DNA from: Flaviramulus multivorans
GTDB lineage: Bacteria; Bacteroidota; Bacteroidia; Flavobacteriales; Flavobacteriaceae
Reading direction: 5' to 3'
Length of the DNA: 64,000 nt
Assembly (NCBI RefSeq): GCF_021728415.1
Contig: NZ_JAKKDV010000001.1
Span: 787,977 to 851,976 of the forward strand
The position numbers and the translations under genes were made by a program. This document shows, one piece after another, positions 1-64,000 of this stretch; position 1 is the first letter of the stretch, and the number at the start of each line of letters is the position of its first letter. Below the pieces are notes generated by a model. That model made no database searches and had not been told where the DNA came from. It saw nothing but the letters and a program-made list of their open reading frames with translations.

Positions 1-1718
1 GTTACATGCAACACGAGCTGGAAGCCTCTTTTTTATATGAAGACACTCCAGATCAAAGTACTGCAACGGCTGATATTAAAGCTGATATGGAAAGCGAGCG
101 CCCTATGGACAGACTTGTTTGTGGTGATGTAGGTTTTGGTAAAACCGAGGTTGCTATTCGTGCTGCTTTTAAAGCAGTTGATAACGGAAAACAGGTAGCG
201 GTTTTAGTTCCAACCACTATTTTGGCATATCAGCATTCCAGAACATTTAAAGAGCGGTTAAAAGAATTTCCTGTAACGGTAGATTATTTAAATAGGTTTA
301 GAACTACCAAGGAAAAGCGTGAAACTTTGGAAGGTTTGGAACAAGGTAAGGTTGATATTATTATAGGCACACATCAATTAGTGAATAAAAATGTAAAATT
401 TAAAGATTTAGGGTTGCTTATTGTTGATGAAGAACAAAAATTTGGTGTTGCTGTAAAAGAGAAATTAAAAACGATTAAAGAAAATGTAGATGTTTTAACC
501 TTAACCGCTACACCAATACCTCGAACTTTACAGTTTAGTTTAATGGCTGCGCGAGATTTATCGGTTATTACAACGCCACCACCAAACCGTTATCCTATTG
601 AAAGCCATGTAATTCGTTTTAATGAAGAAACCATTCGCGATGCCGTGAGTTACGAAATTCAACGTGGCGGGCAAATATTCTTTATTCATAACCGTATTGA
701 GAATATTAAGGAAGTTGCTGGCATGATACAACGTTTGGTGCCAGATGCTAAAATAGGTATTGGTCATGGGCAATTGGACGGGAAAAAACTTGAACAATTG
801 ATGCTCGCATTTATGAATGGTGAATTTGATGTTTTAGTAAGTACAACGATTGTTGAAAGTGGACTCGATGTACCAAATGCAAACACGATATTTATAAATA
901 ACGCCAACAATTTTGGGTTGAGTGATTTACATCAGATGCGAGGTAGAGTGGGACGAAGTAACAAAAAAGCCTTTTGCTATTTTATAACCCCTGAATATTC
1001 GGCAATGACTGATGATGCTAGAAAACGTATTACCGCACTTGAACAATTTACCGAGTTAGGAAGTGGCTTCAATATAGCCATGAAAGATTTAGAAATACGT
1101 GGAGCAGGGGACTTATTAGGTGGCGAACAAAGTGGATTTATAAATGAAATAGGGTTTGATACTTACCAGAAAATTTTAAATGAAGCGATTGAAGAGCTTA
1201 AAGAAAATGAGTTTAAAGATTTGTATAATGAAGATGAAGCCAATAAGGTTTATGTAAAAGATGTAACCATTGACAGTGACTTTGAATTACTTTTTCCAGA
1301 TAGTTATATAAACAATATTACCGAACGCTTAAATTTGTACACGCAATTAAATAATTTAAAAACGGAGGCAGAATTGCATACTTTTGAAAATGAATTAGTT
1401 GACCGTTTTGGAGAATTACCAAAAGAAGTGACCGATTTGCTAAACAGCGTCCAAATAAAGTGGTTGGCTACTAAAATAGGATTTGAAAAAGTAGTAATGA
1501 AACAAGGAAAGTTAATCGGATATTTTATTAACGACCAACAAAGTAGCTTTTATCAAAGCAATAACTTTACAAAAGTGTTGCAGTTTGTACAAACGCACCC
1601 AACCGATTGCGTAATGAAAGAAAAACAAACTCGTAATGGTCTGCGATTAATGTTAACTTTCAACAATATAAAGTCTGTAAAACAGGCGTTACATGTTTTG
1701 CAACCTATTGTGGCTTAA
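1..1718 (+). CDS. mfd: Transcription-repair coupling factor Mfd (5'-truncated by window edge)
   Basis: C-terminal half of Mfd, the ATP-driven DNA translocase that dislodges RNA polymerase stalled at lesions and brings in UvrA. The frame is open to the left edge, so the UvrB-like and polymerase-binding domains lie outside. Visible in order are Walker A (GDVGFGKTEVA, about base 121), DEEQ (about 426), TATPIPRTL (about 505), the VSTTIVESGLDVPNANT block (about 835) and GRVGR (about 940), followed by a C-terminal stretch fitting the D7 (TRCF) domain. The order and spacing match the RecG/Mfd superfamily 2 motor. It ends normally with TAA, and the next gene starts 51 bases later on the same strand. 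Identification is firm. Confidence 0.97.
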   Translation, partial: YMQHELEASFLYEDTPDQSTATADIKADMESERPMDRLVCGDVGFGKTEVAIRAAFKAVDNGKQVAVLVPTTILAYQHSRTFKERLKEFPVTVDYLNRFRTTKEKRETLEGLEQGKVDIIIGTHQLVNKNVKFKDLGLLIVDEEQKFGVAVKEKLKTIKENVDVLTLTATPIPRTLQFSLMAARDLSVITTPPPNRYPIESHVIRFNEETIRDAVSYEIQRGGQIFFIHNRIENIKEVAGMIQRLVPDAKIGIGHGQLDGKKLEQLMLAFMNGEFDVLVSTTIVESGLDVPNANTIFINNANNFGLSDLHQMRGRVGRSNKKAFCYFITPEYSAMTDDARKRITALEQFTELGSGFNIAMKDLEIRGAGDLLGGEQSGFINEIGFDTYQKILNEAIEELKENEFKDLYNEDEANKVYVKDVTIDSDFELLFPDSYINNITERLNLYTQLNNLKTEAELHTFENELVDRFGELPKEVTDLLNSVQIKWLATKIGFEKVVMKQGKLIGYFINDQQSSFYQSNNFTKVLQFVQTHPTDCVMKEKQTRNGLRLMLTFNNIKSVKQALHVLQPIVA

Positions 1719-1769
1719 TTATTGTATTAAAATAAATGAAGATCAACTAAAAACAGTGCACACACATCA

Positions 1770-3095
1770 ATGAAACGTATTCTTTTTTTAACGCTTTTAT
1801 TACCGAGTTTTTTGCTAGCTCAACATACCATAAAAGGTAAATTTTCACCACCTGAAAATTATAACGTGGCGTTATTGTATAAAGTAACTCCAACCATATC
1901 AGAATATATAAAAAATGCTGACGTAAAAAAGGACGGTAGTTTTGAATTCAAATTAGATTCTACAGCAACCAAAGGAATGTATAGAGTGGTTTATGCTATT
2001 CCTCAAGAAGATTATAATTTTGATATAATTTATAATGGAAAAGAAGATATTGAGTTAACATTCAATTCAGAAACTGGTGTGAAATTCATAAAATCAGTTG
2101 AAAATAAATTATTAGAATCTTACACTAATAGTATGCTAATGGTTACACAAAGTATAAGTAACTATTATGGTAAACAAGCTAAAGATACTATTGCGTTAAA
2201 AGCTATTTTTAAAACACAAAGAGATACCCAAACAAATTTTGAAAATGCTGCAAAAGAAGCCATAGCACTTCAGTTTATAAAAGCCAATAAGCCATATATT
2301 CCAACAAAAGCGGAAGATGTTAAAACCTATGTAAATAATTTAAAAAAGCATTATTTTGATTATGTAGATTTTAATAACAAAACGCTTCAAAGCTCTAGCT
2401 TTTTAGAAGAAAAAATGCTGAATTATGTATTTGGGATGTCTTCTAATTCAAAGGATGTTATTGCTAATTATAAGCAAAACATTAATGTTGTTTGTAGTAA
2501 AATGAAAAATACATCACCAAAAGTTAAGCGCATTTTACTGTTCGATTTATGGCAACAGATGGTAGATTTAGGGATTGAGCCTGTTGCAAATTATATTGCA
2601 GAAGAATATTTAATGGATGTTGCTGTAAGTTTAAATGACCAAAATCTTTTACATGCCTTAATAGTATACAAAGACACTTCAACCGGAAGTGTAGCACCCG
2701 ACTTTTCATTTCAAATAAAGAAAGATAAAACAACAGTTACCCAAAAACTTAGTGAGCTTAATGTTGCGGAAAATTATATCATAGTATTTTGGAGTAGCAC
2801 CTGTTCGCATTGTTTAGATGAGGTTCCGCAATTACAAGCATTTGTAAAAACTAAAGCAAAAGGGTTTGTAAAAGTAGTTGCTATTGGTTTGGAAGATGAG
2901 CCCGATAGTTGGAAACCATTAGTTGAAAAATACCCTGAATTTATTCATGTTTATGGTAAAGGAAAATGGGATAATGAAATTGGTAACGATTACGGAGTAA
3001 AGGCAACACCAACCTATTTTGTGTTAAATAAGAATAAAGAAATTACTGCAAAACCTGAAAATTTTGACGCTTTAAAAGAGTTTTTTGAAAACTAA
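1770..3095 (+). CDS. Secreted TlpA-like thioredoxin with N-terminal DUF4369-like domain
   Basis: 441-residue exported disulfide oxidoreductase-like protein. Residues 1-18 are a signal peptide (MKRILFLTLLLPSFLLAQ). Residues ~20-110 look like DUF4369, the beta-rich domain that often precedes TlpA/AhpC-TSA domains in Bacteroidota. A helical middle follows, and a thioredoxin fold occupies ~310-441 with the redox pair Cys345-Ser-His-Cys348 in WSSTCSHCLDEVP and the cis-proline motif KATPTYF. The family usually acts in the periplasm or at the outer face of the inner membrane, reducing or remodelling disulfides; the partner here cannot be read from sequence. It lies 51 bases after mfd and converges on yraN with 1 base between the stop codons. 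Confidence 0.88.
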   Translation: MKRILFLTLLLPSFLLAQHTIKGKFSPPENYNVALLYKVTPTISEYIKNADVKKDGSFEFKLDSTATKGMYRVVYAIPQEDYNFDIIYNGKEDIELTFNSETGVKFIKSVENKLLESYTNSMLMVTQSISNYYGKQAKDTIALKAIFKTQRDTQTNFENAAKEAIALQFIKANKPYIPTKAEDVKTYVNNLKKHYFDYVDFNNKTLQSSSFLEEKMLNYVFGMSSNSKDVIANYKQNINVVCSKMKNTSPKVKRILLFDLWQQMVDLGIEPVANYIAEEYLMDVAVSLNDQNLLHALIVYKDTSTGSVAPDFSFQIKKDKTTVTQKLSELNVAENYIIVFWSSTCSHCLDEVPQLQAFVKTKAKGFVKVVAIGLEDEPDSWKPLVEKYPEFIHVYGKGKWDNEIGNDYGVKATPTYFVLNKNKEITAKPENFDALKEFFEN

Positions 3096-3096
3096 T

Positions 3097-3456
3097 TTAG
3101 AAATGGTAAAAAGCATTTTCTAAATGCTCAATCGTATAGTCTTTAGTTTCTTTTACAATGGCTATAATGTCAAATCTAACTTCAACATCTAAAGCATTTA
3201 CTGTAACATATTCATCCACCGCTTTTACTAGATTTTTTATTTGCTTTGGTTTTACAAAATCTTGGGGATTTCCAAAATCGGTACTCGAACGAGTTTTTAC
3301 TTCAATAATGGCTAAGGTGTACTTTTGTTGCGCGATAATATCTACTTCAGCTTTATCAAAACGGTAATTACGTTCAATAATGTCATAACCTTTTTTCAAC
3401 AGAAAATCGACTGCTAATTGCTCACCTTTTTTACCAAGTTCGTTGTGTTTTGCCAT
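3097..3456 (-). CDS. yraN: UPF0102/YraN-family endonuclease-like protein
   Basis: 119 residues, the normal length of YraN. It has the conserved N-terminal GKKGEQLAVDFLLKKGY helix, then AEVDIIAQ and AIIEVKTRSS, which together form the E/D...ExK core of the restriction-endonuclease-like fold. The family's cellular role is not settled; relatives are annotated as putative endonucleases linked to Holliday-junction resolvase-like folds. It is the last gene of a minus-strand run, 16 bases after the DUF3857 gene, and its stop lies 1 base from the stop of the converging thioredoxin gene. A small imperfect hairpin (bases 3096-3124) covers the two gene ends and could help termination. Family assignment is secure, function is not. 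Confidence 0.92.
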   Translation of the reverse strand: MAKHNELGKKGEQLAVDFLLKKGYDIIERNYRFDKAEVDIIAQQKYTLAIIEVKTRSSTDFGNPQDFVKPKQIKNLVKAVDEYVTVNALDVEVRFDIIAIVKETKDYTIEHLENAFYHF

Positions 3457-3472
3457 TTAATTAATAAGCAGG

Positions 3473-5443
3473 TTATATAGGCTCAAAAACGAGGACCAGC
3501 TTATTAAAGTCGGCAGCACTATTTATTACGGTTCTATAATCTTCGTAGTTTTCGGTTTCTATTATATTTTCTCTATAATGTTCATCAGCTGTTATTACTA
3601 AGTCGTTACCGGAAAGTTCGTAATATGAGTGAAAAATTAGTAGTTCTTCTCCATTTTTCGTAAAATAATTCTTAATATTAATATCATCTAGATTGGCAAT
3701 TTTATACCCTTCAGGGATTTTAATATTTATTGTTCTATAATAGCTTCGCGTAAATTCGTTTTCTACAGGTAAGATTCTTTCTTTTTCTTGGTAAAGTTGC
3801 ATTTGTTCACCAATTAATTCGCCTGCTTTAAATAAGTACTTGTTCCCCGCTTTTTCTGAGAGTGCTTCGGTGTTAAAATCGATTTTAAATTGAATTGGCT
3901 TTACACCAAATAACTCAGGGTCATCATTTAATACTTGCTTGTTAGTTATATCAATATTTTCATTTATATTTTTTGCAAATCCTTCAATCAAATCATCTCT
4001 GTCTTTATCCTTAATTAAATGCATATATGGTTGAAAATACATAGCATAATAACCAGCCATAGAACGATCTAGTTTAACACTACAATTAGATATGTTGTCT
4101 TTATCAAAATCAACATCAATAATCATTCTATCAACAGTTTTATCCGCCTCAATGGACTTAATATATTTTATTTTTCCAAGACCAGAAACAAAATCACCAA
4201 CCTTTACTTCTTTAATAAAAAGACCGTAATTGTTGGTTAAAAAAGCGGGAGGAAATCCATATCTGGAATCTAATTCGTGTGGAGATAAATACTTTTTCGA
4301 TTTATTAAAATAGATTAAAAAATCGGTTAAGAAGTTATTAGCTTCAAAATCTTTGTCAAATTTTAAGTCTTGTCTATCGCTAGTAATTACTATTTCATGC
4401 TTAATATTTAAGCTTTTGAATAGAGTGAGATAAAGCTTTAAAATTCCCGTTTCATTTGCGATTTTTTTGTCAAGAATGTTATTTAAATCCTTGAAACTAT
4501 CGCTATCATCTTTAGTTATGTACACGTTTGATTTGATAAAGAACTCAAGTTTTCGAATAAGAGCTTCTTCCTCATTTAAATCTTTTCCATTAGTCGCTTC
4601 TAAAACAAACTTATTTAGAAGATTTTGAGTTTTACCATTCAATTCTTCATAATAATAAGAATAAATATTTTGTGCGACTTTACCGTATGAAGATATATCC
4701 TTAGAATTATCAGCAGTATTTTTATCTAATTTATAAACTACTGCTTTTTTCGAAGCGTTGTAAGCAGACAAATCTTCTTTATTTAAAGAGTTAATACTAT
4801 CAATATGTAATTGCCAGTGAAGTTTGTTTTCTGATAGGGTGTCTTGTTTTATATCAGGAGTATCATTATAGGTTTTAAACTCAAAAATCAAATTATTAGG
4901 TGAATACAAATCAAATTCTACGTTATTTTTTTTGTAATCTGTTTGAAACGTTATTTTATTTCCTTTATATCTAGGATATCTTCTTACAACATAATAATAT
5001 TCAATAAAACTGCCTTTTTCTATACCTTCAAAAGCAAAATATTTGTAGTTCTGACCCGTTTCTTCGTCTTGTGCAGTTAATATTTTACTATCGTCTAATT
5101 CAACAATTTCACCATTCTTTTTTATTACCCGCGCTTTGTTAACTTTTAGCTCAGAAGTTGCCGTGTATGGCAAATATATTTTATTATAGCTTTCAATTTT
5201 ATCATCAGAGTTTAACCATAAAACGCGATGTTCTAAAAAATACTCAACAAGACCTTCTTCTTGAAAATAAAATTCGGTTAAAATTTTATCCTTCAAAGCA
5301 ATAATAGGATCCTCAACATCCTCGGTCATTGAGTAAGAGGGATTTTTATCCCAAGAGTAACTTGTATAAAACGGCAGCTCTTTTTGAGTGAATGCTAATT
5401 GAGTAAATAAAATAAATACTAAAATGAATTTGGCTTTTAACAT
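3473..5443 (-). CDS. DUF3857 protein with degenerate transglutaminase-like domain
   Basis: 656-residue exported protein. It has a signal peptide (MLKAKFILVFILFTQLAFTQ), then a beta-rich DUF3857 region (~60-230), then a transglutaminase-like middle (~270-400). The segment equivalent to the neighbour's YGDCKD reads KKIANETG, so the catalytic Cys is absent, and the region equivalent to NHM has no His (LTDFLIYF). It is therefore expected to be catalytically dead as a peptidase or transglutaminase. The C-terminal ~200 residues form a beta-rich domain like that of its neighbour. The start lies 10 bases after the upstream DUF3857 gene's stop, so the two are surely co-transcribed. A binding or scaffold role at the envelope is an inference from the lost triad and the signal peptide. 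Confidence 0.85.
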   Translation of the reverse strand: MLKAKFILVFILFTQLAFTQKELPFYTSYSWDKNPSYSMTEDVEDPIIALKDKILTEFYFQEEGLVEYFLEHRVLWLNSDDKIESYNKIYLPYTATSELKVNKARVIKKNGEIVELDDSKILTAQDEETGQNYKYFAFEGIEKGSFIEYYYVVRRYPRYKGNKITFQTDYKKNNVEFDLYSPNNLIFEFKTYNDTPDIKQDTLSENKLHWQLHIDSINSLNKEDLSAYNASKKAVVYKLDKNTADNSKDISSYGKVAQNIYSYYYEELNGKTQNLLNKFVLEATNGKDLNEEEALIRKLEFFIKSNVYITKDDSDSFKDLNNILDKKIANETGILKLYLTLFKSLNIKHEIVITSDRQDLKFDKDFEANNFLTDFLIYFNKSKKYLSPHELDSRYGFPPAFLTNNYGLFIKEVKVGDFVSGLGKIKYIKSIEADKTVDRMIIDVDFDKDNISNCSVKLDRSMAGYYAMYFQPYMHLIKDKDRDDLIEGFAKNINENIDITNKQVLNDDPELFGVKPIQFKIDFNTEALSEKAGNKYLFKAGELIGEQMQLYQEKERILPVENEFTRSYYRTINIKIPEGYKIANLDDINIKNYFTKNGEELLIFHSYYELSGNDLVITADEHYRENIIETENYEDYRTVINSAADFNKLVLVFEPI

Positions 5444-5453
5444 ATTTGATGAA

Positions 5454-7373
5454 TTATATTTTTTTTAAGATAATAACTTCCTTAAAGGCATTTTCTAATT
5501 TTTTAATAAGTGAATTAACCTCCTTTTGCTCTTTTAGGTTTAGAGTAATAGTGTTAAGGCTATATGCGTGATTATAAATAACCATTTTATCTGTTACTTC
5601 ATAATTTATACTGGCAGATATATAATCATTAGATAAATTAATATTCTCTGGAATATAATCAACAGTGTAACCTTCTGGAATTTCTAAATTAGTTATATAG
5701 TTAAAATAAGTTGTGTGGTCGTATTCAATATCATGCTTTCTATCTTCTTTAGTTTTGTAAGCCGCTAAATCTTTAATTAAATTTAAATTAAGATATATTT
5801 CATTCCCTAGTCTTTTCGCATAGCCACTAATTGTATAATCATAATCTACAATGAAATTTTTCTCATAATCATATTTGTTAGTTTCTAAAAAGGACTTAAT
5901 TAAAAACTTGTTATTACCTTTTTTCAATCGTGCGTTGTAAAATGCTTTTAATTTTTCATCGGTAGTTTCATTTTCTAAATAGTTGTAGGTGTCCATTTTA
6001 TTGTATCCTGAAATCTCAATTTTGGCTGTTCCTACTATATTTTCACCTTCAATTCTAATAGAGGTTGAATCTATAACCGCATTTTTAATGGCAGGAATAA
6101 TTGGTACTTTTTTAATAATGAAGTTAGATGCACCATCCGAAATTAAGGCTTCTTTTCCTTGTATAAATGATGTAGGATAATCAATGGAGACATATCTACC
6201 TGTAGCATCTAAAAAGTAAGTATTATCATTTTCATCTGTATAAGATAAAATCATATGATTATCTACCAAAGGCGTAGGAACTTCGTTATAATCGTAAGGA
6301 ATACTTCGTGTACCAATCCAGGTTAGATCCCCTTTTAGACCAGCTATATCTAGCATTTGATATAATATACTTGAATTGTCTTTACAGTCACCATATTTTT
6401 TTTGAAATACCTCATTAGCTTGTCTGGGAATAAATCCTCCAAGGGCATATTCGAAAGCTATATATTTTATGTTTTTTTGAGTCCAATAATAAATAGCTTT
6501 AACTTTTTCTAAATCGTTAGGTTTATCGGCAGTGAGCTCTTTAACTAATTTAACAAGATTTTCATCAACATCTTCTTTGTTAATGTCTTTTACTAATGAA
6601 TAGTACCATGCATATAAGTCGGACACATTTTTTGCCAAATTTGTATCAATATCGTTCGATTTGTATGAAGTTATAATAGGTACAATATGTGGAAGTATTG
6701 TCTTGTAAGTAGGGGTATTGGGTTCATATTCAAACTCATCAATATTTTTTAATTCCCAAGTATAAATATTGTAGTTTCTTTTTTCAACTTTTTTAAAGTT
6801 TATATTTAATGTATCTGTGTTAAAGGCTTTAAACGCAAGGTCAATGCCTTTATCAGCAATTATGGTAACTTTGTTGTTAACTATTGGAGAGAAATCGCCA
6901 AAATAAAACGGACTTAAAAAACGAGGGTTTTTTACAGTTTCTGAATACTTTAAAACAGATTTTGATCCTTTTTGAAGACTAGGAAAAATAAAATTTAATG
7001 ACTTGTTGTCGTCATAAAATGACATGTCTAACTCGTCTTTTTCTTTAAACTCTGTCACCTCAATTTCTTTATACTTGCCATCGGTATAAGTGAATGATGA
7101 AGCTTCAACTTTATCTAGTTCAAAGAAAGAAGAGAAGTTTAAAGCTTTTTTAGAGTTATAATTAGCACTTTCATCTAAGTATAAATCTTCTTCAAAAAAC
7201 TCTTGAGTTATATCTATATTCCCCGAATTTAATTTTATTGTAACCGTTGTATTTTGATTAATTCTAACGGATTTAGCGTTCGGATATAACTTTTTATAAA
7301 GGTTATATTCTACAGATTCTTGAGCAAAACTATTTAGAAAAGCTAAGCAAAAAAAGAGACTTAATATTCGCAT
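5454..7373 (-). CDS. DUF3857/transglutaminase-superfamily protein, catalytic triad intact
   Basis: 639 residues counted from the ATG at 7371-7373, chosen because it begins a clean signal peptide (MRILSLFFCLAFLNSFAQ). The longer open frame upstream lies inside the preceding gene. DUF3857 occupies roughly residues 55-240. A transglutaminase-like cysteine-protease domain follows, with Cys330 (YGDCKD), His373 (DNHMIL) and Asp389 (LDATGR) in the classic order and spacing. The C-terminus is beta-rich. Such proteins are exported and may cleave or crosslink peptides or cell-wall material, but no substrate is known to me. The start is 1 base from the stop of the MORN-repeat gene, indicating translational coupling. 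It is paired with a second DUF3857 protein lacking the triad. Confidence 0.9.
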   Translation of the reverse strand: MRILSLFFCLAFLNSFAQESVEYNLYKKLYPNAKSVRINQNTTVTIKLNSGNIDITQEFFEEDLYLDESANYNSKKALNFSSFFELDKVEASSFTYTDGKYKEIEVTEFKEKDELDMSFYDDNKSLNFIFPSLQKGSKSVLKYSETVKNPRFLSPFYFGDFSPIVNNKVTIIADKGIDLAFKAFNTDTLNINFKKVEKRNYNIYTWELKNIDEFEYEPNTPTYKTILPHIVPIITSYKSNDIDTNLAKNVSDLYAWYYSLVKDINKEDVDENLVKLVKELTADKPNDLEKVKAIYYWTQKNIKYIAFEYALGGFIPRQANEVFQKKYGDCKDNSSILYQMLDIAGLKGDLTWIGTRSIPYDYNEVPTPLVDNHMILSYTDENDNTYFLDATGRYVSIDYPTSFIQGKEALISDGASNFIIKKVPIIPAIKNAVIDSTSIRIEGENIVGTAKIEISGYNKMDTYNYLENETTDEKLKAFYNARLKKGNNKFLIKSFLETNKYDYEKNFIVDYDYTISGYAKRLGNEIYLNLNLIKDLAAYKTKEDRKHDIEYDHTTYFNYITNLEIPEGYTVDYIPENINLSNDYISASINYEVTDKMVIYNHAYSLNTITLNLKEQKEVNSLIKKLENAFKEVIILKKI

Positions 7374-7374
7374 T

Positions 7375-10300
7375 TTAGTAGATTTCAGATTTGTATATTT
7401 CACCATTAAAATAAAACTCCTTTTTTGTGAGTTTTCCATTTTCGCTAAAGTATTTAGCTTCACCAGACTTACTTCCATTTTTATAAATGAATTCTTCCTT
7501 CAAACGGCCATTTTCATAATAATTTTTGGTCACACCTTGCAATACACCCATGTGATAATTTTTTTCGCTTCTTTTTTTCCCATTGGTGTAGTATTCAATA
7601 TCCGTACCGTTATATTCGTCATCAATAAACGTCATTTCATTTTCTAATTGTCCAGAAGCGTAATATTCTTTGTAGGTGTTAACTAAATCACCATTTTTAT
7701 ATACCAGCTCTCTCGCTATCTTTCCATTATCAAAATAACTTGTAATTTTTGCAGTCTCATTTTCAATAGGAGTCATTGGTAACTCTTCTGATGTTTCATT
7801 TAAATAGCTATACCCGATAAGAGTTCCATAGTCGTAAAATCTCGTAAGCTGTAGTTTTCCCGAATTATCATAAAACATTCTTTTTCCATGCAAAAGGTCG
7901 TTTGAGTAACTTGTACTTCTTGCCATTTTCCCATTTTTATGATAGGTAATCCAAGTTCCCGTAGCTTTCCCATAGTCGTAAAACATTTTGGCTTCAATTG
8001 AACCATCTTCGTAATAATCAAAACCTTCACTATTCAAATTTCCATTCAAATAGGTTCTTTCACTTTCAATTGTACCATTTTTGTGGTACCAGATCCATTT
8101 TCCACTTTGATCGCCATTAACATAATTTCCCTCAAGTAATTTATTCCCGTAATAGTCATACCATTGGTACAAGCCATGTTTAACGCCGTTTACATATTCT
8201 AGTTTAGTGTTTGTTTTTTTATTTTTATATAAGTACTCAACGGTGAAATTATTTTCTTTTGGGGCAAAATCAATTTCTCCTAAAACATTACCTTCATTGT
8301 CATAATAGGTTTCAGATTTTAATTCGCCATATTCATATTTATAAATACGCTCAATTTTCCCTTCAACAGCATAAAATTCTTGAATACCGTGTAACTTATC
8401 TTTGTGATAAAAATTTATAATTTCTAAAGTACCATCAATGTAATAGGAACGCCATTCACCATGTGCAGTACCTTTTTTATGCCAACCTTGTCTTTTTAGT
8501 TGACCATTCTTATAAAATTCCGAATAATATCCTGAAAGAGTATCATTTACATAATTACTTACCGCCTCTATTTTACCGTTGTTGTGATACGAAATAAATT
8601 CACCAATAATTTTATCCTCCGAGTAGTTTCCTTTGCTTGTTAAAACGCCATTTTTTGAGAAAAACTGCCAATACCCTTCTTTACCACCTTTAATGTCGTA
8701 AAGCCCTTTTGATAAAACATTTCCGTTTGGGTAATGCCCTGTAAACTGAAATTCGCCTCCTTTTTTTCTACCTTCACTTAAAACACCACCATTTTTGTCG
8801 TAGTATTTAAATTCTATTACTTCGCCTTTTCTGTACAGATAATCATAATAGGGTTTGCCATCAGTATCATAGTAATTATATACTCCATCTAAGGCGCCTT
8901 CATCAAATGTGTAATTTGCCTGCAAAGTACCATCCAAGTAATAAGATTTCCATGGACCGTTGTAATAATTGTTTAAACTTTGCCCTTCCTCAAATATATT
9001 CCCATTAGAATAATAGCTTTTAAATGGACCATTAAGTTCTCCGTTTTGATAATTGATTTCAGATGAAACTTTTTCGTTATAGAAATATTTTTTCTCTAAA
9101 CCCTGACGTTCACCATTGTTAAAAGGCATTTCTGCATAAACAGTACCATTTGTATAATATTCAAAAGCTAAATCACTAACTAAGTCGTTTTTGTATGGTA
9201 TATGAAATTCAAGAAAATCTTCGCCGACAGGGAAGAAAGACTGGTATAGACCATCTAACTCACCTTCATTAAAATATTTTTTTTGAATGAGTGCACCTTT
9301 ATCATTATAGTATTTATATTCTCCTGTTAATTTATGATTTAAAAATGATGCAATAACATAAGGCTTCCCGTTTTTGTAAAACTGTAAATTTTCTCCATTA
9401 AGCTCTCCGTTTTCATAAAATGCAGTTTCTTTAATAGTGCCATTTTCATGAAGCCATGTCCATTTCCCTTTTCTCTTGCCATTGTTATCGTATTCACCAA
9501 ACGAAGATAATTGCCCATTTTCGTTGTAAAACTCCCACTTGCCAATAGGTAGATCGTTCGTCATTTTACCAATTGCTTGGGTATAACTGTTGTAGTAATT
9601 ATAAACGACGTCTTGTTTTTTTCCATCAAACAATACAGTGTTATTTTTTAAAATATTATACCATTTATCATAAAATTGATCAACAAAATCAGCAATTTCT
9701 TTTTCCTGCTGTTTAATTATTTTGATGAATTTTTCATTCTGAATAGAATATGAAAGGGTATAAGTGAAAATGTCGAACAGATTATTTTCCTTTACCCATT
9801 TAAAAAAAGGAGTATAGTTTTTGTCCCAAAAACCGCCATTCCCTTCAAAATCTTCAAGTTGGGTAAGTAATGCATGGTTTTGTTTTGTAAGCGAGATGTT
9901 AATTTTGTTTCCCGTTTCGTAGCCTTCGTTTAAAGCAATTTTATTAGTTAAAATTAAATCGATATCTTCAAAAGACTCATCATCTTCAGAAATCTGTAAA
10001 TCTGGATTGGCTTCATTTTCATTTCTTTCGGCAACTAAATTATTGAGTGATTTTAAAGTATTAAAGGCACTATCCTCATCAAAAGTTAAAAGCAAGTACA
10101 TATTATAGCACATAAGTGCTTGTGCTAAAAGTTCTTGTTTGTAGCATATATTTCCTAACTGAAGATGTGATTTAGCAAAATTGGGTTTAAAGGTGATGGC
10201 TTTTTGATAGGCTTCAATTGCTTCATTAATTCTATTAAGGTTTTCTAAGGCTGCTGCTTTATTATGCCATAAAAGGTAATACTTTGGATAGGTTTTTATT

Positions 10301-10671
10301 CCTTCTTCATATAATTGGATAGCCTCTTCGTATTTTTCTAAATTGGACAATGCTAAACCTTTATTGATGTAAAAGGATAAATTAGAATCAGGGTTATTCA
10401 AACTTAATCCTTCATCAGTAACTTTTATGGCCTCTTCGTATTTTTCAAGATTAATTAAATAATAAGATTTAGAAATTAAGACACTGGAATACGTAGAGTC
10501 GTTCTTATTAATTTTATTTAATACTTCAATGGTTTTGTTGTAGTCATTAGCTTCAATAGCTTTTACGGCTTCTTCAGATATATTACCATAATCAATAAAT
10601 GGGATTTTTTCTTGAGCTGAAATTGTAAATGAGATAAGTAGGCAGTAGGTAAAAAATAAAGGTTTTTTCAT
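7375..10671 (-). CDS. Giant exported TPR plus MORN/YwqK-repeat protein
   Basis: 1098 residues with a signal peptide (MKKPLFFTYCLLISFTISAQ). Residues ~30-220 carry tetratricopeptide repeats (for example YEEAIKVTDEGLSL and YEEAIQLYEEGIKTYP). After a linker, residues ~370-1098 are roughly thirty consecutive ~23-residue units of the type YYxNGxxxxExxYxxGxxxG, the MORN_2 repeat of 'YwqK family antitoxin' proteins. The YwqK name does not imply a toxin here: no toxin gene is visible, and in Bacteroidota these repeats are common in large secreted proteins of unknown role. It is the first gene of a run with two DUF3857 proteins and yraN, so the three exported proteins may form one envelope assembly (inference). 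Confidence 0.9.
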   Translation of the reverse strand: MKKPLFFTYCLLISFTISAQEKIPFIDYGNISEEAVKAIEANDYNKTIEVLNKINKNDSTYSSVLISKSYYLINLEKYEEAIKVTDEGLSLNNPDSNLSFYINKGLALSNLEKYEEAIQLYEEGIKTYPKYYLLWHNKAAALENLNRINEAIEAYQKAITFKPNFAKSHLQLGNICYKQELLAQALMCYNMYLLLTFDEDSAFNTLKSLNNLVAERNENEANPDLQISEDDESFEDIDLILTNKIALNEGYETGNKINISLTKQNHALLTQLEDFEGNGGFWDKNYTPFFKWVKENNLFDIFTYTLSYSIQNEKFIKIIKQQEKEIADFVDQFYDKWYNILKNNTVLFDGKKQDVVYNYYNSYTQAIGKMTNDLPIGKWEFYNENGQLSSFGEYDNNGKRKGKWTWLHENGTIKETAFYENGELNGENLQFYKNGKPYVIASFLNHKLTGEYKYYNDKGALIQKKYFNEGELDGLYQSFFPVGEDFLEFHIPYKNDLVSDLAFEYYTNGTVYAEMPFNNGERQGLEKKYFYNEKVSSEINYQNGELNGPFKSYYSNGNIFEEGQSLNNYYNGPWKSYYLDGTLQANYTFDEGALDGVYNYYDTDGKPYYDYLYRKGEVIEFKYYDKNGGVLSEGRKKGGEFQFTGHYPNGNVLSKGLYDIKGGKEGYWQFFSKNGVLTSKGNYSEDKIIGEFISYHNNGKIEAVSNYVNDTLSGYYSEFYKNGQLKRQGWHKKGTAHGEWRSYYIDGTLEIINFYHKDKLHGIQEFYAVEGKIERIYKYEYGELKSETYYDNEGNVLGEIDFAPKENNFTVEYLYKNKKTNTKLEYVNGVKHGLYQWYDYYGNKLLEGNYVNGDQSGKWIWYHKNGTIESERTYLNGNLNSEGFDYYEDGSIEAKMFYDYGKATGTWITYHKNGKMARSTSYSNDLLHGKRMFYDNSGKLQLTRFYDYGTLIGYSYLNETSEELPMTPIENETAKITSYFDNGKIARELVYKNGDLVNTYKEYYASGQLENEMTFIDDEYNGTDIEYYTNGKKRSEKNYHMGVLQGVTKNYYENGRLKEEFIYKNGSKSGEAKYFSENGKLTKKEFYFNGEIYKSEIY

Positions 10672-10793
10672 GGGTAACAGTTAATAAATATAATGTGGGA
10701 AAAATTTACATTTTTTTATTGACTTTTAAACCAAAAAAAGTATTTTCTTGTTCAATTACATATTTCTAGCGAGGAATGGAATAATTTTTAAAG

Positions 10794-11954
10794 TTACCCC
10801 CTAAACAAAAAGAAATCATCTTTCATGTGTTCAATTTGAGCATCTTCATTAGTAATTATATAGTCAATAGCTTGGGTGGTAAACTCATCACCTTTTTCCG
10901 TAAGTGAGACTATTTTATTACCTATTGAAATCATATTATTCTTTAAAGCTAAATCTAATATCGTTTTTGAACGTACTTTTTGCCAATTAATATGCTCGTT
11001 AAGGTGGTTTACATGGCGCTCCCTTTCATCGTTATGGTTTTTTAAATGAAGCAAAAAGGTGATAAGTAAAACCTCTGTACGTTGTTGTTTTTCTCTGTAC
11101 AAAACAGCTATAATACCTTTGTTAGGTGCAAATAAATAAACCGTTAAAAACAATAGTCCTAACATGGTTGTAATGGATCCTGCTATAGATGCATCTAACC
11201 AATGTGCCAACCAATATCCTGAAATGGCACTAAAAATTCCAAAACAAACGGAGTAAACTAGCATACGTTTTAGGTTAGTGGTTAGTAAATAAGCAGTGGC
11301 TGCAGGAGCAATCATCAATGCAACTACCAAAATGGCTCCTACGGCATCGAATGCTCCAACAGTAGTAACCGAAGAAACCGTCATTAATCCATAATGTAAT
11401 ATAGCTGGCGAAAACCCTAAAGATGCGGCTAAACCAGCATCAAAAGTGCTTACCTTAAGTTCTTTGAAAAATGCAATTAATAGACCAATGGTTATTACTA
11501 AAATGCTTCCAATAATCCATAATGATTTTGGGCCGACATCTACGCCAGAAATCATCAATCTATCGAAAGGCGCAAAAGCTAATTCACCTAGTAAAACAGC
11601 ATCCACATCTAAATGCACATCATTTGCATTTTTAGCAATTAAAATGACACCAATGCTGAATAAAATTGGAAAGACAAGCCCAATGGCAGTATCTTCTTTT
11701 ACCAAGCCGGTTTTTTGAATATACTCAACTAGAACGACGGTAATAATACCTGTTAAAGCTGCCAATAGTATTAATAAGGGAGAATTTAAATCCTGAGTTA
11801 TAAAAAATCCAATCACGATACCAGGTAATATGGAATGACTAATGGCATCACTTATCATTGCCATTTTACGTAATACTAGAAAGGTTCCTGGAATAGCACA
11901 AGCAATAGCCACTAAACTTGCAATAAGTTGTATTTCAATTTGTGCATTACTCAT
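10794..11954 (-). CDS. Metal ABC transporter permease (TroD/MntB type) with C-terminal winged-helix tail
   Basis: 386-residue inner-membrane permease of the zinc/manganese/iron ABC-3 family. The first ~275 residues are hydrophobic with the family signature around MAMISDAISHSILPGIVIGF and a GAFDAVGAILVVALMIAPAA segment. Ordinary ABC-3 permeases are ~280-300 residues. The extra ~110 residues form a soluble tail containing ILDLALKNNMISIGNKIVSLTEKGDEF, which looks like recognition helix plus wing of a DtxR-type winged helix, without the usual metal-site dimerisation domain. It is the last gene of the operon, its start overlapping the previous permease by 8 bases. Mn2+ is the likeliest substrate given the MntR-like repressor, but Zn2+ or Fe2+ cannot be excluded. 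Confidence 0.92.
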   Translation of the reverse strand: MSNAQIEIQLIASLVAIACAIPGTFLVLRKMAMISDAISHSILPGIVIGFFITQDLNSPLLILLAALTGIITVVLVEYIQKTGLVKEDTAIGLVFPILFSIGVILIAKNANDVHLDVDAVLLGELAFAPFDRLMISGVDVGPKSLWIIGSILVITIGLLIAFFKELKVSTFDAGLAASLGFSPAILHYGLMTVSSVTTVGAFDAVGAILVVALMIAPAATAYLLTTNLKRMLVYSVCFGIFSAISGYWLAHWLDASIAGSITTMLGLLFLTVYLFAPNKGIIAVLYREKQQRTEVLLITFLLHLKNHNDERERHVNHLNEHINWQKVRSKTILDLALKNNMISIGNKIVSLTEKGDEFTTQAIDYIITNEDAQIEHMKDDFFLFRG

Positions 11955-13074
11955 TGTTTTCGTTTTGTTGATTATATAAATTTGATGCTGTTTTAAAACC
12001 CTGTTCGGTTAAACTCCAGTGGTCTCCAACAATAGTCACATAATTTTTATCTACTAATTTTTGAAGCGTGTTTTTTGTGTATCCTTGAAAATTGTTTAAA
12101 ATTTTAATAGCATGAGGATGCGAAATATTGTCGTGAGTTTCAGCAATATGAAACATAAAAGCTAAAGTTTTATGGAGCTCTAAATCACGACGGTTTTTAA
12201 TAAACCGAATTTGTTTAAAAAGTAATCCACGACTAGGGGAAAACACAAAAGAAATTAAAACAAAAACTCCTGCTACAATCACAATTACGGGACCAGTTGA
12301 TAGGTTGTTTTGACTAGCGCTAATAGCGGTACCAAATACGCCGGAAAAAGCACCAAATAAAGCAGCTAAAAAGACCATAACACTTAAACTATTTGTCCAC
12401 TGTCTTGCTGCTGCTGCAGGCGCCAATAACATGGCACTCATTAATACAACTCCAACGGTTTGCAAGCCCAAAACTATGGCTAAAACGATGAAGGACGTAA
12501 TTAGAACATCAATAAGCTTGGTATTAAACCCCAGTGTTTTAGTATAATCAGCATCGAAAAGGAGCATTTTGAATTCCTTCCAAAAGAGTAACAATACAAA
12601 TAAGCAAATAGCAGTAACAATAGTCATTAACCAAACATCACTTTCAACTAAAGTGGCCGCTTGCCCAAATAAGTATTTATCTAAACCCGCTTGATTAGCA
12701 TTGGGTTGTTTTTGAATAAAAGTGAGCAATAACATGCCGAATCCAAAGAATAAAGACAGAATTAATCCTAACGCTGTATCGGATTTTAAATGTGTTTTTT
12801 TAATAATTCCGCGAATCCAAAAAGTTCCGATAAGTCCGCTTACTAAGGCTCCTAAAAGCAACATATTACTATCCTTAGCACCAGTAATTAAAAAGGCAAG
12901 TGCAATCCCAGGTAATGCAGCATGCGAAATAGCATCACCTAAAAGACTTTGCTTTCGTAATACCGCAAAACTACCTAGCATACCTGTGACAGCTCCCAAA
13001 ACAGCGGTTCCCAGAGTGATAGTCCTCAGCGTATAGTCTGAGAAAATTAAAGAAAAATATTCACTTATTGTCAT
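11947..13074 (-). CDS. Metal ABC transporter permease (TroC/MntB type) with C-terminal winged-helix tail
   Basis: 375-residue ABC-3 family permease, paralogous to the next gene. The transmembrane part (to about residue 285) carries RKQSLLGDAISHAALPGIA and VGVVLMSAMLLAPAAAARQW, typical of zinc/manganese permeases. The remaining ~90 residues are soluble and contain LQKLVDKNYVTIVGDHWSLTEQGFKTA, resembling the helix-wing half of a DtxR or MarR-type DNA-binding fold. It overlaps the ATPase gene by 1 base and the next permease by 8 bases, so the three products are made together. Both permeases carrying such tails recalls the chlamydial YtgC-R permease-repressor fusion, though here the regulator half is short. 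The two permeases probably form a heterodimer in the membrane. Confidence 0.92.
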   Translation of the reverse strand: MTISEYFSLIFSDYTLRTITLGTAVLGAVTGMLGSFAVLRKQSLLGDAISHAALPGIALAFLITGAKDSNMLLLGALVSGLIGTFWIRGIIKKTHLKSDTALGLILSLFFGFGMLLLTFIQKQPNANQAGLDKYLFGQAATLVESDVWLMTIVTAICLFVLLLFWKEFKMLLFDADYTKTLGFNTKLIDVLITSFIVLAIVLGLQTVGVVLMSAMLLAPAAAARQWTNSLSVMVFLAALFGAFSGVFGTAISASQNNLSTGPVIVIVAGVFVLISFVFSPSRGLLFKQIRFIKNRRDLELHKTLAFMFHIAETHDNISHPHAIKILNNFQGYTKNTLQKLVDKNYVTIVGDHWSLTEQGFKTASNLYNQQNENNE

Positions 13075-13811
13075 TATTCTTGAATACTTACTTTATAATT
13101 AATACCGTATGTTTTTGTTAAATTATCATCATTAAAAATATCTTTAACGGGTCCTGTAGCAATTTTTTTAACGTTTAAAAAAGTTACCCAATCAAAATAT
13201 TCGGGAACGGTTTGCAAATCGTGATGTACAACTATAACTGTTTTTCCGGCTTTTCTTAAAGCTTTTAAAATATTAATAATTGCAATTTCGGTTGAAGCAT
13301 CTACACCTTGAAAAGGTTCATCCATAAAATAGATGGATGCATCCTGAACTAATGCTCTAGCTAAAAAGATACGTTGTTGTTGTCCGCCCGATAATTGACT
13401 TATCTGTCGATTTTTAAAAGGCAACATGCCAACTTTTTCTAAAGCTTCAAGTGCTGCTTTTTTTTCCTTTTGTCCAGGACGTTTTATCCAACCTAAACTG
13501 CCATAAGTGCCCATCATCACAACATCTAATGCTGTAGTTGGGAAATCCCAATCCACGCTACCTTTTTGAGGCACATAAGCCACAAGCGAACGTTGCTTTT
13601 CATAAGGCTTACCATAAACACTTATACTTCCTGCTATAGGTTTTAAAATACCTAGAATAGATTTTATAAGTGTAGATTTTCCAGCTCCATTTGGGCCAAC
13701 AATAGCCATAAGTACACCTTCTGGGATTTCTAAATCGATATCCCACAACACGGGTTTGTAGTTGTATGCTACGGTTAAATCGTCTACCTGTACTGCTATT
13801 TTTTGTTTCAT
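13074..13811 (-). CDS. Metal ABC transporter ATP-binding protein
   Basis: 245-residue cytoplasmic ATPase. Visible motifs are Walker A (GPNGAGKST), the Q-loop region [13 protein letters not shown], the signature LSGGQQQR, Walker B (SIYFMDEPF) and the H-loop histidine in VIVVHHDL. The PQ(K/R)xxVDWDFP form of the Q-loop is typical of TroB/MntA/ZnuC-type metal importers. It energises uptake through the two permeases encoded directly downstream, and overlaps both neighbours by one base (the stop of the binding-protein gene and the start of the first permease), so expression is tightly coupled. Identification as the nucleotide-binding subunit is firm; the metal is inferred from context. Confidence 0.95.
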
Positions 13812-14716
13812 TATTTTAATGCATTTACAATGGTATTTACATTATATTCAAACATTCCAATATAGGTGCCTTCAATAGTTCCAGCATTTCCAAGAGCATC
13901 GGAATATAGTGTGCCACCAATTACCACATCGTGATTTTTAGACTTTACTGCGGCTTGTAGTGCTTCGATGGTACGTTTTGGAACTGAGCTTTCTACAAAA
14001 ATTGCTTTTAACTTTTTCTCAATAATGAAAGCTGCCAATTTTTGAACATCCTGAACACCGGCCTCGGTAGCGGTTGAAAGCCCTTGTAAACCTACAACCT
14101 CAAAACCGAAAGCTTTTCCAAAATAGTTAAAGGCATCATGCGCTGTAACTAAAATACGTTTTTCTTGAGGCAGCGTTTCTATAATGTTCTTTATCTTAAC
14201 CTTTAAGGTCTGTAATTTTTTAATATAATTAGCACCATTCGTTTCAAATGCTATTTTTTGGTCGGGAATAGCTTCGGAAAGTTTATTAACCACAAATTGA
14301 GTTGCCTGTATCCAATAGTCAACATCAAACCAAATATGTGGGTCGTAATTTGAAGCAAAATAATCTGATCCAATAAGCGTAGATTCATCAATAGCATCAG
14401 ATATAGCTATGGTTTTTTTGTTTTTCATTTTCTCGAAAACTTCAACTAGCTTACCTTCTAAGTGCAACCCATTATAAAAAATAATATCGGCGTTGGATAA
14501 TTTAGTAACATCGCCTTCGCTGGCTTTGTATAAATGAGGATCGACCCCACTACCCATTAAGCCTTGTAAATTAATGTGCTCACCTCCTATGTTTTGAACC
14601 AAATCGGTTATCATAGTTGTAGTTGTAACTACATTAAGTTTGCCGTTAGTCTTTTTTTCTTCTTTACAGCTGATGCAAATAATCGAAAGAAGAAGTATGA
14701 TAAATTGTTTTTTCAT
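13811..14716 (-). CDS. TroA-like metal-binding lipoprotein (Mn/Zn ABC transporter solute-binding protein)
   Basis: 301-residue cluster A-I binding protein. The N-terminus [20 protein letters not shown] is a lipoprotein signal with the Cys in ISC. Metal-ligand regions are [15 protein letters not shown] (first His), DPHIWFDV (second His), the FVESSVPK block (Glu) and [10 protein letters not shown] (Asp), the usual two-domain metal site. There is no His-rich loop of the ZnuA kind, and the GLHLEGKL pattern favours TroA/MntA-like manganese (or mixed Mn/Zn/Fe) proteins. It delivers metal in the periplasm to the permease pair encoded downstream. It starts 6 bases after the outer-membrane protein gene and ends overlapping the ATPase start. 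Confidence 0.94.
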
Positions 14717-14722
14717 AATTAT

Positions 14723-15532
14723 TTATTTCAATTTGTTAGCAGGCTTTACTCGATAACTTAATCCTAGTCCGAATAAAATATCTTGCCCTTTGGTTATACT
14801 TGTACCGAAATAAGTATCTAATTGTAAATCGTTTGAAACTAAGTAGGTAAAACCGGCATCCCAATAGTGGTTTGCGGAACTATCTTCGGGTAAATCGCCA
14901 TATAACTCAGCATACATTCCAAATTTATCAGTAATGCTATAGCCATAGGCAAGTGTATAAATGGCTGCAGCTTCGGGAGAATCATTTCCCCATTCGGCAC
15001 CAATATTATATCCTATGCTCGATTTTTCGCTGAGTGTATGTGATAGTGATAATCTAAAATCAATACCAGTGTATTTGGGTCTATAATCAGCCGATGCACT
15101 AAAAACAGGAAACACGTGCCCGATTAACGCTATTTCTGGAAAGCCGCCATTTTCTTTGGCTATGTCAATTTTCATTCCTAATAATAAGGGTGATAACCCA
15201 CTAGTAACATTATCTAGCTTATTGTTGTTTATTTTGGTAACTCCTTCAACAAAATCCCAACCTAATCGTAATTCTAAATTATCTAGAATACCGTAACGAA
15301 TCAACATAGTATTAAAGGTATAATTCTCGGTTTTTATATTTCCGGTTTTGTAAGATTCGAACAATCCACCTGTTTCGAACTGTAGAGTGCCTTTGCCAAC
15401 AGTTGATGATGCCTCTGTAGCATCTGGTCGGTCTGTAACTAAAGGCTGAGAAAGTCTTTCGTCCTCTTGCGCAAAGGTTAAAAATGATAATAATAAACTA
15501 AGTGTAAAAAGAGTGTATTTAATGGTTTTCAT
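14723..15532 (-). CDS. Outer-membrane beta-barrel protein ('phenol MetA-like' transporter family) in metal operon
   Basis: About 269 residues, starting at the ATG that opens a signal peptide (MKTIKYTLFTLSLLLSFLTFAQ); an ATG two codons upstream is also possible. After LVTDRPDATEASSTVGKG the sequence is alternating beta-strands rich in Y, F, G and D, characteristic of the family labelled 'putative MetA-pathway of phenol degradation' (Phenol_MetA_deg), whose members are outer-membrane barrels of mostly unknown substrate. The start overlaps the end of the DtxR-family gene and the stop is 6 bases before the TroA-like gene. Its position inside a metal-uptake operon suggests an outer-membrane route for the same metal, which is inference. 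Nothing in it suggests phenol metabolism. Confidence 0.82.
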   Translation of the reverse strand: MKTIKYTLFTLSLLLSFLTFAQEDERLSQPLVTDRPDATEASSTVGKGTLQFETGGLFESYKTGNIKTENYTFNTMLIRYGILDNLELRLGWDFVEGVTKINNNKLDNVTSGLSPLLLGMKIDIAKENGGFPEIALIGHVFPVFSASADYRPKYTGIDFRLSLSHTLSEKSSIGYNIGAEWGNDSPEAAAIYTLAYGYSITDKFGMYAELYGDLPEDSSANHYWDAGFTYLVSNDLQLDTYFGTSITKGQDILFGLGLSYRVKPANKLK

Positions 15533-16178
15533 TGACATAAATTATTGAAGTAAAATCTTCGTTTAGTAAAATAGTATTGTTATTTATTGAAATTTGGGTC
15601 ATTTTATTTTTATTGAATTGCTTCGAAACAAATAGAGAGTTCCCATATTTCAACCCGTGTTGAGCACAAAAATCAAAAAACTCTTTATCGTCGCTCATCA
15701 ATCGAGAAATCGTATATTTTTTGCCTTCAGAAGTTTGAGAAAGTGCCATAGAAGTATCAGTGGTTGTAATCTCACCATTAGCATTTGGGATAGGATCACC
15801 ATGTGGGTCGAACTTAGGATTTCCAAGGTATTCACTTATCTTATCCGCCAATAAATCCGAAGTTTGGTGTTCTAATAATTCTGCTTCCCGATGAATATCG
15901 TGTAAAGACATATCAAATAGCTTGAAAAGCAAACTCTCCCATAAACGATGCTTTCGCACCACATTTAGGGCCATTTTATTGCCTTTGTCGGTTAGTTTTA
16001 GTGCTTGATATTTTTCATAATGCAGTAAGTCTTTTGAAGCTAATTTTTGAGCCATATCTGTGGCCGCAGCATTTGAAATACCAAGTTCTTTTGCAATGTT
16101 ACCTGGTTTGGTATCATTGTTATCTCGTTTTCCGTTTTTGTAAATAGCTTTTACAAAATTTTCTATGGCTATAGACAT
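15519..16178 (-). CDS. DtxR/MntR-family metal-dependent transcriptional repressor
   Basis: 219 residues, first gene of the metal-uptake operon. The N-terminal winged helix (1-70) contains NIAKELGISNAAATDMAQKL and a wing LKLTDKGNKMA. The helical dimerisation/metal domain follows (RKHRLWESLLFKLFDMSLHDIHREAELLEHQTSDLLADKI), with the metal-ligand residues expected in MntR/DtxR (Glu and His in HREAELLEH). The last ~70 residues resemble the SH3/FeoA-like third domain of long DtxR proteins. It presumably binds Mn2+ or Fe2+ and represses its own operon: the promoter upstream carries three TGTAACTAA half-sites. Mn is favoured by the TroA-like transporter; the next operon (feo) is separate. Confidence 0.93.
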   Translation of the reverse strand: MSIAIENFVKAIYKNGKRDNNDTKPGNIAKELGISNAAATDMAQKLASKDLLHYEKYQALKLTDKGNKMALNVVRKHRLWESLLFKLFDMSLHDIHREAELLEHQTSDLLADKISEYLGNPKFDPHGDPIPNANGEITTTDTSMALSQTSEGKKYTISRLMSDDKEFFDFCAQHGLKYGNSLFVSKQFNKNKMTQISINNNTILLNEDFTSIIYVNENH

Positions 16179-16222
16179 TTTTAATTACTTTAAAATATTT
16201 TTAAGTAAGCTTAAATTTTTTT

Positions 16223-16271
16223 CAAATGTAACTAAAAAAAATTAGTTACAAATAAAACCTGTAACTAATTT
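16223..16271 (-). promoter_or_regulatory. Operon promoter overlapped by DtxR-type operator array
   Basis: Read on the minus strand there is TTTG (16249-16252), 18 bases, then TACATTTG (16223-16230), a good Bacteroidota promoter placing the start of transcription about 40 bases before the repressor gene. Three copies of the 9-mer TGTAACTAA overlie it: plus orientation at 16227-16235 and 16260-16268, inverted at 16242-16250. The last two form a perfect 12-base inverted repeat (16239-16250 and 16260-16271) with a 9-base spacer. Because the half-sites cover both promoter boxes, repressor binding should block RNA polymerase. Assignment to the adjacent DtxR-family protein is inference from position. 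Confidence 0.75.
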
Positions 16272-16296
16272 ATAATATGAAGAGATTAAATTTTAA

Positions 16297-16434
16297 TTAA
16301 TGGCAACCACAACCATCATTTCCACAGACTTTCGAACTTTTCTTCTTGGGTTTCCAAATAAATTTACGCACCAAAAAAGTTAGGGCGATACCAAGAGCAA
16401 TAAAAATTAGGATGTTTTGAATAATGGTGTTCAT
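16297..16434 (-). CDS. FeoB-associated Cys-rich membrane protein
   Basis: 45-residue protein (start ATG at 16432-16434, stop at 16297-16299), missed by gene finders with longer cut-offs. Residues 3-22 are one hydrophobic membrane helix (IIQNILIFIALGIALTFLV), followed by a basic stretch (KPKKKSSK) and a Cys/Gly tail VCGNDGCGCH with three Cys and a terminal His. This matches the small Cys-rich proteins encoded beside FeoB in Bacteroidota and some Firmicutes (family PF12669). It lies 27 bases downstream of feoB on the same strand. A role akin to FeoC, binding or sensing iron at the transporter, is plausible but unproven. Confidence 0.85.
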   Translation of the reverse strand: MNTIIQNILIFIALGIALTFLVRKFIWKPKKKSSKVCGNDGCGCH

Positions 16435-16461
16435 GTTTGTTTAGTCGTTTTTATGACTATT

Positions 16462-18561
16462 TTATTTCAAAAATTGAAAAGCAATTAAAGCTACAATATA
16501 CGCAAAACCACTCATAATTACTAGTTGAAGTGTGGGCCATTTCCAGCTATTGGTTTCACGTTTTACAATAGCTAGAGTACTCATGCACTGCATAGCAAAG
16601 GCGTAAAACAATAGTAATGAAATACCAGAGGCAAAGGTAAATAAGGGACCTCCTAAAATCGGGTTTACTTCACCTGCCATTCTGTTTTTAATGGTTTCTT
16701 CCTCATCACTACCAACACTATAAATGGTTGCAAGCGTGCCAACAAACACTTCCCGAGCAGCGAAAGAACTTACTATGGCAATACCAATTTTCCAATCATA
16801 TCCTAACGGTCTTATAGCCGGTTCAATGGCGCGTCCTGTGATGCCTATAAATGAGTGTTCTAATTTATGCGAAGCTATTTTTTGCTGTAAATCTTCTTCT
16901 GTTAAATTCTCAGAAGCATAGGCGGTTTTTACAATATTTTCAGCATCATTAAACTGTTCTCCAGGTCCATAAGAAGCTAAAAACCACAATATAATTGAAA
17001 TAGCTAATATGATTTTTCCAGCCCCAAAAACAAACGATTTTGTTTTTTCAACCACTGTTAAAGCTACATTTTTGAAAAGCGGTAACTTATAATTAGGCAT
17101 TTCTATAACAAAAAATGTTTTGCTCCTAATTTTTAAAATTTTATTTAGAATGTAAGCCGAAATAATAGCGGTTCCAAAACCTATTAAATATAATAGCATT
17201 AAGGTTAATGCTTGATATCCTAAACCAAAAATTCTTCCTTCAGGAATTACTAAAGCAATTATGATTAAATATACTGGAAGTCTTGCTGAACAGGTTGTAA
17301 AAGGGGTAACCAATATAGTTATTAATCGTTCTTTCCAACTTTCAATATTTCGAGTTGCCATAATAGCCGGAATAGCACATGCAGTACCTGAAATTAATGG
17401 AACCACGCTTTTCCCACTTAAGCCAAAACGTCTCATGACTCTGTCCATTAAAAATACAACACGACTCATATAACCACTTTCTTCCAATACAGAAATAAAA
17501 AGAAATAAAAAGGCTATTTGTGGTATAAAAATAACAATGCCACCTAACCCTGGTATAATTCCTTCTGCTAATAAACTTGTAAAAGCACCAGATGGCAATT
17601 GATTTTTTGTCCATTCGCTTAACGAAGCAAAAGCACTATCAATAAAATCCATGGGGACACTCGACCAATCATAAATAGCTTGAAAAATTGTAAGTAAAAT
17701 GATGAAGAAAATAAAATATCCCCAAACCTTATGAGTTAAAACTCGGTCAAGTTTAGTTCGTAAATCTTTTGCCTGTGATACATCAATGACTTGTCCAATT
17801 TTCAAAACATCATTGATAAATTGATAGCGTTTTATGGTTTCCTTTTGCTGCAAACGTTTTAAATCGCTTTTACTTTTAGTTTTAAAATTGGAAACTGCAT
17901 CAATCTCATTTCTTTCAGTCTTTCCAAAGTTTACATCTTGGGTTATTACCAACCAAAGTTTGTATAGTAGTTGGTTTGGAAAGGCTTTTCGTAAATTATC
18001 AAAGTAATCTTTATCAATTTCCGATGCGTTTAAACAAGGCGTTACCGAAATATCTTTATAATTGGCAATGAGGTTTTTTAAATTCTCAATACCTTGATTT
18101 TTTCGCGTACTTATTAAGGCAATTTTGGTTTTAAGATGTTCTTCTAAATAATCAATATCCAAAGAAATTCCTTTATAATTCATACGATCTGCCATATTAA
18201 TAACAAGAATCGTTGGAATTTCTAAATCTTTAATTTGGGTAAAAAGGAGAAGATTTCGTTTTAGGTTTTCAACATCACTTATTACCACTGCAATATCGGG
18301 GAAGTCTTTATCGTTCTTATTTAAAAGAAGTTCAATTACAACATTTTCATCAAGTGATGAAGCATTTAAACTGTAAGTTCCTGGTAAATCAATAATATGT
18401 GCTTTTACACCACGAGGTAGCTTACAAATACCTTCCTTTTTTTCAACTGTAATACCTGGATAGTTACCTACTTTTTGATTTAACCCTGTTAAAGCATTAA
18501 ATACCGAAGTTTTACCCGTGTTGGGGTTTCCTATTAAAGCGACATTAATTTGCTTACTCAT
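16462..18561 (-). CDS. feoB: Ferrous iron transporter FeoB
   Basis: 699-residue inner-membrane Fe2+ transporter. The cytosolic G domain has G1 (GNPNTGKTSV), G3 (DLPGTYSL) and G4 (NMAD), then a helical guanine-dissociation-inhibitor-like region to about residue 265. The membrane part has two gate repeats, including GTACAIPAIMATR and FTTCSARLPVYL with the conserved Cys residues, plus SSFAAREVFVGTLATIYSVG near the C-terminus. Length is slightly below the ~770 of E. coli FeoB; the soluble C-terminal tail is minimal, as in other Bacteroidota. It overlaps feoA by 8 bases and is followed by the Cys-rich accessory gene. Confidence 0.97.
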   Translation of the reverse strand: MSKQINVALIGNPNTGKTSVFNALTGLNQKVGNYPGITVEKKEGICKLPRGVKAHIIDLPGTYSLNASSLDENVVIELLLNKNDKDFPDIAVVISDVENLKRNLLLFTQIKDLEIPTILVINMADRMNYKGISLDIDYLEEHLKTKIALISTRKNQGIENLKNLIANYKDISVTPCLNASEIDKDYFDNLRKAFPNQLLYKLWLVITQDVNFGKTERNEIDAVSNFKTKSKSDLKRLQQKETIKRYQFINDVLKIGQVIDVSQAKDLRTKLDRVLTHKVWGYFIFFIILLTIFQAIYDWSSVPMDFIDSAFASLSEWTKNQLPSGAFTSLLAEGIIPGLGGIVIFIPQIAFLFLFISVLEESGYMSRVVFLMDRVMRRFGLSGKSVVPLISGTACAIPAIMATRNIESWKERLITILVTPFTTCSARLPVYLIIIALVIPEGRIFGLGYQALTLMLLYLIGFGTAIISAYILNKILKIRSKTFFVIEMPNYKLPLFKNVALTVVEKTKSFVFGAGKIILAISIILWFLASYGPGEQFNDAENIVKTAYASENLTEEDLQQKIASHKLEHSFIGITGRAIEPAIRPLGYDWKIGIAIVSSFAAREVFVGTLATIYSVGSDEEETIKNRMAGEVNPILGGPLFTFASGISLLLFYAFAMQCMSTLAIVKRETNSWKWPTLQLVIMSGFAYIVALIAFQFLK

Positions 18562-18790
18562 GTGTTATTTTTTCAATTAAAATATGAGTAGCAGTTTCTT
18601 TTCGTATGGCTAAATGTGTTCCATTTATGTTTAAGTACATAGGGTCTTGAAAAGGTGCTAACTGTACAAGCTCCACAGAGTTACCCGGCAAACAACCCAT
18701 TTCTAGTAGTTTTAATGGGATATGAATTGATGAAACATCAACTATAATGCCTTTTTCGCCCCGTTTAAGATGTGCTATTGTGTCTTGCAA
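18554..18790 (-). CDS. feoA: Ferrous iron transport protein FeoA (TTG start)
   Basis: 78-residue SH3-like cytoplasmic protein that partners FeoB. The sequence has the usual LKRGEKGIIVD opening, LLEMGCLPGNSVELV and a closing GTHLAIRKETATHILIE. The only start consistent with family length is a TTG at 18788-18790: upstream in frame there is no ATG or GTG before the TAA at 18797-18799. A probable -7 box TACTTTTG lies about 27-34 bases upstream on the minus strand (18817-18824). The stop overlaps the feoB start by 8 bases. An N-terminus beginning in MQDTIAHLKRG is expected from TTG initiation. Confidence 0.93.
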   Translation of the reverse strand: MQDTIAHLKRGEKGIIVDVSSIHIPLKLLEMGCLPGNSVELVQLAPFQDPMYLNINGTHLAIRKETATHILIEKITHE

Positions 18791-18816
18791 GCTTATTTAG
18801 ATTGATTTTAAAGAAG

Positions 18817-18824
18817 CAAAAGTA
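18817..18824 (-). promoter_or_regulatory. Probable feoAB promoter, -7 box
   Basis: TACTTTTG on the minus strand matches TAnnTTTG and lies about 30 bases before the feoA TTG codon. I see no clear -33 box and no copy of the TGTAACTAA element found upstream of the neighbouring metal operon, so feo may be regulated differently. Confidence 0.5.
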
Positions 18825-18862
18825 ATGTAAAATTTTAGCCTAAAAAAATTGTTACCAAAAAA

Positions 18863-19537
18863 CTATTTTGCGTATTCCTGTTTTAAAATTTTAATATCAT
18901 CAATTAGTTTTTCAATGTCTTCAGCATTCGTACCATCATAAAATCCTCGTATTTGTCTCTTTTTATCAATAAGCATGAAGTTTTCGGTATGAATCATATC
19001 AAATTGTCCACCAAATTCATTGTCTTTTACAGCTAAATAACTTTTTCTAGCAAGCTCATAAATTTGTTTTTTATCACCAGTAACTAAATTCCATTTTGCA
19101 TCCATAACTCCTTTTTGTTTTGCATAACGTTTTAATTGGGCTACGCTATCAATTTCTGGAGTCACCGTGTGTGAGAGTAACATAACCTCGTCATCATTTT
19201 TAATTTTTTCTTGAATTTCAACCATATGATCTGTCATTATTGGGCAAATTGTTTGGCAAGTGGTAAAAAAGAAATCAGCTACATATATTTTGTCTTTGTA
19301 GTCGTTATGGGTTATGTTTTTTCCGTTTTGATTAGTTAAACTAAAATCAGCTATTTTATGATACTTTTTTTGATATTGAATAGTACTGTCAACAAGTTCT
19401 GTACTTACCATTGCAGGTTGATAAATATTAAGCGGTTTATAAACATTAAGCGTATTATAAATTAGAGCGATTATTACAATAGAAATTATTGAAAAGACAA
19501 TGGCAAACTTTTTATAATCTTTAAAAAATGATAACAT
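18863..19537 (-). CDS. SCO1/SenC-family copper chaperone or thiol oxidoreductase
   Basis: 224 residues with one N-terminal membrane anchor (residues ~8-28, FAIVFSIISIVIIALIY) and a thioredoxin fold facing the periplasm. The family's copper ligands are present: the CxxxC pair in TTCQTICPIM and the His in DMIHTENFMLID. SCO proteins deliver copper to the CuA centre of cytochrome c oxidase or act as thiol reductants. No oxidase gene is nearby, so the target cannot be read from context. It stands alone between feoA and the divergent rseP; a TATTTTTG box on the minus strand (19566-19573) is a likely promoter element. Family assignment is firm. Confidence 0.95.
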   Translation of the reverse strand: MLSFFKDYKKFAIVFSIISIVIIALIYNTLNVYKPLNIYQPAMVSTELVDSTIQYQKKYHKIADFSLTNQNGKNITHNDYKDKIYVADFFFTTCQTICPIMTDHMVEIQEKIKNDDEVMLLSHTVTPEIDSVAQLKRYAKQKGVMDAKWNLVTGDKKQIYELARKSYLAVKDNEFGGQFDMIHTENFMLIDKKRQIRGFYDGTNAEDIEKLIDDIKILKQEYAK

Positions 19538-19671
19538 TAAAAGTGGTTTAATGGTAATTGTTTTGCAAAAATACGATGAAATTTAGTATTGCTGAATTGA
19601 AACGAAGTATAAATTCATGTTAAAAACAATGAGGGATATTTAATTGTCTTTTTAAAGTTGGTTTAAAAGCT

Positions 19672-19679
19672 TACTTTTG
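19672..19679 (+). promoter_or_regulatory. rseP promoter, -7 box
   Basis: TACTTTTG fits TAnnTTTG about 30 bases before the rseP ATG. It overlaps a TTG at 19677 that could be miscalled as a longer start, which argues for the ATG at 19710. No good TTG box is seen at the usual upstream spacing. Confidence 0.55.
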
Positions 19680-19709
19680 TGCGATTATAAAAAATTGATT
19701 GAAGATACT

Positions 19710-21056
19710 ATGGAGTTTGTTATAAAAATATCTCAGTTTTTAATGAGTCTTTCATTGCTAATTATTTTGCACGAACTAGGGCATTTTATTCCAGCAAAGG
19801 CTTTTAAAACACGAGTTGAAAAGTTTTACTTGTTTTTTGATGTAAAGTTTTCACTTTTTAAAAAGAAAATAGGCGAAACCGTTTATGGTATAGGTTGGTT
19901 GCCACTAGGAGGCTATGTGAAAATATCTGGAATGATTGATGAAAGTATGGATACCGAGCAAATGTCGCAAGAACCACAACCATGGGAATTTCGCTCTAAA
20001 CCTACATGGCAACGTTTAATAATAATGCTTGGTGGAGTAACTGTAAATTTTTTATTAGCCATACTTATTTATATAGGAATGAGCTATTATTACGGAGATA
20101 GGTTTTTACCAAACGATAATATTAAAGATGGACTTTTAATAGAAAATACTGTTGCCAATAATGCAGGACTTTTAACCGGTGATAAAATTATTGCTGTTGA
20201 TGGTGATGAAATAGAAAACTACTCTGAAATATCTGAAAAGGTTTTGTTTGGGAAGAATATAACTATTGAAAGAAACGGAGAGCAGTCAACAATTATATTG
20301 CCAGAAGATTTTTTATCACAACTTATTGATTCCAAAGAAAAAGGATTTATAGACTTAAGAGAACCATTTGTTATAGTTAAAGTTCCCGATACATCATCAA
20401 ATGTAAAAAGTGGAATTAAAAAAGGAGACATTATTGTTGGCTTAAACGATTTTGAAACCAGATATGCCGATGAGGTTAAGTTGGCGTTAGAAAAATTTAA
20501 GGGGCAAGAAGTTACCGCTAAAGTTTTAAGAGATAAAGCTGAGATTAGTATGCCATTAGAAATCAGTGAAGAGGGTAAATTAGGATTAGTTTATGCAACA
20601 GGCTCTACCCCTGAAACCCTAGAAGCTCTAGGGTATTATAATTTTGAAACAAAAAAGTACGGTTTTTTTGAATCTTTTCCAGTTGGTTTGAAAAAGACTA
20701 AAGATAAATTGAGTTCATACTGGGATCAATTAGGAGCTATTTTTACACCAAGCACAGGTGCTTATAAGGGTGTTGGAGGATTTAAAGCCATTTATGATAT
20801 ATTTCCAAGCTTTTGGAGTTGGCAAGTATTTTGGAATATCACCGCCTTTTTATCCATCATGTTAGGAGTTTTAAACTTGTTGCCAATACCTGCTTTAGAT
20901 GGCGGCCATGTTATGTTTTTACTTTATGAAATGGTTTCAGGGAGAAAACCTGGAGATAAGTTTATGGAGTATGCTCAAATGGTAGGGTTCTTTATATTAA
21001 TTGCCTTGGTTTTGTTTGCAAACGGAAATGATATTTATAAAGCATTATTTGGATAA
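19710..21056 (+). CDS. rseP: Site-2 intramembrane metalloprotease RseP
   Basis: 448 residues from the ATG at 19710; an in-frame TTG 33 bases earlier lies within the probable promoter and is rejected. The zinc-protease motif HELGH is at residues 21-25 in the first membrane helix, and the third zinc ligand region is NLLPIPALDGGHV near the C-terminus. Two PDZ-like domains lie between (~120-190 and ~210-290). The family cleaves membrane-anchored substrates after a first cut, for example anti-sigma factors or remnant signal peptides. The gene is monocistronic here, followed by the tRNA-Asn gene. Substrates in this organism are unknown. Confidence 0.96.
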   Translation: MEFVIKISQFLMSLSLLIILHELGHFIPAKAFKTRVEKFYLFFDVKFSLFKKKIGETVYGIGWLPLGGYVKISGMIDESMDTEQMSQEPQPWEFRSKPTWQRLIIMLGGVTVNFLLAILIYIGMSYYYGDRFLPNDNIKDGLLIENTVANNAGLLTGDKIIAVDGDEIENYSEISEKVLFGKNITIERNGEQSTIILPEDFLSQLIDSKEKGFIDLREPFVIVKVPDTSSNVKSGIKKGDIIVGLNDFETRYADEVKLALEKFKGQEVTAKVLRDKAEISMPLEISEEGKLGLVYATGSTPETLEALGYYNFETKKYGFFESFPVGLKKTKDKLSSYWDQLGAIFTPSTGAYKGVGGFKAIYDIFPSFWSWQVFWNITAFLSIMLGVLNLLPIPALDGGHVMFLLYEMVSGRKPGDKFMEYAQMVGFFILIALVLFANGNDIYKALFG

Positions 21057-21073
21057 TTTTTTTAATTATTAAG

Positions 21074-21104
21074 TTTGCAGTAATTAAAAATATATATATA
21101 TTTG
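21074..21104 (+). promoter_or_regulatory. tRNA-Asn promoter
   Basis: TTTG at 21074-21077, 19 bases, then TATATTTG at 21097-21104: a textbook Bacteroidota promoter, with the -7 box ending 26 bases before the mature tRNA. Confidence 0.8.
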
Positions 21105-21130
21105 CGCTCGCAAAAGCGAAAAGATAACAC

Positions 21131-21204
21131 TCCTCCTTAGCTCAGTTGGTTAGAGCATTTGACTGTTAATCAAAGGGTCCTTGGTTCGAGCCCAAGAGGG
21201 GGAG
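21131..21204 (+). tRNA. tRNA-Asn (anticodon GTT)
   Basis: Cloverleaf of 74 bases. The acceptor stem TCCTCCT pairs with AGGGGGA (one T-G wobble), the discriminator base is G, and the D arm contains AGCTCAGTTGGTTAGAGC. The anticodon stem-loop is TTTGA-CTGTTAA-TCAAA, giving anticodon GTT, and the T arm is CTTGG-TTCGAGC-CCAAG. The 3' CCA is not encoded (GCAAAAC follows). It has its own promoter and is followed at once by a strong terminator, so it is transcribed alone. Confidence 0.98.
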
Positions 21205-21210
21205 CAAAAC

Positions 21211-21243
21211 AAAAGCACTTACAGGAATGTAGGTGCTTTTTTT
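21211..21243 (+). terminator. Rho-independent terminator after tRNA-Asn
   Basis: A 13-base inverted repeat (21211-21223 with 21228-21240, one T-G pair) around a GGAA loop, its 3' arm running into a T tract (21237-21243), begins 7 bases after the tRNA. Confidence 0.92.
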
Positions 21244-21269
21244 GTAACTTGTATTTAAAATAATTAGCA

Positions 21270-21740
21270 ATGAAAAGAACAGCAAGTATTTTATTGGTTA
21301 TACTACCTTTATTAGTTTATTCTCAAAATTCCGATTATACGGTTACTTCTTATATGAAAGAAGGTGTTAAGGCACCCAACACCCATCATATTGGTGACGC
21401 GTGGTTAAACTTTCTAGTAAAAGCAGATGATGATATAAACTACAATATCACTCAAGCCACTTTCAGTGCCAACTCAACTTTAGATTGGCATAAGCACACA
21501 ACACCTCAAGTAATTATCATTGTTGAAGGTGAGGGTTATTATCAAGAAAGAGGCAAAGAGCCCATAATCCTTAAAAAAGGAGATGTAATTAAGTGTGAAA
21601 AAGATATTGAACATTGGCATACATCAACAGCCGACAGTGAGGTCTCTTATATTGCCATATATGGTAATGAACCAACAATTTGGACAGAGAAATTAACTCA
21701 AGAGTATTATAAAAGTGTAGCGAAAAAGCTTAAAAGATAA
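21270..21740 (+). CDS. Exported cupin-domain protein
   Basis: 156 residues. The N-terminal signal peptide (MKRTASILLVILPLLVYSQ) is followed by a single cupin barrel. Metal-site motifs are visible: HKHTTPQVIIIVEGEGYY supplies two His and a Glu-rich strand, and CEKDIEHWHTSTADSEV supplies the second-motif His. Cupins of this size are often annotated as quercetinase-like, or bind small molecules, so enzyme activity cannot be stated. It lies 26 bases beyond the tRNA terminator as a single gene. No functional link to the convergent ArsC-like gene is apparent. Confidence 0.88.
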   Translation: MKRTASILLVILPLLVYSQNSDYTVTSYMKEGVKAPNTHHIGDAWLNFLVKADDDINYNITQATFSANSTLDWHKHTTPQVIIIVEGEGYYQERGKEPIILKKGDVIKCEKDIEHWHTSTADSEVSYIAIYGNEPTIWTEKLTQEYYKSVAKKLKR

Positions 21741-21768
21741 TTAAGTTAATTCTTAAAAACAGGCGTTT

Positions 21769-22131
21769 CTAAACATTTAATGATTTAATATATAATTTTG
21801 CTGCTTCAACGGTTTTGGCTGAGTTTCCAACGAAAATTTTATCATTAACAATAATAACAGGTCTGCTTAAAAACGTATAATGCTCCAGTATGTATTGTTT
21901 GTAATCACGCTCGGTTAAGGTTTGGTTTTTCAAATCCATTTCTTTATAAAGCTTAGAGCGTCTGCTAAAAAGCGCTTCGTAACTTCCTGCAAGAGCCTTC
22001 ATTTCTTCTAATTGTTTCACGGTTATTTCTTCAGTTTTAATGTCTTGTAAAACAAATTCTGGAGATAAATTCAACGCTTTTAAAATTCTCACGCAAGTGC
22101 TACATGTCTTTAAATAATATACTTTTTTCAT
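21769..22131 (-). CDS. ArsC/Spx-family thioredoxin-fold protein
   Basis: 120 residues from the ATG at 22129-22131, which fits the family's usual length; the open frame continues 15 codons upstream without similarity. It begins MKKVYYLKTCSTCVRILKAL with a Cys-x-x-Cys in the position of the ArsC/Spx active-site loop, and later has TFLSRPVIIVNDKIFVG, the conserved Arg-Pro-cis segment of this family. Members include glutaredoxin-dependent arsenate reductases and Spx-like regulators; no ars genes are nearby, so a role in arsenate reduction is not supported by context. It is divergent from the DinB-like gene, with 58 bases between starts. Confidence 0.87.
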   Translation of the reverse strand: MKKVYYLKTCSTCVRILKALNLSPEFVLQDIKTEEITVKQLEEMKALAGSYEALFSRRSKLYKEMDLKNQTLTERDYKQYILEHYTFLSRPVIIVNDKIFVGNSAKTVEAAKLYIKSLNV

Positions 22132-22189
22132 TCTTTCACTAGTTTCTAAAAAACAAATTAAAACTATATTTATCAAAAAAATAAATAAT

Positions 22190-22654
22190 ATGGAATTTAC
22201 ATTTCAGGTTTTAAATAATACAAGAGCCATATTAAGTAAGATAATTGATAATACACCTTTGGAAGATTTAAACAAAGTCCCCAAAGGGTTTAATAATAAT
22301 ATTATCTGGAATATTGCCCATGTAGTGGTTTCGGAGCAGTTATTAGTTTATAGATTATCAGGGTTACCTTCGATACTTTCGGACGATATGATTAATAATT
22401 ACAGAAAAGACACCAAACCAAATGGCGATGTGTTACAAGCTGAAGTAGACCAGATTAAAGAGCTTTTGTTTGCTACTATTAGTAAAACTAAAGAAGATTA
22501 TAACAAAGGGATTTTTAAAAATTATAATGCTTATACGGTTTCAACTACAGGAAACACATTAACAAATGTTGATGAGGCGTTGCAGTTTGCAGTTATCCAC
22601 GAAGGATTGCATTATGGCTATACGTTAGCGCTTTTAAAGGCTATTAAAAACTAA
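22190..22654 (+). CDS. DinB/YfiT-family four-helix protein
   Basis: 154 residues of mainly helical sequence with the DinB-superfamily metal-binding histidines: NIAHVVVSEQLLVYRL (first His) and FAVIHEGLHYGYTLALL (HxxxH near the C-terminus). The fold is that of DinB/bacillithiol-transferase-like proteins, unrelated to DNA polymerase IV despite the name. Members are often thiol S-transferases or of unknown role. The 3' end overlaps the end of the convergent DUF3298 gene by 21 bases. Confidence 0.85.
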   Translation: MEFTFQVLNNTRAILSKIIDNTPLEDLNKVPKGFNNNIIWNIAHVVVSEQLLVYRLSGLPSILSDDMINNYRKDTKPNGDVLQAEVDQIKELLFATISKTKEDYNKGIFKNYNAYTVSTTGNTLTNVDEALQFAVIHEGLHYGYTLALLKAIKN

Positions 22655-23353
22655 ATATGGTTTTGCTTCTTCAAAAGGGACTAAAAATTCAATTATTCCA
22701 GTTGAATAAGGAGCAATTTCATAGGTGTTATATAACAAAACAATACCTTCATCATTGTAACCTAAATTCGCCGGTAATTCAAAATTTTCAGGTTCGAAAA
22801 GTGTGTTTTTATCTGTAACAGTTTTATCAAAATAAGTTTTAGCTAAAGTTTTAAAACTTTTAAGATTATTAAATAATTCAATGTTTTCAATACTATTTCC
22901 GGTTTGTGCATTAAAATTTAAGAATGTAATAGTTAAAATACCATGGGCGCCACCTGTAAAGGTATATTTAGTAATAGCTAAACTTATTATTTCTGAGGAT
23001 TGGAACATAACTTCACCATCAATTTGTGCTTCCCATTCTGCAACAGTCTCTGGGAAATCGGTTTTGAAGGTATCATATTCTTGATTAAAAATAGCAATAC
23101 TTTCTTCAATCGATTTTGAAGTTATACTTTCCGCGTTGCCAATATGCAATGCAGTAATAACATTTTTTGATATTGCTGCATTTATTTTATCTGAGATCAA
23201 CGTGTTTCCGGTTACAAAAGGAATATTGACTTCAACCAAATCATTGTTATCAGTTGAAACATTAATATCGGAAAATTCTAGTTTTAATTCTTCTTTACAC
23301 GATAATAAAAAGAAAAAACAACCAATTATTGCGATAAGTTTTTTTGAAAGCAT
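22634..23353 (-). CDS. DUF3298/RsiV-like lipoprotein
   Basis: 239 residues. The N-terminus MLSKKLIAIIGCFFFLLSCKEE is a lipoprotein signal with the acceptor Cys in LLSC. The mature part has the DUF4163 plus DUF3298 arrangement: an early beta region (VNIPFVTGNTLISDKINAAI), a helical linker and SLAITKYTFTGGAHGILTITFLNFNAQTG, the glycine/histidine-containing core typical of this family. Relatives include the extracellular part of the anti-sigma factor RsiV, but no sigma factor is adjacent and there is no cytoplasmic domain. It is therefore best called a surface or periplasmic lipoprotein of unknown role. Its stop overlaps the convergent DinB-like gene. Confidence 0.83.
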   Translation of the reverse strand: MLSKKLIAIIGCFFFLLSCKEELKLEFSDINVSTDNNDLVEVNIPFVTGNTLISDKINAAISKNVITALHIGNAESITSKSIEESIAIFNQEYDTFKTDFPETVAEWEAQIDGEVMFQSSEIISLAITKYTFTGGAHGILTITFLNFNAQTGNSIENIELFNNLKSFKTLAKTYFDKTVTDKNTLFEPENFELPANLGYNDEGIVLLYNTYEIAPYSTGIIEFLVPFEEAKPYLVFNSL

Positions 23354-23391
23354 ATGTAAATTTTAAAACCACATTAAAGGTAAATATTGCA

Positions 23392-23422
23392 TTTGAATAC
23401 ACCGAATTAAAACTTACATTTG
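23392..23422 (+). promoter_or_regulatory. metB promoter
   Basis: TTTG at 23392-23395, 19 bases, then TACATTTG at 23415-23422, 18 bases before the metB ATG. It also covers a TTG (23420) that gives a false longer start. No S-box or other riboswitch is visible in the short leader. Confidence 0.75.
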
Positions 23423-23440
23423 TACAAATTAAAAAGAAAA

Positions 23441-24580
23441 ATGAAATTTAATACTAAAGTTATTCACGGAGGTCAAGAACATGATAAAGCTTATGGAGCA
23501 GTAATGCCACCTATTTATCAAACATCAACATACGCTCAAACTACTCCAGGCGGACATAAAGGATATGAGTATTCCAGAACACATAACCCAACCAGAAATG
23601 CATTAGAAAATGCATTAGCAAGTATTGAAAATGGTAACTATGGTCTTGCTTTTGGGTCTGGATTAGCAGCCATTGATGCCATAATAAAACTTTTAAAACC
23701 TGGTGATGAAGTTGTTTCGACGAATGATTTGTATGGAGGATCTTTTAGATTATTCACTAAAATATTTCAGGATTTTGGTATTAAATTCCATTTTATAGGC
23801 ATGCAAAACGCTTCTAATATTGAAGCCTTTGTAAATCAAAACACAAAACTTATATGGGTTGAAACACCAACCAACCCTATGATGAATATTATCGATATTA
23901 AAGCGGCTTCAGGCATTGCAAAAAAGCATAAGATCCTATTAGCTGTTGATAATACTTTTGCTACACCTTATTTGCAAAAGCCTTTAGATTTAGGTGCAGA
24001 TATCGTCATGCATTCAGCTACAAAATACCTTGGCGGTCACAGTGATGTGGTAATGGGAGCTTTAATAGTTAAAGATAAAGATTTAGCGGACAGGTTATAT
24101 TTTATCCAAAATGCTAGTGGTGCTATTTGTGGCCCTCAAGACAGCTTCTTGGTATTAAGAGGTATTAAAACATTACATGTTAGAATGCAACGCCATTGCG
24201 AAAATGGTAAGGCAGTTGCTGAGTATTTAGCAAGTCATCCTAAAATTGAAAAGGTATACTGGCCAGGGTTTGAAAACCATCCGAATCATTATATAGCGAA
24301 AAGCCAAATGACAGATTTTGGAGGTATGATATCCTTCACAACAAAAGGGAATAACTATAAAGAAGCGATTAAGATTGTTGAAAATTTAAAAGTGTTTACT
24401 TTGGCAGAATCCTTAGGTGGTGTTGAATCTTTATCAGGTCATCCAGCAAGTATGACACATGCGAGTATTCCTAAAGAGGAACGAGAAAAAACAGGTGTGG
24501 TTGATTCTTTAATAAGATTAAGTGTAGGAATCGAAGATATTGATGATTTGATAGGTGACTTAAAACAAGCACTAGGTTAA
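23441..24580 (+). CDS. metB: Cystathionine gamma-synthase (PLP-dependent Cys/Met metabolism enzyme)
   Basis: 379 residues from the ATG at 23441; a TTG seven codons upstream lies inside the promoter. It is a fold-type I PLP enzyme of the Cys/Met family, with YEYSRTHNPTRNALE near the N-terminus, FGSGLAAIDAI, VETPTNPMMNI, VDNTFATPYLQKP and the PLP-lysine motif SATKYLGGHSDVVMG, ending with SVGIEDIDDLIGDLKQAL. It probably joins an activated homoserine with cysteine in methionine synthesis; cystathionine gamma-lyase and O-acetylhomoserine sulfhydrylase share these motifs and cannot be excluded. The gene is single and converges on the next with a 4-base overlap. Confidence 0.9.
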   Translation: MKFNTKVIHGGQEHDKAYGAVMPPIYQTSTYAQTTPGGHKGYEYSRTHNPTRNALENALASIENGNYGLAFGSGLAAIDAIIKLLKPGDEVVSTNDLYGGSFRLFTKIFQDFGIKFHFIGMQNASNIEAFVNQNTKLIWVETPTNPMMNIIDIKAASGIAKKHKILLAVDNTFATPYLQKPLDLGADIVMHSATKYLGGHSDVVMGALIVKDKDLADRLYFIQNASGAICGPQDSFLVLRGIKTLHVRMQRHCENGKAVAEYLASHPKIEKVYWPGFENHPNHYIAKSQMTDFGGMISFTTKGNNYKEAIKIVENLKVFTLAESLGGVESLSGHPASMTHASIPKEEREKTGVVDSLIRLSVGIEDIDDLIGDLKQALG

Positions 24581-25407
24581 TCTAAATAATAGATATATCC
24601 GATATTTACCCAGACCAACCAATCATTTTTTTTGTTAAAACTTAGTTCGTGGTTAAGGCCATCAACCCAATCACTAAAATAGTATTGCCACCTAACGTCT
24701 AACATTAAATCGGATAGTTTGTCAAGTTTATAACGCACGCCAACACTAGATACGATTGACCATAAGGAAAATTGACTATCGTCAATGGGATATTGCCTTA
24801 CTTCACCTGAAGGAACAGGAGGTAAACGACTATCATCAAAATACCAGAACGAATAAATATTTGTTTCATCATAAACATTACCATTTCCATATGTTGTATA
24901 GGCTTCAGGAGAAGTAAACGTATAATGAACACCTAAACTTGCAAATGGAGCAAATCTATATCCAAAAGCTTGAAATGAACGAATACTTAATGGAAAAAAT
25001 TCAATCTGCGTACCAATATCTAAATTTTTAGCAACACCACTCTGAGCCCTAAGTCTATCAGCATCTGGAGTTATATTGTCCGGCCCAACCCATTGACCAA
25101 GGTGATTTAATTTAGTTTTATTCCAAGAAATTTCATTTCTTAATTTAAAGTGATCGTTAAAATAAGTATCGGTAGTGTAGCAGTTGCAATCTGCTCTATA
25201 TGAAAAGTTAATGTAATGTATAATACCTACACCAATGCCCATGTTACCAAAATTGGTTTCACCTTCATTTCGACTACCAAAATCTGATCGAAATTGTACG
25301 GGGCCAGCTATAACGCCTATTTCGTGAGAGAATCCTAGCTGAGCATTTACTGTTTGAGCGATAACAAACATGCAAAAAGCATAAGCTAAATGTTTCAAGT
25401 TAAGCAT
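24577..25407 (-). CDS. Outer-membrane beta-barrel-like protein, probably THC0290_0291 family
   Basis: 276 residues with a signal peptide (MLNLKHLAYAFCMFVIAQTVNAQ). The mature sequence starts LGFSHEIGVIAGPVQFRSDFG and continues as alternating aromatic/glycine beta-strands, with two Cys in YRADCNCYTTD and a final strand WLVWVNIGYIYYLD that fits a beta-barrel ending. It resembles the flavobacterial family that annotation pipelines label THC0290_0291, whose function I do not know; that recollection is from memory. It is monocistronic and divergent from gdhA with about 200 bases between. Confidence 0.7.
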   Translation of the reverse strand: MLNLKHLAYAFCMFVIAQTVNAQLGFSHEIGVIAGPVQFRSDFGSRNEGETNFGNMGIGVGIIHYINFSYRADCNCYTTDTYFNDHFKLRNEISWNKTKLNHLGQWVGPDNITPDADRLRAQSGVAKNLDIGTQIEFFPLSIRSFQAFGYRFAPFASLGVHYTFTSPEAYTTYGNGNVYDETNIYSFWYFDDSRLPPVPSGEVRQYPIDDSQFSLWSIVSSVGVRYKLDKLSDLMLDVRWQYYFSDWVDGLNHELSFNKKNDWLVWVNIGYIYYLD

Positions 25408-25552
25408 AATAAGGTTCGTTTTCTTGAGGCGTTATTAACAACAAATATATAAAAACTGACTAAACAAACAAATATTAATAGAATTAGGCAATAATCCTAA
25501 AAATATCCATTGCGAATTTTTAAAATAAATGTCATTATTTTTAAAGATAACG

Positions 25553-25560
25553 TATATTTG
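25553..25560 (+). promoter_or_regulatory. gdhA promoter, -7 box
   Basis: TATATTTG, 49 bases before the gdhA ATG, gives a leader of about 40 bases. The stretch between the divergent gene (ends 25407) and this box holds nothing else I recognise. Confidence 0.6.
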
Positions 25561-25609
25561 TGGCGATAAATTATTTATTTAATAAAAACACAATATAATT
25601 CGTGTGTAT

Positions 25610-26953
25610 ATGAAGAGCAACATTGAAGCATTTTTAGATCAAGTAAAAGAAAGAAATGGTCACGAACCAGAATTTTTACAAGCTGTTGAAGAGGTAGCAG
25701 AAACTGTAATCCCTTATATTGTTGAACATGATATTTACTATGGTAAAAACATTCTACTTAGAATGGTTGAACCAGAGAGATTAATTTCATTTAGAGTTTG
25801 TTGGGTTGATGATACGGGAGAAATTCAAGTAAATAGAGGATATCGAGTTCAAATGAACTCTGCTATTGGTCCTTACAAAGGCGGTTTGCGTTTTCACCCA
25901 ACAGTAAATGCAAGTATATTAAAATTCTTAGCTTTTGAACAAGTATTTAAAAATAGTTTGACAACATTACCTATGGGTGGTGGTAAAGGAGGTAGCGATT
26001 TCGATCCTAAAGGGAAAAGTGATAACGAAATTATGCGTTTTTGTCATGCTTTTATGACGGAACTTTTCAGACATATTGGACCAAATACCGATGTTCCAGC
26101 TGGAGATATAGGCGTTGGAGCTAGAGAAATCGGGTTTCTTTTCGGAATGTATAAAAAACTGAACAATGAATTTACAGGTGTTTTAACAGGTAAAGGCATG
26201 TCTTGGGGAGGTTCTTTAATTAGACCAGAAGCCACAGGTTACGGAAACGTTTATTTTGCACAAAAAATGTTAGAAACTAAAGGTGACAGTATCAAAGGTA
26301 AGAATGTAGTAGTTTCCGGATCTGGTAACGTTGCTCAATATGCAGCTGAAAAAGTATTGCAATTAGGAGGAAAGGTATTAACACTTTCAGATTCATCAGG
26401 TTATATTTATGATGCTGACGGAATTAATGAAGAAAAACTTGCCTTTGTAATGGAATTGAAGAATGTAAAAAGGGGTAGGATAAGCGATTACCTAAAGTCT
26501 TATCCTAAGGCTAAATTTGTTGAAGGCAAAACACCTTGGGAGGTAAAATGTGATATTGCGTTACCATGTGCAACTCAAAACGAGCTTAATGAGGATGATG
26601 CCAATACACTATTAAAAAACGGATGTATTTGTGTAAGTGAAGGAGCAAATATGCCTTCAACTAAAGAAGCAATAGCTGCTTTCCATAAAGCTAAAATATT
26701 ATTTGCACCAGGAAAAGCTTCAAATGCAGGTGGTGTTGCAACTTCAGGTTTAGAAATGACACAAAACTCTTTAAGATATAAATGGACAAGAGAGGAAGTA
26801 GATAATAAATTAAAAGATATAATGTCTGATATTCATAAATCGTGTCTTCAATACGGTAAAGATGAAGATGGCTATGTAGATTACGTTAAAGGCGCAAATA
26901 TTGCTGGATTTGTAAAAGTAGCCGATGCTATGTTGGCTCAGGGTATTGTTTAA
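25610..26953 (+). CDS. gdhA: NADP-type glutamate dehydrogenase
   Basis: 447 residues from the ATG at 25610 (a GTG two codons earlier is in frame), exactly the length of hexameric bacterial GdhA. It catalyses reductive amination of 2-oxoglutarate by ammonium. Visible motifs: the substrate region YKGGLRFHPTVN, the catalytic-lysine loop LPMGGGKGGSDFDPKGKS, the DVPAGDIGVGAREIGFLFG segment, the nucleotide-binding VVVSGSGNVAQYAAEK and NAGGVATSGLEMTQNS. The gene is monocistronic, with promoter box upstream and a strong terminator after it. The short-form sequence and SGSGNV Rossmann loop favour NADP(H), the biosynthetic type. Confidence 0.97.
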   Translation: MKSNIEAFLDQVKERNGHEPEFLQAVEEVAETVIPYIVEHDIYYGKNILLRMVEPERLISFRVCWVDDTGEIQVNRGYRVQMNSAIGPYKGGLRFHPTVNASILKFLAFEQVFKNSLTTLPMGGGKGGSDFDPKGKSDNEIMRFCHAFMTELFRHIGPNTDVPAGDIGVGAREIGFLFGMYKKLNNEFTGVLTGKGMSWGGSLIRPEATGYGNVYFAQKMLETKGDSIKGKNVVVSGSGNVAQYAAEKVLQLGGKVLTLSDSSGYIYDADGINEEKLAFVMELKNVKRGRISDYLKSYPKAKFVEGKTPWEVKCDIALPCATQNELNEDDANTLLKNGCICVSEGANMPSTKEAIAAFHKAKILFAPGKASNAGGVATSGLEMTQNSLRYKWTREEVDNKLKDIMSDIHKSCLQYGKDEDGYVDYVKGANIAGFVKVADAMLAQGIV

Positions 26954-26976
26954 AACCTTTAACTCAAAATTATATT

Positions 26977-27007
26977 AAAGCTTTCCTTGAAAAAGGGAAG
27001 CTTTTTT
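26977..27007 (+). terminator. Rho-independent terminator after gdhA
   Basis: A 10-base stem (26977-26986 with 26995-27004, one T-G pair), an 8-base A-rich loop and a T tract, 24 bases after the gdhA stop. Confidence 0.88.
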
Positions 27008-27051
27008 ACTTTAAAATATATTATTTTAAAGTAAAACTCGTTAGTTATAAA

Positions 27052-27059
27052 TATATTTG
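27052..27059 (+). promoter_or_regulatory. porZ-recO promoter, -7 box
   Basis: TATATTTG ends 18 bases before the preferred porZ ATG and overlaps an in-frame TTG at 27057, ruling that out as the start. Confidence 0.55.
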
Positions 27060-27077
27060 AGCGTCCAAATGATATCC

Positions 27078-29429
27078 ATGTATAAGAAATTAGTTTTATT
27101 TTTTATTTGTATAACCCCTTTTCTTAACTATTCTCAAGACTTTTCTGCACTTTGGGAAGGGCATTTTTCATATAATCACATTAAAGACTTTTCTCAAGGG
27201 AATAATAAAATTTATGCGGCTTCGGATAATGCAATTTTTACTCTAGATACTCAAACCAATGAGATTGACGAACTAACTACTGTTCATGGGCTTTCAGGTG
27301 AAACTATTTCAACAATTTATTATAGCGAAGCATTCCAATTATTAGTTATTGGATATGAAAATGGATTAATCGAAATAGCTTTTGATAATGATGAAAACAT
27401 TTTAACAATTGTTGATATTATTGACAAACCTACTATCCCACCAACGGATAAGCGTATTAATCATTTTAACCCTTATCAAAGTGTTTTATACATTTCAACC
27501 AATTTTGGTATCTCTGTTTTTGATTTAGAACGACTAGAATTTGGAGACACCTACTTTATTGGTAATGGAGGTTCTCAAATACCGGTGACCCAAACCACAA
27601 TTTTTAATGATAATATCTATGCTTCTTGTATGGATGGAAACGGCATAAGAAAAGCCCAAATATCAAATCCAAATTTAATAGACTTTCAAAATTGGACTTT
27701 AATTAATTCGGGAAATTGGGTTGCCATTGAAACTCAGATAGATAAACTCTATGCTATAAACTCTAATAGAAGAATATATCAAATTATTAATGATGCATTT
27801 ACCGAAAGATTTTTTTATTCTGATTTACCTTTAGATTTAAGAGCTGACAATGGAAATTTAGTTGTTACAACTCAGAATAATGTTTTTGTATATGATTCAA
27901 ATTTCACTGTTGTTTCTCAAGTCAATATGGACCCATTGTACAATACAAAATATACTTCAGCAACTGTAGACGCAGATTATATTTACGTTGGAACGGTTGA
28001 TTTTGGGATTTTGAAAACTCCATTATCAAACCCAACTGTTTTTGAAGAAATTCATCCAGAAGGACCACTACTAAACATACCATTTTCTGTGGAAGCGGAA
28101 CCTAATGGTATTTGGGTAACTTTTGGAGAATATAATTTTTTTTATAATCCATACCCATTAAACAACCGTGGTTTTAGTCATTTAAGAAATGATACATGGA
28201 TTAATAATAAATATAGTGAAGTATTCGACGCAAAATGTTTAAACGAAATTGCCGTAAACCCATTTAAAAATAATCAAGCGTTTATTAGCTCATTTTTTAG
28301 CGGTTTAATAGAAGTTAATGATGATGTACCTACTGTTTTATATAACGAATCAAATAGCGGATTAGAATCTCTAATTTTACCAACTGATCCCAACTATAAA
28401 GACTTAAGAGTTGGAGCTTCAGAATTTGATAGTAATGGCTTATTATGGACAGTAACAAGCAGAATAGATAATCCTTTAAAATCATATAACCCAGACACAA
28501 ATCAATGGAATTCTTTCAGTTTCACTGACATTATTCCTGATGGGTTTGGTGGTGGAAATCTTGGATTTGCAGATTTAGTTATTGGAAATGATAACACAAA
28601 ATGGATAGCTTCTTATAAGTTCGGGATAATTGGTTATAATGAAAATGGAGGAAACCCTCTTATTAAGGCGGTTTACAGAGAGGATGAAAACATGTCCACA
28701 GAATTAGCAACAGCGGTGGCATTAGACAACCGCAATCAACTATGGATTGGAACTTTTAGAGGCCTAAGAGTATTATATAATACTTCAAGTTTTTTTACCG
28801 ATGATAATATAACTGTAGATGAAATAATTATTGAAGAAGATGGTATTGCAAAAGAGTTATTGTTTCAGCAATTTATTACAGATATTGAGGTTGATGGTTC
28901 TAATAATAAATGGGTGGCAACGAATGATTCTGGAGTATTTTATTTTTCTTCGGATGGGCAGAATACCATTTTTCATTTTACAAAAGATAATTCGCCATTA
29001 CCATCTAACACTATAACAGATGTTTCAATTGATGATTCAAATGGCGTTGTTTATATAGCAACTAGCAAAGGATTGGTGTCTTTTCGTTCAGGAGGTTCTA
29101 GCCCTTTTGAAGACTTATCAAAGGCTTATGCTTACCCCAACCCAGTACGACCAAATTTTAATATTGTAGACGACAAAGTGAAAATTAAAGACATTTCAGA
29201 AAACGTTAATATTAAAATTACCGATATTGAAGGCAATTTGGTTGCCGAAGCCCAATCTAGAACTAATCAAAGATATAGGGGTTATAATTTGGAAATTGAT
29301 GGAGGTACTGCCTATTGGAATGGAAGAAATCTGGCAAATAATGTTGTAGCCTCTGGAGTTTATCTCGTTATGCTGTCAGATTTAGACACTTTTGAAACCA
29401 AAGTTTTAAAATTAATGGTGGTTAGATAA
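27078..29429 (+). CDS. porZ: Type IX secretion system component PorZ
   Basis: 783 residues from the ATG at 27078, which opens a signal peptide (MYKKLVLFFICITPFLNYSQ); an ATG three codons earlier is possible. The N-terminal WEGHFSYNHIKDFSQGNNKIY begins the PorZ-type beta-propeller. Two-component-regulator-like propeller blades follow (for example TAVALDNRNQLWIGTFRGLRV and ITDVSIDDSNGVVYIATSKGLV), and the C-terminus (YAYPNPVRPNFN...VVASGVYLVML) is a T9SS-type sorting domain. In Porphyromonas PorZ is a surface part of the attachment complex that delivers A-LPS to cargo; how it works in flavobacteria is less clear. recO overlaps its stop by one base. Confidence 0.9.
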   Translation: MYKKLVLFFICITPFLNYSQDFSALWEGHFSYNHIKDFSQGNNKIYAASDNAIFTLDTQTNEIDELTTVHGLSGETISTIYYSEAFQLLVIGYENGLIEIAFDNDENILTIVDIIDKPTIPPTDKRINHFNPYQSVLYISTNFGISVFDLERLEFGDTYFIGNGGSQIPVTQTTIFNDNIYASCMDGNGIRKAQISNPNLIDFQNWTLINSGNWVAIETQIDKLYAINSNRRIYQIINDAFTERFFYSDLPLDLRADNGNLVVTTQNNVFVYDSNFTVVSQVNMDPLYNTKYTSATVDADYIYVGTVDFGILKTPLSNPTVFEEIHPEGPLLNIPFSVEAEPNGIWVTFGEYNFFYNPYPLNNRGFSHLRNDTWINNKYSEVFDAKCLNEIAVNPFKNNQAFISSFFSGLIEVNDDVPTVLYNESNSGLESLILPTDPNYKDLRVGASEFDSNGLLWTVTSRIDNPLKSYNPDTNQWNSFSFTDIIPDGFGGGNLGFADLVIGNDNTKWIASYKFGIIGYNENGGNPLIKAVYREDENMSTELATAVALDNRNQLWIGTFRGLRVLYNTSSFFTDDNITVDEIIIEEDGIAKELLFQQFITDIEVDGSNNKWVATNDSGVFYFSSDGQNTIFHFTKDNSPLPSNTITDVSIDDSNGVVYIATSKGLVSFRSGGSSPFEDLSKAYAYPNPVRPNFNIVDDKVKIKDISENVNIKITDIEGNLVAEAQSRTNQRYRGYNLEIDGGTAYWNGRNLANNVVASGVYLVMLSDLDTFETKVLKLMVVR

Positions 29430-30148
29430 TGCTCGTTTCTACAAATGCAATTGTTCTTTCAAAATTAAAATACAAAGACAACGATCTTATTGTTAAATGT
29501 TACACAGAGCAATTAGGGGTTTTAAGTTTTTTATTAAGAGGCATCTTAAAAAGTAAAAAGGGAAACTCTAAAACGGCGTATTTTCAATTACTATCTCAAT
29601 TACAATTAGAACTAATTTATAACAGTAATAAGTCATTACAAACCATAAAAGAAGCTAAACTAAATGGTATTTATGCGAGTTTACACTCACATGTTTTAAA
29701 AAGTTCCATCGTTATGTTTTTATCGGAAGTATTATCAAATACGCTAAAAGAAGAAGAGAAAAACGAAGCCCTATACAGTTATTTAGAACATTCATTATTA
29801 TGGTTAGATTCTCAGGACCAATATTCTAATTTTCATTTATTATTTCTGTTAAAACTAACAAAGTATTTAGGGTTTTACCCCGATGAAACAGAAATGGAAC
29901 ACGAATTTTTTAGTTTAAGCGAAGGTAAGTTTGAAGCAAAACAAAGCAGCAAATATTCAATCTCTGGAGAAAATTTAATCCTACTAAAAACCTTATTAGG
30001 CACAACATTTGATGCATTAAATAGCGTGAAGATTAATTCGAAACAAAGACAATCATTTTTAAATATGATGTTACTTTATTTTCAATTACATTTGGGGACT
30101 TTTAAAATACCCAAATCCCTACAAATATTTAATCAAGTTTTTAATTAA
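29429..30148 (+). CDS. recO: DNA repair protein RecO
   Basis: 239 residues. The N-terminal OB-fold begins MLVSTNAIVLSKLKYKDNDLIVKCYTE, the usual RecO opening, with GVLSFLLRGILKSKKG next, followed by the helical domain. RecO anneals single strands and loads RecA with RecR in gap repair. The Cys4 zinc motif of many RecO proteins is absent, which is common in Bacteroidota. The start overlaps the porZ stop (TAATG), so the two are translationally coupled. The TonB-dependent receptor starts 3 bases after its stop. Confidence 0.93.
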   Translation: MLVSTNAIVLSKLKYKDNDLIVKCYTEQLGVLSFLLRGILKSKKGNSKTAYFQLLSQLQLELIYNSNKSLQTIKEAKLNGIYASLHSHVLKSSIVMFLSEVLSNTLKEEEKNEALYSYLEHSLLWLDSQDQYSNFHLLFLLKLTKYLGFYPDETEMEHEFFSLSEGKFEAKQSSKYSISGENLILLKTLLGTTFDALNSVKINSKQRQSFLNMMLLYFQLHLGTFKIPKSLQIFNQVFN

Positions 30149-30150
30149 AC

Positions 30151-32562
30151 ATGAAACTTTCTTTTAGTATTTTCTTTTTTTTTATTGCTAGTGTTTATTT
30201 AAATGCTCAAAATATTAAAGTTTTAAGTGCTTCAAACAAAGAACCCATTTACGGGGTTGCTATTTATAATGCTGACAAATCAAAAAGTGTAGTTACAAAT
30301 TTTAGAGGTGAGGCCGAATTAGATATTTTTTCAGACAGCGAAACCATATATTTTAAACACTTATCTCACCTTTTAAAAGCGCTTACAAAAGCCGAAATAG
30401 GAAATTCAAACAGGGTGTATTTACTTTCTAATACTCAAGATTTAAACGAAATTGTTATTTCAGCATCGAAGTTCGAACAAAACAAAAAAGATATCCCTCA
30501 AAAAATAGTCAATATCAATTCAAAAGGGATTGAATTTACAAACCCACAAACGAGTGCAGATTTATTAGAAAACTCAGGACAAGTTTATATTCAAAAAAGT
30601 CAATTGGGTGGTGGAAGCCCTATGATTAGAGGATTTTCAACAAATCGTTTATTAATTACGGTTGATGGTGTAAGAATGAATAATGCCATTTTTAGGGGCG
30701 GTAACTTACAAAATGTTATTTCAATCGATCCGTTTTCAATTCAAAATACCGAGGTAACATTAGGTTCAGGCTCTGTAATTTATGGGAGTGATGCCATTGG
30801 TGGTGTTATGAGCTTTTATACCCAAAAACCTAAATTATCGTACACAGATTCCTTGTTGTTTAAATCAAATGCTATTGTAAGGTATGCAACCGCAAGTGAT
30901 GAAAAAACAGGACATTTCGATTTTAATTTGGGCTATAAAAAATGGGCATTTGTTACCAGTGCAAGTTATACAGATTTTGGCGATTTACGCATGGGAAGTC
31001 ACGGGCCAGATGAATATTTACGACCAGAGTTTGTATTGGCTACGAATACAGGTGATGTTGTAATTCAAAACAGTAATCCTTTGGTGCAAAAGGTAACAGG
31101 CTACAATCAATTAAACCTTATGCAAAAAGCACATTTTGAGCCTTACGAAGATTTGAGTTTTGATTTAGGCTTATTTTATACCGCCACATCCAACTTTTCC
31201 CGTTACGACCGTTTAATACGATACCGAGGAAATACTTTAAGGTCGGCAGAATGGAATTACGGGCCACAAAAATGGTTTATGTCTAACCTACAAGTTACAA
31301 AACTGAGTAGTGGCTCAAACCTTTATGATAAAATTAAAGCAACGGTTTCCTACCAAAATTTTCAGGAAAGTAGAATGGATAGAGACTATCAATCTTCTAT
31401 AAGAAATATTCGTGAGGAAGCGGTTGATGCTTATTCATTTAGTTTAGATTTAGATAAAACCTTAAGTGTTAAAACCGATTTTTTCTATGGCGTTGAATAC
31501 ATTTATAATAAAGTAAAATCTAGCGGAACAGAAGAAAATATACAATCAAATACCGTTACATCAACAGTTTCTCGCTATCCTAACGGTGCCAGTTGGCAAT
31601 CTATTGCGGCGTATACCAGCATAAAATACAAACCGAATACTAAGTTTGTATTTCAGTCGGGAGTACGTTTTAATCACATTATATCGAATGCCGATTTTAC
31701 CGAAAACAATCAATATTTAAATTTACCTTTTGAGGTTTCCAAAAACAAATCTAGTGCCTTTACAGGAACTGCTGGAATTAGTTGGTCGCCAAACAATACG
31801 GTTCAATGGAAACTAAACGCCTCTTCAGCTTTTAGAGCACCAAATATTGATGATATTGGTAAAGTTTTCGATTCAGAACCTGGGTCAGTGGTTGTTCCCA
31901 ATGAATTTTTAAGACCCGAGTATGCATATGGCGGCGAATTAGGCTTAAAACTAAATTTTGATGATAAAGTGATTTTTGATTTAAATACCTATTACACCTA
32001 TTTAGATAATGCGTTGGTAAGACGCGATTTTACTTTAAATGGTGAATCAGAAATTATTTATGATGGCGAATTGAGTAATGTACAAGCGATACAAAACGCT
32101 TCAAAAGCATGGATTTACGGTTTTGAACTTGGTGCGAGAATAAATTTTACTGATAAGTTGAAACTTACCTCGCAATACAATATTGTTGGTGGTACAGAGG
32201 TGGAAGATAATATTGAAGTACCTGTACGACATGCTGCTCCAAGTTTTGGAAACACACATTTGGTTTGGGATTCGGGTGATGTTAAATTGGATGTATTTGC
32301 AAATTACAATGGCGAGTTGTCTTTCTATCAGTTAGCACCATCCGAAATCGAGAAAGATTACATTTATGCGCTTGATGTAAACGGAAACCCCTACAGTCCA
32401 TCATGGTATACACTTAATTTTAGAACTCAGTATCAAATTAATAAGTCTACAACAATTACGGCAAGTTTAGAGAATATTACAGACCAACGATATAAAACAT
32501 ATTCATCAGGAATTGCTGCCGCAGGAAGAAACTTTATACTGTCTTTGAAATATAGTTTATAA
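30151..32562 (+). CDS. TonB-dependent receptor (haem/haemoglobin-receptor-like)
   Basis: 803-residue outer-membrane receptor. Signal peptide MKLSFSIFFFFIASVYLNAQ, a short carboxypeptidase-regulatory-like domain (~20-95), a plug (~105-230) containing SADLLENSGQVYIQKSQ, GGGSPMIRGFSTNRLLITVD and LGSGSVIYGSDAIGGVMSF, then a 22-strand barrel ending in ASLENITDQRYKTYSSGIAA and a final Phe/Leu strand. The plug sequence resembles receptors of the haemoglobin/transferrin/lactoferrin group (HmuR-like), so haem or another iron complex is the best guess for substrate; no haem genes are adjacent. It begins 3 bases after recO, the last gene of the porZ operon. Confidence 0.9.
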   Translation: MKLSFSIFFFFIASVYLNAQNIKVLSASNKEPIYGVAIYNADKSKSVVTNFRGEAELDIFSDSETIYFKHLSHLLKALTKAEIGNSNRVYLLSNTQDLNEIVISASKFEQNKKDIPQKIVNINSKGIEFTNPQTSADLLENSGQVYIQKSQLGGGSPMIRGFSTNRLLITVDGVRMNNAIFRGGNLQNVISIDPFSIQNTEVTLGSGSVIYGSDAIGGVMSFYTQKPKLSYTDSLLFKSNAIVRYATASDEKTGHFDFNLGYKKWAFVTSASYTDFGDLRMGSHGPDEYLRPEFVLATNTGDVVIQNSNPLVQKVTGYNQLNLMQKAHFEPYEDLSFDLGLFYTATSNFSRYDRLIRYRGNTLRSAEWNYGPQKWFMSNLQVTKLSSGSNLYDKIKATVSYQNFQESRMDRDYQSSIRNIREEAVDAYSFSLDLDKTLSVKTDFFYGVEYIYNKVKSSGTEENIQSNTVTSTVSRYPNGASWQSIAAYTSIKYKPNTKFVFQSGVRFNHIISNADFTENNQYLNLPFEVSKNKSSAFTGTAGISWSPNNTVQWKLNASSAFRAPNIDDIGKVFDSEPGSVVVPNEFLRPEYAYGGELGLKLNFDDKVIFDLNTYYTYLDNALVRRDFTLNGESEIIYDGELSNVQAIQNASKAWIYGFELGARINFTDKLKLTSQYNIVGGTEVEDNIEVPVRHAAPSFGNTHLVWDSGDVKLDVFANYNGELSFYQLAPSEIEKDYIYALDVNGNPYSPSWYTLNFRTQYQINKSTTITASLENITDQRYKTYSSGIAAAGRNFILSLKYSL

Positions 32563-32603
32563 AGTTCTTCCTTGAGTTAAATCATTCAATTCAAGATTCT
32601 TTT

Positions 32604-32690
32604 TTATCTATTCGTTGCATATGATGCAGCAATAGCAAGCTCTTTTAAGGCCTTCATAAATACTTTAATCTTTTGTGTAATTTTTTTCAT
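32604..32690 (-). CDS. Possible 28-residue microprotein
   Basis: A 29-codon frame from ATG (32688-32690) to TAA. The peptide is strongly basic at the start (MKKITQKIKVFMKALKEL) and continues AIAASYATNR, fitting an amphipathic helix. It sits in the only gap over 300 bases in the window, just downstream on the same strand of three imperfect 29-base repeats (32717-32794). I know no function. The frame could be chance, since AT-rich intergenic DNA holds many short ORFs; the case for it is the clean basic amphipathic sequence and the patterned upstream DNA. Confidence 0.35.
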   Translation of the reverse strand: MKKITQKIKVFMKALKELAIAASYATNR

Positions 32691-32716
32691 TTTATTGTTT
32701 TTTAAATTAATTAATC

Positions 32717-32794
32717 GTTTATCGATGTTTTTTACATGGTATTCTGTTTATCCATGTTTTTTGTAGTGATTTACAGTTTGTCGTCATTTTTTAC
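32717..32794. repeat. Three imperfect ~29-base repeats
   Basis: Similar 19-base blocks begin at 32717, 32746 and 32776 (29- and 30-base periods), each reading roughly GTTTATCsATGTTTTTTAC. Read on the minus strand they are TGTAAAAAACATsGATAAAC-like units upstream of the possible microprotein gene. An 8-base inverted repeat (AATATCAA at 32809-32816, TTGATATT at 32835-32842) lies just beyond. The spacing near three helical turns suggests protein-binding sites; no regulator is identified. The rest of the 32563-33103 gap holds only the terminator of the T9SS cargo gene. Confidence 0.55.
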
Positions 32795-33046
32795 AATTCA
32801 ACATACTGAATATCAATTACTTAACAAACATACGTTGATATTTTATCTCCTTCTAAAAAATTTGCTAAATGGACTATTTTTTTGTTGAATTACACAAAAG
32901 GAAAAAAGTGGTGTTTGCTGGATTATGACTCTTGGTTTATAATTTGACACAAGTCTAAATTGATAAGAGAGGATAAATCTTGTTGAAATCTATTTATAAA
33001 GTAAGGATAGAGCTTATAAATAATCATATAAAAAGTTTGGGATTGC

Positions 33047-33082
33047 ATAAAAAAAAGCCGCAATCTTATAGACTACGGCTTT
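33047..33082 (-). terminator. Rho-independent terminator of the T9SS cargo gene
   Basis: On the minus strand, an AAAGCCG/CGGCTTT stem (33054-33060 with 33076-33082) runs into about eight Ts, roughly 20 bases after the stop at 33104. Confidence 0.85.
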
Positions 33083-33103
33083 GATGTATAAACTTAAATC
33101 AGT

Positions 33104-35404
33104 TTATTTTTTCACTGCTTTTTTAGTAATCACACTCCCATTTGATAAGGCTACTTTAGCAATGTAAATGGTACTACTCAAATTAGAAAGTGTATAGACT
33201 TCAGTGCTGTTTCGTCCTTTAAAATCATACAATTGTCTTCCTAAAAGATCGTAAATAAACACATTTTGAATGCTCAGATTATCCGAGGTACTAAACTGTA
33301 CGCGGTTGTTATCTAACTCTATAATTCTTAAAGAATTTGAATTTACAGTAAATTCATCCGTAGATAAAGCTGCAGCACTATAACCAATTTCAAATCGGTC
33401 ATTAAATTCACCAACTTCAGAAGTAAATGAATAATCAGAAGCCGATAAATCATGCGTTGTATTTAATAGGTTATCTTTTAAATACACAGGATTGTTATTT
33501 AAAAAGTCACCGTGCATTTGAGCAATTGATAATTTATAAAGAGTAGGCACCGTAATATTTGTTGCAAACCCAAGCTTTACAATTTCATCTTCATTTAAAC
33601 TATTAGGGTTTTTTCCTTGAATAGCGAACTTTTTGTTAGAACTTTCAATAATAGAATATAAAGCAGCAGGGAAATCAGCATTTAGGAGGCGTTTAGCGTC
33701 ATAAGACGAATCATCTTCGTCATTAGTCGCGCCATTAACATAAGCCACTAGAATTTGATTAAACACGCCATTGTCTGAGGTTAAATTAACCCATAATCTA
33801 TTGGCGTTAGAAGTCGTTTTTCCTTTAGTGATAGCATTCTTAAAAAACTGAGAGTTACTGGTGCCATCTGCCATACGCATCGCGTTGGTAAATGTTACAT
33901 TACCATTAGCTACACTCGTAATGAAAAATCCTTGACCTGATGGAACATATTGCGTTGGCGTAACACCACTTGCTCCAGCAATACCACCACTACCAACAGT
34001 GTAAGTTGCATAATCATTTTGACTAAAATTTTCTTGTTGATGACCAGGATTTGATGTATCAGGTGGTGTGGCCTGTGACCAAAAATAAGCGGCTCCATTA
34101 ACGACTCCAGAATTTGCAGCATAAAATGTATCAAAATCTATGGCGCCTGGGTACGGATTTCCAATAAAGTTCCAGCTTCCAGCAATATTAGCAGCGTTAT
34201 ATGAGATACCCGTTGAAACATCGCCAGTATTGAAAGGGCCTTCAAACGAAGCAATATCTGTTGCGCCAGGGAAATGAAATCTACCAGCGGTAGCTGCATA
34301 CCCAACACCAGGTTGCATAACGGCACTTCCTGTAGCTATAGCCCAATCATCACCATTATCATCAATATCATTGCCACCAGTATCTAAATAATTAGCTGCA
34401 ATAAAATAAAAACGCCTATCACCATCTGTAAATGGGAATGCATCAGCGATGGTTTCGCCAACAACCGGCGAACTCCAATACGTATAATGGTACCATTGTG
34501 CTTTTGGCGCAGTTGTTTTGTTAACCCTTGCTAAACCACCAGCATTTACGGTAAAAGTCCCTAAGTCATCATTTTGCACAAAATTACCAGCTGTTTGAAC
34601 AATAAGATTTCCATCAACTACAGCATCATTTTCTATATAAATAAAAGTACCGTCATTTACGTTTAAGGTAAAACCAGCATTTACAGTTAAACTACAGGCG
34701 CTAAAATTACCGTTTGCGCCAGTATTATAATTTCCATTAATTACAGCAGCATCACTAGTTGTAGGCGCAGCTGGTAACCAAGCTGCTCCATTCCAAGTAG
34801 ATGTTAAACCAACACATCCAGGGAGCGCTGTAACAACTCCATTAATAACAATTCCTTTATTGACAGCCGTATTTTGCTCTATATCAAAAGTTCCAGCCGC
34901 ACTTCCTGCATTAAAAGCATATAATCGAAATGTTATAGTTCCCGAAACATTTATAATAGAAGACAGGTCTATTCCATTATTATTTTCACTTCCTGCTGAA
35001 ACTGCCGCATCTGTAAATATCGATGTAAATCCAGATCCAGTGTCAACCTGAATATCAACCATTGTCGGACCTTGCCCACTTCGATCATATGTAATATTCA
35101 TTGTTGACAAACTAATTTGATATCCTGAATTCGGGGTTAAAGTCCATTCTAAATAATCATTTGCATCAATAACACCAGCGGTTGTCCAATCCCTAGAATT
35201 ATATGTTCCTCCGGCATTTAAGTTTATACCTGAACTTCTACAAATTCCAGTTGTTGTTATATTTGCATCACTAGAAACGGTTCCGCTACAGCCTATATTT
35301 TGAAGTGAACTAAATGAAGCTATTTCTTGTCCAAAATTAAAATGAATCAGTCCAATAAAGGCAACAAAAAAAGCGAGGGATTTGGTGAGAGGGATTTTTT
35401 TCAT
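33104..35404 (-). CDS. Large secreted protein with T9SS type A sorting domain
   Basis: 766 residues from the ATG at 35402-35404, which opens a signal peptide (MKKIPLTKSLAFFVAFIGLIHFNFGQ); 38 further in-frame codons upstream look unrelated. The middle is low-complexity beta-rich sequence with G, N, T and D repeats and no Cys-based or enzymatic motif I recognise, resembling surface adhesin-like flavobacterial proteins. The last ~75 residues (LRIIELDNNRVQFSTSDN, VFIYDLLGRQLYD, IYIAKVALSNG, ITKKAVKK) are a classic type A C-terminal domain that directs export by the type IX system and attachment or release at the surface. A strong terminator follows. Cargo function is unknown. Confidence 0.85.
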   Translation of the reverse strand: MKKIPLTKSLAFFVAFIGLIHFNFGQEIASFSSLQNIGCSGTVSSDANITTTGICRSSGINLNAGGTYNSRDWTTAGVIDANDYLEWTLTPNSGYQISLSTMNITYDRSGQGPTMVDIQVDTGSGFTSIFTDAAVSAGSENNNGIDLSSIINVSGTITFRLYAFNAGSAAGTFDIEQNTAVNKGIVINGVVTALPGCVGLTSTWNGAAWLPAAPTTSDAAVINGNYNTGANGNFSACSLTVNAGFTLNVNDGTFIYIENDAVVDGNLIVQTAGNFVQNDDLGTFTVNAGGLARVNKTTAPKAQWYHYTYWSSPVVGETIADAFPFTDGDRRFYFIAANYLDTGGNDIDDNGDDWAIATGSAVMQPGVGYAATAGRFHFPGATDIASFEGPFNTGDVSTGISYNAANIAGSWNFIGNPYPGAIDFDTFYAANSGVVNGAAYFWSQATPPDTSNPGHQQENFSQNDYATYTVGSGGIAGASGVTPTQYVPSGQGFFITSVANGNVTFTNAMRMADGTSNSQFFKNAITKGKTTSNANRLWVNLTSDNGVFNQILVAYVNGATNDEDDSSYDAKRLLNADFPAALYSIIESSNKKFAIQGKNPNSLNEDEIVKLGFATNITVPTLYKLSIAQMHGDFLNNNPVYLKDNLLNTTHDLSASDYSFTSEVGEFNDRFEIGYSAAALSTDEFTVNSNSLRIIELDNNRVQFSTSDNLSIQNVFIYDLLGRQLYDFKGRNSTEVYTLSNLSSTIYIAKVALSNGSVITKKAVKK

Positions 35405-35512
35405 AGCTGTTAAGTATTCAAACATGTACTTTGTATAGTACAGTCGATTTGGTTTTTTATAATTTTTTTTACTAATTATTACTGTTTCAATTGTTATTTT
35501 TGAGACATAAAT

Positions 35513-35986
35513 ATGCAATCAAAAAAAACATATACACTACAAGAGGCTACTAAAAAACTAGAGCATTATTGTGCGTATCAAGAACGTTGTCATCAAGAAG
35601 TTAGAAAAAAACTAGAATCTATGCACATGATACCCGAAGCTATCGATGTGATTATAGTTCATCTTTTAAAACATAACTTTCTTAACGAAGAACGTTTTGC
35701 CAAAACATTTGTGCGAGGTAAGTTTAGAATAAAGGCTTGGGGCCGACGCCGTTTAACTTATGAACTTAAGAAAAAGGACATAAGCAAAGTTAATATAAAT
35801 CAAGCACTTACTGAAATAGAAAATGAGGAGTATATCGAGGTTTTCAATGAGTTAGCCGAAAAAAAGGCTCGTTTAATTAAAGAAACCAACGTTTATAAAA
35901 AAAGAAAGAAATTAATCGATTATCTGTCGTATAAAGGCTTTGAAACGCACTTAGTCTACGAAAAAGCTAATGAATTAGTTAAATAA
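35513..35986 (+). CDS. recX: Regulatory protein RecX
   Basis: 157 residues composed of three-helix RecX repeats, with LEHYCAYQERCHQEVRKKL, the HNFLNEERFAKTFVRGKFRIKAWGRRRL core and a C-terminal KKRKKLIDYLSYKGFETHLVYE. RecX binds RecA filaments and limits strand exchange. The gene is not next to recA here, which is usual in flavobacteria. It is divergent from the T9SS cargo gene, with 108 bases between the starts, and is followed by a palindromic intergenic element. Confidence 0.93.
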   Translation: MQSKKTYTLQEATKKLEHYCAYQERCHQEVRKKLESMHMIPEAIDVIIVHLLKHNFLNEERFAKTFVRGKFRIKAWGRRRLTYELKKKDISKVNINQALTEIENEEYIEVFNELAEKKARLIKETNVYKKRKKLIDYLSYKGFETHLVYEKANELVK

Positions 35987-36032
35987 GCGATTTAAATCTG
36001 CTACAAATAAAGGTTATTTAACGAATCTAGAT

Positions 36033-36153
36033 GTCAGTTTGAGTGGTCCCGATTTTTTATCGGGATTGTATCGAGAACAAGCTTGTGTAAACAAAAACAT
36101 ATTCTCGATACTAATTTTACTCATTTTCAATCGTAAAATTCACTCGAATTGAC
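36033..36153. repeat. Nested palindromic intergenic element
   Basis: About 121 bases between recX and the next gene with three levels of symmetry. The outer arms are GTCAGTTTGAGTG (36033-36045) and CACTCGAATTGAC (36141-36153), pairing 11 of 13. An inner hairpin TCCCGAT/ATCGGGA lies at 36047-36065, and TATCGAGAA/TTCTCGATA at 36069-36077 and 36102-36110. This is the layout of a miniature repeat (REP or MITE-like) family that I recall from flavobacterial intergenic regions. It may also stop transcription from both sides. Confidence 0.7.
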
Positions 36154-36161
36154 AATGGATT

Positions 36162-36653
36162 TTATAAATTAAAAGAAGCACCAAGACTTAATGTAAACTG
36201 GTTGTGCAACTTTTCAGCAGGCGTTAAAGCCTCTGTATTGTATTTAGCCAAAGGCACATTAAGTTCGGTGTAAATTCCAAAACCATCTGTAAAAAAGTAA
36301 CGCGCACCCAAATGGCCACCTAAATTCTTAAGGCTAAAGTTTAATCCTGGATATATATCAAATTTATGATCACCGCTAATTACATTGCCTAAGTTGGCAT
36401 TAAATCTGCCTTTTACATCAAATCGGTCATCAAATTCAGCATTAATAGCATCATCAACACCCAATACATAGGTAGAAGATATTCCAAACGACATATTATC
36501 TCCAACACCAAAATCATAACTTATATTGAGTCCGTTGCCATTATCCTGAAAATTTGCACCTACTTGAAATTTGTTGTCTCCGCTTCCAATAAAAGCTTGT
36601 GCGTTTATAAGCGATACACTTAGGATAGATACTAATAAGATGAATTGTTTCAT
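36162..36653 (-). CDS. Small outer-membrane beta-barrel-like protein
   Basis: 163 residues with a signal peptide (MKQFILLVSILSVSLINAQ). The mature sequence is glycine/aromatic-rich amphipathic strands (NKFQVGANFQDNGNGLNISY, MSFGISSTYVLGVDD, HLGARYFFTDGFGIYTELNV) and ends FTLSLGASFNL, a terminal aromatic/hydrophobic strand typical of eight-stranded outer-membrane barrels. It may belong to the DUF6646 family, a tentative recollection. It is monocistronic, between the palindromic element and the cupin-like gene. No function can be given. Confidence 0.75.
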   Translation of the reverse strand: MKQFILLVSILSVSLINAQAFIGSGDNKFQVGANFQDNGNGLNISYDFGVGDNMSFGISSTYVLGVDDAINAEFDDRFDVKGRFNANLGNVISGDHKFDIYPGLNFSLKNLGGHLGARYFFTDGFGIYTELNVPLAKYNTEALTPAEKLHNQFTLSLGASFNL

Positions 36654-36715
36654 GGTTTTATTTAAAATTTAAAGCGGGCAAATATATAATAAAATTGTAT
36701 AAATAAGGTATTTAT

Positions 36716-37576
36716 TTAAGGTGCTTTGTGGGTTCTTACAATGGCTTGCTCGTTTTTCCAATCAATCCATTTTTGTCCCTTCATTTTACGCATTACATTG
36801 TCAAAATTGCGCATAATTAAAATGTTGTAAATAGCTTTACTAAAGTTTTTAGGATTTCTGGCAATAGCCCGTAAACTCATTGAAAACCCTGGCGTAATAT
36901 ACCGCATATAATGCCAATAGCCTTCGGGCATATACAAAACCTCACCATGGTTGAGCTCGGTTTGGTAACCTTTAGCTTTTTTAAGCATGGGCCATTTTTC
37001 AAAATCAGGATTGTTAAAATCTATATCTTCTCGGGTAATTAACGAATGCGGAATTTTGTATAAGTATTTGTTTTGGTTTTGGTCAAACAAAATAACTTGC
37101 TTTTTACCTTCAAAATGAAAATGAAAAATATTAGCCAAATCAATATCGTAGTGCATAAAAGTATACGAATCCCGACCACCAAAAAACAGCATCGGAATCC
37201 CTTTCAAAAGGCGCAATCCAAAATCAGGAAACATAAAATCCTTTTGTAGCTCGGGTAATTCTTTAATCGCATTCCATAAAAAAATGCGATACCTTGTTGG
37301 TTCGCGCTTCAACAAATCTATATAATCAGCCAACTTCATTTTAGCATGTGGCTCGTTAAAACCATCTTTATAATCCACTGGACGATCGTCATAAAGCGGA
37401 ATAGTAATATCTCCGCCAATGGTTTTCATATAGTCTAAATTCCATTTGCTATACGCAGGCCAATCTTCAATAAAGCGCTCAATAACCACAGGTTTTTGCG
37501 GCTTAAAATAGTGCTTTAAAAAGTCCTCTTTAGTTATTGTTTTAACGCGAGGTATGTCTTGTAAGTTTAACAACAA
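36716..37576 (-). CDS. JmjC/cupin_8-type Fe(II)/2-oxoglutarate oxygenase-like protein
   Basis: 286 residues without signal peptide, so cytoplasmic. The fold is the FIH/JmjC double-stranded beta-helix: PQKPVVIERFIEDWPAYSKW near the N-terminus, the iron-binding HxD in FMHYDIDLANIFHFHFEGKK, and the distal His in LYMPEGYWHYM. The Lys of FEGKKQVILF is a candidate 2-oxoglutarate-binding residue. Members hydroxylate amino-acid side chains in proteins or act on small molecules; in flavobacteria the target is unknown. The gene is single. It starts 60 bases from the right-hand palindromic element. Confidence 0.88.
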   Translation of the reverse strand: MLLNLQDIPRVKTITKEDFLKHYFKPQKPVVIERFIEDWPAYSKWNLDYMKTIGGDITIPLYDDRPVDYKDGFNEPHAKMKLADYIDLLKREPTRYRIFLWNAIKELPELQKDFMFPDFGLRLLKGIPMLFFGGRDSYTFMHYDIDLANIFHFHFEGKKQVILFDQNQNKYLYKIPHSLITREDIDFNNPDFEKWPMLKKAKGYQTELNHGEVLYMPEGYWHYMRYITPGFSMSLRAIARNPKNFSKAIYNILIMRNFDNVMRKMKGQKWIDWKNEQAIVRTHKAP

Positions 37577-37635
37577 GGCTATAAAATTTTAATGGCCAAA
37601 GTTAATAAAACGTTACCAAATGTAAAATAGTATTT

Positions 37636-37766
37636 GGGCGTTACCCTTTGGGTCGGGCTATGTGTTTCAAGTCCTCGTCGTAACTCACTTTGGGCTTTTC
37701 ACTTCAAATGCGTAGCATTCACGATTTCCTTGATTTAAAAATAAATCCATGAGTAATCCCTAACGC
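37636..37766. repeat. REP-like intergenic element with GGGCGTTA/TAACGC ends
   Basis: A 131-base stretch starting GGGCGTTACCC and ending AATCCCTAACGC, with GCGTTA (37638-37643) and TAACGC (37761-37766) as terminal inverted repeats. Its composition (GGGTCGGGCT, TCAAGTCCTCGTCG) is GC-richer than the surrounding intergenic DNA. It resembles a repeat family I recall from many Bacteroidota genomes, with ends like GGGCG...TCGGGCT...AATCCCTAACGC; this copy looks decayed in the middle. It lies between the JmjC gene and the DUF3784 gene. Confidence 0.6.
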
Positions 37767-37774
37767 GAAAAATG

Positions 37775-38083
37775 TTACCTATTAATTTTATACTTATTGG
37801 AGTTCGAAATAATAATTAAATAAGGTACACCACAAATTATTGCAACAAAAAAAGCGTAAGTTTCTATGTTTGGTAGGTTTAGCCATTTTGATAAAATAAA
37901 GCCTATAATTATAACAAATGCCATTGCAAACATAGTATTCCTAAAAACCGTTGCAACACCTTCAATATCGTACTTTTCTTTTTCTTCTTTAGGCATGGTA
38001 TTATAACCAGCTATTAAGAAGTAGAGTTTACCATGCTTAATTAAAATGCCAAGAATAATAAATATAAAGGCAACAACTATCAT
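37775..38083 (-). CDS. DUF3784-family small membrane protein
   Basis: 102 residues with three membrane helices (1-15, ~50-65, ~74-92). The segment HGKLYFLIAGYNTMPKEEKEKYD between the first two is the DUF3784 signature. The family is of unknown function and common as a small inner-membrane protein. It starts 7 bases after the bioB stop, so it is probably read through from the biotin operon, with no evident role in biotin synthesis. Confidence 0.85.
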   Translation of the reverse strand: MIVVAFIFIILGILIKHGKLYFLIAGYNTMPKEEKEKYDIEGVATVFRNTMFAMAFVIIIGFILSKWLNLPNIETYAFFVAIICGVPYLIIISNSNKYKINR

Positions 38084-38089
38084 TATAAT

Positions 38090-39184
38090 TTACTTAACTG
38101 CTTTAGCTTTTTGTTTAGCCGCTTCGTTACGTTCAATAGTATGCTCGGGCCTTGTCCATTTAGGTTTTTCACCTAAAGGATGCAATTGAGATTCGCTTGC
38201 TTCAACCGTTTTAGGTTGCATCTTTTTTATAAAAGGTTTTTGCGGATTTAACCCAAGCAACTCAAACATTTTCATGTCTTCATTTACATCGGGGTTTGGA
38301 GTAGTCAATAATTTATCACCCGCAAAAATAGAATTTGCACCAGCAAAAAAGCACATCGCTTGTCCTTCACGCGTCATTTCTGTTCTACCAGCACTTAAGC
38401 GCACTTGGGTTTCTGGCATGACGATACGGGTTGTGGCAACCATACGTATCATTTCCCAAATAGAAACAGGTTCTTGGTCCTCTAATGGCGTTCCTTCAAC
38501 AGCAACCAAGGCATTAATGGGTACCGATTCTGGCTGTGGATTTAAAGTAGCAAGAGCTACAAGCATACCTGCACGGTCTTCTATTTTTTCTCCCATACCT
38601 ATAATACCACCACTACAAACGGTAACATTTGTTTTACGTACGTTATCAATCGTTTCTAAGCGGTCCTCAAAACCACGTGTCGAAATCACTTCTTTATAAT
38701 ATTCTTCTGATGAATCTAAATTATGGTTGTAAGCATACAAACCAGCTTCGGCTAAACGTTTTGCTTGATTTTCTGTTATCATACCTAAGGTACAACATAC
38801 TTCCATATCAAGTTTATTAATGGTACGTACCATTTCTAAAACTTGGTCAAACTCTTCACCATCTTTTACATTTCTCCATGCAGCACCCATACAAACGCGC
38901 GAACTTCCACTCGATTTGGCTCGTAAGGCTTGGGCTTTTACTTGTTGCACACTCATTAAATCATTGCCTTCAATATTGGTGTGATAACGGGCTGCTTGCG
39001 GACAATACCCACAATCTTCTGGACAACCACCGGTTTTAATAGACAACAATGTGCTTACCTGCACGGTGTTTGGGTCGTGATGTTTACGATGTACCGTGGC
39101 TGCTTCGTAAAGCAGCTCCATTAAAGGCTTGTTGTATATATTTAGAATCTCTTCTTTAGTCCAATTGTGTTTTGTCTCGCTCAT
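38090..39184 (-). CDS. bioB: Biotin synthase BioB
   Basis: 364-residue radical-SAM enzyme that inserts sulfur into dethiobiotin. The SAM-cluster motif is GGCPEDCGYCPQA (CxxxCxxC). Other conserved parts are SRVCMGAAWRN, CCTLGM, AYNHNLDSSEEYY, CSGGIIGMGE and RLSAGRTEM with the [2Fe-2S] ligand Arg region. The last ~35 residues (KMQPKTVEASESQLHPLGE...AAKQKAKAVK) are a charged tail beyond the usual core. It follows the ketosynthase gene by 50 bases in the minus-strand bio run and precedes DUF3784 by 6 bases. Confidence 0.97.
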   Translation of the reverse strand: MSETKHNWTKEEILNIYNKPLMELLYEAATVHRKHHDPNTVQVSTLLSIKTGGCPEDCGYCPQAARYHTNIEGNDLMSVQQVKAQALRAKSSGSSRVCMGAAWRNVKDGEEFDQVLEMVRTINKLDMEVCCTLGMITENQAKRLAEAGLYAYNHNLDSSEEYYKEVISTRGFEDRLETIDNVRKTNVTVCSGGIIGMGEKIEDRAGMLVALATLNPQPESVPINALVAVEGTPLEDQEPVSIWEMIRMVATTRIVMPETQVRLSAGRTEMTREGQAMCFFAGANSIFAGDKLLTTPNPDVNEDMKMFELLGLNPQKPFIKKMQPKTVEASESQLHPLGEKPKWTRPEHTIERNEAAKQKAKAVK

Positions 39185-39234
39185 GTATCTGGTAGTTTGT
39201 TAAAATCAAAAATACTAATTATAAAGATATACTT

Positions 39235-40389
39235 TTACTTTTTACGTAATAATATAGAAACGGCATTACCTCCAAAACCTACGGCATTAACCATAATGTT
39301 TTTAATACTATCTGGTGTTTTTTGGTTTTCTATGTAAGGAACCCCAATAAATTTTTGGTGTTGCAGCATCAAAACGGCCAATTCAATACTTAGTGCACCC
39401 GATGCTCCAAACGTATGCCCAATTTTCCATTTATTGGTTGTTAGTGCAGGCATATTTTTAAAAAGAGTTTTAATGGCTTTATGTTCAGATAAGTCGCCTT
39501 TTATAGTTCCTGGAGCATGCATAACAATAATATCAACATCGTTAGGATTTGTATCGCCTAATGCCATTTGCATAGACTTTTGAAAACATTTAGCATCTTT
39601 TGAGATGGAAATGTTATGTTCTAAAATTTCGGTGGCGTAACCAATGCCAACTATAGTGGCTAATGCATTTTTCGGTTCGCCAGCTTCTAAGCAAATCATA
39701 GAAGCACCTTCGCCTAAAACCATAGTGTTATGTTTTTTGTTGAGGTCTAATGCACGACAAGGGTAGCTTTGGTTGTAATCAGCATATATTTTTAAAGCCT
39801 TCATTTGCGCAATGGTAAAAGGTGTTAACGGTGCTTCGCTACCACCAACCAAAAACCTTTTGCACATACCAGCATTTATCCAGGCAATCCCATTTAATAG
39901 GGCATGTAAAGCTGTAGAACAGGTTATAGAATGACTTATTTCAGGGCCTTGGGTTTGTAAATCGTGTGCTACCCATGATGATATGTTACCCAAGGTAGTT
40001 GTTGGCGATGTTAATGTTTTAGCTTTTTGACTTATAACAAAGTCTTTATGATATTTTTCAAAAAGATGCGTTGCACCTCTTGAAGACCCTATATTTATGC
40101 CGAAATTGTCAGAGCCATTCCAAAGGGCTTGCTTAACAGCCTGCCTAGATGCATAAATAGCATATAAAACAGTATCATCTAGAGATTTATATTTGCTTTC
40201 GGATTGTCTTAATACTTCAATGTCATGCTTAGCTTTTGCAGGAATCTCAGCTACTAAAACATTTCCATTTTGAAATGATTTTTCAGTAATACAATGCGTA
40301 TTGTTTTGATAGCTTTCCCAAGCTTTTTCTAAAGTAGTGCCTAAAGGGGAAATAGAAACAACAGCGGTTATGGAGATTGGTTTTTGCAA
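39235..40389 (-). CDS. Beta-ketoacyl synthase within the biotin operon
   Basis: 384-residue thiolase-fold condensing enzyme of the FabF type, with all three catalytic residues: Cys157 (ITCSTALHALL), His291 (VMHAPGT) and His325 (GHTFGASGALSIE). It is shorter and more divergent than FabF of fatty-acid synthesis (~415 residues). It sits between bioA (22 bases upstream) and bioB (50 bases downstream), so it is transcribed with biotin genes. No bioC or bioH is in the window. A role in making the pimeloyl-thioester precursor is the obvious inference; similarity to chain-length factors or to polyketide enzymes is the alternative. Confidence 0.88.
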   Translation of the reverse strand: MQKPISITAVVSISPLGTTLEKAWESYQNNTHCITEKSFQNGNVLVAEIPAKAKHDIEVLRQSESKYKSLDDTVLYAIYASRQAVKQALWNGSDNFGINIGSSRGATHLFEKYHKDFVISQKAKTLTSPTTTLGNISSWVAHDLQTQGPEISHSITCSTALHALLNGIAWINAGMCKRFLVGGSEAPLTPFTIAQMKALKIYADYNQSYPCRALDLNKKHNTMVLGEGASMICLEAGEPKNALATIVGIGYATEILEHNISISKDAKCFQKSMQMALGDTNPNDVDIIVMHAPGTIKGDLSEHKAIKTLFKNMPALTTNKWKIGHTFGASGALSIELAVLMLQHQKFIGVPYIENQKTPDSIKNIMVNAVGFGGNAVSILLRKK

Positions 40390-40410
40390 AAGTTGGTTTT
40401 GAATGCAAAG

Positions 40411-41676
40411 TTATACTATTTCTAAAGCATCTTCAATAACTGAATAAACTTTCTCTAATTGTTTTTTTGTAATTACATAAGGTGCTTGAATGTAAATAGT
40501 ATTTCCTAAAGGCCTTAAGAACACACCATTATCCATAAAAAATTTAAATAGTTTGTCGCGCAAATTTCCATAACGCTCCATTTCTATATTTAAATCTAAA
40601 GCAAAAATGATTCCTGTTTGCCTAATAGATTTTACTTTGGGGTGTTTTTTAATATAATTTCCGAACTTTTGATGTGAGCTTATAATTTCTTGAATACTAT
40701 TTTGAATATTTTCAGATTGTAATAACTCTATACTCGCCAAAGCAGCTGTACAGGCAAGTGGGTTTGCTGAATAAGTGTGTCCGTGAAAAAGTCCCTTGCT
40801 TATATCATCACTATAAAAAGCATCATATATTTTTTGGGAACAAGTCGTTAATGCCATAGGCAATAAACCTCCTGTTAATGCTTTACTCAAGCAGATAATG
40901 TCTGGTTGGGTATCCATATAAAGGGATGCAAAATGTTTTCCCGTTTTACCAAAACCAGTCATAACTTCATCAGCTACCGTAATAATTTGGTGTTCTTTAC
41001 AAAACATTAAAACAGCGTTTAAATCTTGGGCGTCGTGCATTTTCATAGCAGCAGCACCTTGCACTAATGGCTCGTAAACAAACCCCGCAACCTTACTTGT
41101 GGATACAATATCCTTTAAAGCATTTAAAATAGCGTCTAAATTTTTGCTATTCGGAACAGGGATGCGTTTTACTTCTAAAAAGAATTCCTCAAAGGGACCG
41201 TTATAAACTGATAATCCTGATACACTCATAGCTCCAAAGGTGTCACCATGAAATCCATCTTCAAAAGCAATTAAGGTATTTCGTTTTTCACCATTATTAA
41301 AATGATATTGCAACGCCATTTTAATACCAATTTCTACGCTGGTTGAACCATTATCACTAAAGAAAATTTTATTTTGATTTTTTGGCAGAATTTTAATGAG
41401 TGATTCGCTTAGTTTAATAGCAGGTTCGTGGGTGAATCCACTAAAAACCACTTGGTCTAGCTGTTTCATTTGCGCAGAAACCTGACTGGTAATATATGCA
41501 TTACAATGCCCGTACATGCAAGTGTACCAGGATGCAATGGCATCGATATATTCGTTTCCGTAATCATCATATAAAATACATCCTTTGGCTTTGGTTATAG
41601 CAGTAGTTTCCGGGTGCAGTTTGTGTTGCGTAAGCGGATGCCAAAGATGTTTTTTATCGCGTTCTTGTAAACTCAT
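40411..41676 (-). CDS. bioA: Adenosylmethionine-8-amino-7-oxononanoate aminotransferase BioA
   Basis: 421-residue class III aminotransferase that makes 7,8-diaminopelargonate using SAM as amino donor. The start RDKKHLWHPLTQHKLHPET is the BioA signature, with ASWYTCMYGHCNAYI, GSTSVEIGIKMALQYH, FEDGFHGDTFGAMSVSG, the PLP-lysine segment CLSKALTGGLLPMALTT and LFHGHTYSANPLACTAALAS. It overlaps bioD by 4 bases (ATGA), a common coupling in this operon, and is followed by the ketosynthase gene. Confidence 0.96.
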   Translation of the reverse strand: MSLQERDKKHLWHPLTQHKLHPETTAITKAKGCILYDDYGNEYIDAIASWYTCMYGHCNAYITSQVSAQMKQLDQVVFSGFTHEPAIKLSESLIKILPKNQNKIFFSDNGSTSVEIGIKMALQYHFNNGEKRNTLIAFEDGFHGDTFGAMSVSGLSVYNGPFEEFFLEVKRIPVPNSKNLDAILNALKDIVSTSKVAGFVYEPLVQGAAAMKMHDAQDLNAVLMFCKEHQIITVADEVMTGFGKTGKHFASLYMDTQPDIICLSKALTGGLLPMALTTCSQKIYDAFYSDDISKGLFHGHTYSANPLACTAALASIELLQSENIQNSIQEIISSHQKFGNYIKKHPKVKSIRQTGIIFALDLNIEMERYGNLRDKLFKFFMDNGVFLRPLGNTIYIQAPYVITKKQLEKVYSVIEDALEIV

Positions 41677-42287
41677 AATTTGTTTCTAAACATTTCAGCA
41701 TATTCCTTTATTACATTTCTGTCAAAATAAGGTTCTTCATCAATACGTCCTATAACTGTAACATTGGTCATTTTTTTGATGATATCTTCAGTCGATTTAT
41801 GCTCATTACCACTAAAAATAACCGATACATCAAACCCCTTTTCTTTTAAAGTGTTTATTGTTAAAAGAGAGTGATTAATACTTCCCAAATAATGCCTTGA
41901 CACTACAATAACTCTATAATTAGGTTTTATTAAATCTAGAACAGTTTGCGTATCATTTAAAGGAACTAATAGGCCGCCAGCACCTTCAATAACCAAATGA
42001 TTTTTAGTGCTTGGAACTTTAATTTTTTTTAAATCTATTTTAATACCGTCAATGTTCGCAGCCGCATGTGGACTCATGGGTGTATGCAATGCATAACTAT
42101 TTGGGTGAAACTTGGAGTTGCTATTTGAGATGAATCGTTCAACTTTTTTGGTATCACAGTTTTCCAAATCTCCAGCTTGAACTGGTTTCCAATAGTCGGC
42201 TTCTAATGCTTCGGTTATTATGGCGGAAGCCACAGTTTTTCCTACGTCCGTTGAGATGCCTGTTATAAAGTAAATTTTCTGATCCAT
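41673..42287 (-). CDS. bioD: Dethiobiotin synthetase BioD
   Basis: About 204 residues from the internal ATG (MDQKIYFITGISTDVGKTVA); an ATG four codons earlier would overlap bioF. The P-loop GISTDVGKT and KPVQAGD, plus VIEGAGGLLVPLN, are the ATP and carbamate-site motifs of BioD. The enzyme closes the ureido ring of dethiobiotin. The C-terminal part is shorter than in E. coli (225 residues). It overlaps bioA by 4 bases downstream and starts 2 bases from the bioF stop. Confidence 0.94.
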   Translation of the reverse strand: MDQKIYFITGISTDVGKTVASAIITEALEADYWKPVQAGDLENCDTKKVERFISNSNSKFHPNSYALHTPMSPHAAANIDGIKIDLKKIKVPSTKNHLVIEGAGGLLVPLNDTQTVLDLIKPNYRVIVVSRHYLGSINHSLLTINTLKEKGFDVSVIFSGNEHKSTEDIIKKMTNVTVIGRIDEEPYFDRNVIKEYAEMFRNKL

Positions 42288-42288
42288 A

Positions 42289-43419
42289 TCAAGAAACAAA
42301 GGTAGTAAGTAACTCTAAAACTTTTGATATTTCTTGTTCCGAATTGTAACCATGCAAACAAAAGCGCAAACGTTCTTGACCAACGGGAACTGTAGGCGAT
42401 AAAATGGGTTTTACATCAAAGCCGTGGTCTTGAAGATTTTTTGATATTGTTTTTACCTTTTCGTTTCCTGAAATTATACAGCTTTGAATCGCCGAATTAC
42501 TTTCAATAAATGTGTGGTCAAGTTTATTTTTAACCATTTCACTTTTAAAAAATGAAATGTTTTCGTGTAGCTTGTTTTTATTGGAATTTTCAATTAATTG
42601 ATGATAAGCAGTATGTATTGTTGCTAAACTATGAGGTGGCAACGCTGTGGTATATATAAAGCTACGTGCAAAATTAACTAAATAATGCTTTAATTCTTCA
42701 CTTCCAAGAATAGCAGCACCATGGCAACCTAAGGCTTTACCAAAGGTTACGATACGCGCAAAAACAATATGTTCTAAATTTAAATCTTGAACTAACCCCG
42801 CACCACGTTCTCCAAAAACACCTATAGCATGTGCCTCATCAATTACTAAAAAGGCATTGTTTTTTTTACTTATTTCTGCAATTGCTGTTAAATCGGGAGA
42901 ATCGCCATCCATAGAGAACACGGACTCTGTTATAATATACACGTTATCATAAGGCAAACGATTTAGCATTTCGTTGAGGCTTTCTAAATCGTTGTGCTTA
43001 AACTTACAGGCTTTTGCATTGCTTAAAGAAATCCCATCACGAATTGAGGCATGAATATATTCATCATATAGAATAATATCTCCACGTTGTGGTACGCATG
43101 AAAAAAAGCCAACATTAGCGTCGTACCCCGAATTAAATATTAAAGCAGACTCACTTTTATGAAAGCTTGAAATCATACTTTCCACGATGTTAAATAATGG
43201 ATGATTACCAGAAAGTAAACGCGAGCCAGTTGCTCCATTTTCGGTGATATTATGACCAACTAAAAACTTATGGGCTTCATTAAAAATGAGTTCAGATTTT
43301 GAAAACCCTAAATAATCATTCGATGAAAAGTCGATTAAATACGTATGCGTTTTAAGTTCTCGTAAGGCATTGCTTGCCTTGCGATTTTCAAGTTTTTGTA
43401 ATGGCTTTTTAGGGAACAT
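42289..43419 (-). CDS. bioF: 8-amino-7-oxononanoate synthase BioF
   Basis: 376 residues from the ATG at 43417-43419; a TTG five codons upstream overlaps a TATTTG promoter-like stretch and is rejected. It is a PLP enzyme of the alpha-oxoamine synthase family, with SSNDYLGFS, NGATGSRLLSGNHPL, FNSGYDANVGFFS, DEAHAIGVFGERGAG, the PLP-lysine region FGKALGCHGAAILG and FIYTTALPP. It condenses pimeloyl-thioester with alanine. It is the first gene of the minus-strand biotin run; the next gene, bioD, follows with almost no gap. Confidence 0.94.
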   Translation of the reverse strand: MFPKKPLQKLENRKASNALRELKTHTYLIDFSSNDYLGFSKSELIFNEAHKFLVGHNITENGATGSRLLSGNHPLFNIVESMISSFHKSESALIFNSGYDANVGFFSCVPQRGDIILYDEYIHASIRDGISLSNAKACKFKHNDLESLNEMLNRLPYDNVYIITESVFSMDGDSPDLTAIAEISKKNNAFLVIDEAHAIGVFGERGAGLVQDLNLEHIVFARIVTFGKALGCHGAAILGSEELKHYLVNFARSFIYTTALPPHSLATIHTAYHQLIENSNKNKLHENISFFKSEMVKNKLDHTFIESNSAIQSCIISGNEKVKTISKNLQDHGFDVKPILSPTVPVGQERLRFCLHGYNSEQEISKVLELLTTFVS

Positions 43420-43473
43420 TGGGTAAAGATACAAATAGCAATTAGCTTTTTAAAATATCTTTTTTTAATAAAA

Positions 43474-43525
43474 AATTATTGTTATTCAATAATTTTATTA
43501 TATTTGTTATCGTTAAACAATAATT
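43474..43525 (+). promoter_or_regulatory. Promoter with flanking 10-base inverted repeat (Xre/DUF2975 operon)
   Basis: The -7 box TATATTTG (43499-43506) has TTG at 43479-43481, 17 bases upstream. It is bracketed by a perfect 10-base inverted repeat AATTATTGTT (43474-43483) and AACAATAATT (43516-43525). The symmetric element around a promoter in front of an operon encoding an Xre-family repressor suggests autoregulation. Confidence 0.65.
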
Positions 43526-43530
43526 AATTT

Positions 43531-44052
43531 ATGAAAACAAATCAAGTTTTAAAAACAATGAAGGTTTTATCTTGGATCATTTTTATTGGTTTATGTATTA
43601 AATCTGGAGCAATGTTAATAGTGTTTTTAGTTAGCTTAGTTGTGAACAACGTGGTTTCAACAGATTTATATCAAGGGTTGGACTTCATAGAACTATATAA
43701 TTTTTCTAAGAGCCACTATAGTGTTTTTGTAATACTAATTATTTTAATATCAATGATAAAGGCATATCTCTTTTATTTAGTGGTTAGAATATTTTTTAAA
43801 ATTAACTTTAATAAACCGTTTAGCTTAAACGTTGCTAACCTCATATGTAAAATTAGCCATGTTGCCTTTAGTATAGGTGTTGTAGCCTTCGTTGCAAATA
43901 TTTATAACACTTGGCTAATAAGTAAAGATGCTGTTACTCGATTGCATTGGCCTATACAAGAGTATTTATTTATGGCTGGAATAATATTTATTATTGCGTT
44001 TGTTTTTAAACGTGGTATCGAAATCCAATCAGAGAATGACCTAACTATTTAA
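43531..44052 (+). CDS. DUF2975-family membrane protein (first of two)
   Basis: 173 residues with four predicted membrane helices (about 11-36, 60-85, 104-128 and 142-160). The short charged C-terminus KRGIEIQSENDLTI ends in the NDLTI/NELTI motif characteristic of DUF2975, also present in the next gene. The family is nearly always encoded next to a small Xre-type helix-turn-helix protein, as here. Function is unknown; by analogy it could be a membrane sensor or a target controlled by the regulator. First gene of the three-gene group. Confidence 0.85.
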   Translation: MKTNQVLKTMKVLSWIIFIGLCIKSGAMLIVFLVSLVVNNVVSTDLYQGLDFIELYNFSKSHYSVFVILIILISMIKAYLFYLVVRIFFKINFNKPFSLNVANLICKISHVAFSIGVVAFVANIYNTWLISKDAVTRLHWPIQEYLFMAGIIFIIAFVFKRGIEIQSENDLTI

Positions 44053-44143
44053 AAATGAAAGGGGTATGAGTAATTCTTGATGCTAAAGAGATGTTTAATG
44101 GCGAATTACATCTGATTTATTAAAAACGATAAAATTTATACAA

Positions 44144-44668
44144 ATGAAAGACAATACCAACATATTAATCATTATCACTTGGGGCATATTATTAGCCTCA
44201 GTTTCGGTGTTGCTCAATGATATGAGAGAATTTGATTTTAATCAATTTAAAGAATTTCAAAATTGGGCAAAAACGGCAAATAAGAAAGAGTCTTGGTTTA
44301 CGTCAAAAAACGCGATTCAATGGAGTTATTACGCCATTAGTGCTGGGTTGTTTTTTTGGAGGGGCTATCTTATTTATGGGTTTTCTTATTTTTTATCTAT
44401 TCTTAAAGAAATTGAAAATGGAAACTATTTCAGCGATAAGAATATTAAATATTTTAAAAAGATTGGAAATATCTTTATTTGGTATACTGTTAATGTTTTG
44501 ATTTTAAGATTTCTTTTGGCGGCAATTGGTAAATCTACTTTTAACTTTTTTAACGAGCTCAAAGCGGAGTTTACCTTTTTAATTCCAGTAGGTTTAGCAT
44601 TTTTTATTCTTGCTGAAATTTTTAAACGCGCTAAGGACACTGAAAAAGAAAACGAATTAACCATATAA
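44144..44668 (+). CDS. DUF2975-family membrane protein (second of two)
   Basis: 174 residues, four hydrophobic helices (about 5-24, 62-83, 108-127, 143-160) with a polar loop after the first (NDMREFDFNQFKEFQNWAK), and a C-terminal KDTEKENELTI that matches the end of the first DUF2975 protein. The two paralogs are otherwise quite different, so the duplication is not recent. Its stop lies 2 bases before the Xre gene start, showing co-expression. The 91-base gap before it contains no promoter I would trust. Function unknown. Confidence 0.82.
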   Translation: MKDNTNILIIITWGILLASVSVLLNDMREFDFNQFKEFQNWAKTANKKESWFTSKNAIQWSYYAISAGLFFWRGYLIYGFSYFLSILKEIENGNYFSDKNIKYFKKIGNIFIWYTVNVLILRFLLAAIGKSTFNFFNELKAEFTFLIPVGLAFFILAEIFKRAKDTEKENELTI

Positions 44669-44670
44669 AT

Positions 44671-44877
44671 ATGTCAATAATTATAAATTTAGATGTTGTG
44701 TTGGCAAAACGTAAAATGCGTAGTAATGAACTGGCCGAAATTATCGATATAACCCCTGCAAACTTATCTATATTGAAATCGGGAAAAGCAAAAGCCATTC
44801 GTTTCTCTACCCTGGAGGCTATTTGTAAAGCTTTAGATTGCCAACCTGCGGATATTTTAGAATATGTTGAAGATTAG
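44671..44877 (+). CDS. Small Xre/Cro-type transcriptional regulator (YozG-like)
   Basis: 68 residues, nearly all helix-turn-helix: VLAKRKMRSNELAEIIDITPANLSILKSGKAKAIRFSTLEAICKALDCQPADILEYVED. This fits the short YozG/HTH_26 class that is the standard partner of DUF2975 proteins. It starts 2 bases after the second DUF2975 gene. It has no sensor domain, so a signal would have to come through the membrane partner, and the palindrome at 43474-43525 is its likely operator. Both points are inference from context. Confidence 0.9.
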   Translation: MSIIINLDVVLAKRKMRSNELAEIIDITPANLSILKSGKAKAIRFSTLEAICKALDCQPADILEYVED

Positions 44878-44921
44878 TATTGTGCAAAAGTGTATTTTTA
44901 TGGTATCGAAACCCTACTTTT

Positions 44922-45356
44922 ATGAAAGCTACTATTTTTATTTTATTTTTTATCATCTTCAATTTTGGTTTTTCGCAAAACAATTACATCGTAAAAACTG
45001 AAGATGGTAGACGTGTTTTGCTGAAGACAGACTTTACTTGGGAGTATATTGATGCTGAAAAGGCTACAACAAATACTTCAGTCGCTAGCATAAATGCAAC
45101 ATGTAATGTAGCGGATGACTTTGAAGAACCTGCTTTAGACCAAAAAATACAGCAGCAATTAAAAAAAGGACGGGCTACTATTAATCATGTAAAGAACAAG
45201 GTGGCGAAAGATAACAATTGTACAGTTGATGATGTTTTGTTACTATCTGTTTCAGAGCAAAAATCAAAAGCGTCATATACCTTTTGCGCAAATGGGAATG
45301 TGGTTAAGTATAAACGTGTTGGGAATACCATTATAAAAAACACCAAAATTTTCTAG
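44922..45356 (+). CDS. Small exported protein, DUF3157-like
   Basis: 144 residues from the ATG at 44922, which starts a signal peptide (MKATIFILFFIIFNFGFSQ); the frame is open 14 codons further upstream. The mature protein begins NNYIVKTEDGRRVLLKTDFTWEYID, which resembles DUF3157-type proteins, and ends with SKASYTFCANGNVVKYKRVGN. Two Cys in the middle and one near the end could form disulfides. It lies 44 bases after the Xre gene and may be read with it. No function known. Confidence 0.7.
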   Translation: MKATIFILFFIIFNFGFSQNNYIVKTEDGRRVLLKTDFTWEYIDAEKATTNTSVASINATCNVADDFEEPALDQKIQQQLKKGRATINHVKNKVAKDNNCTVDDVLLLSVSEQKSKASYTFCANGNVVKYKRVGNTIIKNTKIF

Positions 45357-45406
45357 ACATTATGACTGCTTTTTAACCTCAAGATATTATCCTGTTTATT
45401 TAAATT

Positions 45407-45961
45407 ATGGTAAAAAAGGACGTTGCATACTGCAGAACTACAACTGATGAAGAGTTGCGCCAAATTTTAAAACTTCAAGAGCAAAATTTAAAAGAAGTTT
45501 TATCGAGTCAAGAAAAACATCAGGAAGGGTTTGTTACCTTAAAACACAGTTTTGATATACTCAAAAAAATGAATGATGCATGTGCACATTGTGTTGCCAA
45601 ACATGAAGGTAAAGTTGTTGGGTATGCCTTATCTATGCTACAAAATTTTAAAAATGACATTCCTTTGTTAGTGCCTATGTTTAATGAGATTGATAAGGCA
45701 CTGGAAGAAAAAAATCTTAGTAGACACTATATAGCTATGGGGCAAGTATGTGTAGATAAAAATTTTAGAGGTCAAGGTGTTTTTAGAGGGTTGTATAATT
45801 ATATGGCAAACCAACTAAGAGGTGATTTTGATGCTATTATTACAGAAGTTGATACCAAAAATATTCGGTCTTCAAATGCACATAAGGGGATTGGTTTTGA
45901 AGCTTTAAAAAATTATACATCTAATAATCGACACTGGGAAGTGATTATTTTGAAGCTTTAA
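45407..45961 (+). CDS. GNAT-family N-acetyltransferase
   Basis: 184 residues. The acetyl-CoA binding motif is VCVDKNFRGQGVFRGLYNYM (R/Q-x-x-G-x-G/A type), preceded by GKVVGYALSMLQN (strand 4) and followed by IITEVDTKNIRSSNAHKGIGFEALKNY. The long N-terminal helix region (LRQILKLQEQNLKEVLSSQ) is typical of this GNAT subgroup. The substrate is unknown. It converges on the DNA polymerase IV gene with 9 bases between stops. Confidence 0.87.
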   Translation: MVKKDVAYCRTTTDEELRQILKLQEQNLKEVLSSQEKHQEGFVTLKHSFDILKKMNDACAHCVAKHEGKVVGYALSMLQNFKNDIPLLVPMFNEIDKALEEKNLSRHYIAMGQVCVDKNFRGQGVFRGLYNYMANQLRGDFDAIITEVDTKNIRSSNAHKGIGFEALKNYTSNNRHWEVIILKL

Positions 45962-45970
45962 AATTGAAAT

Positions 45971-47188
45971 TTACCGCCTCCTATTTGCCAAAAGTGGTGG
46001 CGGTTCGCCTGTAAAAGGGTTCCATCTACTAATGCTTTTGGCTTCCATTCCTGCCGCATTTATTACTGCTCTATCTCCATAACGTTCGCGCATTTTATCT
46101 ATAGCTTCACTTAAATGCAGTTGTTTTTCATTGTCTTCAAATAAATTAATTTGATGTCCGCCCTCAACCAAATGGCTAAATTTCACACCAATAAGTCTTA
46201 CCAATAAACGCCTGTTGTACAATTTTCTGTATAAATCTAATACCACAGGAATAATGGTATGATCCATAGCACTATACGGAATGCGCTGCTGTTGTGTATA
46301 CGTTTGAAAATCAGAATACCTAATTTTAAAGGTAACACAAGCGGTTAATTTATTACCTCGACGCAATTGGTAGGCTAAATTTTCGGCCATAGCTATAATA
46401 ATGCCTTTTAATTTGGCAACATCGGTGGTGTCTTTATTAAACGTACGCTCTGTTGAAATAGATTTGCGTTCATGGTATTGAACCACAGGACTATTATCTA
46501 TCCCGTTTGCCTTTTTCCAAATGCTTAAACCATTTTGTCCAAGTACCCGATGCATGAGTTCCATGGGCATTTCTTGTACAGTTTGAATACGTTTTACACC
46601 CAAATCGCATAAGGCTTTATAGGTAACATTGCCAACCATAGGTATTTTTTTTACTGAAAGTGGTGCTAAAAAAGGTTTTTCGGTACCCGAAAGAATACGT
46701 ATTTCATTATTAGGTTTGGCTTCGCCTGTGGCAATTTTTGAAACGGTTTTGTTAATAGACAACCCAAACGAGATGGGTAATCCAGTTTCTTTTATAATAC
46801 GTTGGCGTAATTCCGAAGCCAGTTTATGGCAACCAAAAAATTTATCCATACCAGTAAGATCTATGTAAAATTCATCGACCGATGTTTTTTCATATAAAGG
46901 CACGGTTTCTTTGATAACATCGGTTACGTTTTGTGAGAACTTGGTATAAACACCAGAGTTTCCTCTAAGTATTATCGCTTCGGGACACAGTTGTTTTGCT
47001 AAACGCATAGGCATTGCAGAATGTATGCCAAATGTTCTTGCTTCATAACTACATGATGCAACAACACCTCTATCAGAAGTGCCGCCAATAAGCACGGGTT
47101 TTCCGTTAAGGCGACTATCGAGCAAACGCTCGCAGGACACAAAAAAGGTGTCTAAATCCATATGAACAATAGAACGTTCGTAACTCAT
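45971..47188 (-). CDS. dinB: DNA polymerase IV (DinB, Y-family)
   Basis: 405 residues. It has the Y-family palm motifs VHMDLDTFFVSCERL (first Asp) and TSVDEFYIDLTGMD (Asp-Glu catalytic pair), then GLSINKTVSKIATGEAKPN and KIPMVGNVTYKALCDLGV (helix-hairpin-helix). The little-finger domain ends with KFSHLVEGGHQINLF, after which ~50 residues extend beyond the core. It makes translesion copies with low fidelity. It lies 12 bases downstream of the DnaE polymerase gene on the same strand, forming an SOS-like mutagenesis unit. Confidence 0.95.
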   Translation of the reverse strand: MSYERSIVHMDLDTFFVSCERLLDSRLNGKPVLIGGTSDRGVVASCSYEARTFGIHSAMPMRLAKQLCPEAIILRGNSGVYTKFSQNVTDVIKETVPLYEKTSVDEFYIDLTGMDKFFGCHKLASELRQRIIKETGLPISFGLSINKTVSKIATGEAKPNNEIRILSGTEKPFLAPLSVKKIPMVGNVTYKALCDLGVKRIQTVQEMPMELMHRVLGQNGLSIWKKANGIDNSPVVQYHERKSISTERTFNKDTTDVAKLKGIIIAMAENLAYQLRRGNKLTACVTFKIRYSDFQTYTQQQRIPYSAMDHTIIPVVLDLYRKLYNRRLLVRLIGVKFSHLVEGGHQINLFEDNEKQLHLSEAIDKMRERYGDRAVINAAGMEAKSISRWNPFTGEPPPLLANRRR

Positions 47189-47200
47189 AACTTAAACGTA

Positions 47201-50200
47201 TTACAAAGTTTCTGGAGTATGCCTCATTATTTTTGGAGACATGGGAGATAGTTGATTTGATCTATGGTCTGCAAAGCTTTTTTTATTCTGAAAAGTGCTA
47301 TTTAAAGAGTTTACAGCATAACGCGGATCTTCAACTATTGCAGAACGCTCCATAGCCGAAACTTCAATAGTCACACAATCAAACTCTACCATTATTTTCC
47401 CTGTAATGCTGTAAATACCTTTTCCACGAAACGGATATTTTGCTGCCACAGGCGGAAAGTGAACGGTATCAATAAAATTACCGTCGTAGTCTAAGAATGT
47501 ACCAAAGTGCATACTTTTCCCGTTAGAGGTTCTGGTGTTTTTTGTGGCTACCAAATAGCCTTCAATAGTAATGGTTTTATTTTGTAAATGGATTAAATGT
47601 TCTGCTCGCATGGGGTTTGATGTTGGAGTTTGCAGTAAATGAAACGGATTACATAATGGAAAACCTAATAGCTCCATTTCATCAAAAGCATTTTCTAAGT
47701 CGGTGCTTGATAATCGGGGTGTTTTGTAGTTTATACGCTCGGTTTTAAACAAGGTTATTACATGTTCTTGAATAACTGTTTTGCTAATTTTAAGATGTCC
47801 TTCCCAAAGCAATTCCCGTTTATTAATTCCTGTAAACCTAAACGCATTAATTTTTATAAGTATTGAAATTTGTTCTATGGAAATAGGGACACGTTCAATA
47901 AAATCATCTAGACTTTTAAAAAGTCCGTTACTAATGCGTTCTTCAATAATTTTAGCAATGGTTTTTGCTTCTAAAGCATGTAAGAACATAAAGCCTAAAT
48001 AAATAGTTTTCTTTTTAATAATAGCCATATTGAAGCTGTGGTTTATACATGGTGCTTCAATAATACCTCCATGCATTCTGGCTTCGTGTACATAGAGTTC
48101 GGTTCTATAAAAGCCACCAAAATTATTAATGGTAGCGACCATATATTCCAAAGGATAATAGGCTTTTAAAAACAGACTTTGGTAGCTTTCTACAGCATAA
48201 GAGGCGGAGTGGCCTTTTGCAAAGGCATAACCAGCAAAGCTTTCAATTTGGCGCCACACATCTTCGGTTATTGTTTCGGGCTCTCCTTTTTGTTTGCAAT
48301 TATCAAAAAAAAGTTGCTTTACTTGTAAAAATTCTTCACGCGATCTAAATTTACCCGACATCCCTCTGCGCAGTTTATCAGCTTCACCTAAAGTTAATCC
48401 ACCAAAAATATGCGCAACTTTAATAACATCCTCTTGATACACCATAACACCATACGTTTCTGGCATAATTTTTAATAAAATAGGGTGCGCTTCTTTAATG
48501 CGTTCAGGATAACGGTAGCGTAAAATATACTCGCGCATCATTCCAGATTTTGCAACACCAGGACGAATAATAGAACTGGCTGCCACCAAGCCCAAATATG
48601 TATCAACGCGTAATTTTTTAAGTAGCATACGCATGGCGGGAGACTCTACATAAAAGCAACCAATAGCTTTGGCATTTCGCAGCAGGTGTTTAATATTTTC
48701 GTCTTCTTTAAAGCGTTTAATATCGTGAATATCAACAGGCTTTTTTTTAGGATGATTATAGGCTATAATATCAACAGCATCTTTAATTTTTCCTAACCCA
48801 CGTTGGCTTAAGATATCGAATTTATACAATCCGATATCCTCAGCAACAACCATATCAAAATGTGTGGTGGGAAAGTTTTTTGGGGGCAAAAAAGTGGCAG
48901 TATAATAATGAATGGGTTTTTCTGAGATAATAATACCACTAGCATGAATACCTAAATAGTTTGGAAACCCTTGAATGTATTCGCTGTATTTAATAACCAA
49001 TTGTGATAATTTATCGAGCTGATGGATTTGATATTTGCCTCGAGTAAGTATGTCCATTTCAGATTTAGGCAATCCAAAAACTTTTCCTAACTCTCTTACC
49101 GAAGCCTTAAACTTAAAGGTGTTATAAACCGTTAAAAGTGCAGTGTTTTTAAAAGTTTTGAAAATGAATTTGGTAATATCATCGCGGTCTGTCCATGAAA
49201 AATCAATATCAAAATCAGGCGGATTTTGGCGAAACAAATTAATAAATCGTTCAAAATACAAATCCAGTTCTATAGGGTCTACATCGGTAATGCGAAGCAA
49301 ATAAGCCACAATGCTATTGGCACCACTACCACGACCAACGTAGAAATAGCCTTTGCTTCGGGCATATTTTAAAATGCACCAATTAATAAGAAAGTACGAT
49401 ACAAAGCCTTTTTCGTTAATAATTTCTAGCTCTTTTTTAATACGGTTGTAAATAACATCATTAGGGGTTTTATAACGATACGGTAAACCTTCATAAGTTA
49501 ATTTTTTAAGCAGCGCATAATCTGAATCTTCGCTTTCAGTATACGATTTTTGGTTGTTAGGAACTTCTTGCGAAAAATCGAATTCAATTTGGCAATCCTC
49601 TAAAACAGATTGCGTGTTTTTAATAAGCTGTGGAAATTCTTCATAGGTTTCACACAACTCATTATATGGTAACATCATATCGTTGGGGTCGCCTTCTTCG
49701 GTTTTAGAAAGCTTACTTAGCAAGGTGTTGTTATCAATGGCTCGTAATAATCGGTGGGTATTAAAACCTTTTTTATTTTGAAAAGAAACGGTTTTTAAAA
49801 CCACCAGTTTATGTTGCAATTTATTCCATTTTGAAAACTTAAGAGCGTTAAGGTCTTTGGGTTTAATACCTAAAAACTCGTTGTCTTTAAGTGTGTAATC
49901 ATTTTGATTTTTATACGGATAAATAACAAAAGTGTCATCTAGTTGAGGTGCTTTTTCAGGGATTTTTAAATGACTATCGTGTAAAAATGTAGACAGATAG
50001 CTATTAATGTTTTGAAAACCATTGTTGTTTTTTGCTAATAAAACAAATTGTTGTTGCGCACCATTTCTAAAATCGACACCAAGCACAGGCTTAATTTCAT
50101 ATTTTTTAGAAAGTCGTACAAAATCTAAACTGGCCGATGTGTTATTAATATCGGTTAATGCCAATGTATTAGCGCCATTGGCAGATGCTATGGCAAGTAG

Positions 50201-50260
50201 CTGCTTTGGGGCAATGGTGCCATAACGCAAACTATAGTATGTGTGACAATTTAAATACAT
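47201..50260 (-). CDS. dnaE2: DnaE-type DNA polymerase III alpha subunit, short error-prone-like form
   Basis: 1019 residues, well below the ~1400-1500 of replicative DnaE in flavobacteria, and lacking the long C-terminal tail. An N-terminal PHP domain opens MYLNCHTYYSLRYGTIAPKQ with ALTDINN in place of ALTDHGN, so its metal site looks degenerate. The catalytic palm has PPDFDIDFSWTDRDD, plus GRGSGANSIVAYLL, YQEDVIKVAH and FAKGHSASYAVESYQS. A helix-hairpin-helix and an OB-fold (KTITIEGYLVATKNTR) follow. The partner DinB and the divergent LexA-like regulator mark it as the DNA-damage form (DnaE2/ImuC-like); the name is inferred from length and context. Confidence 0.9.
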   Translation of the reverse strand: MYLNCHTYYSLRYGTIAPKQLLAIASANGANTLALTDINNTSASLDFVRLSKKYEIKPVLGVDFRNGAQQQFVLLAKNNNGFQNINSYLSTFLHDSHLKIPEKAPQLDDTFVIYPYKNQNDYTLKDNEFLGIKPKDLNALKFSKWNKLQHKLVVLKTVSFQNKKGFNTHRLLRAIDNNTLLSKLSKTEEGDPNDMMLPYNELCETYEEFPQLIKNTQSVLEDCQIEFDFSQEVPNNQKSYTESEDSDYALLKKLTYEGLPYRYKTPNDVIYNRIKKELEIINEKGFVSYFLINWCILKYARSKGYFYVGRGSGANSIVAYLLRITDVDPIELDLYFERFINLFRQNPPDFDIDFSWTDRDDITKFIFKTFKNTALLTVYNTFKFKASVRELGKVFGLPKSEMDILTRGKYQIHQLDKLSQLVIKYSEYIQGFPNYLGIHASGIIISEKPIHYYTATFLPPKNFPTTHFDMVVAEDIGLYKFDILSQRGLGKIKDAVDIIAYNHPKKKPVDIHDIKRFKEDENIKHLLRNAKAIGCFYVESPAMRMLLKKLRVDTYLGLVAASSIIRPGVAKSGMMREYILRYRYPERIKEAHPILLKIMPETYGVMVYQEDVIKVAHIFGGLTLGEADKLRRGMSGKFRSREEFLQVKQLFFDNCKQKGEPETITEDVWRQIESFAGYAFAKGHSASYAVESYQSLFLKAYYPLEYMVATINNFGGFYRTELYVHEARMHGGIIEAPCINHSFNMAIIKKKTIYLGFMFLHALEAKTIAKIIEERISNGLFKSLDDFIERVPISIEQISILIKINAFRFTGINKRELLWEGHLKISKTVIQEHVITLFKTERINYKTPRLSSTDLENAFDEMELLGFPLCNPFHLLQTPTSNPMRAEHLIHLQNKTITIEGYLVATKNTRTSNGKSMHFGTFLDYDGNFIDTVHFPPVAAKYPFRGKGIYSITGKIMVEFDCVTIEVSAMERSAIVEDPRYAVNSLNSTFQNKKSFADHRSNQLSPMSPKIMRHTPETL

Positions 50261-50339
50261 AGGATTAACAAAATTAGCTACTATTTGTAGTTTTTGTTGC
50301 TTATATTTGTAGCAAAATACTGTTAAAGTTTATTTTTAA
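50261..50339. promoter_or_regulatory. Divergent promoters and candidate LexA-like operator
   Basis: Plus-strand box TATATTTG (50302-50309) serves the regulator; minus-strand TAATTTTG (50269-50276) serves the polymerase. Between and over them lie CTAC-N5-GTAG (50278-50290), the repeated 9-mer TATTTGTAG (50282-50290 and 50304-50312) and outer GCTAC/GTAGC arms (50277-50281, 50309-50313). This fits one regulator controlling both directions. No E. coli-type CTG-N10-CAG box is present. Confidence 0.6.
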
Positions 50340-51104
50340 ATGAAGTATATTCAATATAACATAAAGCATTTACGAAGCCTTAAGAAGTTTTCTCAAGAGC
50401 GTTTCGCTGAAGAATTAAAATGGACTCGTTCGATGGTTGGGTCGTATGAAGAGGGGCGTTCAGAGCCACCAATAGATCGTTTGATAGAGCTTTCCAATTA
50501 CTTTGATATTCCTATAGATATTTTGGTGAAAAATGATTTACGCGGCGCGAAAGACACCTCATTTATAGAGGTAGGAAACAAGCGTGTATTGTTTCCTATT
50601 ACAGTTAATGAGGCCAATGAAGATTTGATAGAAATTATACCGGCAAAAGCATCGGCAGGTTATTTACAAGGGTATGCAGATCCTGAGTATATTGAACAGC
50701 TTCAAAAAATAAAACTCCCTTTTTTACCAACAGGTACACATAGAGCATTTCCTATAAGTGGTGATTCTATGCTTCCTGTTAAAGATGGCTCTTTTATTGT
50801 GGCGAAGTTTATTGATAATGTAAATGATGTAAAAAATGGTAGAACCTATGTTGTTTTAACAAAAAGTGATGGTTTAGTTTACAAGCGTGTTTACAATAAA
50901 ATAGAAGAAAAAAATAGTTTAGAATTACATTCTGATAATAAAGTATATCAACCATTTGATGTTAAAGTGGAGGATATTATAGAGCTTTGGGAGTTTACCT
51001 GCTGCATCAATACCCACGAATATGATGCCGATGAGTTGAAACTAAGCAGTATTATGAATATGTTTCAAGAATTAAAGATTGAGTTAGAATCGATAAAAAA
51101 ATAG
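50340..51104 (+). CDS. LexA-like Xre/S24 autoproteolytic transcriptional regulator
   Basis: 254 residues. N-terminal Xre-type helix-turn-helix (residues ~8-62: KHLRSLKKFSQERFAEELKW...YEEGRSEP), a linker, then a LexA/cI-type peptidase S24 domain. The cleavage site Ala106-Gly107 (KASAGYLQG), nucleophile Ser143 (ISGDSMLP) and Lys182 (VYKRVYN) are all present, so RecA-stimulated self-cleavage is expected. Its HTH is cI/Xre-like, not the winged helix of E. coli LexA. It is divergent from dnaE2-dinB with a 79-base shared control region, making it the likely SOS regulator of that pair. Confidence 0.92.
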   Translation: MKYIQYNIKHLRSLKKFSQERFAEELKWTRSMVGSYEEGRSEPPIDRLIELSNYFDIPIDILVKNDLRGAKDTSFIEVGNKRVLFPITVNEANEDLIEIIPAKASAGYLQGYADPEYIEQLQKIKLPFLPTGTHRAFPISGDSMLPVKDGSFIVAKFIDNVNDVKNGRTYVVLTKSDGLVYKRVYNKIEEKNSLELHSDNKVYQPFDVKVEDIIELWEFTCCINTHEYDADELKLSSIMNMFQELKIELESIKK

Positions 51105-51109
51105 CATAA

Positions 51110-51140
51110 AAAAACGCGAAGCCAATAGCTACGCGTTTTT
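51110..51140. terminator. Bidirectional terminator between regulator and atpC
   Basis: AAAAACGCG (51110-51118) and CGCGTTTTT (51132-51140) with an inner AGC/GCT pairing make a hairpin with A/T tracts on both sides, between two converging genes. Confidence 0.85.
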
Positions 51141-51163
51141 AATATATTTTAAGAAGTGAAATA

Positions 51164-51442
51164 CTAATCAGCTAAAACAATAACTTTATTATCTTTCATT
51201 TCTATAGTTCCAGAGTTGATTTTTAATAAAGTAGTGTTTTTGTCTCCTTTAGTAAATTTATCTTGAACGTCTTCATTTAATTCAATATTACCTGAAATTT
51301 TCACCACGCCTTCTTTTAATAAAGACACAATAGGTGCGTGATTATTTAACATTTCAAACTCACCATTTACACCTGGAACAGCAACGCTAGTTACTTCTCC
51401 GCTAAATAAAGTTGATTCTGGTGATACAATTTCTAAATACAT
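51164..51442 (-). CDS. atpC: ATP synthase epsilon subunit (short form)
   Basis: 92 residues: only the N-terminal beta-sandwich (MYLEIVSPESTLFSGEVTSVAVPGVNGEFEMLNNHAPIVSLL...). The two C-terminal helices of the ~138-residue E. coli protein, which inhibit ATP hydrolysis, are missing; the sequence ends at NKVIVLAD after the sandwich. This short form is usual in Bacteroidota as far as I recall. The subunit connects the F1 rotor to the c-ring. It lies 27 bases downstream of atpD and has a terminator beyond it. Confidence 0.94.
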   Translation of the reverse strand: MYLEIVSPESTLFSGEVTSVAVPGVNGEFEMLNNHAPIVSLLKEGVVKISGNIELNEDVQDKFTKGDKNTTLLKINSGTIEMKDNKVIVLAD

Positions 51443-51469
51443 AGTTTATAATTTGAATTGTCAATTAAA

Positions 51470-52981
<1,512 letters not shown>

Positions 52982-53038
52982 TTATCTGTTTAATATTATG
53001 CGTTTTAATTTGATGAAAACACTTTCAGTTTTCGGGTG

Positions 53039-53046
53039 CAAAGATA
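53039..53046 (-). promoter_or_regulatory. atpDC promoter, -7 box
   Basis: TATCTTTG on the minus strand, about 60 bases before the atpD ATG, fits TAnnTTTG. The upstream -33 box is not clear. Confidence 0.5.
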
Positions 53047-53093
53047 ATTTTTTTAATTTAAAAAGAAAGTTGTTTTTGCAGGTTTTTTGGAAT

Positions 53094-53123
53094 AAAAAAA
53101 CACCTTCAACTTGAAGGTGTTTT
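53094..53123. terminator. Terminator of the TonB receptor-SGNH operon
   Basis: A 9-base perfect stem CACCTTCAA/TTGAAGGTG (53101-53109 and 53111-53119), flanked by A and T tracts, lies 22 bases after the SGNH gene stop on the minus strand. The single-base centre implies a slightly larger real loop. Confidence 0.82.
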
Positions 53124-53145
53124 TGTGTTTTATTTTATTCGAATT

Positions 53146-54693
53146 TTATTGTAATAAAGGTGAATAGTTTGTTGGATAATCTCCAGCTTTCGCCATATTA
53201 CCCGATACTTCGAAGTTTGTTCCGAAAGCAGTATCAATGGCTTCTAAAAATTTATTTGCCATATATGCATATCCTCTAGCTGTTAAATGAATACCATCTA
53301 AACTTACAAGGCCACCTGTAACAAGACTTGTTTGCAGTGTATAATCATCAAACACAACACCATTAACTGTCGCGTCTTGTAAAATAGCATTTAAATCTAC
53401 TAAAACTACGTTAGGGTTAGCACCAGCAACACTTGAAATGGTTGCATTGTACGCGTCCGTCGCCGTTTTAATTTCTGCTTGCTCTTCAGGTGTTAATACC
53501 CACTTATCCGCAAGAGGGATAGCAACACCATTTACTGTTTGAGGGTTTCCAGGAACAGCTTCGGTTCCTATAAATGAAGATGATGTTAAAACAAATAAAT
53601 CAGCAGAAGTGGCTTGCCTCATACTTATTAAAGCGGGATTTAGCGCCGTTAAATCTGTTAAACTTTCATCCATAATCACCACTGCATTATTAGGGATTGC
53701 AGCAAACGTAATAGTTCTTTTTGCTATTTCTGCGTCAGCCATTTCTTGCGTCATAGGAGTATTAGCAACTAAAAAGGCAAAGGCTTGTACTATTCCGGCA
53801 TTGTATGCTCCGTATGCACTGGCACTATTTAAGAATCCGGCAGTAGCGGCATCTAATGGGATAGGGTTATGCGGAACCGTAGTAAAATGAGGTAAATCGG
53901 TAATATATGGTACATTGGTTACAACACCCTTAGCACCTCCTGAAGTTAGGGTAGTAACTAAAGTTGTAAAAGCAAAATCAAATGTAGGAGTAGCTGTTAT
54001 AGTATTTGAGCCATCTCCTCCAGAAGTTGCATAACCTAAAACATCATTGCCTCCAATTTCAGATAAAGTGAAAAATGTAGGACTTTGAGCCATGGCTAAT
54101 TCAAGCATTGATGCATTTGGTGTTGAACCCGTTAAGCGTACTGCATAAGGGTTAGCAGCAGCAGGAAAATTAGCCAGATTTCCATAACCATTAGCTAGTA
54201 AATGAAAACTTTTTGCACCAGGTACTCCTAAATTTTTGAATGGCCCTGTTGGGTTAGATAATAAATCTGTAGATACAGTTACAGGCCCTATTACACTCTC
54301 TAAAGGTACAGGTCCAGCACCACCAAAAACGAATCTAGGAGCCAAAATTCTAGAACCACCAACAGCTAAACCGCCAAAATTGTCATTCATTAAGGGCTGT
54401 GTAAAAGCACCACCTCCAATTTTTGCAAATGCTTTTGACAAAATATTAGGAAAGGAATTTTCCTGAGCAGCAATAAATAAAGCATTATCAGTAAATCCAG
54501 CCGTAAAAGAAGCTCCTAAAGCTACATAGTTTGAAAAGTTTACACTTCCTGCACTTAATTCAGGAAGTTCTTCTACTATTTCTGGCAGTGCATTATAATC
54601 TGCAAGAACATCTTCTGGTTCATTACAAGCTGCAAACCCTAACAGGATTAGTATCAGCCATATATATTTTGTATTCATAATTGTCTTTTTCAT
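53146..54693 (-). CDS. SGNH/GDSL-family hydrolase lipoprotein
   Basis: 515 residues; the N-terminus (ATG at 54691-54693, or five codons later) leads to TKYIWLILILLGFAACNEPE, a lipoprotein signal. Catalytic blocks are YVALGASFTAGFTD (block I serine, GAS in place of GDS), SEIGGNDVLGYA (block III, GxND) and SLDGIHLTARGYAYMA (block V, DxxH). The protein is longer than a minimal SGNH esterase, with large insertions between blocks. It starts 5 bases after a TonB-dependent receptor stop, so ester hydrolysis of something taken up by that receptor is a fair inference. The substrate is unknown. Confidence 0.87.
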   Translation of the reverse strand: MKKTIMNTKYIWLILILLGFAACNEPEDVLADYNALPEIVEELPELSAGSVNFSNYVALGASFTAGFTDNALFIAAQENSFPNILSKAFAKIGGGAFTQPLMNDNFGGLAVGGSRILAPRFVFGGAGPVPLESVIGPVTVSTDLLSNPTGPFKNLGVPGAKSFHLLANGYGNLANFPAAANPYAVRLTGSTPNASMLELAMAQSPTFFTLSEIGGNDVLGYATSGGDGSNTITATPTFDFAFTTLVTTLTSGGAKGVVTNVPYITDLPHFTTVPHNPIPLDAATAGFLNSASAYGAYNAGIVQAFAFLVANTPMTQEMADAEIAKRTITFAAIPNNAVVIMDESLTDLTALNPALISMRQATSADLFVLTSSSFIGTEAVPGNPQTVNGVAIPLADKWVLTPEEQAEIKTATDAYNATISSVAGANPNVVLVDLNAILQDATVNGVVFDDYTLQTSLVTGGLVSLDGIHLTARGYAYMANKFLEAIDTAFGTNFEVSGNMAKAGDYPTNYSPLLQ

Positions 54694-54698
54694 AATAA

Positions 54699-57488
54699 TT
54701 ATAAGTTATTAATTGTCCACGATAGGTAGTACATCGATCCTATAAAACCAGTACCAATGGCTTGAAAATATTCATCGCCTAAAAGGTTGGTAGCACCTGC
54801 TTTAAAAGTTGATTTAAAACTTGGAACTGTTAAGCTCACTTGAGCATCTACTACATGATACTCAGGAACTACTCCTGTTGCAAAAGTATTTTCCCAGTAG
54901 TAATCATCGCTAAATCTGTAGGCTATATTAAATCCAAAATTTTTAAATAACTCGGTATTTCCAAAAGCCGCCTTAAACTTATGTTCTGGCGTATTAAAAT
55001 TTGTTTGAAAGTTTGGGTATTTGTTTTGATCAAAATCTAATTTAGCGTAGGTATAACTTCCGCTTAAATCAAAATTACCTAATACTTTCGTTGATAAACC
55101 AATGGAAGCTCCATACGAATTTACTTCAGCCTCAGCATTTGTATAAGCACTATATCCTTGCCAATCTCCGTTTGCAATTGCCGCAACTGATAAACCACCA
55201 TCACCAGCTGTTCCATATAAAGGCGAAGCAACGCGTTGTTGCGAAATAAAATCTTTATAGCTATTGTAGTAAACACTAAAGTCAATAGTTAATTTATTCA
55301 GTTTCCCTCTATATCCAACCTCTGCAGAAGTTACCTGTTCAGGTTTTATTAAATCTGGGTTCGCAACTACTAAAACCGTAGGATCACCAGTAGCTCCAAA
55401 AGCTAATAATGAACTGGCAGTATAAGAATTTGTGTAAGGCGCAGCACCAGTTTGCGTAATAGTAGCTGGTTGACCTAATAGTTGACCTGCTCCACTAACA
55501 TCTAAATCTCTTGACCATCTTGCTAAGTTATCTGGAGAAGAACCTACTAAGAACCCTTGTCCTGAATCTAGACCAATAAATAAATCTTGAGTTGTTGGGT
55601 TTCTAAATCCTGTTTGCACAGAAGCTCTTATATTATGATTTCTGTTAACTGTTAAACCAGCTGATATTCTTGGAGAATAAAAACCATCAAAGAATTCTGA
55701 TTTATCATATCTAACGGAACCAGTAAGTTTTAATTCTAAAGCATCATTAAGCTCAAAGTTTTTCTGAATTTGAGTGTAAACACCAAATTCAGAATAATTA
55801 ATAGGTCCATTTTCCGGAGTGTCCGTATAGATAGTTCCTGATGAATTTAAGCTGTATTGTCTGTATGAACCTCCAACTTGAATATCGGCGAAATCAATTA
55901 AATGACTAAAGTTATAGTTAGCATCTGAATGATAATACTTTGAGGCATCTTGAAATTTTGAACCTGTTATTAAGTTAGGGTCGTTAATACTTCTATTAAA
56001 AGCGGTTTGATATTCTGGAGTTCCTGGTTCAAAACGCCCTGACTCAGCTTGCGCTCTTGCGGCCGCATGTGCTTGTTCATTAGTAGCGCCTCCAAGAGAT
56101 GCCTGGACATAGGTTCCAGCGTATTCTCCAAAATATGTATTATGGTCTTTCCAATCATTTAAGATTTGAATTCCAGTAACAACCATATCATAAGAATCAC
56201 CAGCTTTATCCGAAACTACATAACCTCTAACAAAGAAATTATCATTTCTTATTTCCAATTTATGTTGTTGCTGAAAAAAACCATCAATATTATATCGGTT
56301 TAACCCTTGATAGATTGTAGTTCCTGTTCCAACTTTACCAACATAAGAAAACTCTAAGTCGTTTTCCCAAGGGCGATAATATAAGCCCCAATCCGCTTTA
56401 ACACTTTCAGCTTTATAAGTGGTTAAATCTCTTTCATTGTATCCAATTCTACTTACCCTTTCAGAAGGCACTAAAGCATTTGCTCCAGCAGGTAAAATCC
56501 CTCTGCCTTCGAGTATTACGGCAACGTCTTTTATATTAGCACTAAAATCATCACCATATACGTTGACACCATTGTAATTTAAATTTGATTCTCTTGTACC
56601 ACCATCAGAATTTTTATCTACTTCGCTATTAGCAGCCCAATCCGTTCCTTTTAAATATCCAAAATTTACTTTAGCAGCAAACTTTTCACTGAATTTGTGG
56701 GCAGCACGGAAACCAATATCCACGTAATCATTATCTCCAGCAGCTTCTTGCGATGTTATCCCCTTTTTTATTGAGGTACTAATTCCTGGATAATCAAATG
56801 GGTTTTTGCTTCGCATAAATAATATACCGTTAAAGGCATTAGCTCCGTATAATGCTGAAGATGCTCCTGGTAGTAACTCTACGCTTAAAACATCGGTTTC
56901 AGTCATACCAACTAAGTTTCCTATTGGGAAGTTTAACGCAGGAGTTGAATTATCCATACCGTCAACAAGTTGCATAAAACGGTTATTAGCAAAGGTTGCA
57001 AAACCACGTGTATTAACGGATTTAAAAGTTAAACTGTTAGTGTTTACATCAACACCTTTAAGGTTTTCTAAACTATCATAAAAATCGGCAGAAGCCGTGT
57101 TTTTAATTTCTTTTAGTCCTAATCGTTCTACGGTTACGGGCGATTCAAAAATACGCTCAGGTGTTCTTGAAGCAGAAATAACCACTTCATCTAAAGAGGT
57201 ACCTTCCTTTAATACAAAATTTAATGTTTGATTATTTGTTGTTACTTCCATAGTAACAGTTTCAAATCCTACACTACTTGCTTGTACCGAAAACGGAGGG
57301 TCTTGATTATAGGTAAGTGTAAAATTACCATCAAAATCTGTTACTGTTCCAGTTGAGGTTCCTAAAATAATAATGTTTGCTCCTGGTATGGGTTGGCTAT
57401 TATCATCAACAACAGAACCAGTTATTGTTGTTTGGGAATATGTTATTCCACAAAAAAACAATAATAAAAAGGGGAGAATTGTTTTCAT
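54699..57488 (-). CDS. TonB-dependent receptor with carboxypeptidase-like N-domain
   Basis: 929 residues with a signal peptide (MKTILPFLLLFFCGITYSQ), a carboxypeptidase-regulatory-like domain (~20-95, TTITGSVVDDNSQPIPGANI), a plug (~105-235: VVISASRTPERIFESPVTVE, LPGASSALYGANAFNGILFM) and a barrel ending VPSFKSTFKAGATNLLGDEY...MYYLSWTINNL. It lacks the SusC-type plug signature and no SusD gene follows. The gene downstream encodes an SGNH lipoprotein. Upstream (57546-57601) there is a repeated 14-mer that may be a control site. Substrate unknown; lipids or esters are suggested only by the partner. Confidence 0.9.
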   Translation of the reverse strand: MKTILPFLLLFFCGITYSQTTITGSVVDDNSQPIPGANIIILGTSTGTVTDFDGNFTLTYNQDPPFSVQASSVGFETVTMEVTTNNQTLNFVLKEGTSLDEVVISASRTPERIFESPVTVERLGLKEIKNTASADFYDSLENLKGVDVNTNSLTFKSVNTRGFATFANNRFMQLVDGMDNSTPALNFPIGNLVGMTETDVLSVELLPGASSALYGANAFNGILFMRSKNPFDYPGISTSIKKGITSQEAAGDNDYVDIGFRAAHKFSEKFAAKVNFGYLKGTDWAANSEVDKNSDGGTRESNLNYNGVNVYGDDFSANIKDVAVILEGRGILPAGANALVPSERVSRIGYNERDLTTYKAESVKADWGLYYRPWENDLEFSYVGKVGTGTTIYQGLNRYNIDGFFQQQHKLEIRNDNFFVRGYVVSDKAGDSYDMVVTGIQILNDWKDHNTYFGEYAGTYVQASLGGATNEQAHAAARAQAESGRFEPGTPEYQTAFNRSINDPNLITGSKFQDASKYYHSDANYNFSHLIDFADIQVGGSYRQYSLNSSGTIYTDTPENGPINYSEFGVYTQIQKNFELNDALELKLTGSVRYDKSEFFDGFYSPRISAGLTVNRNHNIRASVQTGFRNPTTQDLFIGLDSGQGFLVGSSPDNLARWSRDLDVSGAGQLLGQPATITQTGAAPYTNSYTASSLLAFGATGDPTVLVVANPDLIKPEQVTSAEVGYRGKLNKLTIDFSVYYNSYKDFISQQRVASPLYGTAGDGGLSVAAIANGDWQGYSAYTNAEAEVNSYGASIGLSTKVLGNFDLSGSYTYAKLDFDQNKYPNFQTNFNTPEHKFKAAFGNTELFKNFGFNIAYRFSDDYYWENTFATGVVPEYHVVDAQVSLTVPSFKSTFKAGATNLLGDEYFQAIGTGFIGSMYYLSWTINNL

Positions 57489-57545
57489 TTAATCTAAGTT
57501 AGTTTAATTTTAGTTTAGCAATATATGTATATAAAATATTACTTG

Positions 57546-57601
57546 GGCATAAATTTATAAAAAAATTATGCACGCATAGTATAATTTAAAAAAATTATGC
57601 C
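57546..57601. repeat. Repeated 14-mer with inverted flanks upstream of the TonB receptor
   Basis: An identical 14-mer (T, seven A, TTATGC) occurs at 57558-57571 and 57587-57600, 29 bases apart. GGCATAA (57546-57552) and TTATGCC (57595-57601) also form an inverted repeat. The region lies 57-113 bases upstream of the receptor start; regulatory function is a guess. Confidence 0.5.
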
Positions 57602-57700
57602 TAAAAGTTTGTTTAATTGATAAAATTAAATGAAAAAACTGAGATATTGTTATTTTTTGACAAAATCAACAATAATATTTACATTAAAATTTTCGCAAGA

Positions 57701-59554
57701 TTACTCAACCGTAACCGATTTTGCTAAGTTTCGCGGTTGATCAACATTTTTATCTAGCAAAACTGCAATGTGATACGATAATAGTTGAAGCGGAATGGTA
57801 GTTAATAAAGGTGACAATAACTCTAAGGTTTCTGGCACTTCAATAACATGGTCTGCCAACTCTTTAACTTGAGTATCTCCTTCAGTAACAATTCCAATAA
57901 TTTTTCCTTTTCTGGATTTTATTTCTTGGATATTACTTACTACTTTTTCGTAATGCCCTTTCTTAGTGGCAATTACAATAATTGGCATATTCTCGTCAAT
58001 TAAAGCAATAGGTCCATGTTTCATTTCAGCTGCCGGATAACCTTCGGCATGTATATAAGAAATCTCTTTTAATTTTAAAGCGCCTTCTAATGCCACTGGG
58101 AAATTATAACCTCTACCTAAGTATAAACAGTTGCGGGTATCCTTATAAATATCAGCAATCATTTTTATATGGGCGTCTGACTCTAAGGCTTTTTCTACTT
58201 TTTTAGGAATCATTTCTAATTCTAAAAGATGTGTGCGGAAATCAGAACTACTGATAGTACCTTTAGCACGAGCTAAACGTAATGCAATTAAAGTTAAAAC
58301 GGTGATTTGCGTTGTAAAGGCTTTAGTTGAAGCCACTCCAATTTCTGGACCAGCGTGTGTATAAGCTCCAGCATGAGTTTCTCTTGCAATGGAAGATCCT
58401 ACTACATTACAAACTCCAAAAACAAATGCCCCTTTGGATTTTGCTAATTTAATTGCAGCAAGTGTATCGGCGGTTTCACCTGACTGAGATATAGCAATTA
58501 CTACATCATTTTCATTAATTACAGGGTTTCTGTATCTAAATTCAGAAGCATACTCTACCTCAACAGGGATTCTAGCCAGGTCTTCAAAAATATATTCGGC
58601 AACCAAACCTGCGTGCCATGATGTTCCACAAGCAACGACAATAATACGATTGGCATTGAGGAATTTTTTCATATTATCTTCAACACCTGCCATTTTTATA
58701 ATGGCTTCGTTTCGTAACAATCTACCCCTGTAAGTATCGGTAATAGCTTTAGGTTGTTCATGAATTTCTTTTAGCATGAAATGGTCGTAACCACCTTTTT
58801 CTATTTGCTCAAGATTAATTTGAAGCTCTTGAATGTAAGTGTCAACTAAAGAGTCGTCTTTTATTTTTCTTACTTTAACACCTTTGTGAAACCTAATCAC
58901 TGCCATTTCTTCATCTTCAAGATAAACAGCGTTTTTAGTATATTCTAAAAAAGGAGAAGCATCACTCGCAATGAAAAATTCGTCGTCGTTTTCGCCAATA
59001 CCAATAGCTAATGGACTTCCTAAACGAGCTACTACAACTTCTTCTGGTTTATTTTTATCAAAAACAGCAATTGCATATGCGCCAATAACTTGGTTTAGCG
59101 CTATTTGTACAGCTTTACCAAGTTTAACATTTTCTTGTTTTTTTACGTCTTCAATTAAATTGACTAAAACTTCGGTGTCTGTATCGGATTTAAATGTATA
59201 ACCTCTTGTAATTAACTCCTGCTTAAGCGATTCGTAATTCTCAATAATACCATTGTGGATGATAACTAAATCGCCTGAATTTGATAGGTGTGGATGCGAG
59301 TTAACGTCATTAGGTACACCATGCGTAGCCCAACGCGTATGGCCAATGCCAACATTACCATTTTTTGTAATTTCTGTGCTTGCTCTATTTTCTAAATCGA
59401 CTACCTTACCTTTGGTTTTAGATACTTTAAGGTCTGTTCCATCAAAAAGCGCAATACCAGCACTGTCATATCCTCTATATTCAAGTCTTTTTAAACCTTC
59501 AATTATTATTGGGTAAGCTTCTCTAGGGCCAATATATCCTACAATTCCACACAT
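57701..59554 (-). CDS. glmS: Glutamine-fructose-6-phosphate aminotransferase GlmS
   Basis: 617 residues. The N-terminal glutaminase starts MCGIVGYIGPRE with the catalytic Cys2, and RLEYRGYDSAG follows. Two SIS domains follow, with VACGTSWHAGLVAEYI, ISQSGETADTLAAI, VASTKAFTTQ and the C-terminal QPRNLAKSVTVE. It makes glucosamine-6-phosphate for peptidoglycan and LPS. Its 5' region contains no glmS ribozyme that I can recognise. It is the last of three minus-strand genes (GT5-like protein, DUF4270, glmS), with 157 bases before it. Confidence 0.98.
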   Translation of the reverse strand: MCGIVGYIGPREAYPIIIEGLKRLEYRGYDSAGIALFDGTDLKVSKTKGKVVDLENRASTEITKNGNVGIGHTRWATHGVPNDVNSHPHLSNSGDLVIIHNGIIENYESLKQELITRGYTFKSDTDTEVLVNLIEDVKKQENVKLGKAVQIALNQVIGAYAIAVFDKNKPEEVVVARLGSPLAIGIGENDDEFFIASDASPFLEYTKNAVYLEDEEMAVIRFHKGVKVRKIKDDSLVDTYIQELQINLEQIEKGGYDHFMLKEIHEQPKAITDTYRGRLLRNEAIIKMAGVEDNMKKFLNANRIIVVACGTSWHAGLVAEYIFEDLARIPVEVEYASEFRYRNPVINENDVVIAISQSGETADTLAAIKLAKSKGAFVFGVCNVVGSSIARETHAGAYTHAGPEIGVASTKAFTTQITVLTLIALRLARAKGTISSSDFRTHLLELEMIPKKVEKALESDAHIKMIADIYKDTRNCLYLGRGYNFPVALEGALKLKEISYIHAEGYPAAEMKHGPIALIDENMPIIVIATKKGHYEKVVSNIQEIKSRKGKIIGIVTEGDTQVKELADHVIEVPETLELLSPLLTTIPLQLLSYHIAVLLDKNVDQPRNLAKSVTVE

Positions 59555-59711
59555 AATTTCTTAAATTTGATTTTGGGGTGATTAATTAGAGGCAAATATG
59601 TAAAATAATTACTAATCAATTATAATTATTATATGAACCTATTGTTTTATACGACGAAATTCAATTTCAACAATAATACTAGCTTCATTTATAGAAAACA
59701 AAGCAAATCAA

Positions 59712-61358
59712 TTAATTAGGTTCGGTAAAAAATATTTTAAACTTTAGTTGTTTACCTTCTGGAACATTTGAATTACTTCCATGTAAAATAGTTCCTCTTG
59801 GGCTTATTATGTTAGCAGCAGGAATTTGAGTTACTTCATCATTACTATTTAAAATTTGAACCGTGCTATTATAATTTACATTGAACGAAGTAACCAAGCC
59901 AATTTTAGTGTTTGTTGAATCACGAAGCAAAATATTATTCAAATGCTCTGTAAGTCTAATTTTAAACTTAGCTGTAATTGTATCTCTTTGGCTTAAGCTT
60001 ATAACTTTTGAGCTTATTGGGTTTTGAGTGTTCTCAGTTACGTCTATTAAATAGTCAATAGTTGGAGAATTGTTTTTTATATCATAAGCAAAAATACGGT
60101 CGTATTTATGATAGGCGTCTCCATTTTCATCAAGTTCGTTATAGATGTTTTCATCTTCATATATAGCTAAATGAGCTTCATTGATTAAGCGATTTAGTAT
60201 GTAGTTGCCATCGTTATCTTTTTCATATCCGCCACTACCATTAGGAACTCTGAACGTATCAAGAAAATCATCTAAACCATTAGGGAATAAATCAACAACA
60301 GACATTGAGCCAGCTGAACCTTTTAAATAAAGTTTATCATCACCTAATTGCTTATTGCCATTTTGAAGCGTTACGAGGTTAAAATCATTTATAAATGTAT
60401 TTAGTCTATTACCAGTAAAACTCATTACATAGGTAGATCTTGTCCTTGAATCTGTTTCACCAGATGTGTAATTTATGGTAATATTGGCATTTGAAGATGC
60501 TAAATTTAGTAAAATCATATTTCCGTTACCTACTAAAGCTTCTGCTTTAAGATAAACACCTCTGAAATAATTTTTAAAATTATTAGCATTACTTAACACA
60601 GGGTCATCTTGTTTGTCTATTATGGTGTTTTTCCAAAATAACTTATCAGCGTCGTCTTCTAAAACCACTCGATATGCAGGCACAGACCTTGTTGTTGTAG
60701 TATCTGAATCGGTTATATTCCAAATTTCAATAGCGGCTTCACTTGGGATAAAATTGTTATCTTCATGAATAGTTACCACAATATGATCATCAAAATTGAT
60801 TGTACTAGTTCCGTTCAGTACAGAGTTTGTAGTGCTATTAGAATTAGAATAGTAGATTTGTGAGCTACTTCCCGTTGCATTTGGGTCTAAATCTCTTAAA
60901 AAATAATTATTCTGATAAAGCGTAAGTTTAATAGGTGCAGTTGGATCTCCATACAAAGAATCTAAAGCGTAAGTTGTATTACCATTATCATCTGTACCAA
61001 CTTGAGAGCTGAAATATGGAATGTTTATTACGATAGAATCAATAACCGGATCCACACCAAAATCTGGATTAAAGGATGTTGGAGTGACTTGTGTAACAAT
61101 ACTTGCCGTTGTAGAGCCATAAGAAGGATCGTTAAAAACGCCTAATAAGTTAGAAGCTAAATTATTTACTTGTAAAGAATCTAGTTTTTTATTGTAAGCT
61201 ACAATTGGTAGCAAGGTTTCACCAGTAGTAAAATTTGAATTTTCTTTTCCTAAAACATCGCTTTCAATAACGTTAAAATCTTTATCGCAAGCAATGAATG
61301 ATGATAAAATTAGTAGAAAGGCAATGGGAAATTTAAAGGCTTTAATCGTCTTTTTCAT
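59712..61358 (-). CDS. DUF4270 lipoprotein
   Basis: 548 residues. The N-terminus KKTIKAFKFPIAFLLILSSFIACDKDFN is a lipoprotein signal. The mature protein is beta-rich with DUF4270 features: an early ETLLPIVAYNKKLDSLQVNN, then DPVIDSIVINIPYFS and YLKGSAGSMSVVDLFPNG, which resembles the 'lipocalin/Ig-like' surface domains of flavobacteria. Function is unknown, though the gene is regularly found beside glmS and the GT5-like gene in this family (from memory). It is separated from the GT5-like gene by 24 bases on the same strand. Confidence 0.88.
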   Translation of the reverse strand: MKKTIKAFKFPIAFLLILSSFIACDKDFNVIESDVLGKENSNFTTGETLLPIVAYNKKLDSLQVNNLASNLLGVFNDPSYGSTTASIVTQVTPTSFNPDFGVDPVIDSIVINIPYFSSQVGTDDNGNTTYALDSLYGDPTAPIKLTLYQNNYFLRDLDPNATGSSSQIYYSNSNSTTNSVLNGTSTINFDDHIVVTIHEDNNFIPSEAAIEIWNITDSDTTTTRSVPAYRVVLEDDADKLFWKNTIIDKQDDPVLSNANNFKNYFRGVYLKAEALVGNGNMILLNLASSNANITINYTSGETDSRTRSTYVMSFTGNRLNTFINDFNLVTLQNGNKQLGDDKLYLKGSAGSMSVVDLFPNGLDDFLDTFRVPNGSGGYEKDNDGNYILNRLINEAHLAIYEDENIYNELDENGDAYHKYDRIFAYDIKNNSPTIDYLIDVTENTQNPISSKVISLSQRDTITAKFKIRLTEHLNNILLRDSTNTKIGLVTSFNVNYNSTVQILNSNDEVTQIPAANIISPRGTILHGSNSNVPEGKQLKFKIFFTEPN

Positions 61359-61382
61359 ATATGATTGAATGAATGTAATGGG

Positions 61383-62192
61383 TTAGCTTAAAACGCTATT
61401 ATTAAAAAATGTTGTATAAGCTTCACCAAATTCATCTTTACTTTTATATTCTAAAATAGGTTTTTTAGATGCTTTTAAATGTTTAACTAATTCCTCAGGA
61501 ATATTTTCCGACCCAATAATTAACGCATCAGAATAGTCAATGGCAACTTTCATTAAGTTATTATAAGATGGTTCTTCCAACGATTTAATAGCATCCTCAT
61601 TAATATTGTCAAATTTAATCTTATTAACCATATCTTTATTTAAGGTATTGTTAAAACTTTGATTATAAATGGAGGTTACAATTTTACTTTCGTTAAATAA
61701 CGGTTCGTCTTTGTAGAATTCTTTTAAATAAACAGGAAGTAAAGAGGCTAGCCAACCATGAACATGAATAATATCGGGCGACCAATTTAATTTTTTAACC
61801 GTTTCAATAACTCCTTTTGCAAAAAATATAGCACGTTCATCATTGTCAGAAAACAAATTACCATCTTCATCGGTTAAAGTAGCCTTTCTTTTAAAGTACT
61901 CATCATTATCAATAAAATAAACCTGAATACGCTCTTTTGGGATGGATGCCACTTTTATTATTAATGGCATATCGAGGTCGTTAATAACTAAATTAATTCC
62001 AGATAATCTTATAACTTCGTGTAATTGGTGTCGTCTTTCGTTTATATTACCATATCGAGGCATAAATATTCTTATTTGTCCACCTTGTTGATTCACCAAT
62101 CTTGGCGCTTCAAAAGACATTGAAGAAATTTCAGTTTCAGGTAAATAAGGCACTACTTCAGATGATACATATAATATCCTCTTATCTTTCAT
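61383..62192 (-). CDS. GT5 glycogen/starch-synthase-like half protein
   Basis: 269 residues, matching only the N-terminal Rossmann domain of GlgA (~480 residues). It begins KDKRILYVSSEVVPYLPETE, with IRIFMPRYGNIN and HVHGWLASLLPVYLKEF in the expected places. The ADP-glucose-binding KTGGL motif after the first strand is replaced by PETEISSMSF, and the whole C-terminal domain is absent. It cannot be an ordinary glycogen synthase. A sugar-binding or regulatory role near glmS is possible. It is divergent from panC and leads the DUF4270 gene. Confidence 0.85.
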   Translation of the reverse strand: MKDKRILYVSSEVVPYLPETEISSMSFEAPRLVNQQGGQIRIFMPRYGNINERRHQLHEVIRLSGINLVINDLDMPLIIKVASIPKERIQVYFIDNDEYFKRKATLTDEDGNLFSDNDERAIFFAKGVIETVKKLNWSPDIIHVHGWLASLLPVYLKEFYKDEPLFNESKIVTSIYNQSFNNTLNKDMVNKIKFDNINEDAIKSLEEPSYNNLMKVAIDYSDALIIGSENIPEELVKHLKASKKPILEYKSKDEFGEAYTTFFNNSVLS

Positions 62193-62357
62193 ATGTTTGT
62201 TTTTGTTGACTTTAATGACTTTACATCATTAGCAGTTATTAATTTCTTTTAAAGAGAAATTTTGTAAAGCTTACTCTGTAAAGGTTGTGCTTTTGAAAAA
62301 TTCAAAATAAAAAACATGCAAAACTACAAAAATTTATGCTAATTGGTTGTAAAATCT

Positions 62358-62365
62358 TAAGTTTG
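62358..62365 (+). promoter_or_regulatory. panCD promoter, -7 box
   Basis: TAAGTTTG lies 24 bases before the panC GTG. There is no clear TTG box at the usual distance. Confidence 0.5.
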
Positions 62366-62389
62366 CACGCGTTAATTTTTTATTAAATA

Positions 62390-63241
62390 GTGGAAGTTTA
62401 CTCTGAAAAACAACAAATTGTTGCCGCATTGGATGCTTTAAAAGCAAAAAACCAAACCCTAGGCTTAGTTCCTACAATGGGTGCATTACATCAAGGGCAT
62501 TTACAATTGGTAAAAAAAGCCTTAGAAAACAATGATAAAGTGGTTGTAAGCATTTTTGTAAATCCAACGCAGTTTAATAATCAGGAAGACTTAATAAAAT
62601 ATCCAAGAACACTTAAGAAAGATGTCGCTTTACTAGAAACCGTAAGTAAGAGTAATATTTTGGTTTATGCACCTACTGTTGATGATATTTACGAAGGAAA
62701 CACCATTTCTCAAGATTTTGATTTTGATGGTTTAGAATTTGAAATGGAAGGGAAATTTAGGCACGGACATTTTGATGGTGTTGGCACTATTGTAAAACGT
62801 TTTTTCGAGATTATAAAGCCTAACAATGCTTACTTTGGCGAGAAAGATTTTCAGCAGCTTACAATTATTAAAAAATTAGTTGAAAAACACAATATTCCAG
62901 TAAATATTGTAGGCTGTAAAATACACAGAGAATCCAATGGGTTAGCCATGAGTTCGCGTAATACCCGACTTAAACCAGAGTACAAAAAAGCAGCGCCTTT
63001 TATTTATAAAACCTTAAAAACTGCCAAAACACTTTTTGGCACAAAAAGTGCTAGTAAAGTTTCGGAATGGGTTGAAAAACAGTTCAATAATCATGATTTA
63101 TTAGAGTTAGAATATTTCATAATTGCAGACACCAAAACTCTAAAACCGATGAAACGAAAATCAAATAAAAAATCATATAGAGCATTTATAGCAGTATATG
63201 CAGATGATATTAGACTCATAGACAATATCGCTTTAAATTAA
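62390..63241 (+). CDS. panC: Pantothenate synthetase PanC (GTG start)
   Basis: 283 residues. It joins pantoate and beta-alanine with ATP. Motifs: [19 protein letters not shown] (HxGH nucleotide site), [25 protein letters not shown] and [14 protein letters not shown] (the KMSKS-like loop). The start is a GTG at 62390, preceded in frame by a stop (TAG at 62387-62389... immediately upstream), so no longer start exists. panD follows after 13 bases, giving both last steps for pantothenate from aspartate. Confidence 0.97.
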
Positions 63242-63254
63242 TTATCTTTGCCAC

Positions 63255-63605
63255 ATGCAAATTCAAGTAGTAAAATCTAAAATTCATAGAGTTAAATGCA
63301 CTGGTGCAGAACTCAATTATATAGGTAGTATAACCATTGATGAAGACTTAATGGATGCTGCAAACATTATACAGGGAGAAAAAGTTCAAATTGTTAATAA
63401 TGATAATGGGGAACGTTTAGAAACCTATTGTATTCCAGGGCCTCGTAAAACTGGAGAAATAACACTTAATGGTGCTGCTGCCAGAAAAGTTTCTGTGGGC
63501 GACACGCTTATTTTAATTACTTACGCGTTTATGGATATTGAAGAAGCTAAAGTGTTTAAACCCTCTTTAGTTTTTCCAGACGAAGCCACAAACTTGTTGA
63601 AATAA
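63255..63605 (+). CDS. panD: Aspartate 1-decarboxylase PanD
   Basis: 116 residues. The proenzyme self-cleaves at Gly24-Ser25 ([12 protein letters not shown]) to leave a pyruvoyl group; the motif NGERLETYC and [18 protein letters not shown] are the rest of the active site. It makes beta-alanine from aspartate for pantothenate. The gene lies 13 bases after panC and is followed 93 bases on by a membrane protein gene. Confidence 0.97.
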
Positions 63606-63698
63606 TTCTTTGGTTGCTCAAAAGAGCATTAAAGATTCTAAACCTATCGCCCATTAAGTTTAACTCTAATTACAGATGGTTTACGAAATTAAAATCTG

Positions 63699-64000
63699 AT
63701 GAAAATCCGAATAAAAAGAATATTAAAAATATCACTCCCATTATTGCTGGGAGTTTTTTTGGTTTGGTTTTCACTTTCTCAAATATCAGTTGAAGAATTA
63801 GTTTCTTATTTTAAAAAAGCAGATTATAGCTGGGTTTTATTGGGTGTGTTTTTGGGCTTGTTAAGTCATTTATCGCGTGCCTATCGTTGGCGTTTTCAGC
63901 TAGAGCCAATGGGTTACAATATTAAATTAGGCAATAGTATTATGGCAGTATTTGCTACCTATTTAATTAATTATACCATACCAAGAGCAGGCGAAATTGC
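63699..64000 (+). CDS. LPG-synthase-TM (UPF0104)-like membrane protein, cut by the window edge
   Basis: About 100 residues visible from ATG at 63699 to the right edge. The sequence starts MKIRIKRILKISLPLLLGVF, with a first membrane helix (~10-27), a loop YFKKADYSW, a second helix (WVLLGVFLGLLSHLSR), the AYRWRFQLEPMGY motif and IMAVFATYLINYTIPRAGEI, the conserved block of the lysylphosphatidylglycerol-synthase transmembrane (flippase-like) family. It lies 93 bases after panD and could be part of that operon. Actual lipid substrate unknown; the rest of the gene lies beyond the window. Confidence 0.85.
   Translation, partial: MKIRIKRILKISLPLLLGVFLVWFSLSQISVEELVSYFKKADYSWVLLGVFLGLLSHLSRAYRWRFQLEPMGYNIKLGNSIMAVFATYLINYTIPRAGEI

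Follow-up and report, generated by a model that had tools for sequence, protein, structure and literature searches.

A FabF-family ketosynthase (KAS) is encoded inside the biotin operon of Flaviramulus multivorans, within a 64,000-nucleotide stretch of its genome that was analysed as a whole (the window), and comparison with related genomes argues that such a dedicated biotin-operon KAS is real and widespread in Bacteroidota. A preliminary description of this DNA had suggested that the enzyme carries out a dedicated elongation step in the making of the pimeloyl moiety, as part of a variant early pathway, and the comparative sequence tests reported here support this suggestion. The evidence for the elongation reading consists of the co-occurrence of KAS with bioB, its linkage to bio genes through operon rearrangement, its separate group in the tree and its charged acyl pocket; further evidence is that no BioC over the cut-off, no BioW (31 genomes) and no BioE-like gene (17 genomes) was found. 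The link of KAS to the biotin pathway is well supported, and a role of the enzyme in pimeloyl synthesis is highly probable.

Organization of the biotin operon

The window belongs to a genome of 3.28 Mb that is 99.99% complete. In the ORF list of the window the genes lie in the order bioF-bioD-bioA-KAS-bioB, all on the minus strand, between 43434 and 38090 (Table 1). Between neighbouring ORFs as listed there are overlaps of 11 and 4 bp and gaps of 21 and 50 bp, and because successive ORFs on the same strand overlap or lie no more than 50 bp apart, the five genes likely form one operon. Co-transcription of the KAS gene with bioF, bioD, bioA and bioB had been stated in the preliminary description; the shared strand and the close spacing agree with it, while the co-transcription itself stands as a prediction. 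A scan of the operon for promoters (sigma-70-type) and terminators gave nothing above chance, and an Rfam scan of 37000-44500 gave zero matches. The next gene after bioB encodes a DUF3784 protein.

Table 1. Genes of the biotin operon and two KAS codons, with their positions in the window
Feature	Position	Strand	Description
KAS (FabF-family ketosynthase of biotin operon)	39235-40389	-	384 aa, TTG start; PF00109 and PF02801 above cut-offs
bioF, 8-amino-7-oxononanoate synthase	42289-43434	-	TIGR00858 342.6 bits, below cut-off 426.45; best of 14 families
bioD, dethiobiotin synthase	41673-42299	-	TIGR00347 116.2 bits, cut-off 83.3 passed
bioA, aminotransferase	40411-41676	-	TIGR00508 537.8 bits, cut-off 405 passed
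bioB, biotin synthase	38090-39184	-	TIGR00433 407 bits, cut-off 225 passed
R104 codon AGA	40078-40080	-	aligns with acyl-pocket gate Ile108 of E. coli FabF
C157 (nucleophile) codon TGT	39919-39921	-	aligns with FabF C163; Cys in 115/115

Elsewhere in the window (45971-50260, minus strand), a 405-aa Y-family DNA polymerase-like ORF adjoins a 1019-aa DnaE-like ORF, both named by eye.

Family assignment and catalytic residues of the KAS

The KAS protein matched the Pfam domains PF00109 with 80.7 bits and PF02801 with 58.0 bits (cut-off 20.8 in each case), and it scored 150.8 bits against NCBIfam fabF (TIGR03150), missing the curated cut-off of 493.75. As both domains were matched and the fabF cut-off was missed, we regard it as a KAS II relative and not as a typical FabF. 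In the alignment with E. coli FabF, whose residue numbers follow the crystal structures, C157, H291, H325 and K320 of KAS are equivalent to C163, H303, H340 and K335, which agrees with the initial view of a FabF-like enzyme with a full triad, and the gating Phe400 is kept as F372. Both domains together with the Cys-His-His-Lys set place the protein in the elongating KAS I/II superfamily; it falls outside the BioZ family, having KAS I/II domains only and His at both His positions.

In a tree computed from 62 KAS, a branch with 100/100 support separates all 41 biotin-operon KAS from the 21 others, which are E. coli FabF, Bacteroidota FabF with further paralogs, and viral KAS. The tree is unrooted, and the group is a clade if the root falls on the other side; long branches inside it make the inner order unsure, and the protein of locus L090 sits near the other KAS. 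The closest named relatives of the window KAS came from Flaviramulus (80% identity) and Gaetbulibacter (78%), in a comparison from which records of the same genome may be omitted. Viral and plasmid collections contained distant KAS only, with 22-30% identity among the matches listed, and these served as negatives. That KAS is an operon duplicate of the housekeeping FabF was also considered and was ruled out by the tree split and by a separate FabF (L001) found elsewhere on the KAS contig of the window genome.

An AlphaFold2 model built with 39 orthologs reached a mean pLDDT of 87.5 and a pTM of 0.90 for the monomer without ligand; its confidence was lower in two stretches, residues 101-140 and 151-160 (block means 57-77), where R104 and C157 lie. 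When this model was used in a fold search, FabF structures were the best matches. The predicted structure and the fold search thus confirm the FabF fold only, and the pocket argument given below is based on the alignment.

Residues of the acyl pocket

I108 and F202 are described as gating residues of the FabF acyl pocket (PMC7138838). A total of 115 group members, picked by similarity to the window KAS (>100 bits) and independently of the Arg residue, were compared with 33 other KAS. At the Ile108 position of FabF, the alignment placed an Arg (R104) in 115/115 group members and in 0/33 other KAS, where Ile, Val, Thr, Leu, Gln, Met or Gly is found and E. coli FabB shows a gap. Ala162 of FabF is replaced by Thr in every group member and is Ala in 33/33 of the others, and Val134 is replaced by Ser throughout the group (115/115), a residue also seen in 2/33 other KAS. 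Phe133 is changed to Ser, Ala or Thr in 112 of the 115 members, and Phe202 to Met in 107 of them; the Val134 and Phe133 positions presumably enter the pocket from the partner chain. In addition, T305 of the FabF active-site loop is Pro in 115/115 members (P293 in the window KAS) and Thr in 33/33 other KAS. Outside the catalytic H291, K320 and H325, R104 and H153 were the only basic positions conserved in 95% or more of the members. As judged from the alignment, the acyl pocket of the biotin KAS is shifted from hydrophobic to charged and polar.

Distribution of KAS and bioB

Among the window genome and 30 relatives (31 genomes, the first set), a KAS ortholog was found in 19, including 14 of the 19 genomes of the same family (Flavobacteriaceae). 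The orthologs scored 257 bits or more, and the next match, at 95 bits, was a different KAS. All 19 KAS genomes carried bioB (E <= 1e-60), as did G022, in which a BioE-like gene of 207 aa precedes bioF-bioD-bioB-bioA. This gene was named from its position, its size and the bioEFD grouping, not by comparison with the published sequence; the grouping itself has been published (PMC12915131). At the same locus (L057 3820-6005), a divergent 506-aa ORF stands at the expected BioL place. The strict bioB limit missed a divergent bioB in G003 (31.8% identical, L062), whose biotin operon has a BioC by NCBIfam (203.8 and 204.1 bits in two scorings, cut-off 184.95). The biotin operons in the 31 genomes therefore number at least 21, not 20, and other KAS-free genomes may hide more; those seen carry KAS in 19 cases, a BioE-like gene in one and BioC in one. 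For the association of KAS with bioB in this set, the Fisher p was 1.5e-6 with the G003 correction and 1.4e-7 without it, and all Fisher p-values given here are too small because the genomes share ancestry.

A class-wide sample of 247 genomes, the window genome and G022 among them, was searched as well, with at most 7, 8 and 10 candidates scored per genome for KAS, bioB and BioC, respectively. KAS was found in 17 genomes, all with bioB, and bioB in 141 (Fisher p 5.4e-5, too optimistic for related genomes). The 17 consist of 16 at E <= 1e-30 and G057 from a profile search, whose KAS adjoins bioA (L104); at a stricter limit the profile search gave 15 KAS genomes, with G111 and G234 missed. BioC above the cut-off occurred in 3/247 genomes and a BioE-like gene in 11/247, 10 of them with bioB, and there was no overlap between the KAS, BioC and BioE-like genome sets. 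At the thresholds used, 111 of the 141 bioB genomes had none of the three, so that KAS would be one route among several, and the remaining bioB genomes may use routes outside KAS, BioC and the BioE-like gene. When 20 bioB loci were read, 17 showed none of the three, and KAS, BioC and the BioE-like gene were present in one locus each; in eight of the 20, bioB was alone within the stretch. One genome, G130, is a congener of three KAS carriers and has a lone distant bioB (62%) in its stretch (L113 6972-7961) and no KAS; it is perhaps a dethiobiotin scavenger.

Linkage of KAS to bio genes

The arrangement of KAS with bio genes recurs in relatives far above chance. At least one bio gene was present within the fetched stretch (flank of 8 kb or less) in 79 of 80 named KAS loci, L165 being the sole exception; the 80 were the best of 505 relatives and came mostly from Flavobacteriaceae. 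With bioF matches below 38% identity left out, these loci had bioA in 77 cases, bioD in 77, bioF in 75 and bioB in 63, and no BioC, BioE-like or BioG-position gene was found in them (one reference each, E <= 1e-10). A clear bio gene was seen in the stretch at 17/19 KAS loci of the first set, G016 and G020 being without one. Among 15 KAS loci of the class set, 10 had a clear bio gene, three had only a bioF-family gene (30-42% identity) and two, in G254 and G167, had none; bioB was located elsewhere in all four of these genomes.

The gene orders vary and include bioA-KAS-bioB, bioB-F-D-A-KAS and bioF/KAS pairs. KAS adjoins bioB in L042 and L050 though bioF, bioA and bioD lie outside the stretch, it adjoins bioD in L052, and it closes bioB-F-D-A-KAS in other families (L082-L084). 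A shared pathway would keep such linkage through operon rearrangement, as is seen for KAS and the bio genes.

Additional genes were observed around these operons. Downstream of bioB in the window there is a Cupin_8/JmjC-like gene (36716-37576, minus strand), and such genes near the operon form a cluster of 12 in the 19 first-set loci and occur in 39/80 named loci. In 8/19 first-set loci (e.g. L035 3347-3745), bioF and bioD are separated by a small gene coding for about 125-169 aa, which is absent from the window; the one member that was run matched DUF2007 with 20.8 bits, below the cut-off of 25.7. Three genes are inserted between bioF and bioD in L078-L080, from genomes of one genus, and in L078 one of them encodes a TraB-family protein, one a sigma factor, and the third has no Pfam match.

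Search for other early biotin routes

No bioC had been noticed in the window by the preliminary description, which was borne out, and the genome search that it had proposed as a check also remained below the family cut-off, the best match in the window genome reaching 55.0 bits (cut-off 184.95). Above this cut-off, BioC was found in 0/19 KAS genomes of the first set and in 0/17 of the class sample, where up to 10 candidates each were scored; all 31 genomes carry methyltransferases with weak BioC similarity. BioW (PF03744) was found in 0/31 genomes, with B. subtilis and M. jannaschii positive as controls. With the G022 gene, chosen by operon position and size, as the query, no BioE-like gene was detected in the window genome at E <= 1e-15 or in the 17 KAS genomes of the class sample. 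BioH is one alpha/beta hydrolase among many, and esterases of its type are hard to recognise.

The window genome encodes three KAS III proteins, two of which pass the fabH cut-off and the third of which is below it. Against NF004623 PRK05963, a family guessed to be BioZ-type by length only, they scored 237.1, 232.4 and 126 bits (cut-off 437). In a comparison of two of them with PDB chains, FabH structures gave better matches than 6kue, the structure of BioZ, for both.

We also ran 30 neighbour ORFs against Pfam, and no ACP or FabZ partner beside KAS was found among them. The only SDR reductase came from L121, a KAS-free locus, and other neighbours were menB-like, a DAHP synthase, transporters and a sigma factor. 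Three further proteins were each seen in a single genome: a GDSL hydrolase (L088), a 4HBT thioesterase (L052) and a DUF3050 protein (L087). The DUF3050 protein (L087 5185-7151, G254) has a weak Haem_oxygenas_2 match and overlaps the start of the listed KAS ORF; no BioE-like match was found in this genome. At L121 (7100-11653, G129), the SDR reductase and a 338-aa ORF lie between bioF and bioA, with no KAS, BioC or BioE-like match, and this insert is possibly another early biotin route. In two Bacteroidia genomes (L109 6297-7058 and L120 5570-6316), an ORF of about 250 aa lies between bioB and bioF; the two are 45% identical, have no Pfam match, are not BioE-like and look secreted by eye.

Proposed mechanism and alternative explanations

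E. coli methylates malonyl-ACP, and this cap is thought to be needed given the hydrophobic active sites of fatty acid enzymes. The argument from hydrophobic active sites is repeated for the methyl cap in PMC10102598. We consider it probable, from the pocket residues, that the KAS accepts a primer with a free omega-carboxylate and so replaces BioC and BioH. In this scheme the primer is a short dicarboxylic acyl chain whose free omega-carboxylate would be bound by R104, which has Ser/Thr neighbours; the first round would most likely start from malonyl-ACP and the second from glutaryl-ACP. Malonyl-ACP would also be the extender, decarboxylated by the His-His pair. Each cycle would be finished by the reductases and the dehydratase of general FAS II to give pimeloyl-ACP, which would then be taken by BioF. 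If the free carboxylate is held by KAS, a methyl ester of the E. coli type would no longer be needed. The BioZ product is carried to pimeloyl-ACP by E. coli FabG, FabA and FabI (PMC7645780), and since these enzymes process it, KAS would be the step that most needs selection for the charged end.

Tentatively, we propose a one-gene, methyl-ester-free entry in which malonyl-ACP primes its own elongation and two rounds (C3 to C5 to C7) lead to pimeloyl-ACP; much of Flavobacteriaceae and scattered other Bacteroidota would use it. Within the free-carboxylate reading, a malonyl start is favoured over a glutaryl start. Priming with malonyl-ACP requires transfer without decarboxylation, which is not known of a KAS II and is a point against the malonyl start. 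We infer the substrate, the number of rounds, the role of R104 and the need of KAS for biotin synthesis.

Several observations count against the main reading, among them the KAS loci without a bio gene in the stretch (G016, G020, G254, G167, L165). These would also suit a KAS that serves another pathway, for example of a lipid or a secondary metabolite, and is merely carried in the operon. We regard this as very unlikely: four of these genomes (G016, G020, G254, G167) still have bioB elsewhere, no bioB-free KAS genome was found in the two genome sets (31; 247), and the KAS-bio linkage outlasts repeated operon rearrangement. The main reading also has to accommodate the 111 class-sample bioB genomes that have neither KAS nor BioC nor a BioE-like gene, including G130, a congener of three KAS genomes with bioB and no KAS, the Pro of all group members in place of the active-site loop residue T305, the three KAS III proteins kept in the window genome and the hydrolase-type neighbours, GDSL (L088) and 4HBT (L052), each with a single distant carrier, which could be used by an esterase route. 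Such hydrolases beside or near KAS would fit a conventional methyl-ester pathway whose BioC and esterase escaped recognition, in which KAS merely elongates methyl-capped primers, as would the weak BioC-like methyltransferases of all 31 genomes (up to 55.0 bits in the window genome) and the difficulty of recognising BioH-type esterases. However, the BioC cut-off was reached in 0/19 and 0/17 KAS genomes (the latter with at most 10 candidates per genome), and a neutral methyl ester needs no gate arginine, E. coli elongating it with ordinary FAS II enzymes; a methyl-ester pathway thus seems improbable here.

A special case inside the free-carboxylate reading is that KAS is the equivalent of BioZ, taking a ready-made glutaryl thioester (CoA or ACP), derived from lysine or other catabolism, through one round to 3-oxopimeloyl-ACP. 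The gate arginine would suit this short dicarboxylic primer equally well, and BioZ performs the same chemistry with a KAS III fold (PMC7645780). On the other hand, the BioZ authors state in that paper that there is no evidence for glutaryl-ACP in cells, and the window operon has no further gene able to activate glutarate. From the knowledge of the family, KAS II normally uses ACP-bound primers. A glutaryl start from catabolism is the main variant within the free-carboxylate reading; we regard it as unlikely, and as less likely than the malonyl start.

Significance and comparison with known systems

Flavobacteria are reported to belong to nature's primary biotin producers (PMC9561691). For the making of the pimelate half in BioC-free Flavobacteria, KAS offers one gene and one residue. 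If the proposal is true, a second kind of condensing enzyme would have solved the free-carboxylate problem, by means like those proposed for BioZ; a gene group that family searches rank as weak FabF relatives would gain a function, and biotin production strains could be equipped with a compact part. Among the matches listed in the openly licensed literature, none dealt with a KAS of FabF type within biotin operons of Bacteroidota, and neither the one-gene version in Bacteroidota nor the gate arginine was described.

The window KAS resembles E. coli FabF and FabB in its fold, its catalytic residues and the gating Phe400. It differs from E. coli FabF in the changes of Ile108 to Arg, Val134 to Ser, Ala162 to Thr and Phe202 to Met, and in its separate tree group. 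The BioE route of Elizabethkingia is likewise reported as BioC-free in Bacteroidota (PMC12915131), but BioE is described there as a diiron oxygenase, which cuts long acyl chains, unlike KAS.

Like BioZ, the window KAS would be a condensing enzyme that sits in a biotin cluster and makes BioC and BioH dispensable, and it would share with BioZ an Arg with Ser for the primer carboxylate; in BioZ, S84, R147 and S287 are proposed to neutralise the carboxylate of the glutaryl primer (PMC8024396). However, BioZ is a FabH-type KAS III with a Cys-His-Asn set and a CoA primer, whereas the window KAS is of the KAS I/II type with Cys-His-His. As the two belong to different KAS families, a likeness of their substrates would be convergent.

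The closest precedent is the biotin cluster DVU2558-DVU2565 of D. vulgaris, which includes the FabF-like DVU2563; transposon fitness data show that this cluster is needed without biotin (PMC10102598, which refers to Rodionov 2004 and to Lin and Cronan 2011). The genome is given there as lacking bioC and bioH, and the authors propose an elongation without methyl esters and suggest less hydrophobic active sites; they report clusters of this type from a few phyla of anaerobes. Because a cluster with a FabF-like KAS and without bioC and bioH has already been described, the present proposal is a variant of a known idea. Both systems have a FabF-like KAS in a bio cluster and lack bioC. Only the D. 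vulgaris cluster has its own acyl carrier protein and reductase-like and FabZ-like genes, with a needed nitroreductase-like gene elsewhere; in the window operon, by contrast, the KAS is the sole FAS-like gene and the host is one of the Bacteroidota. We therefore do not file the window operon under the D. vulgaris type, as the ACP, reductase-like and FabZ-like genes are missing. It may nevertheless work like the D. vulgaris system, and the one-gene entry possibly evolved separately from BioZ and is perhaps common to Desulfovibrio.
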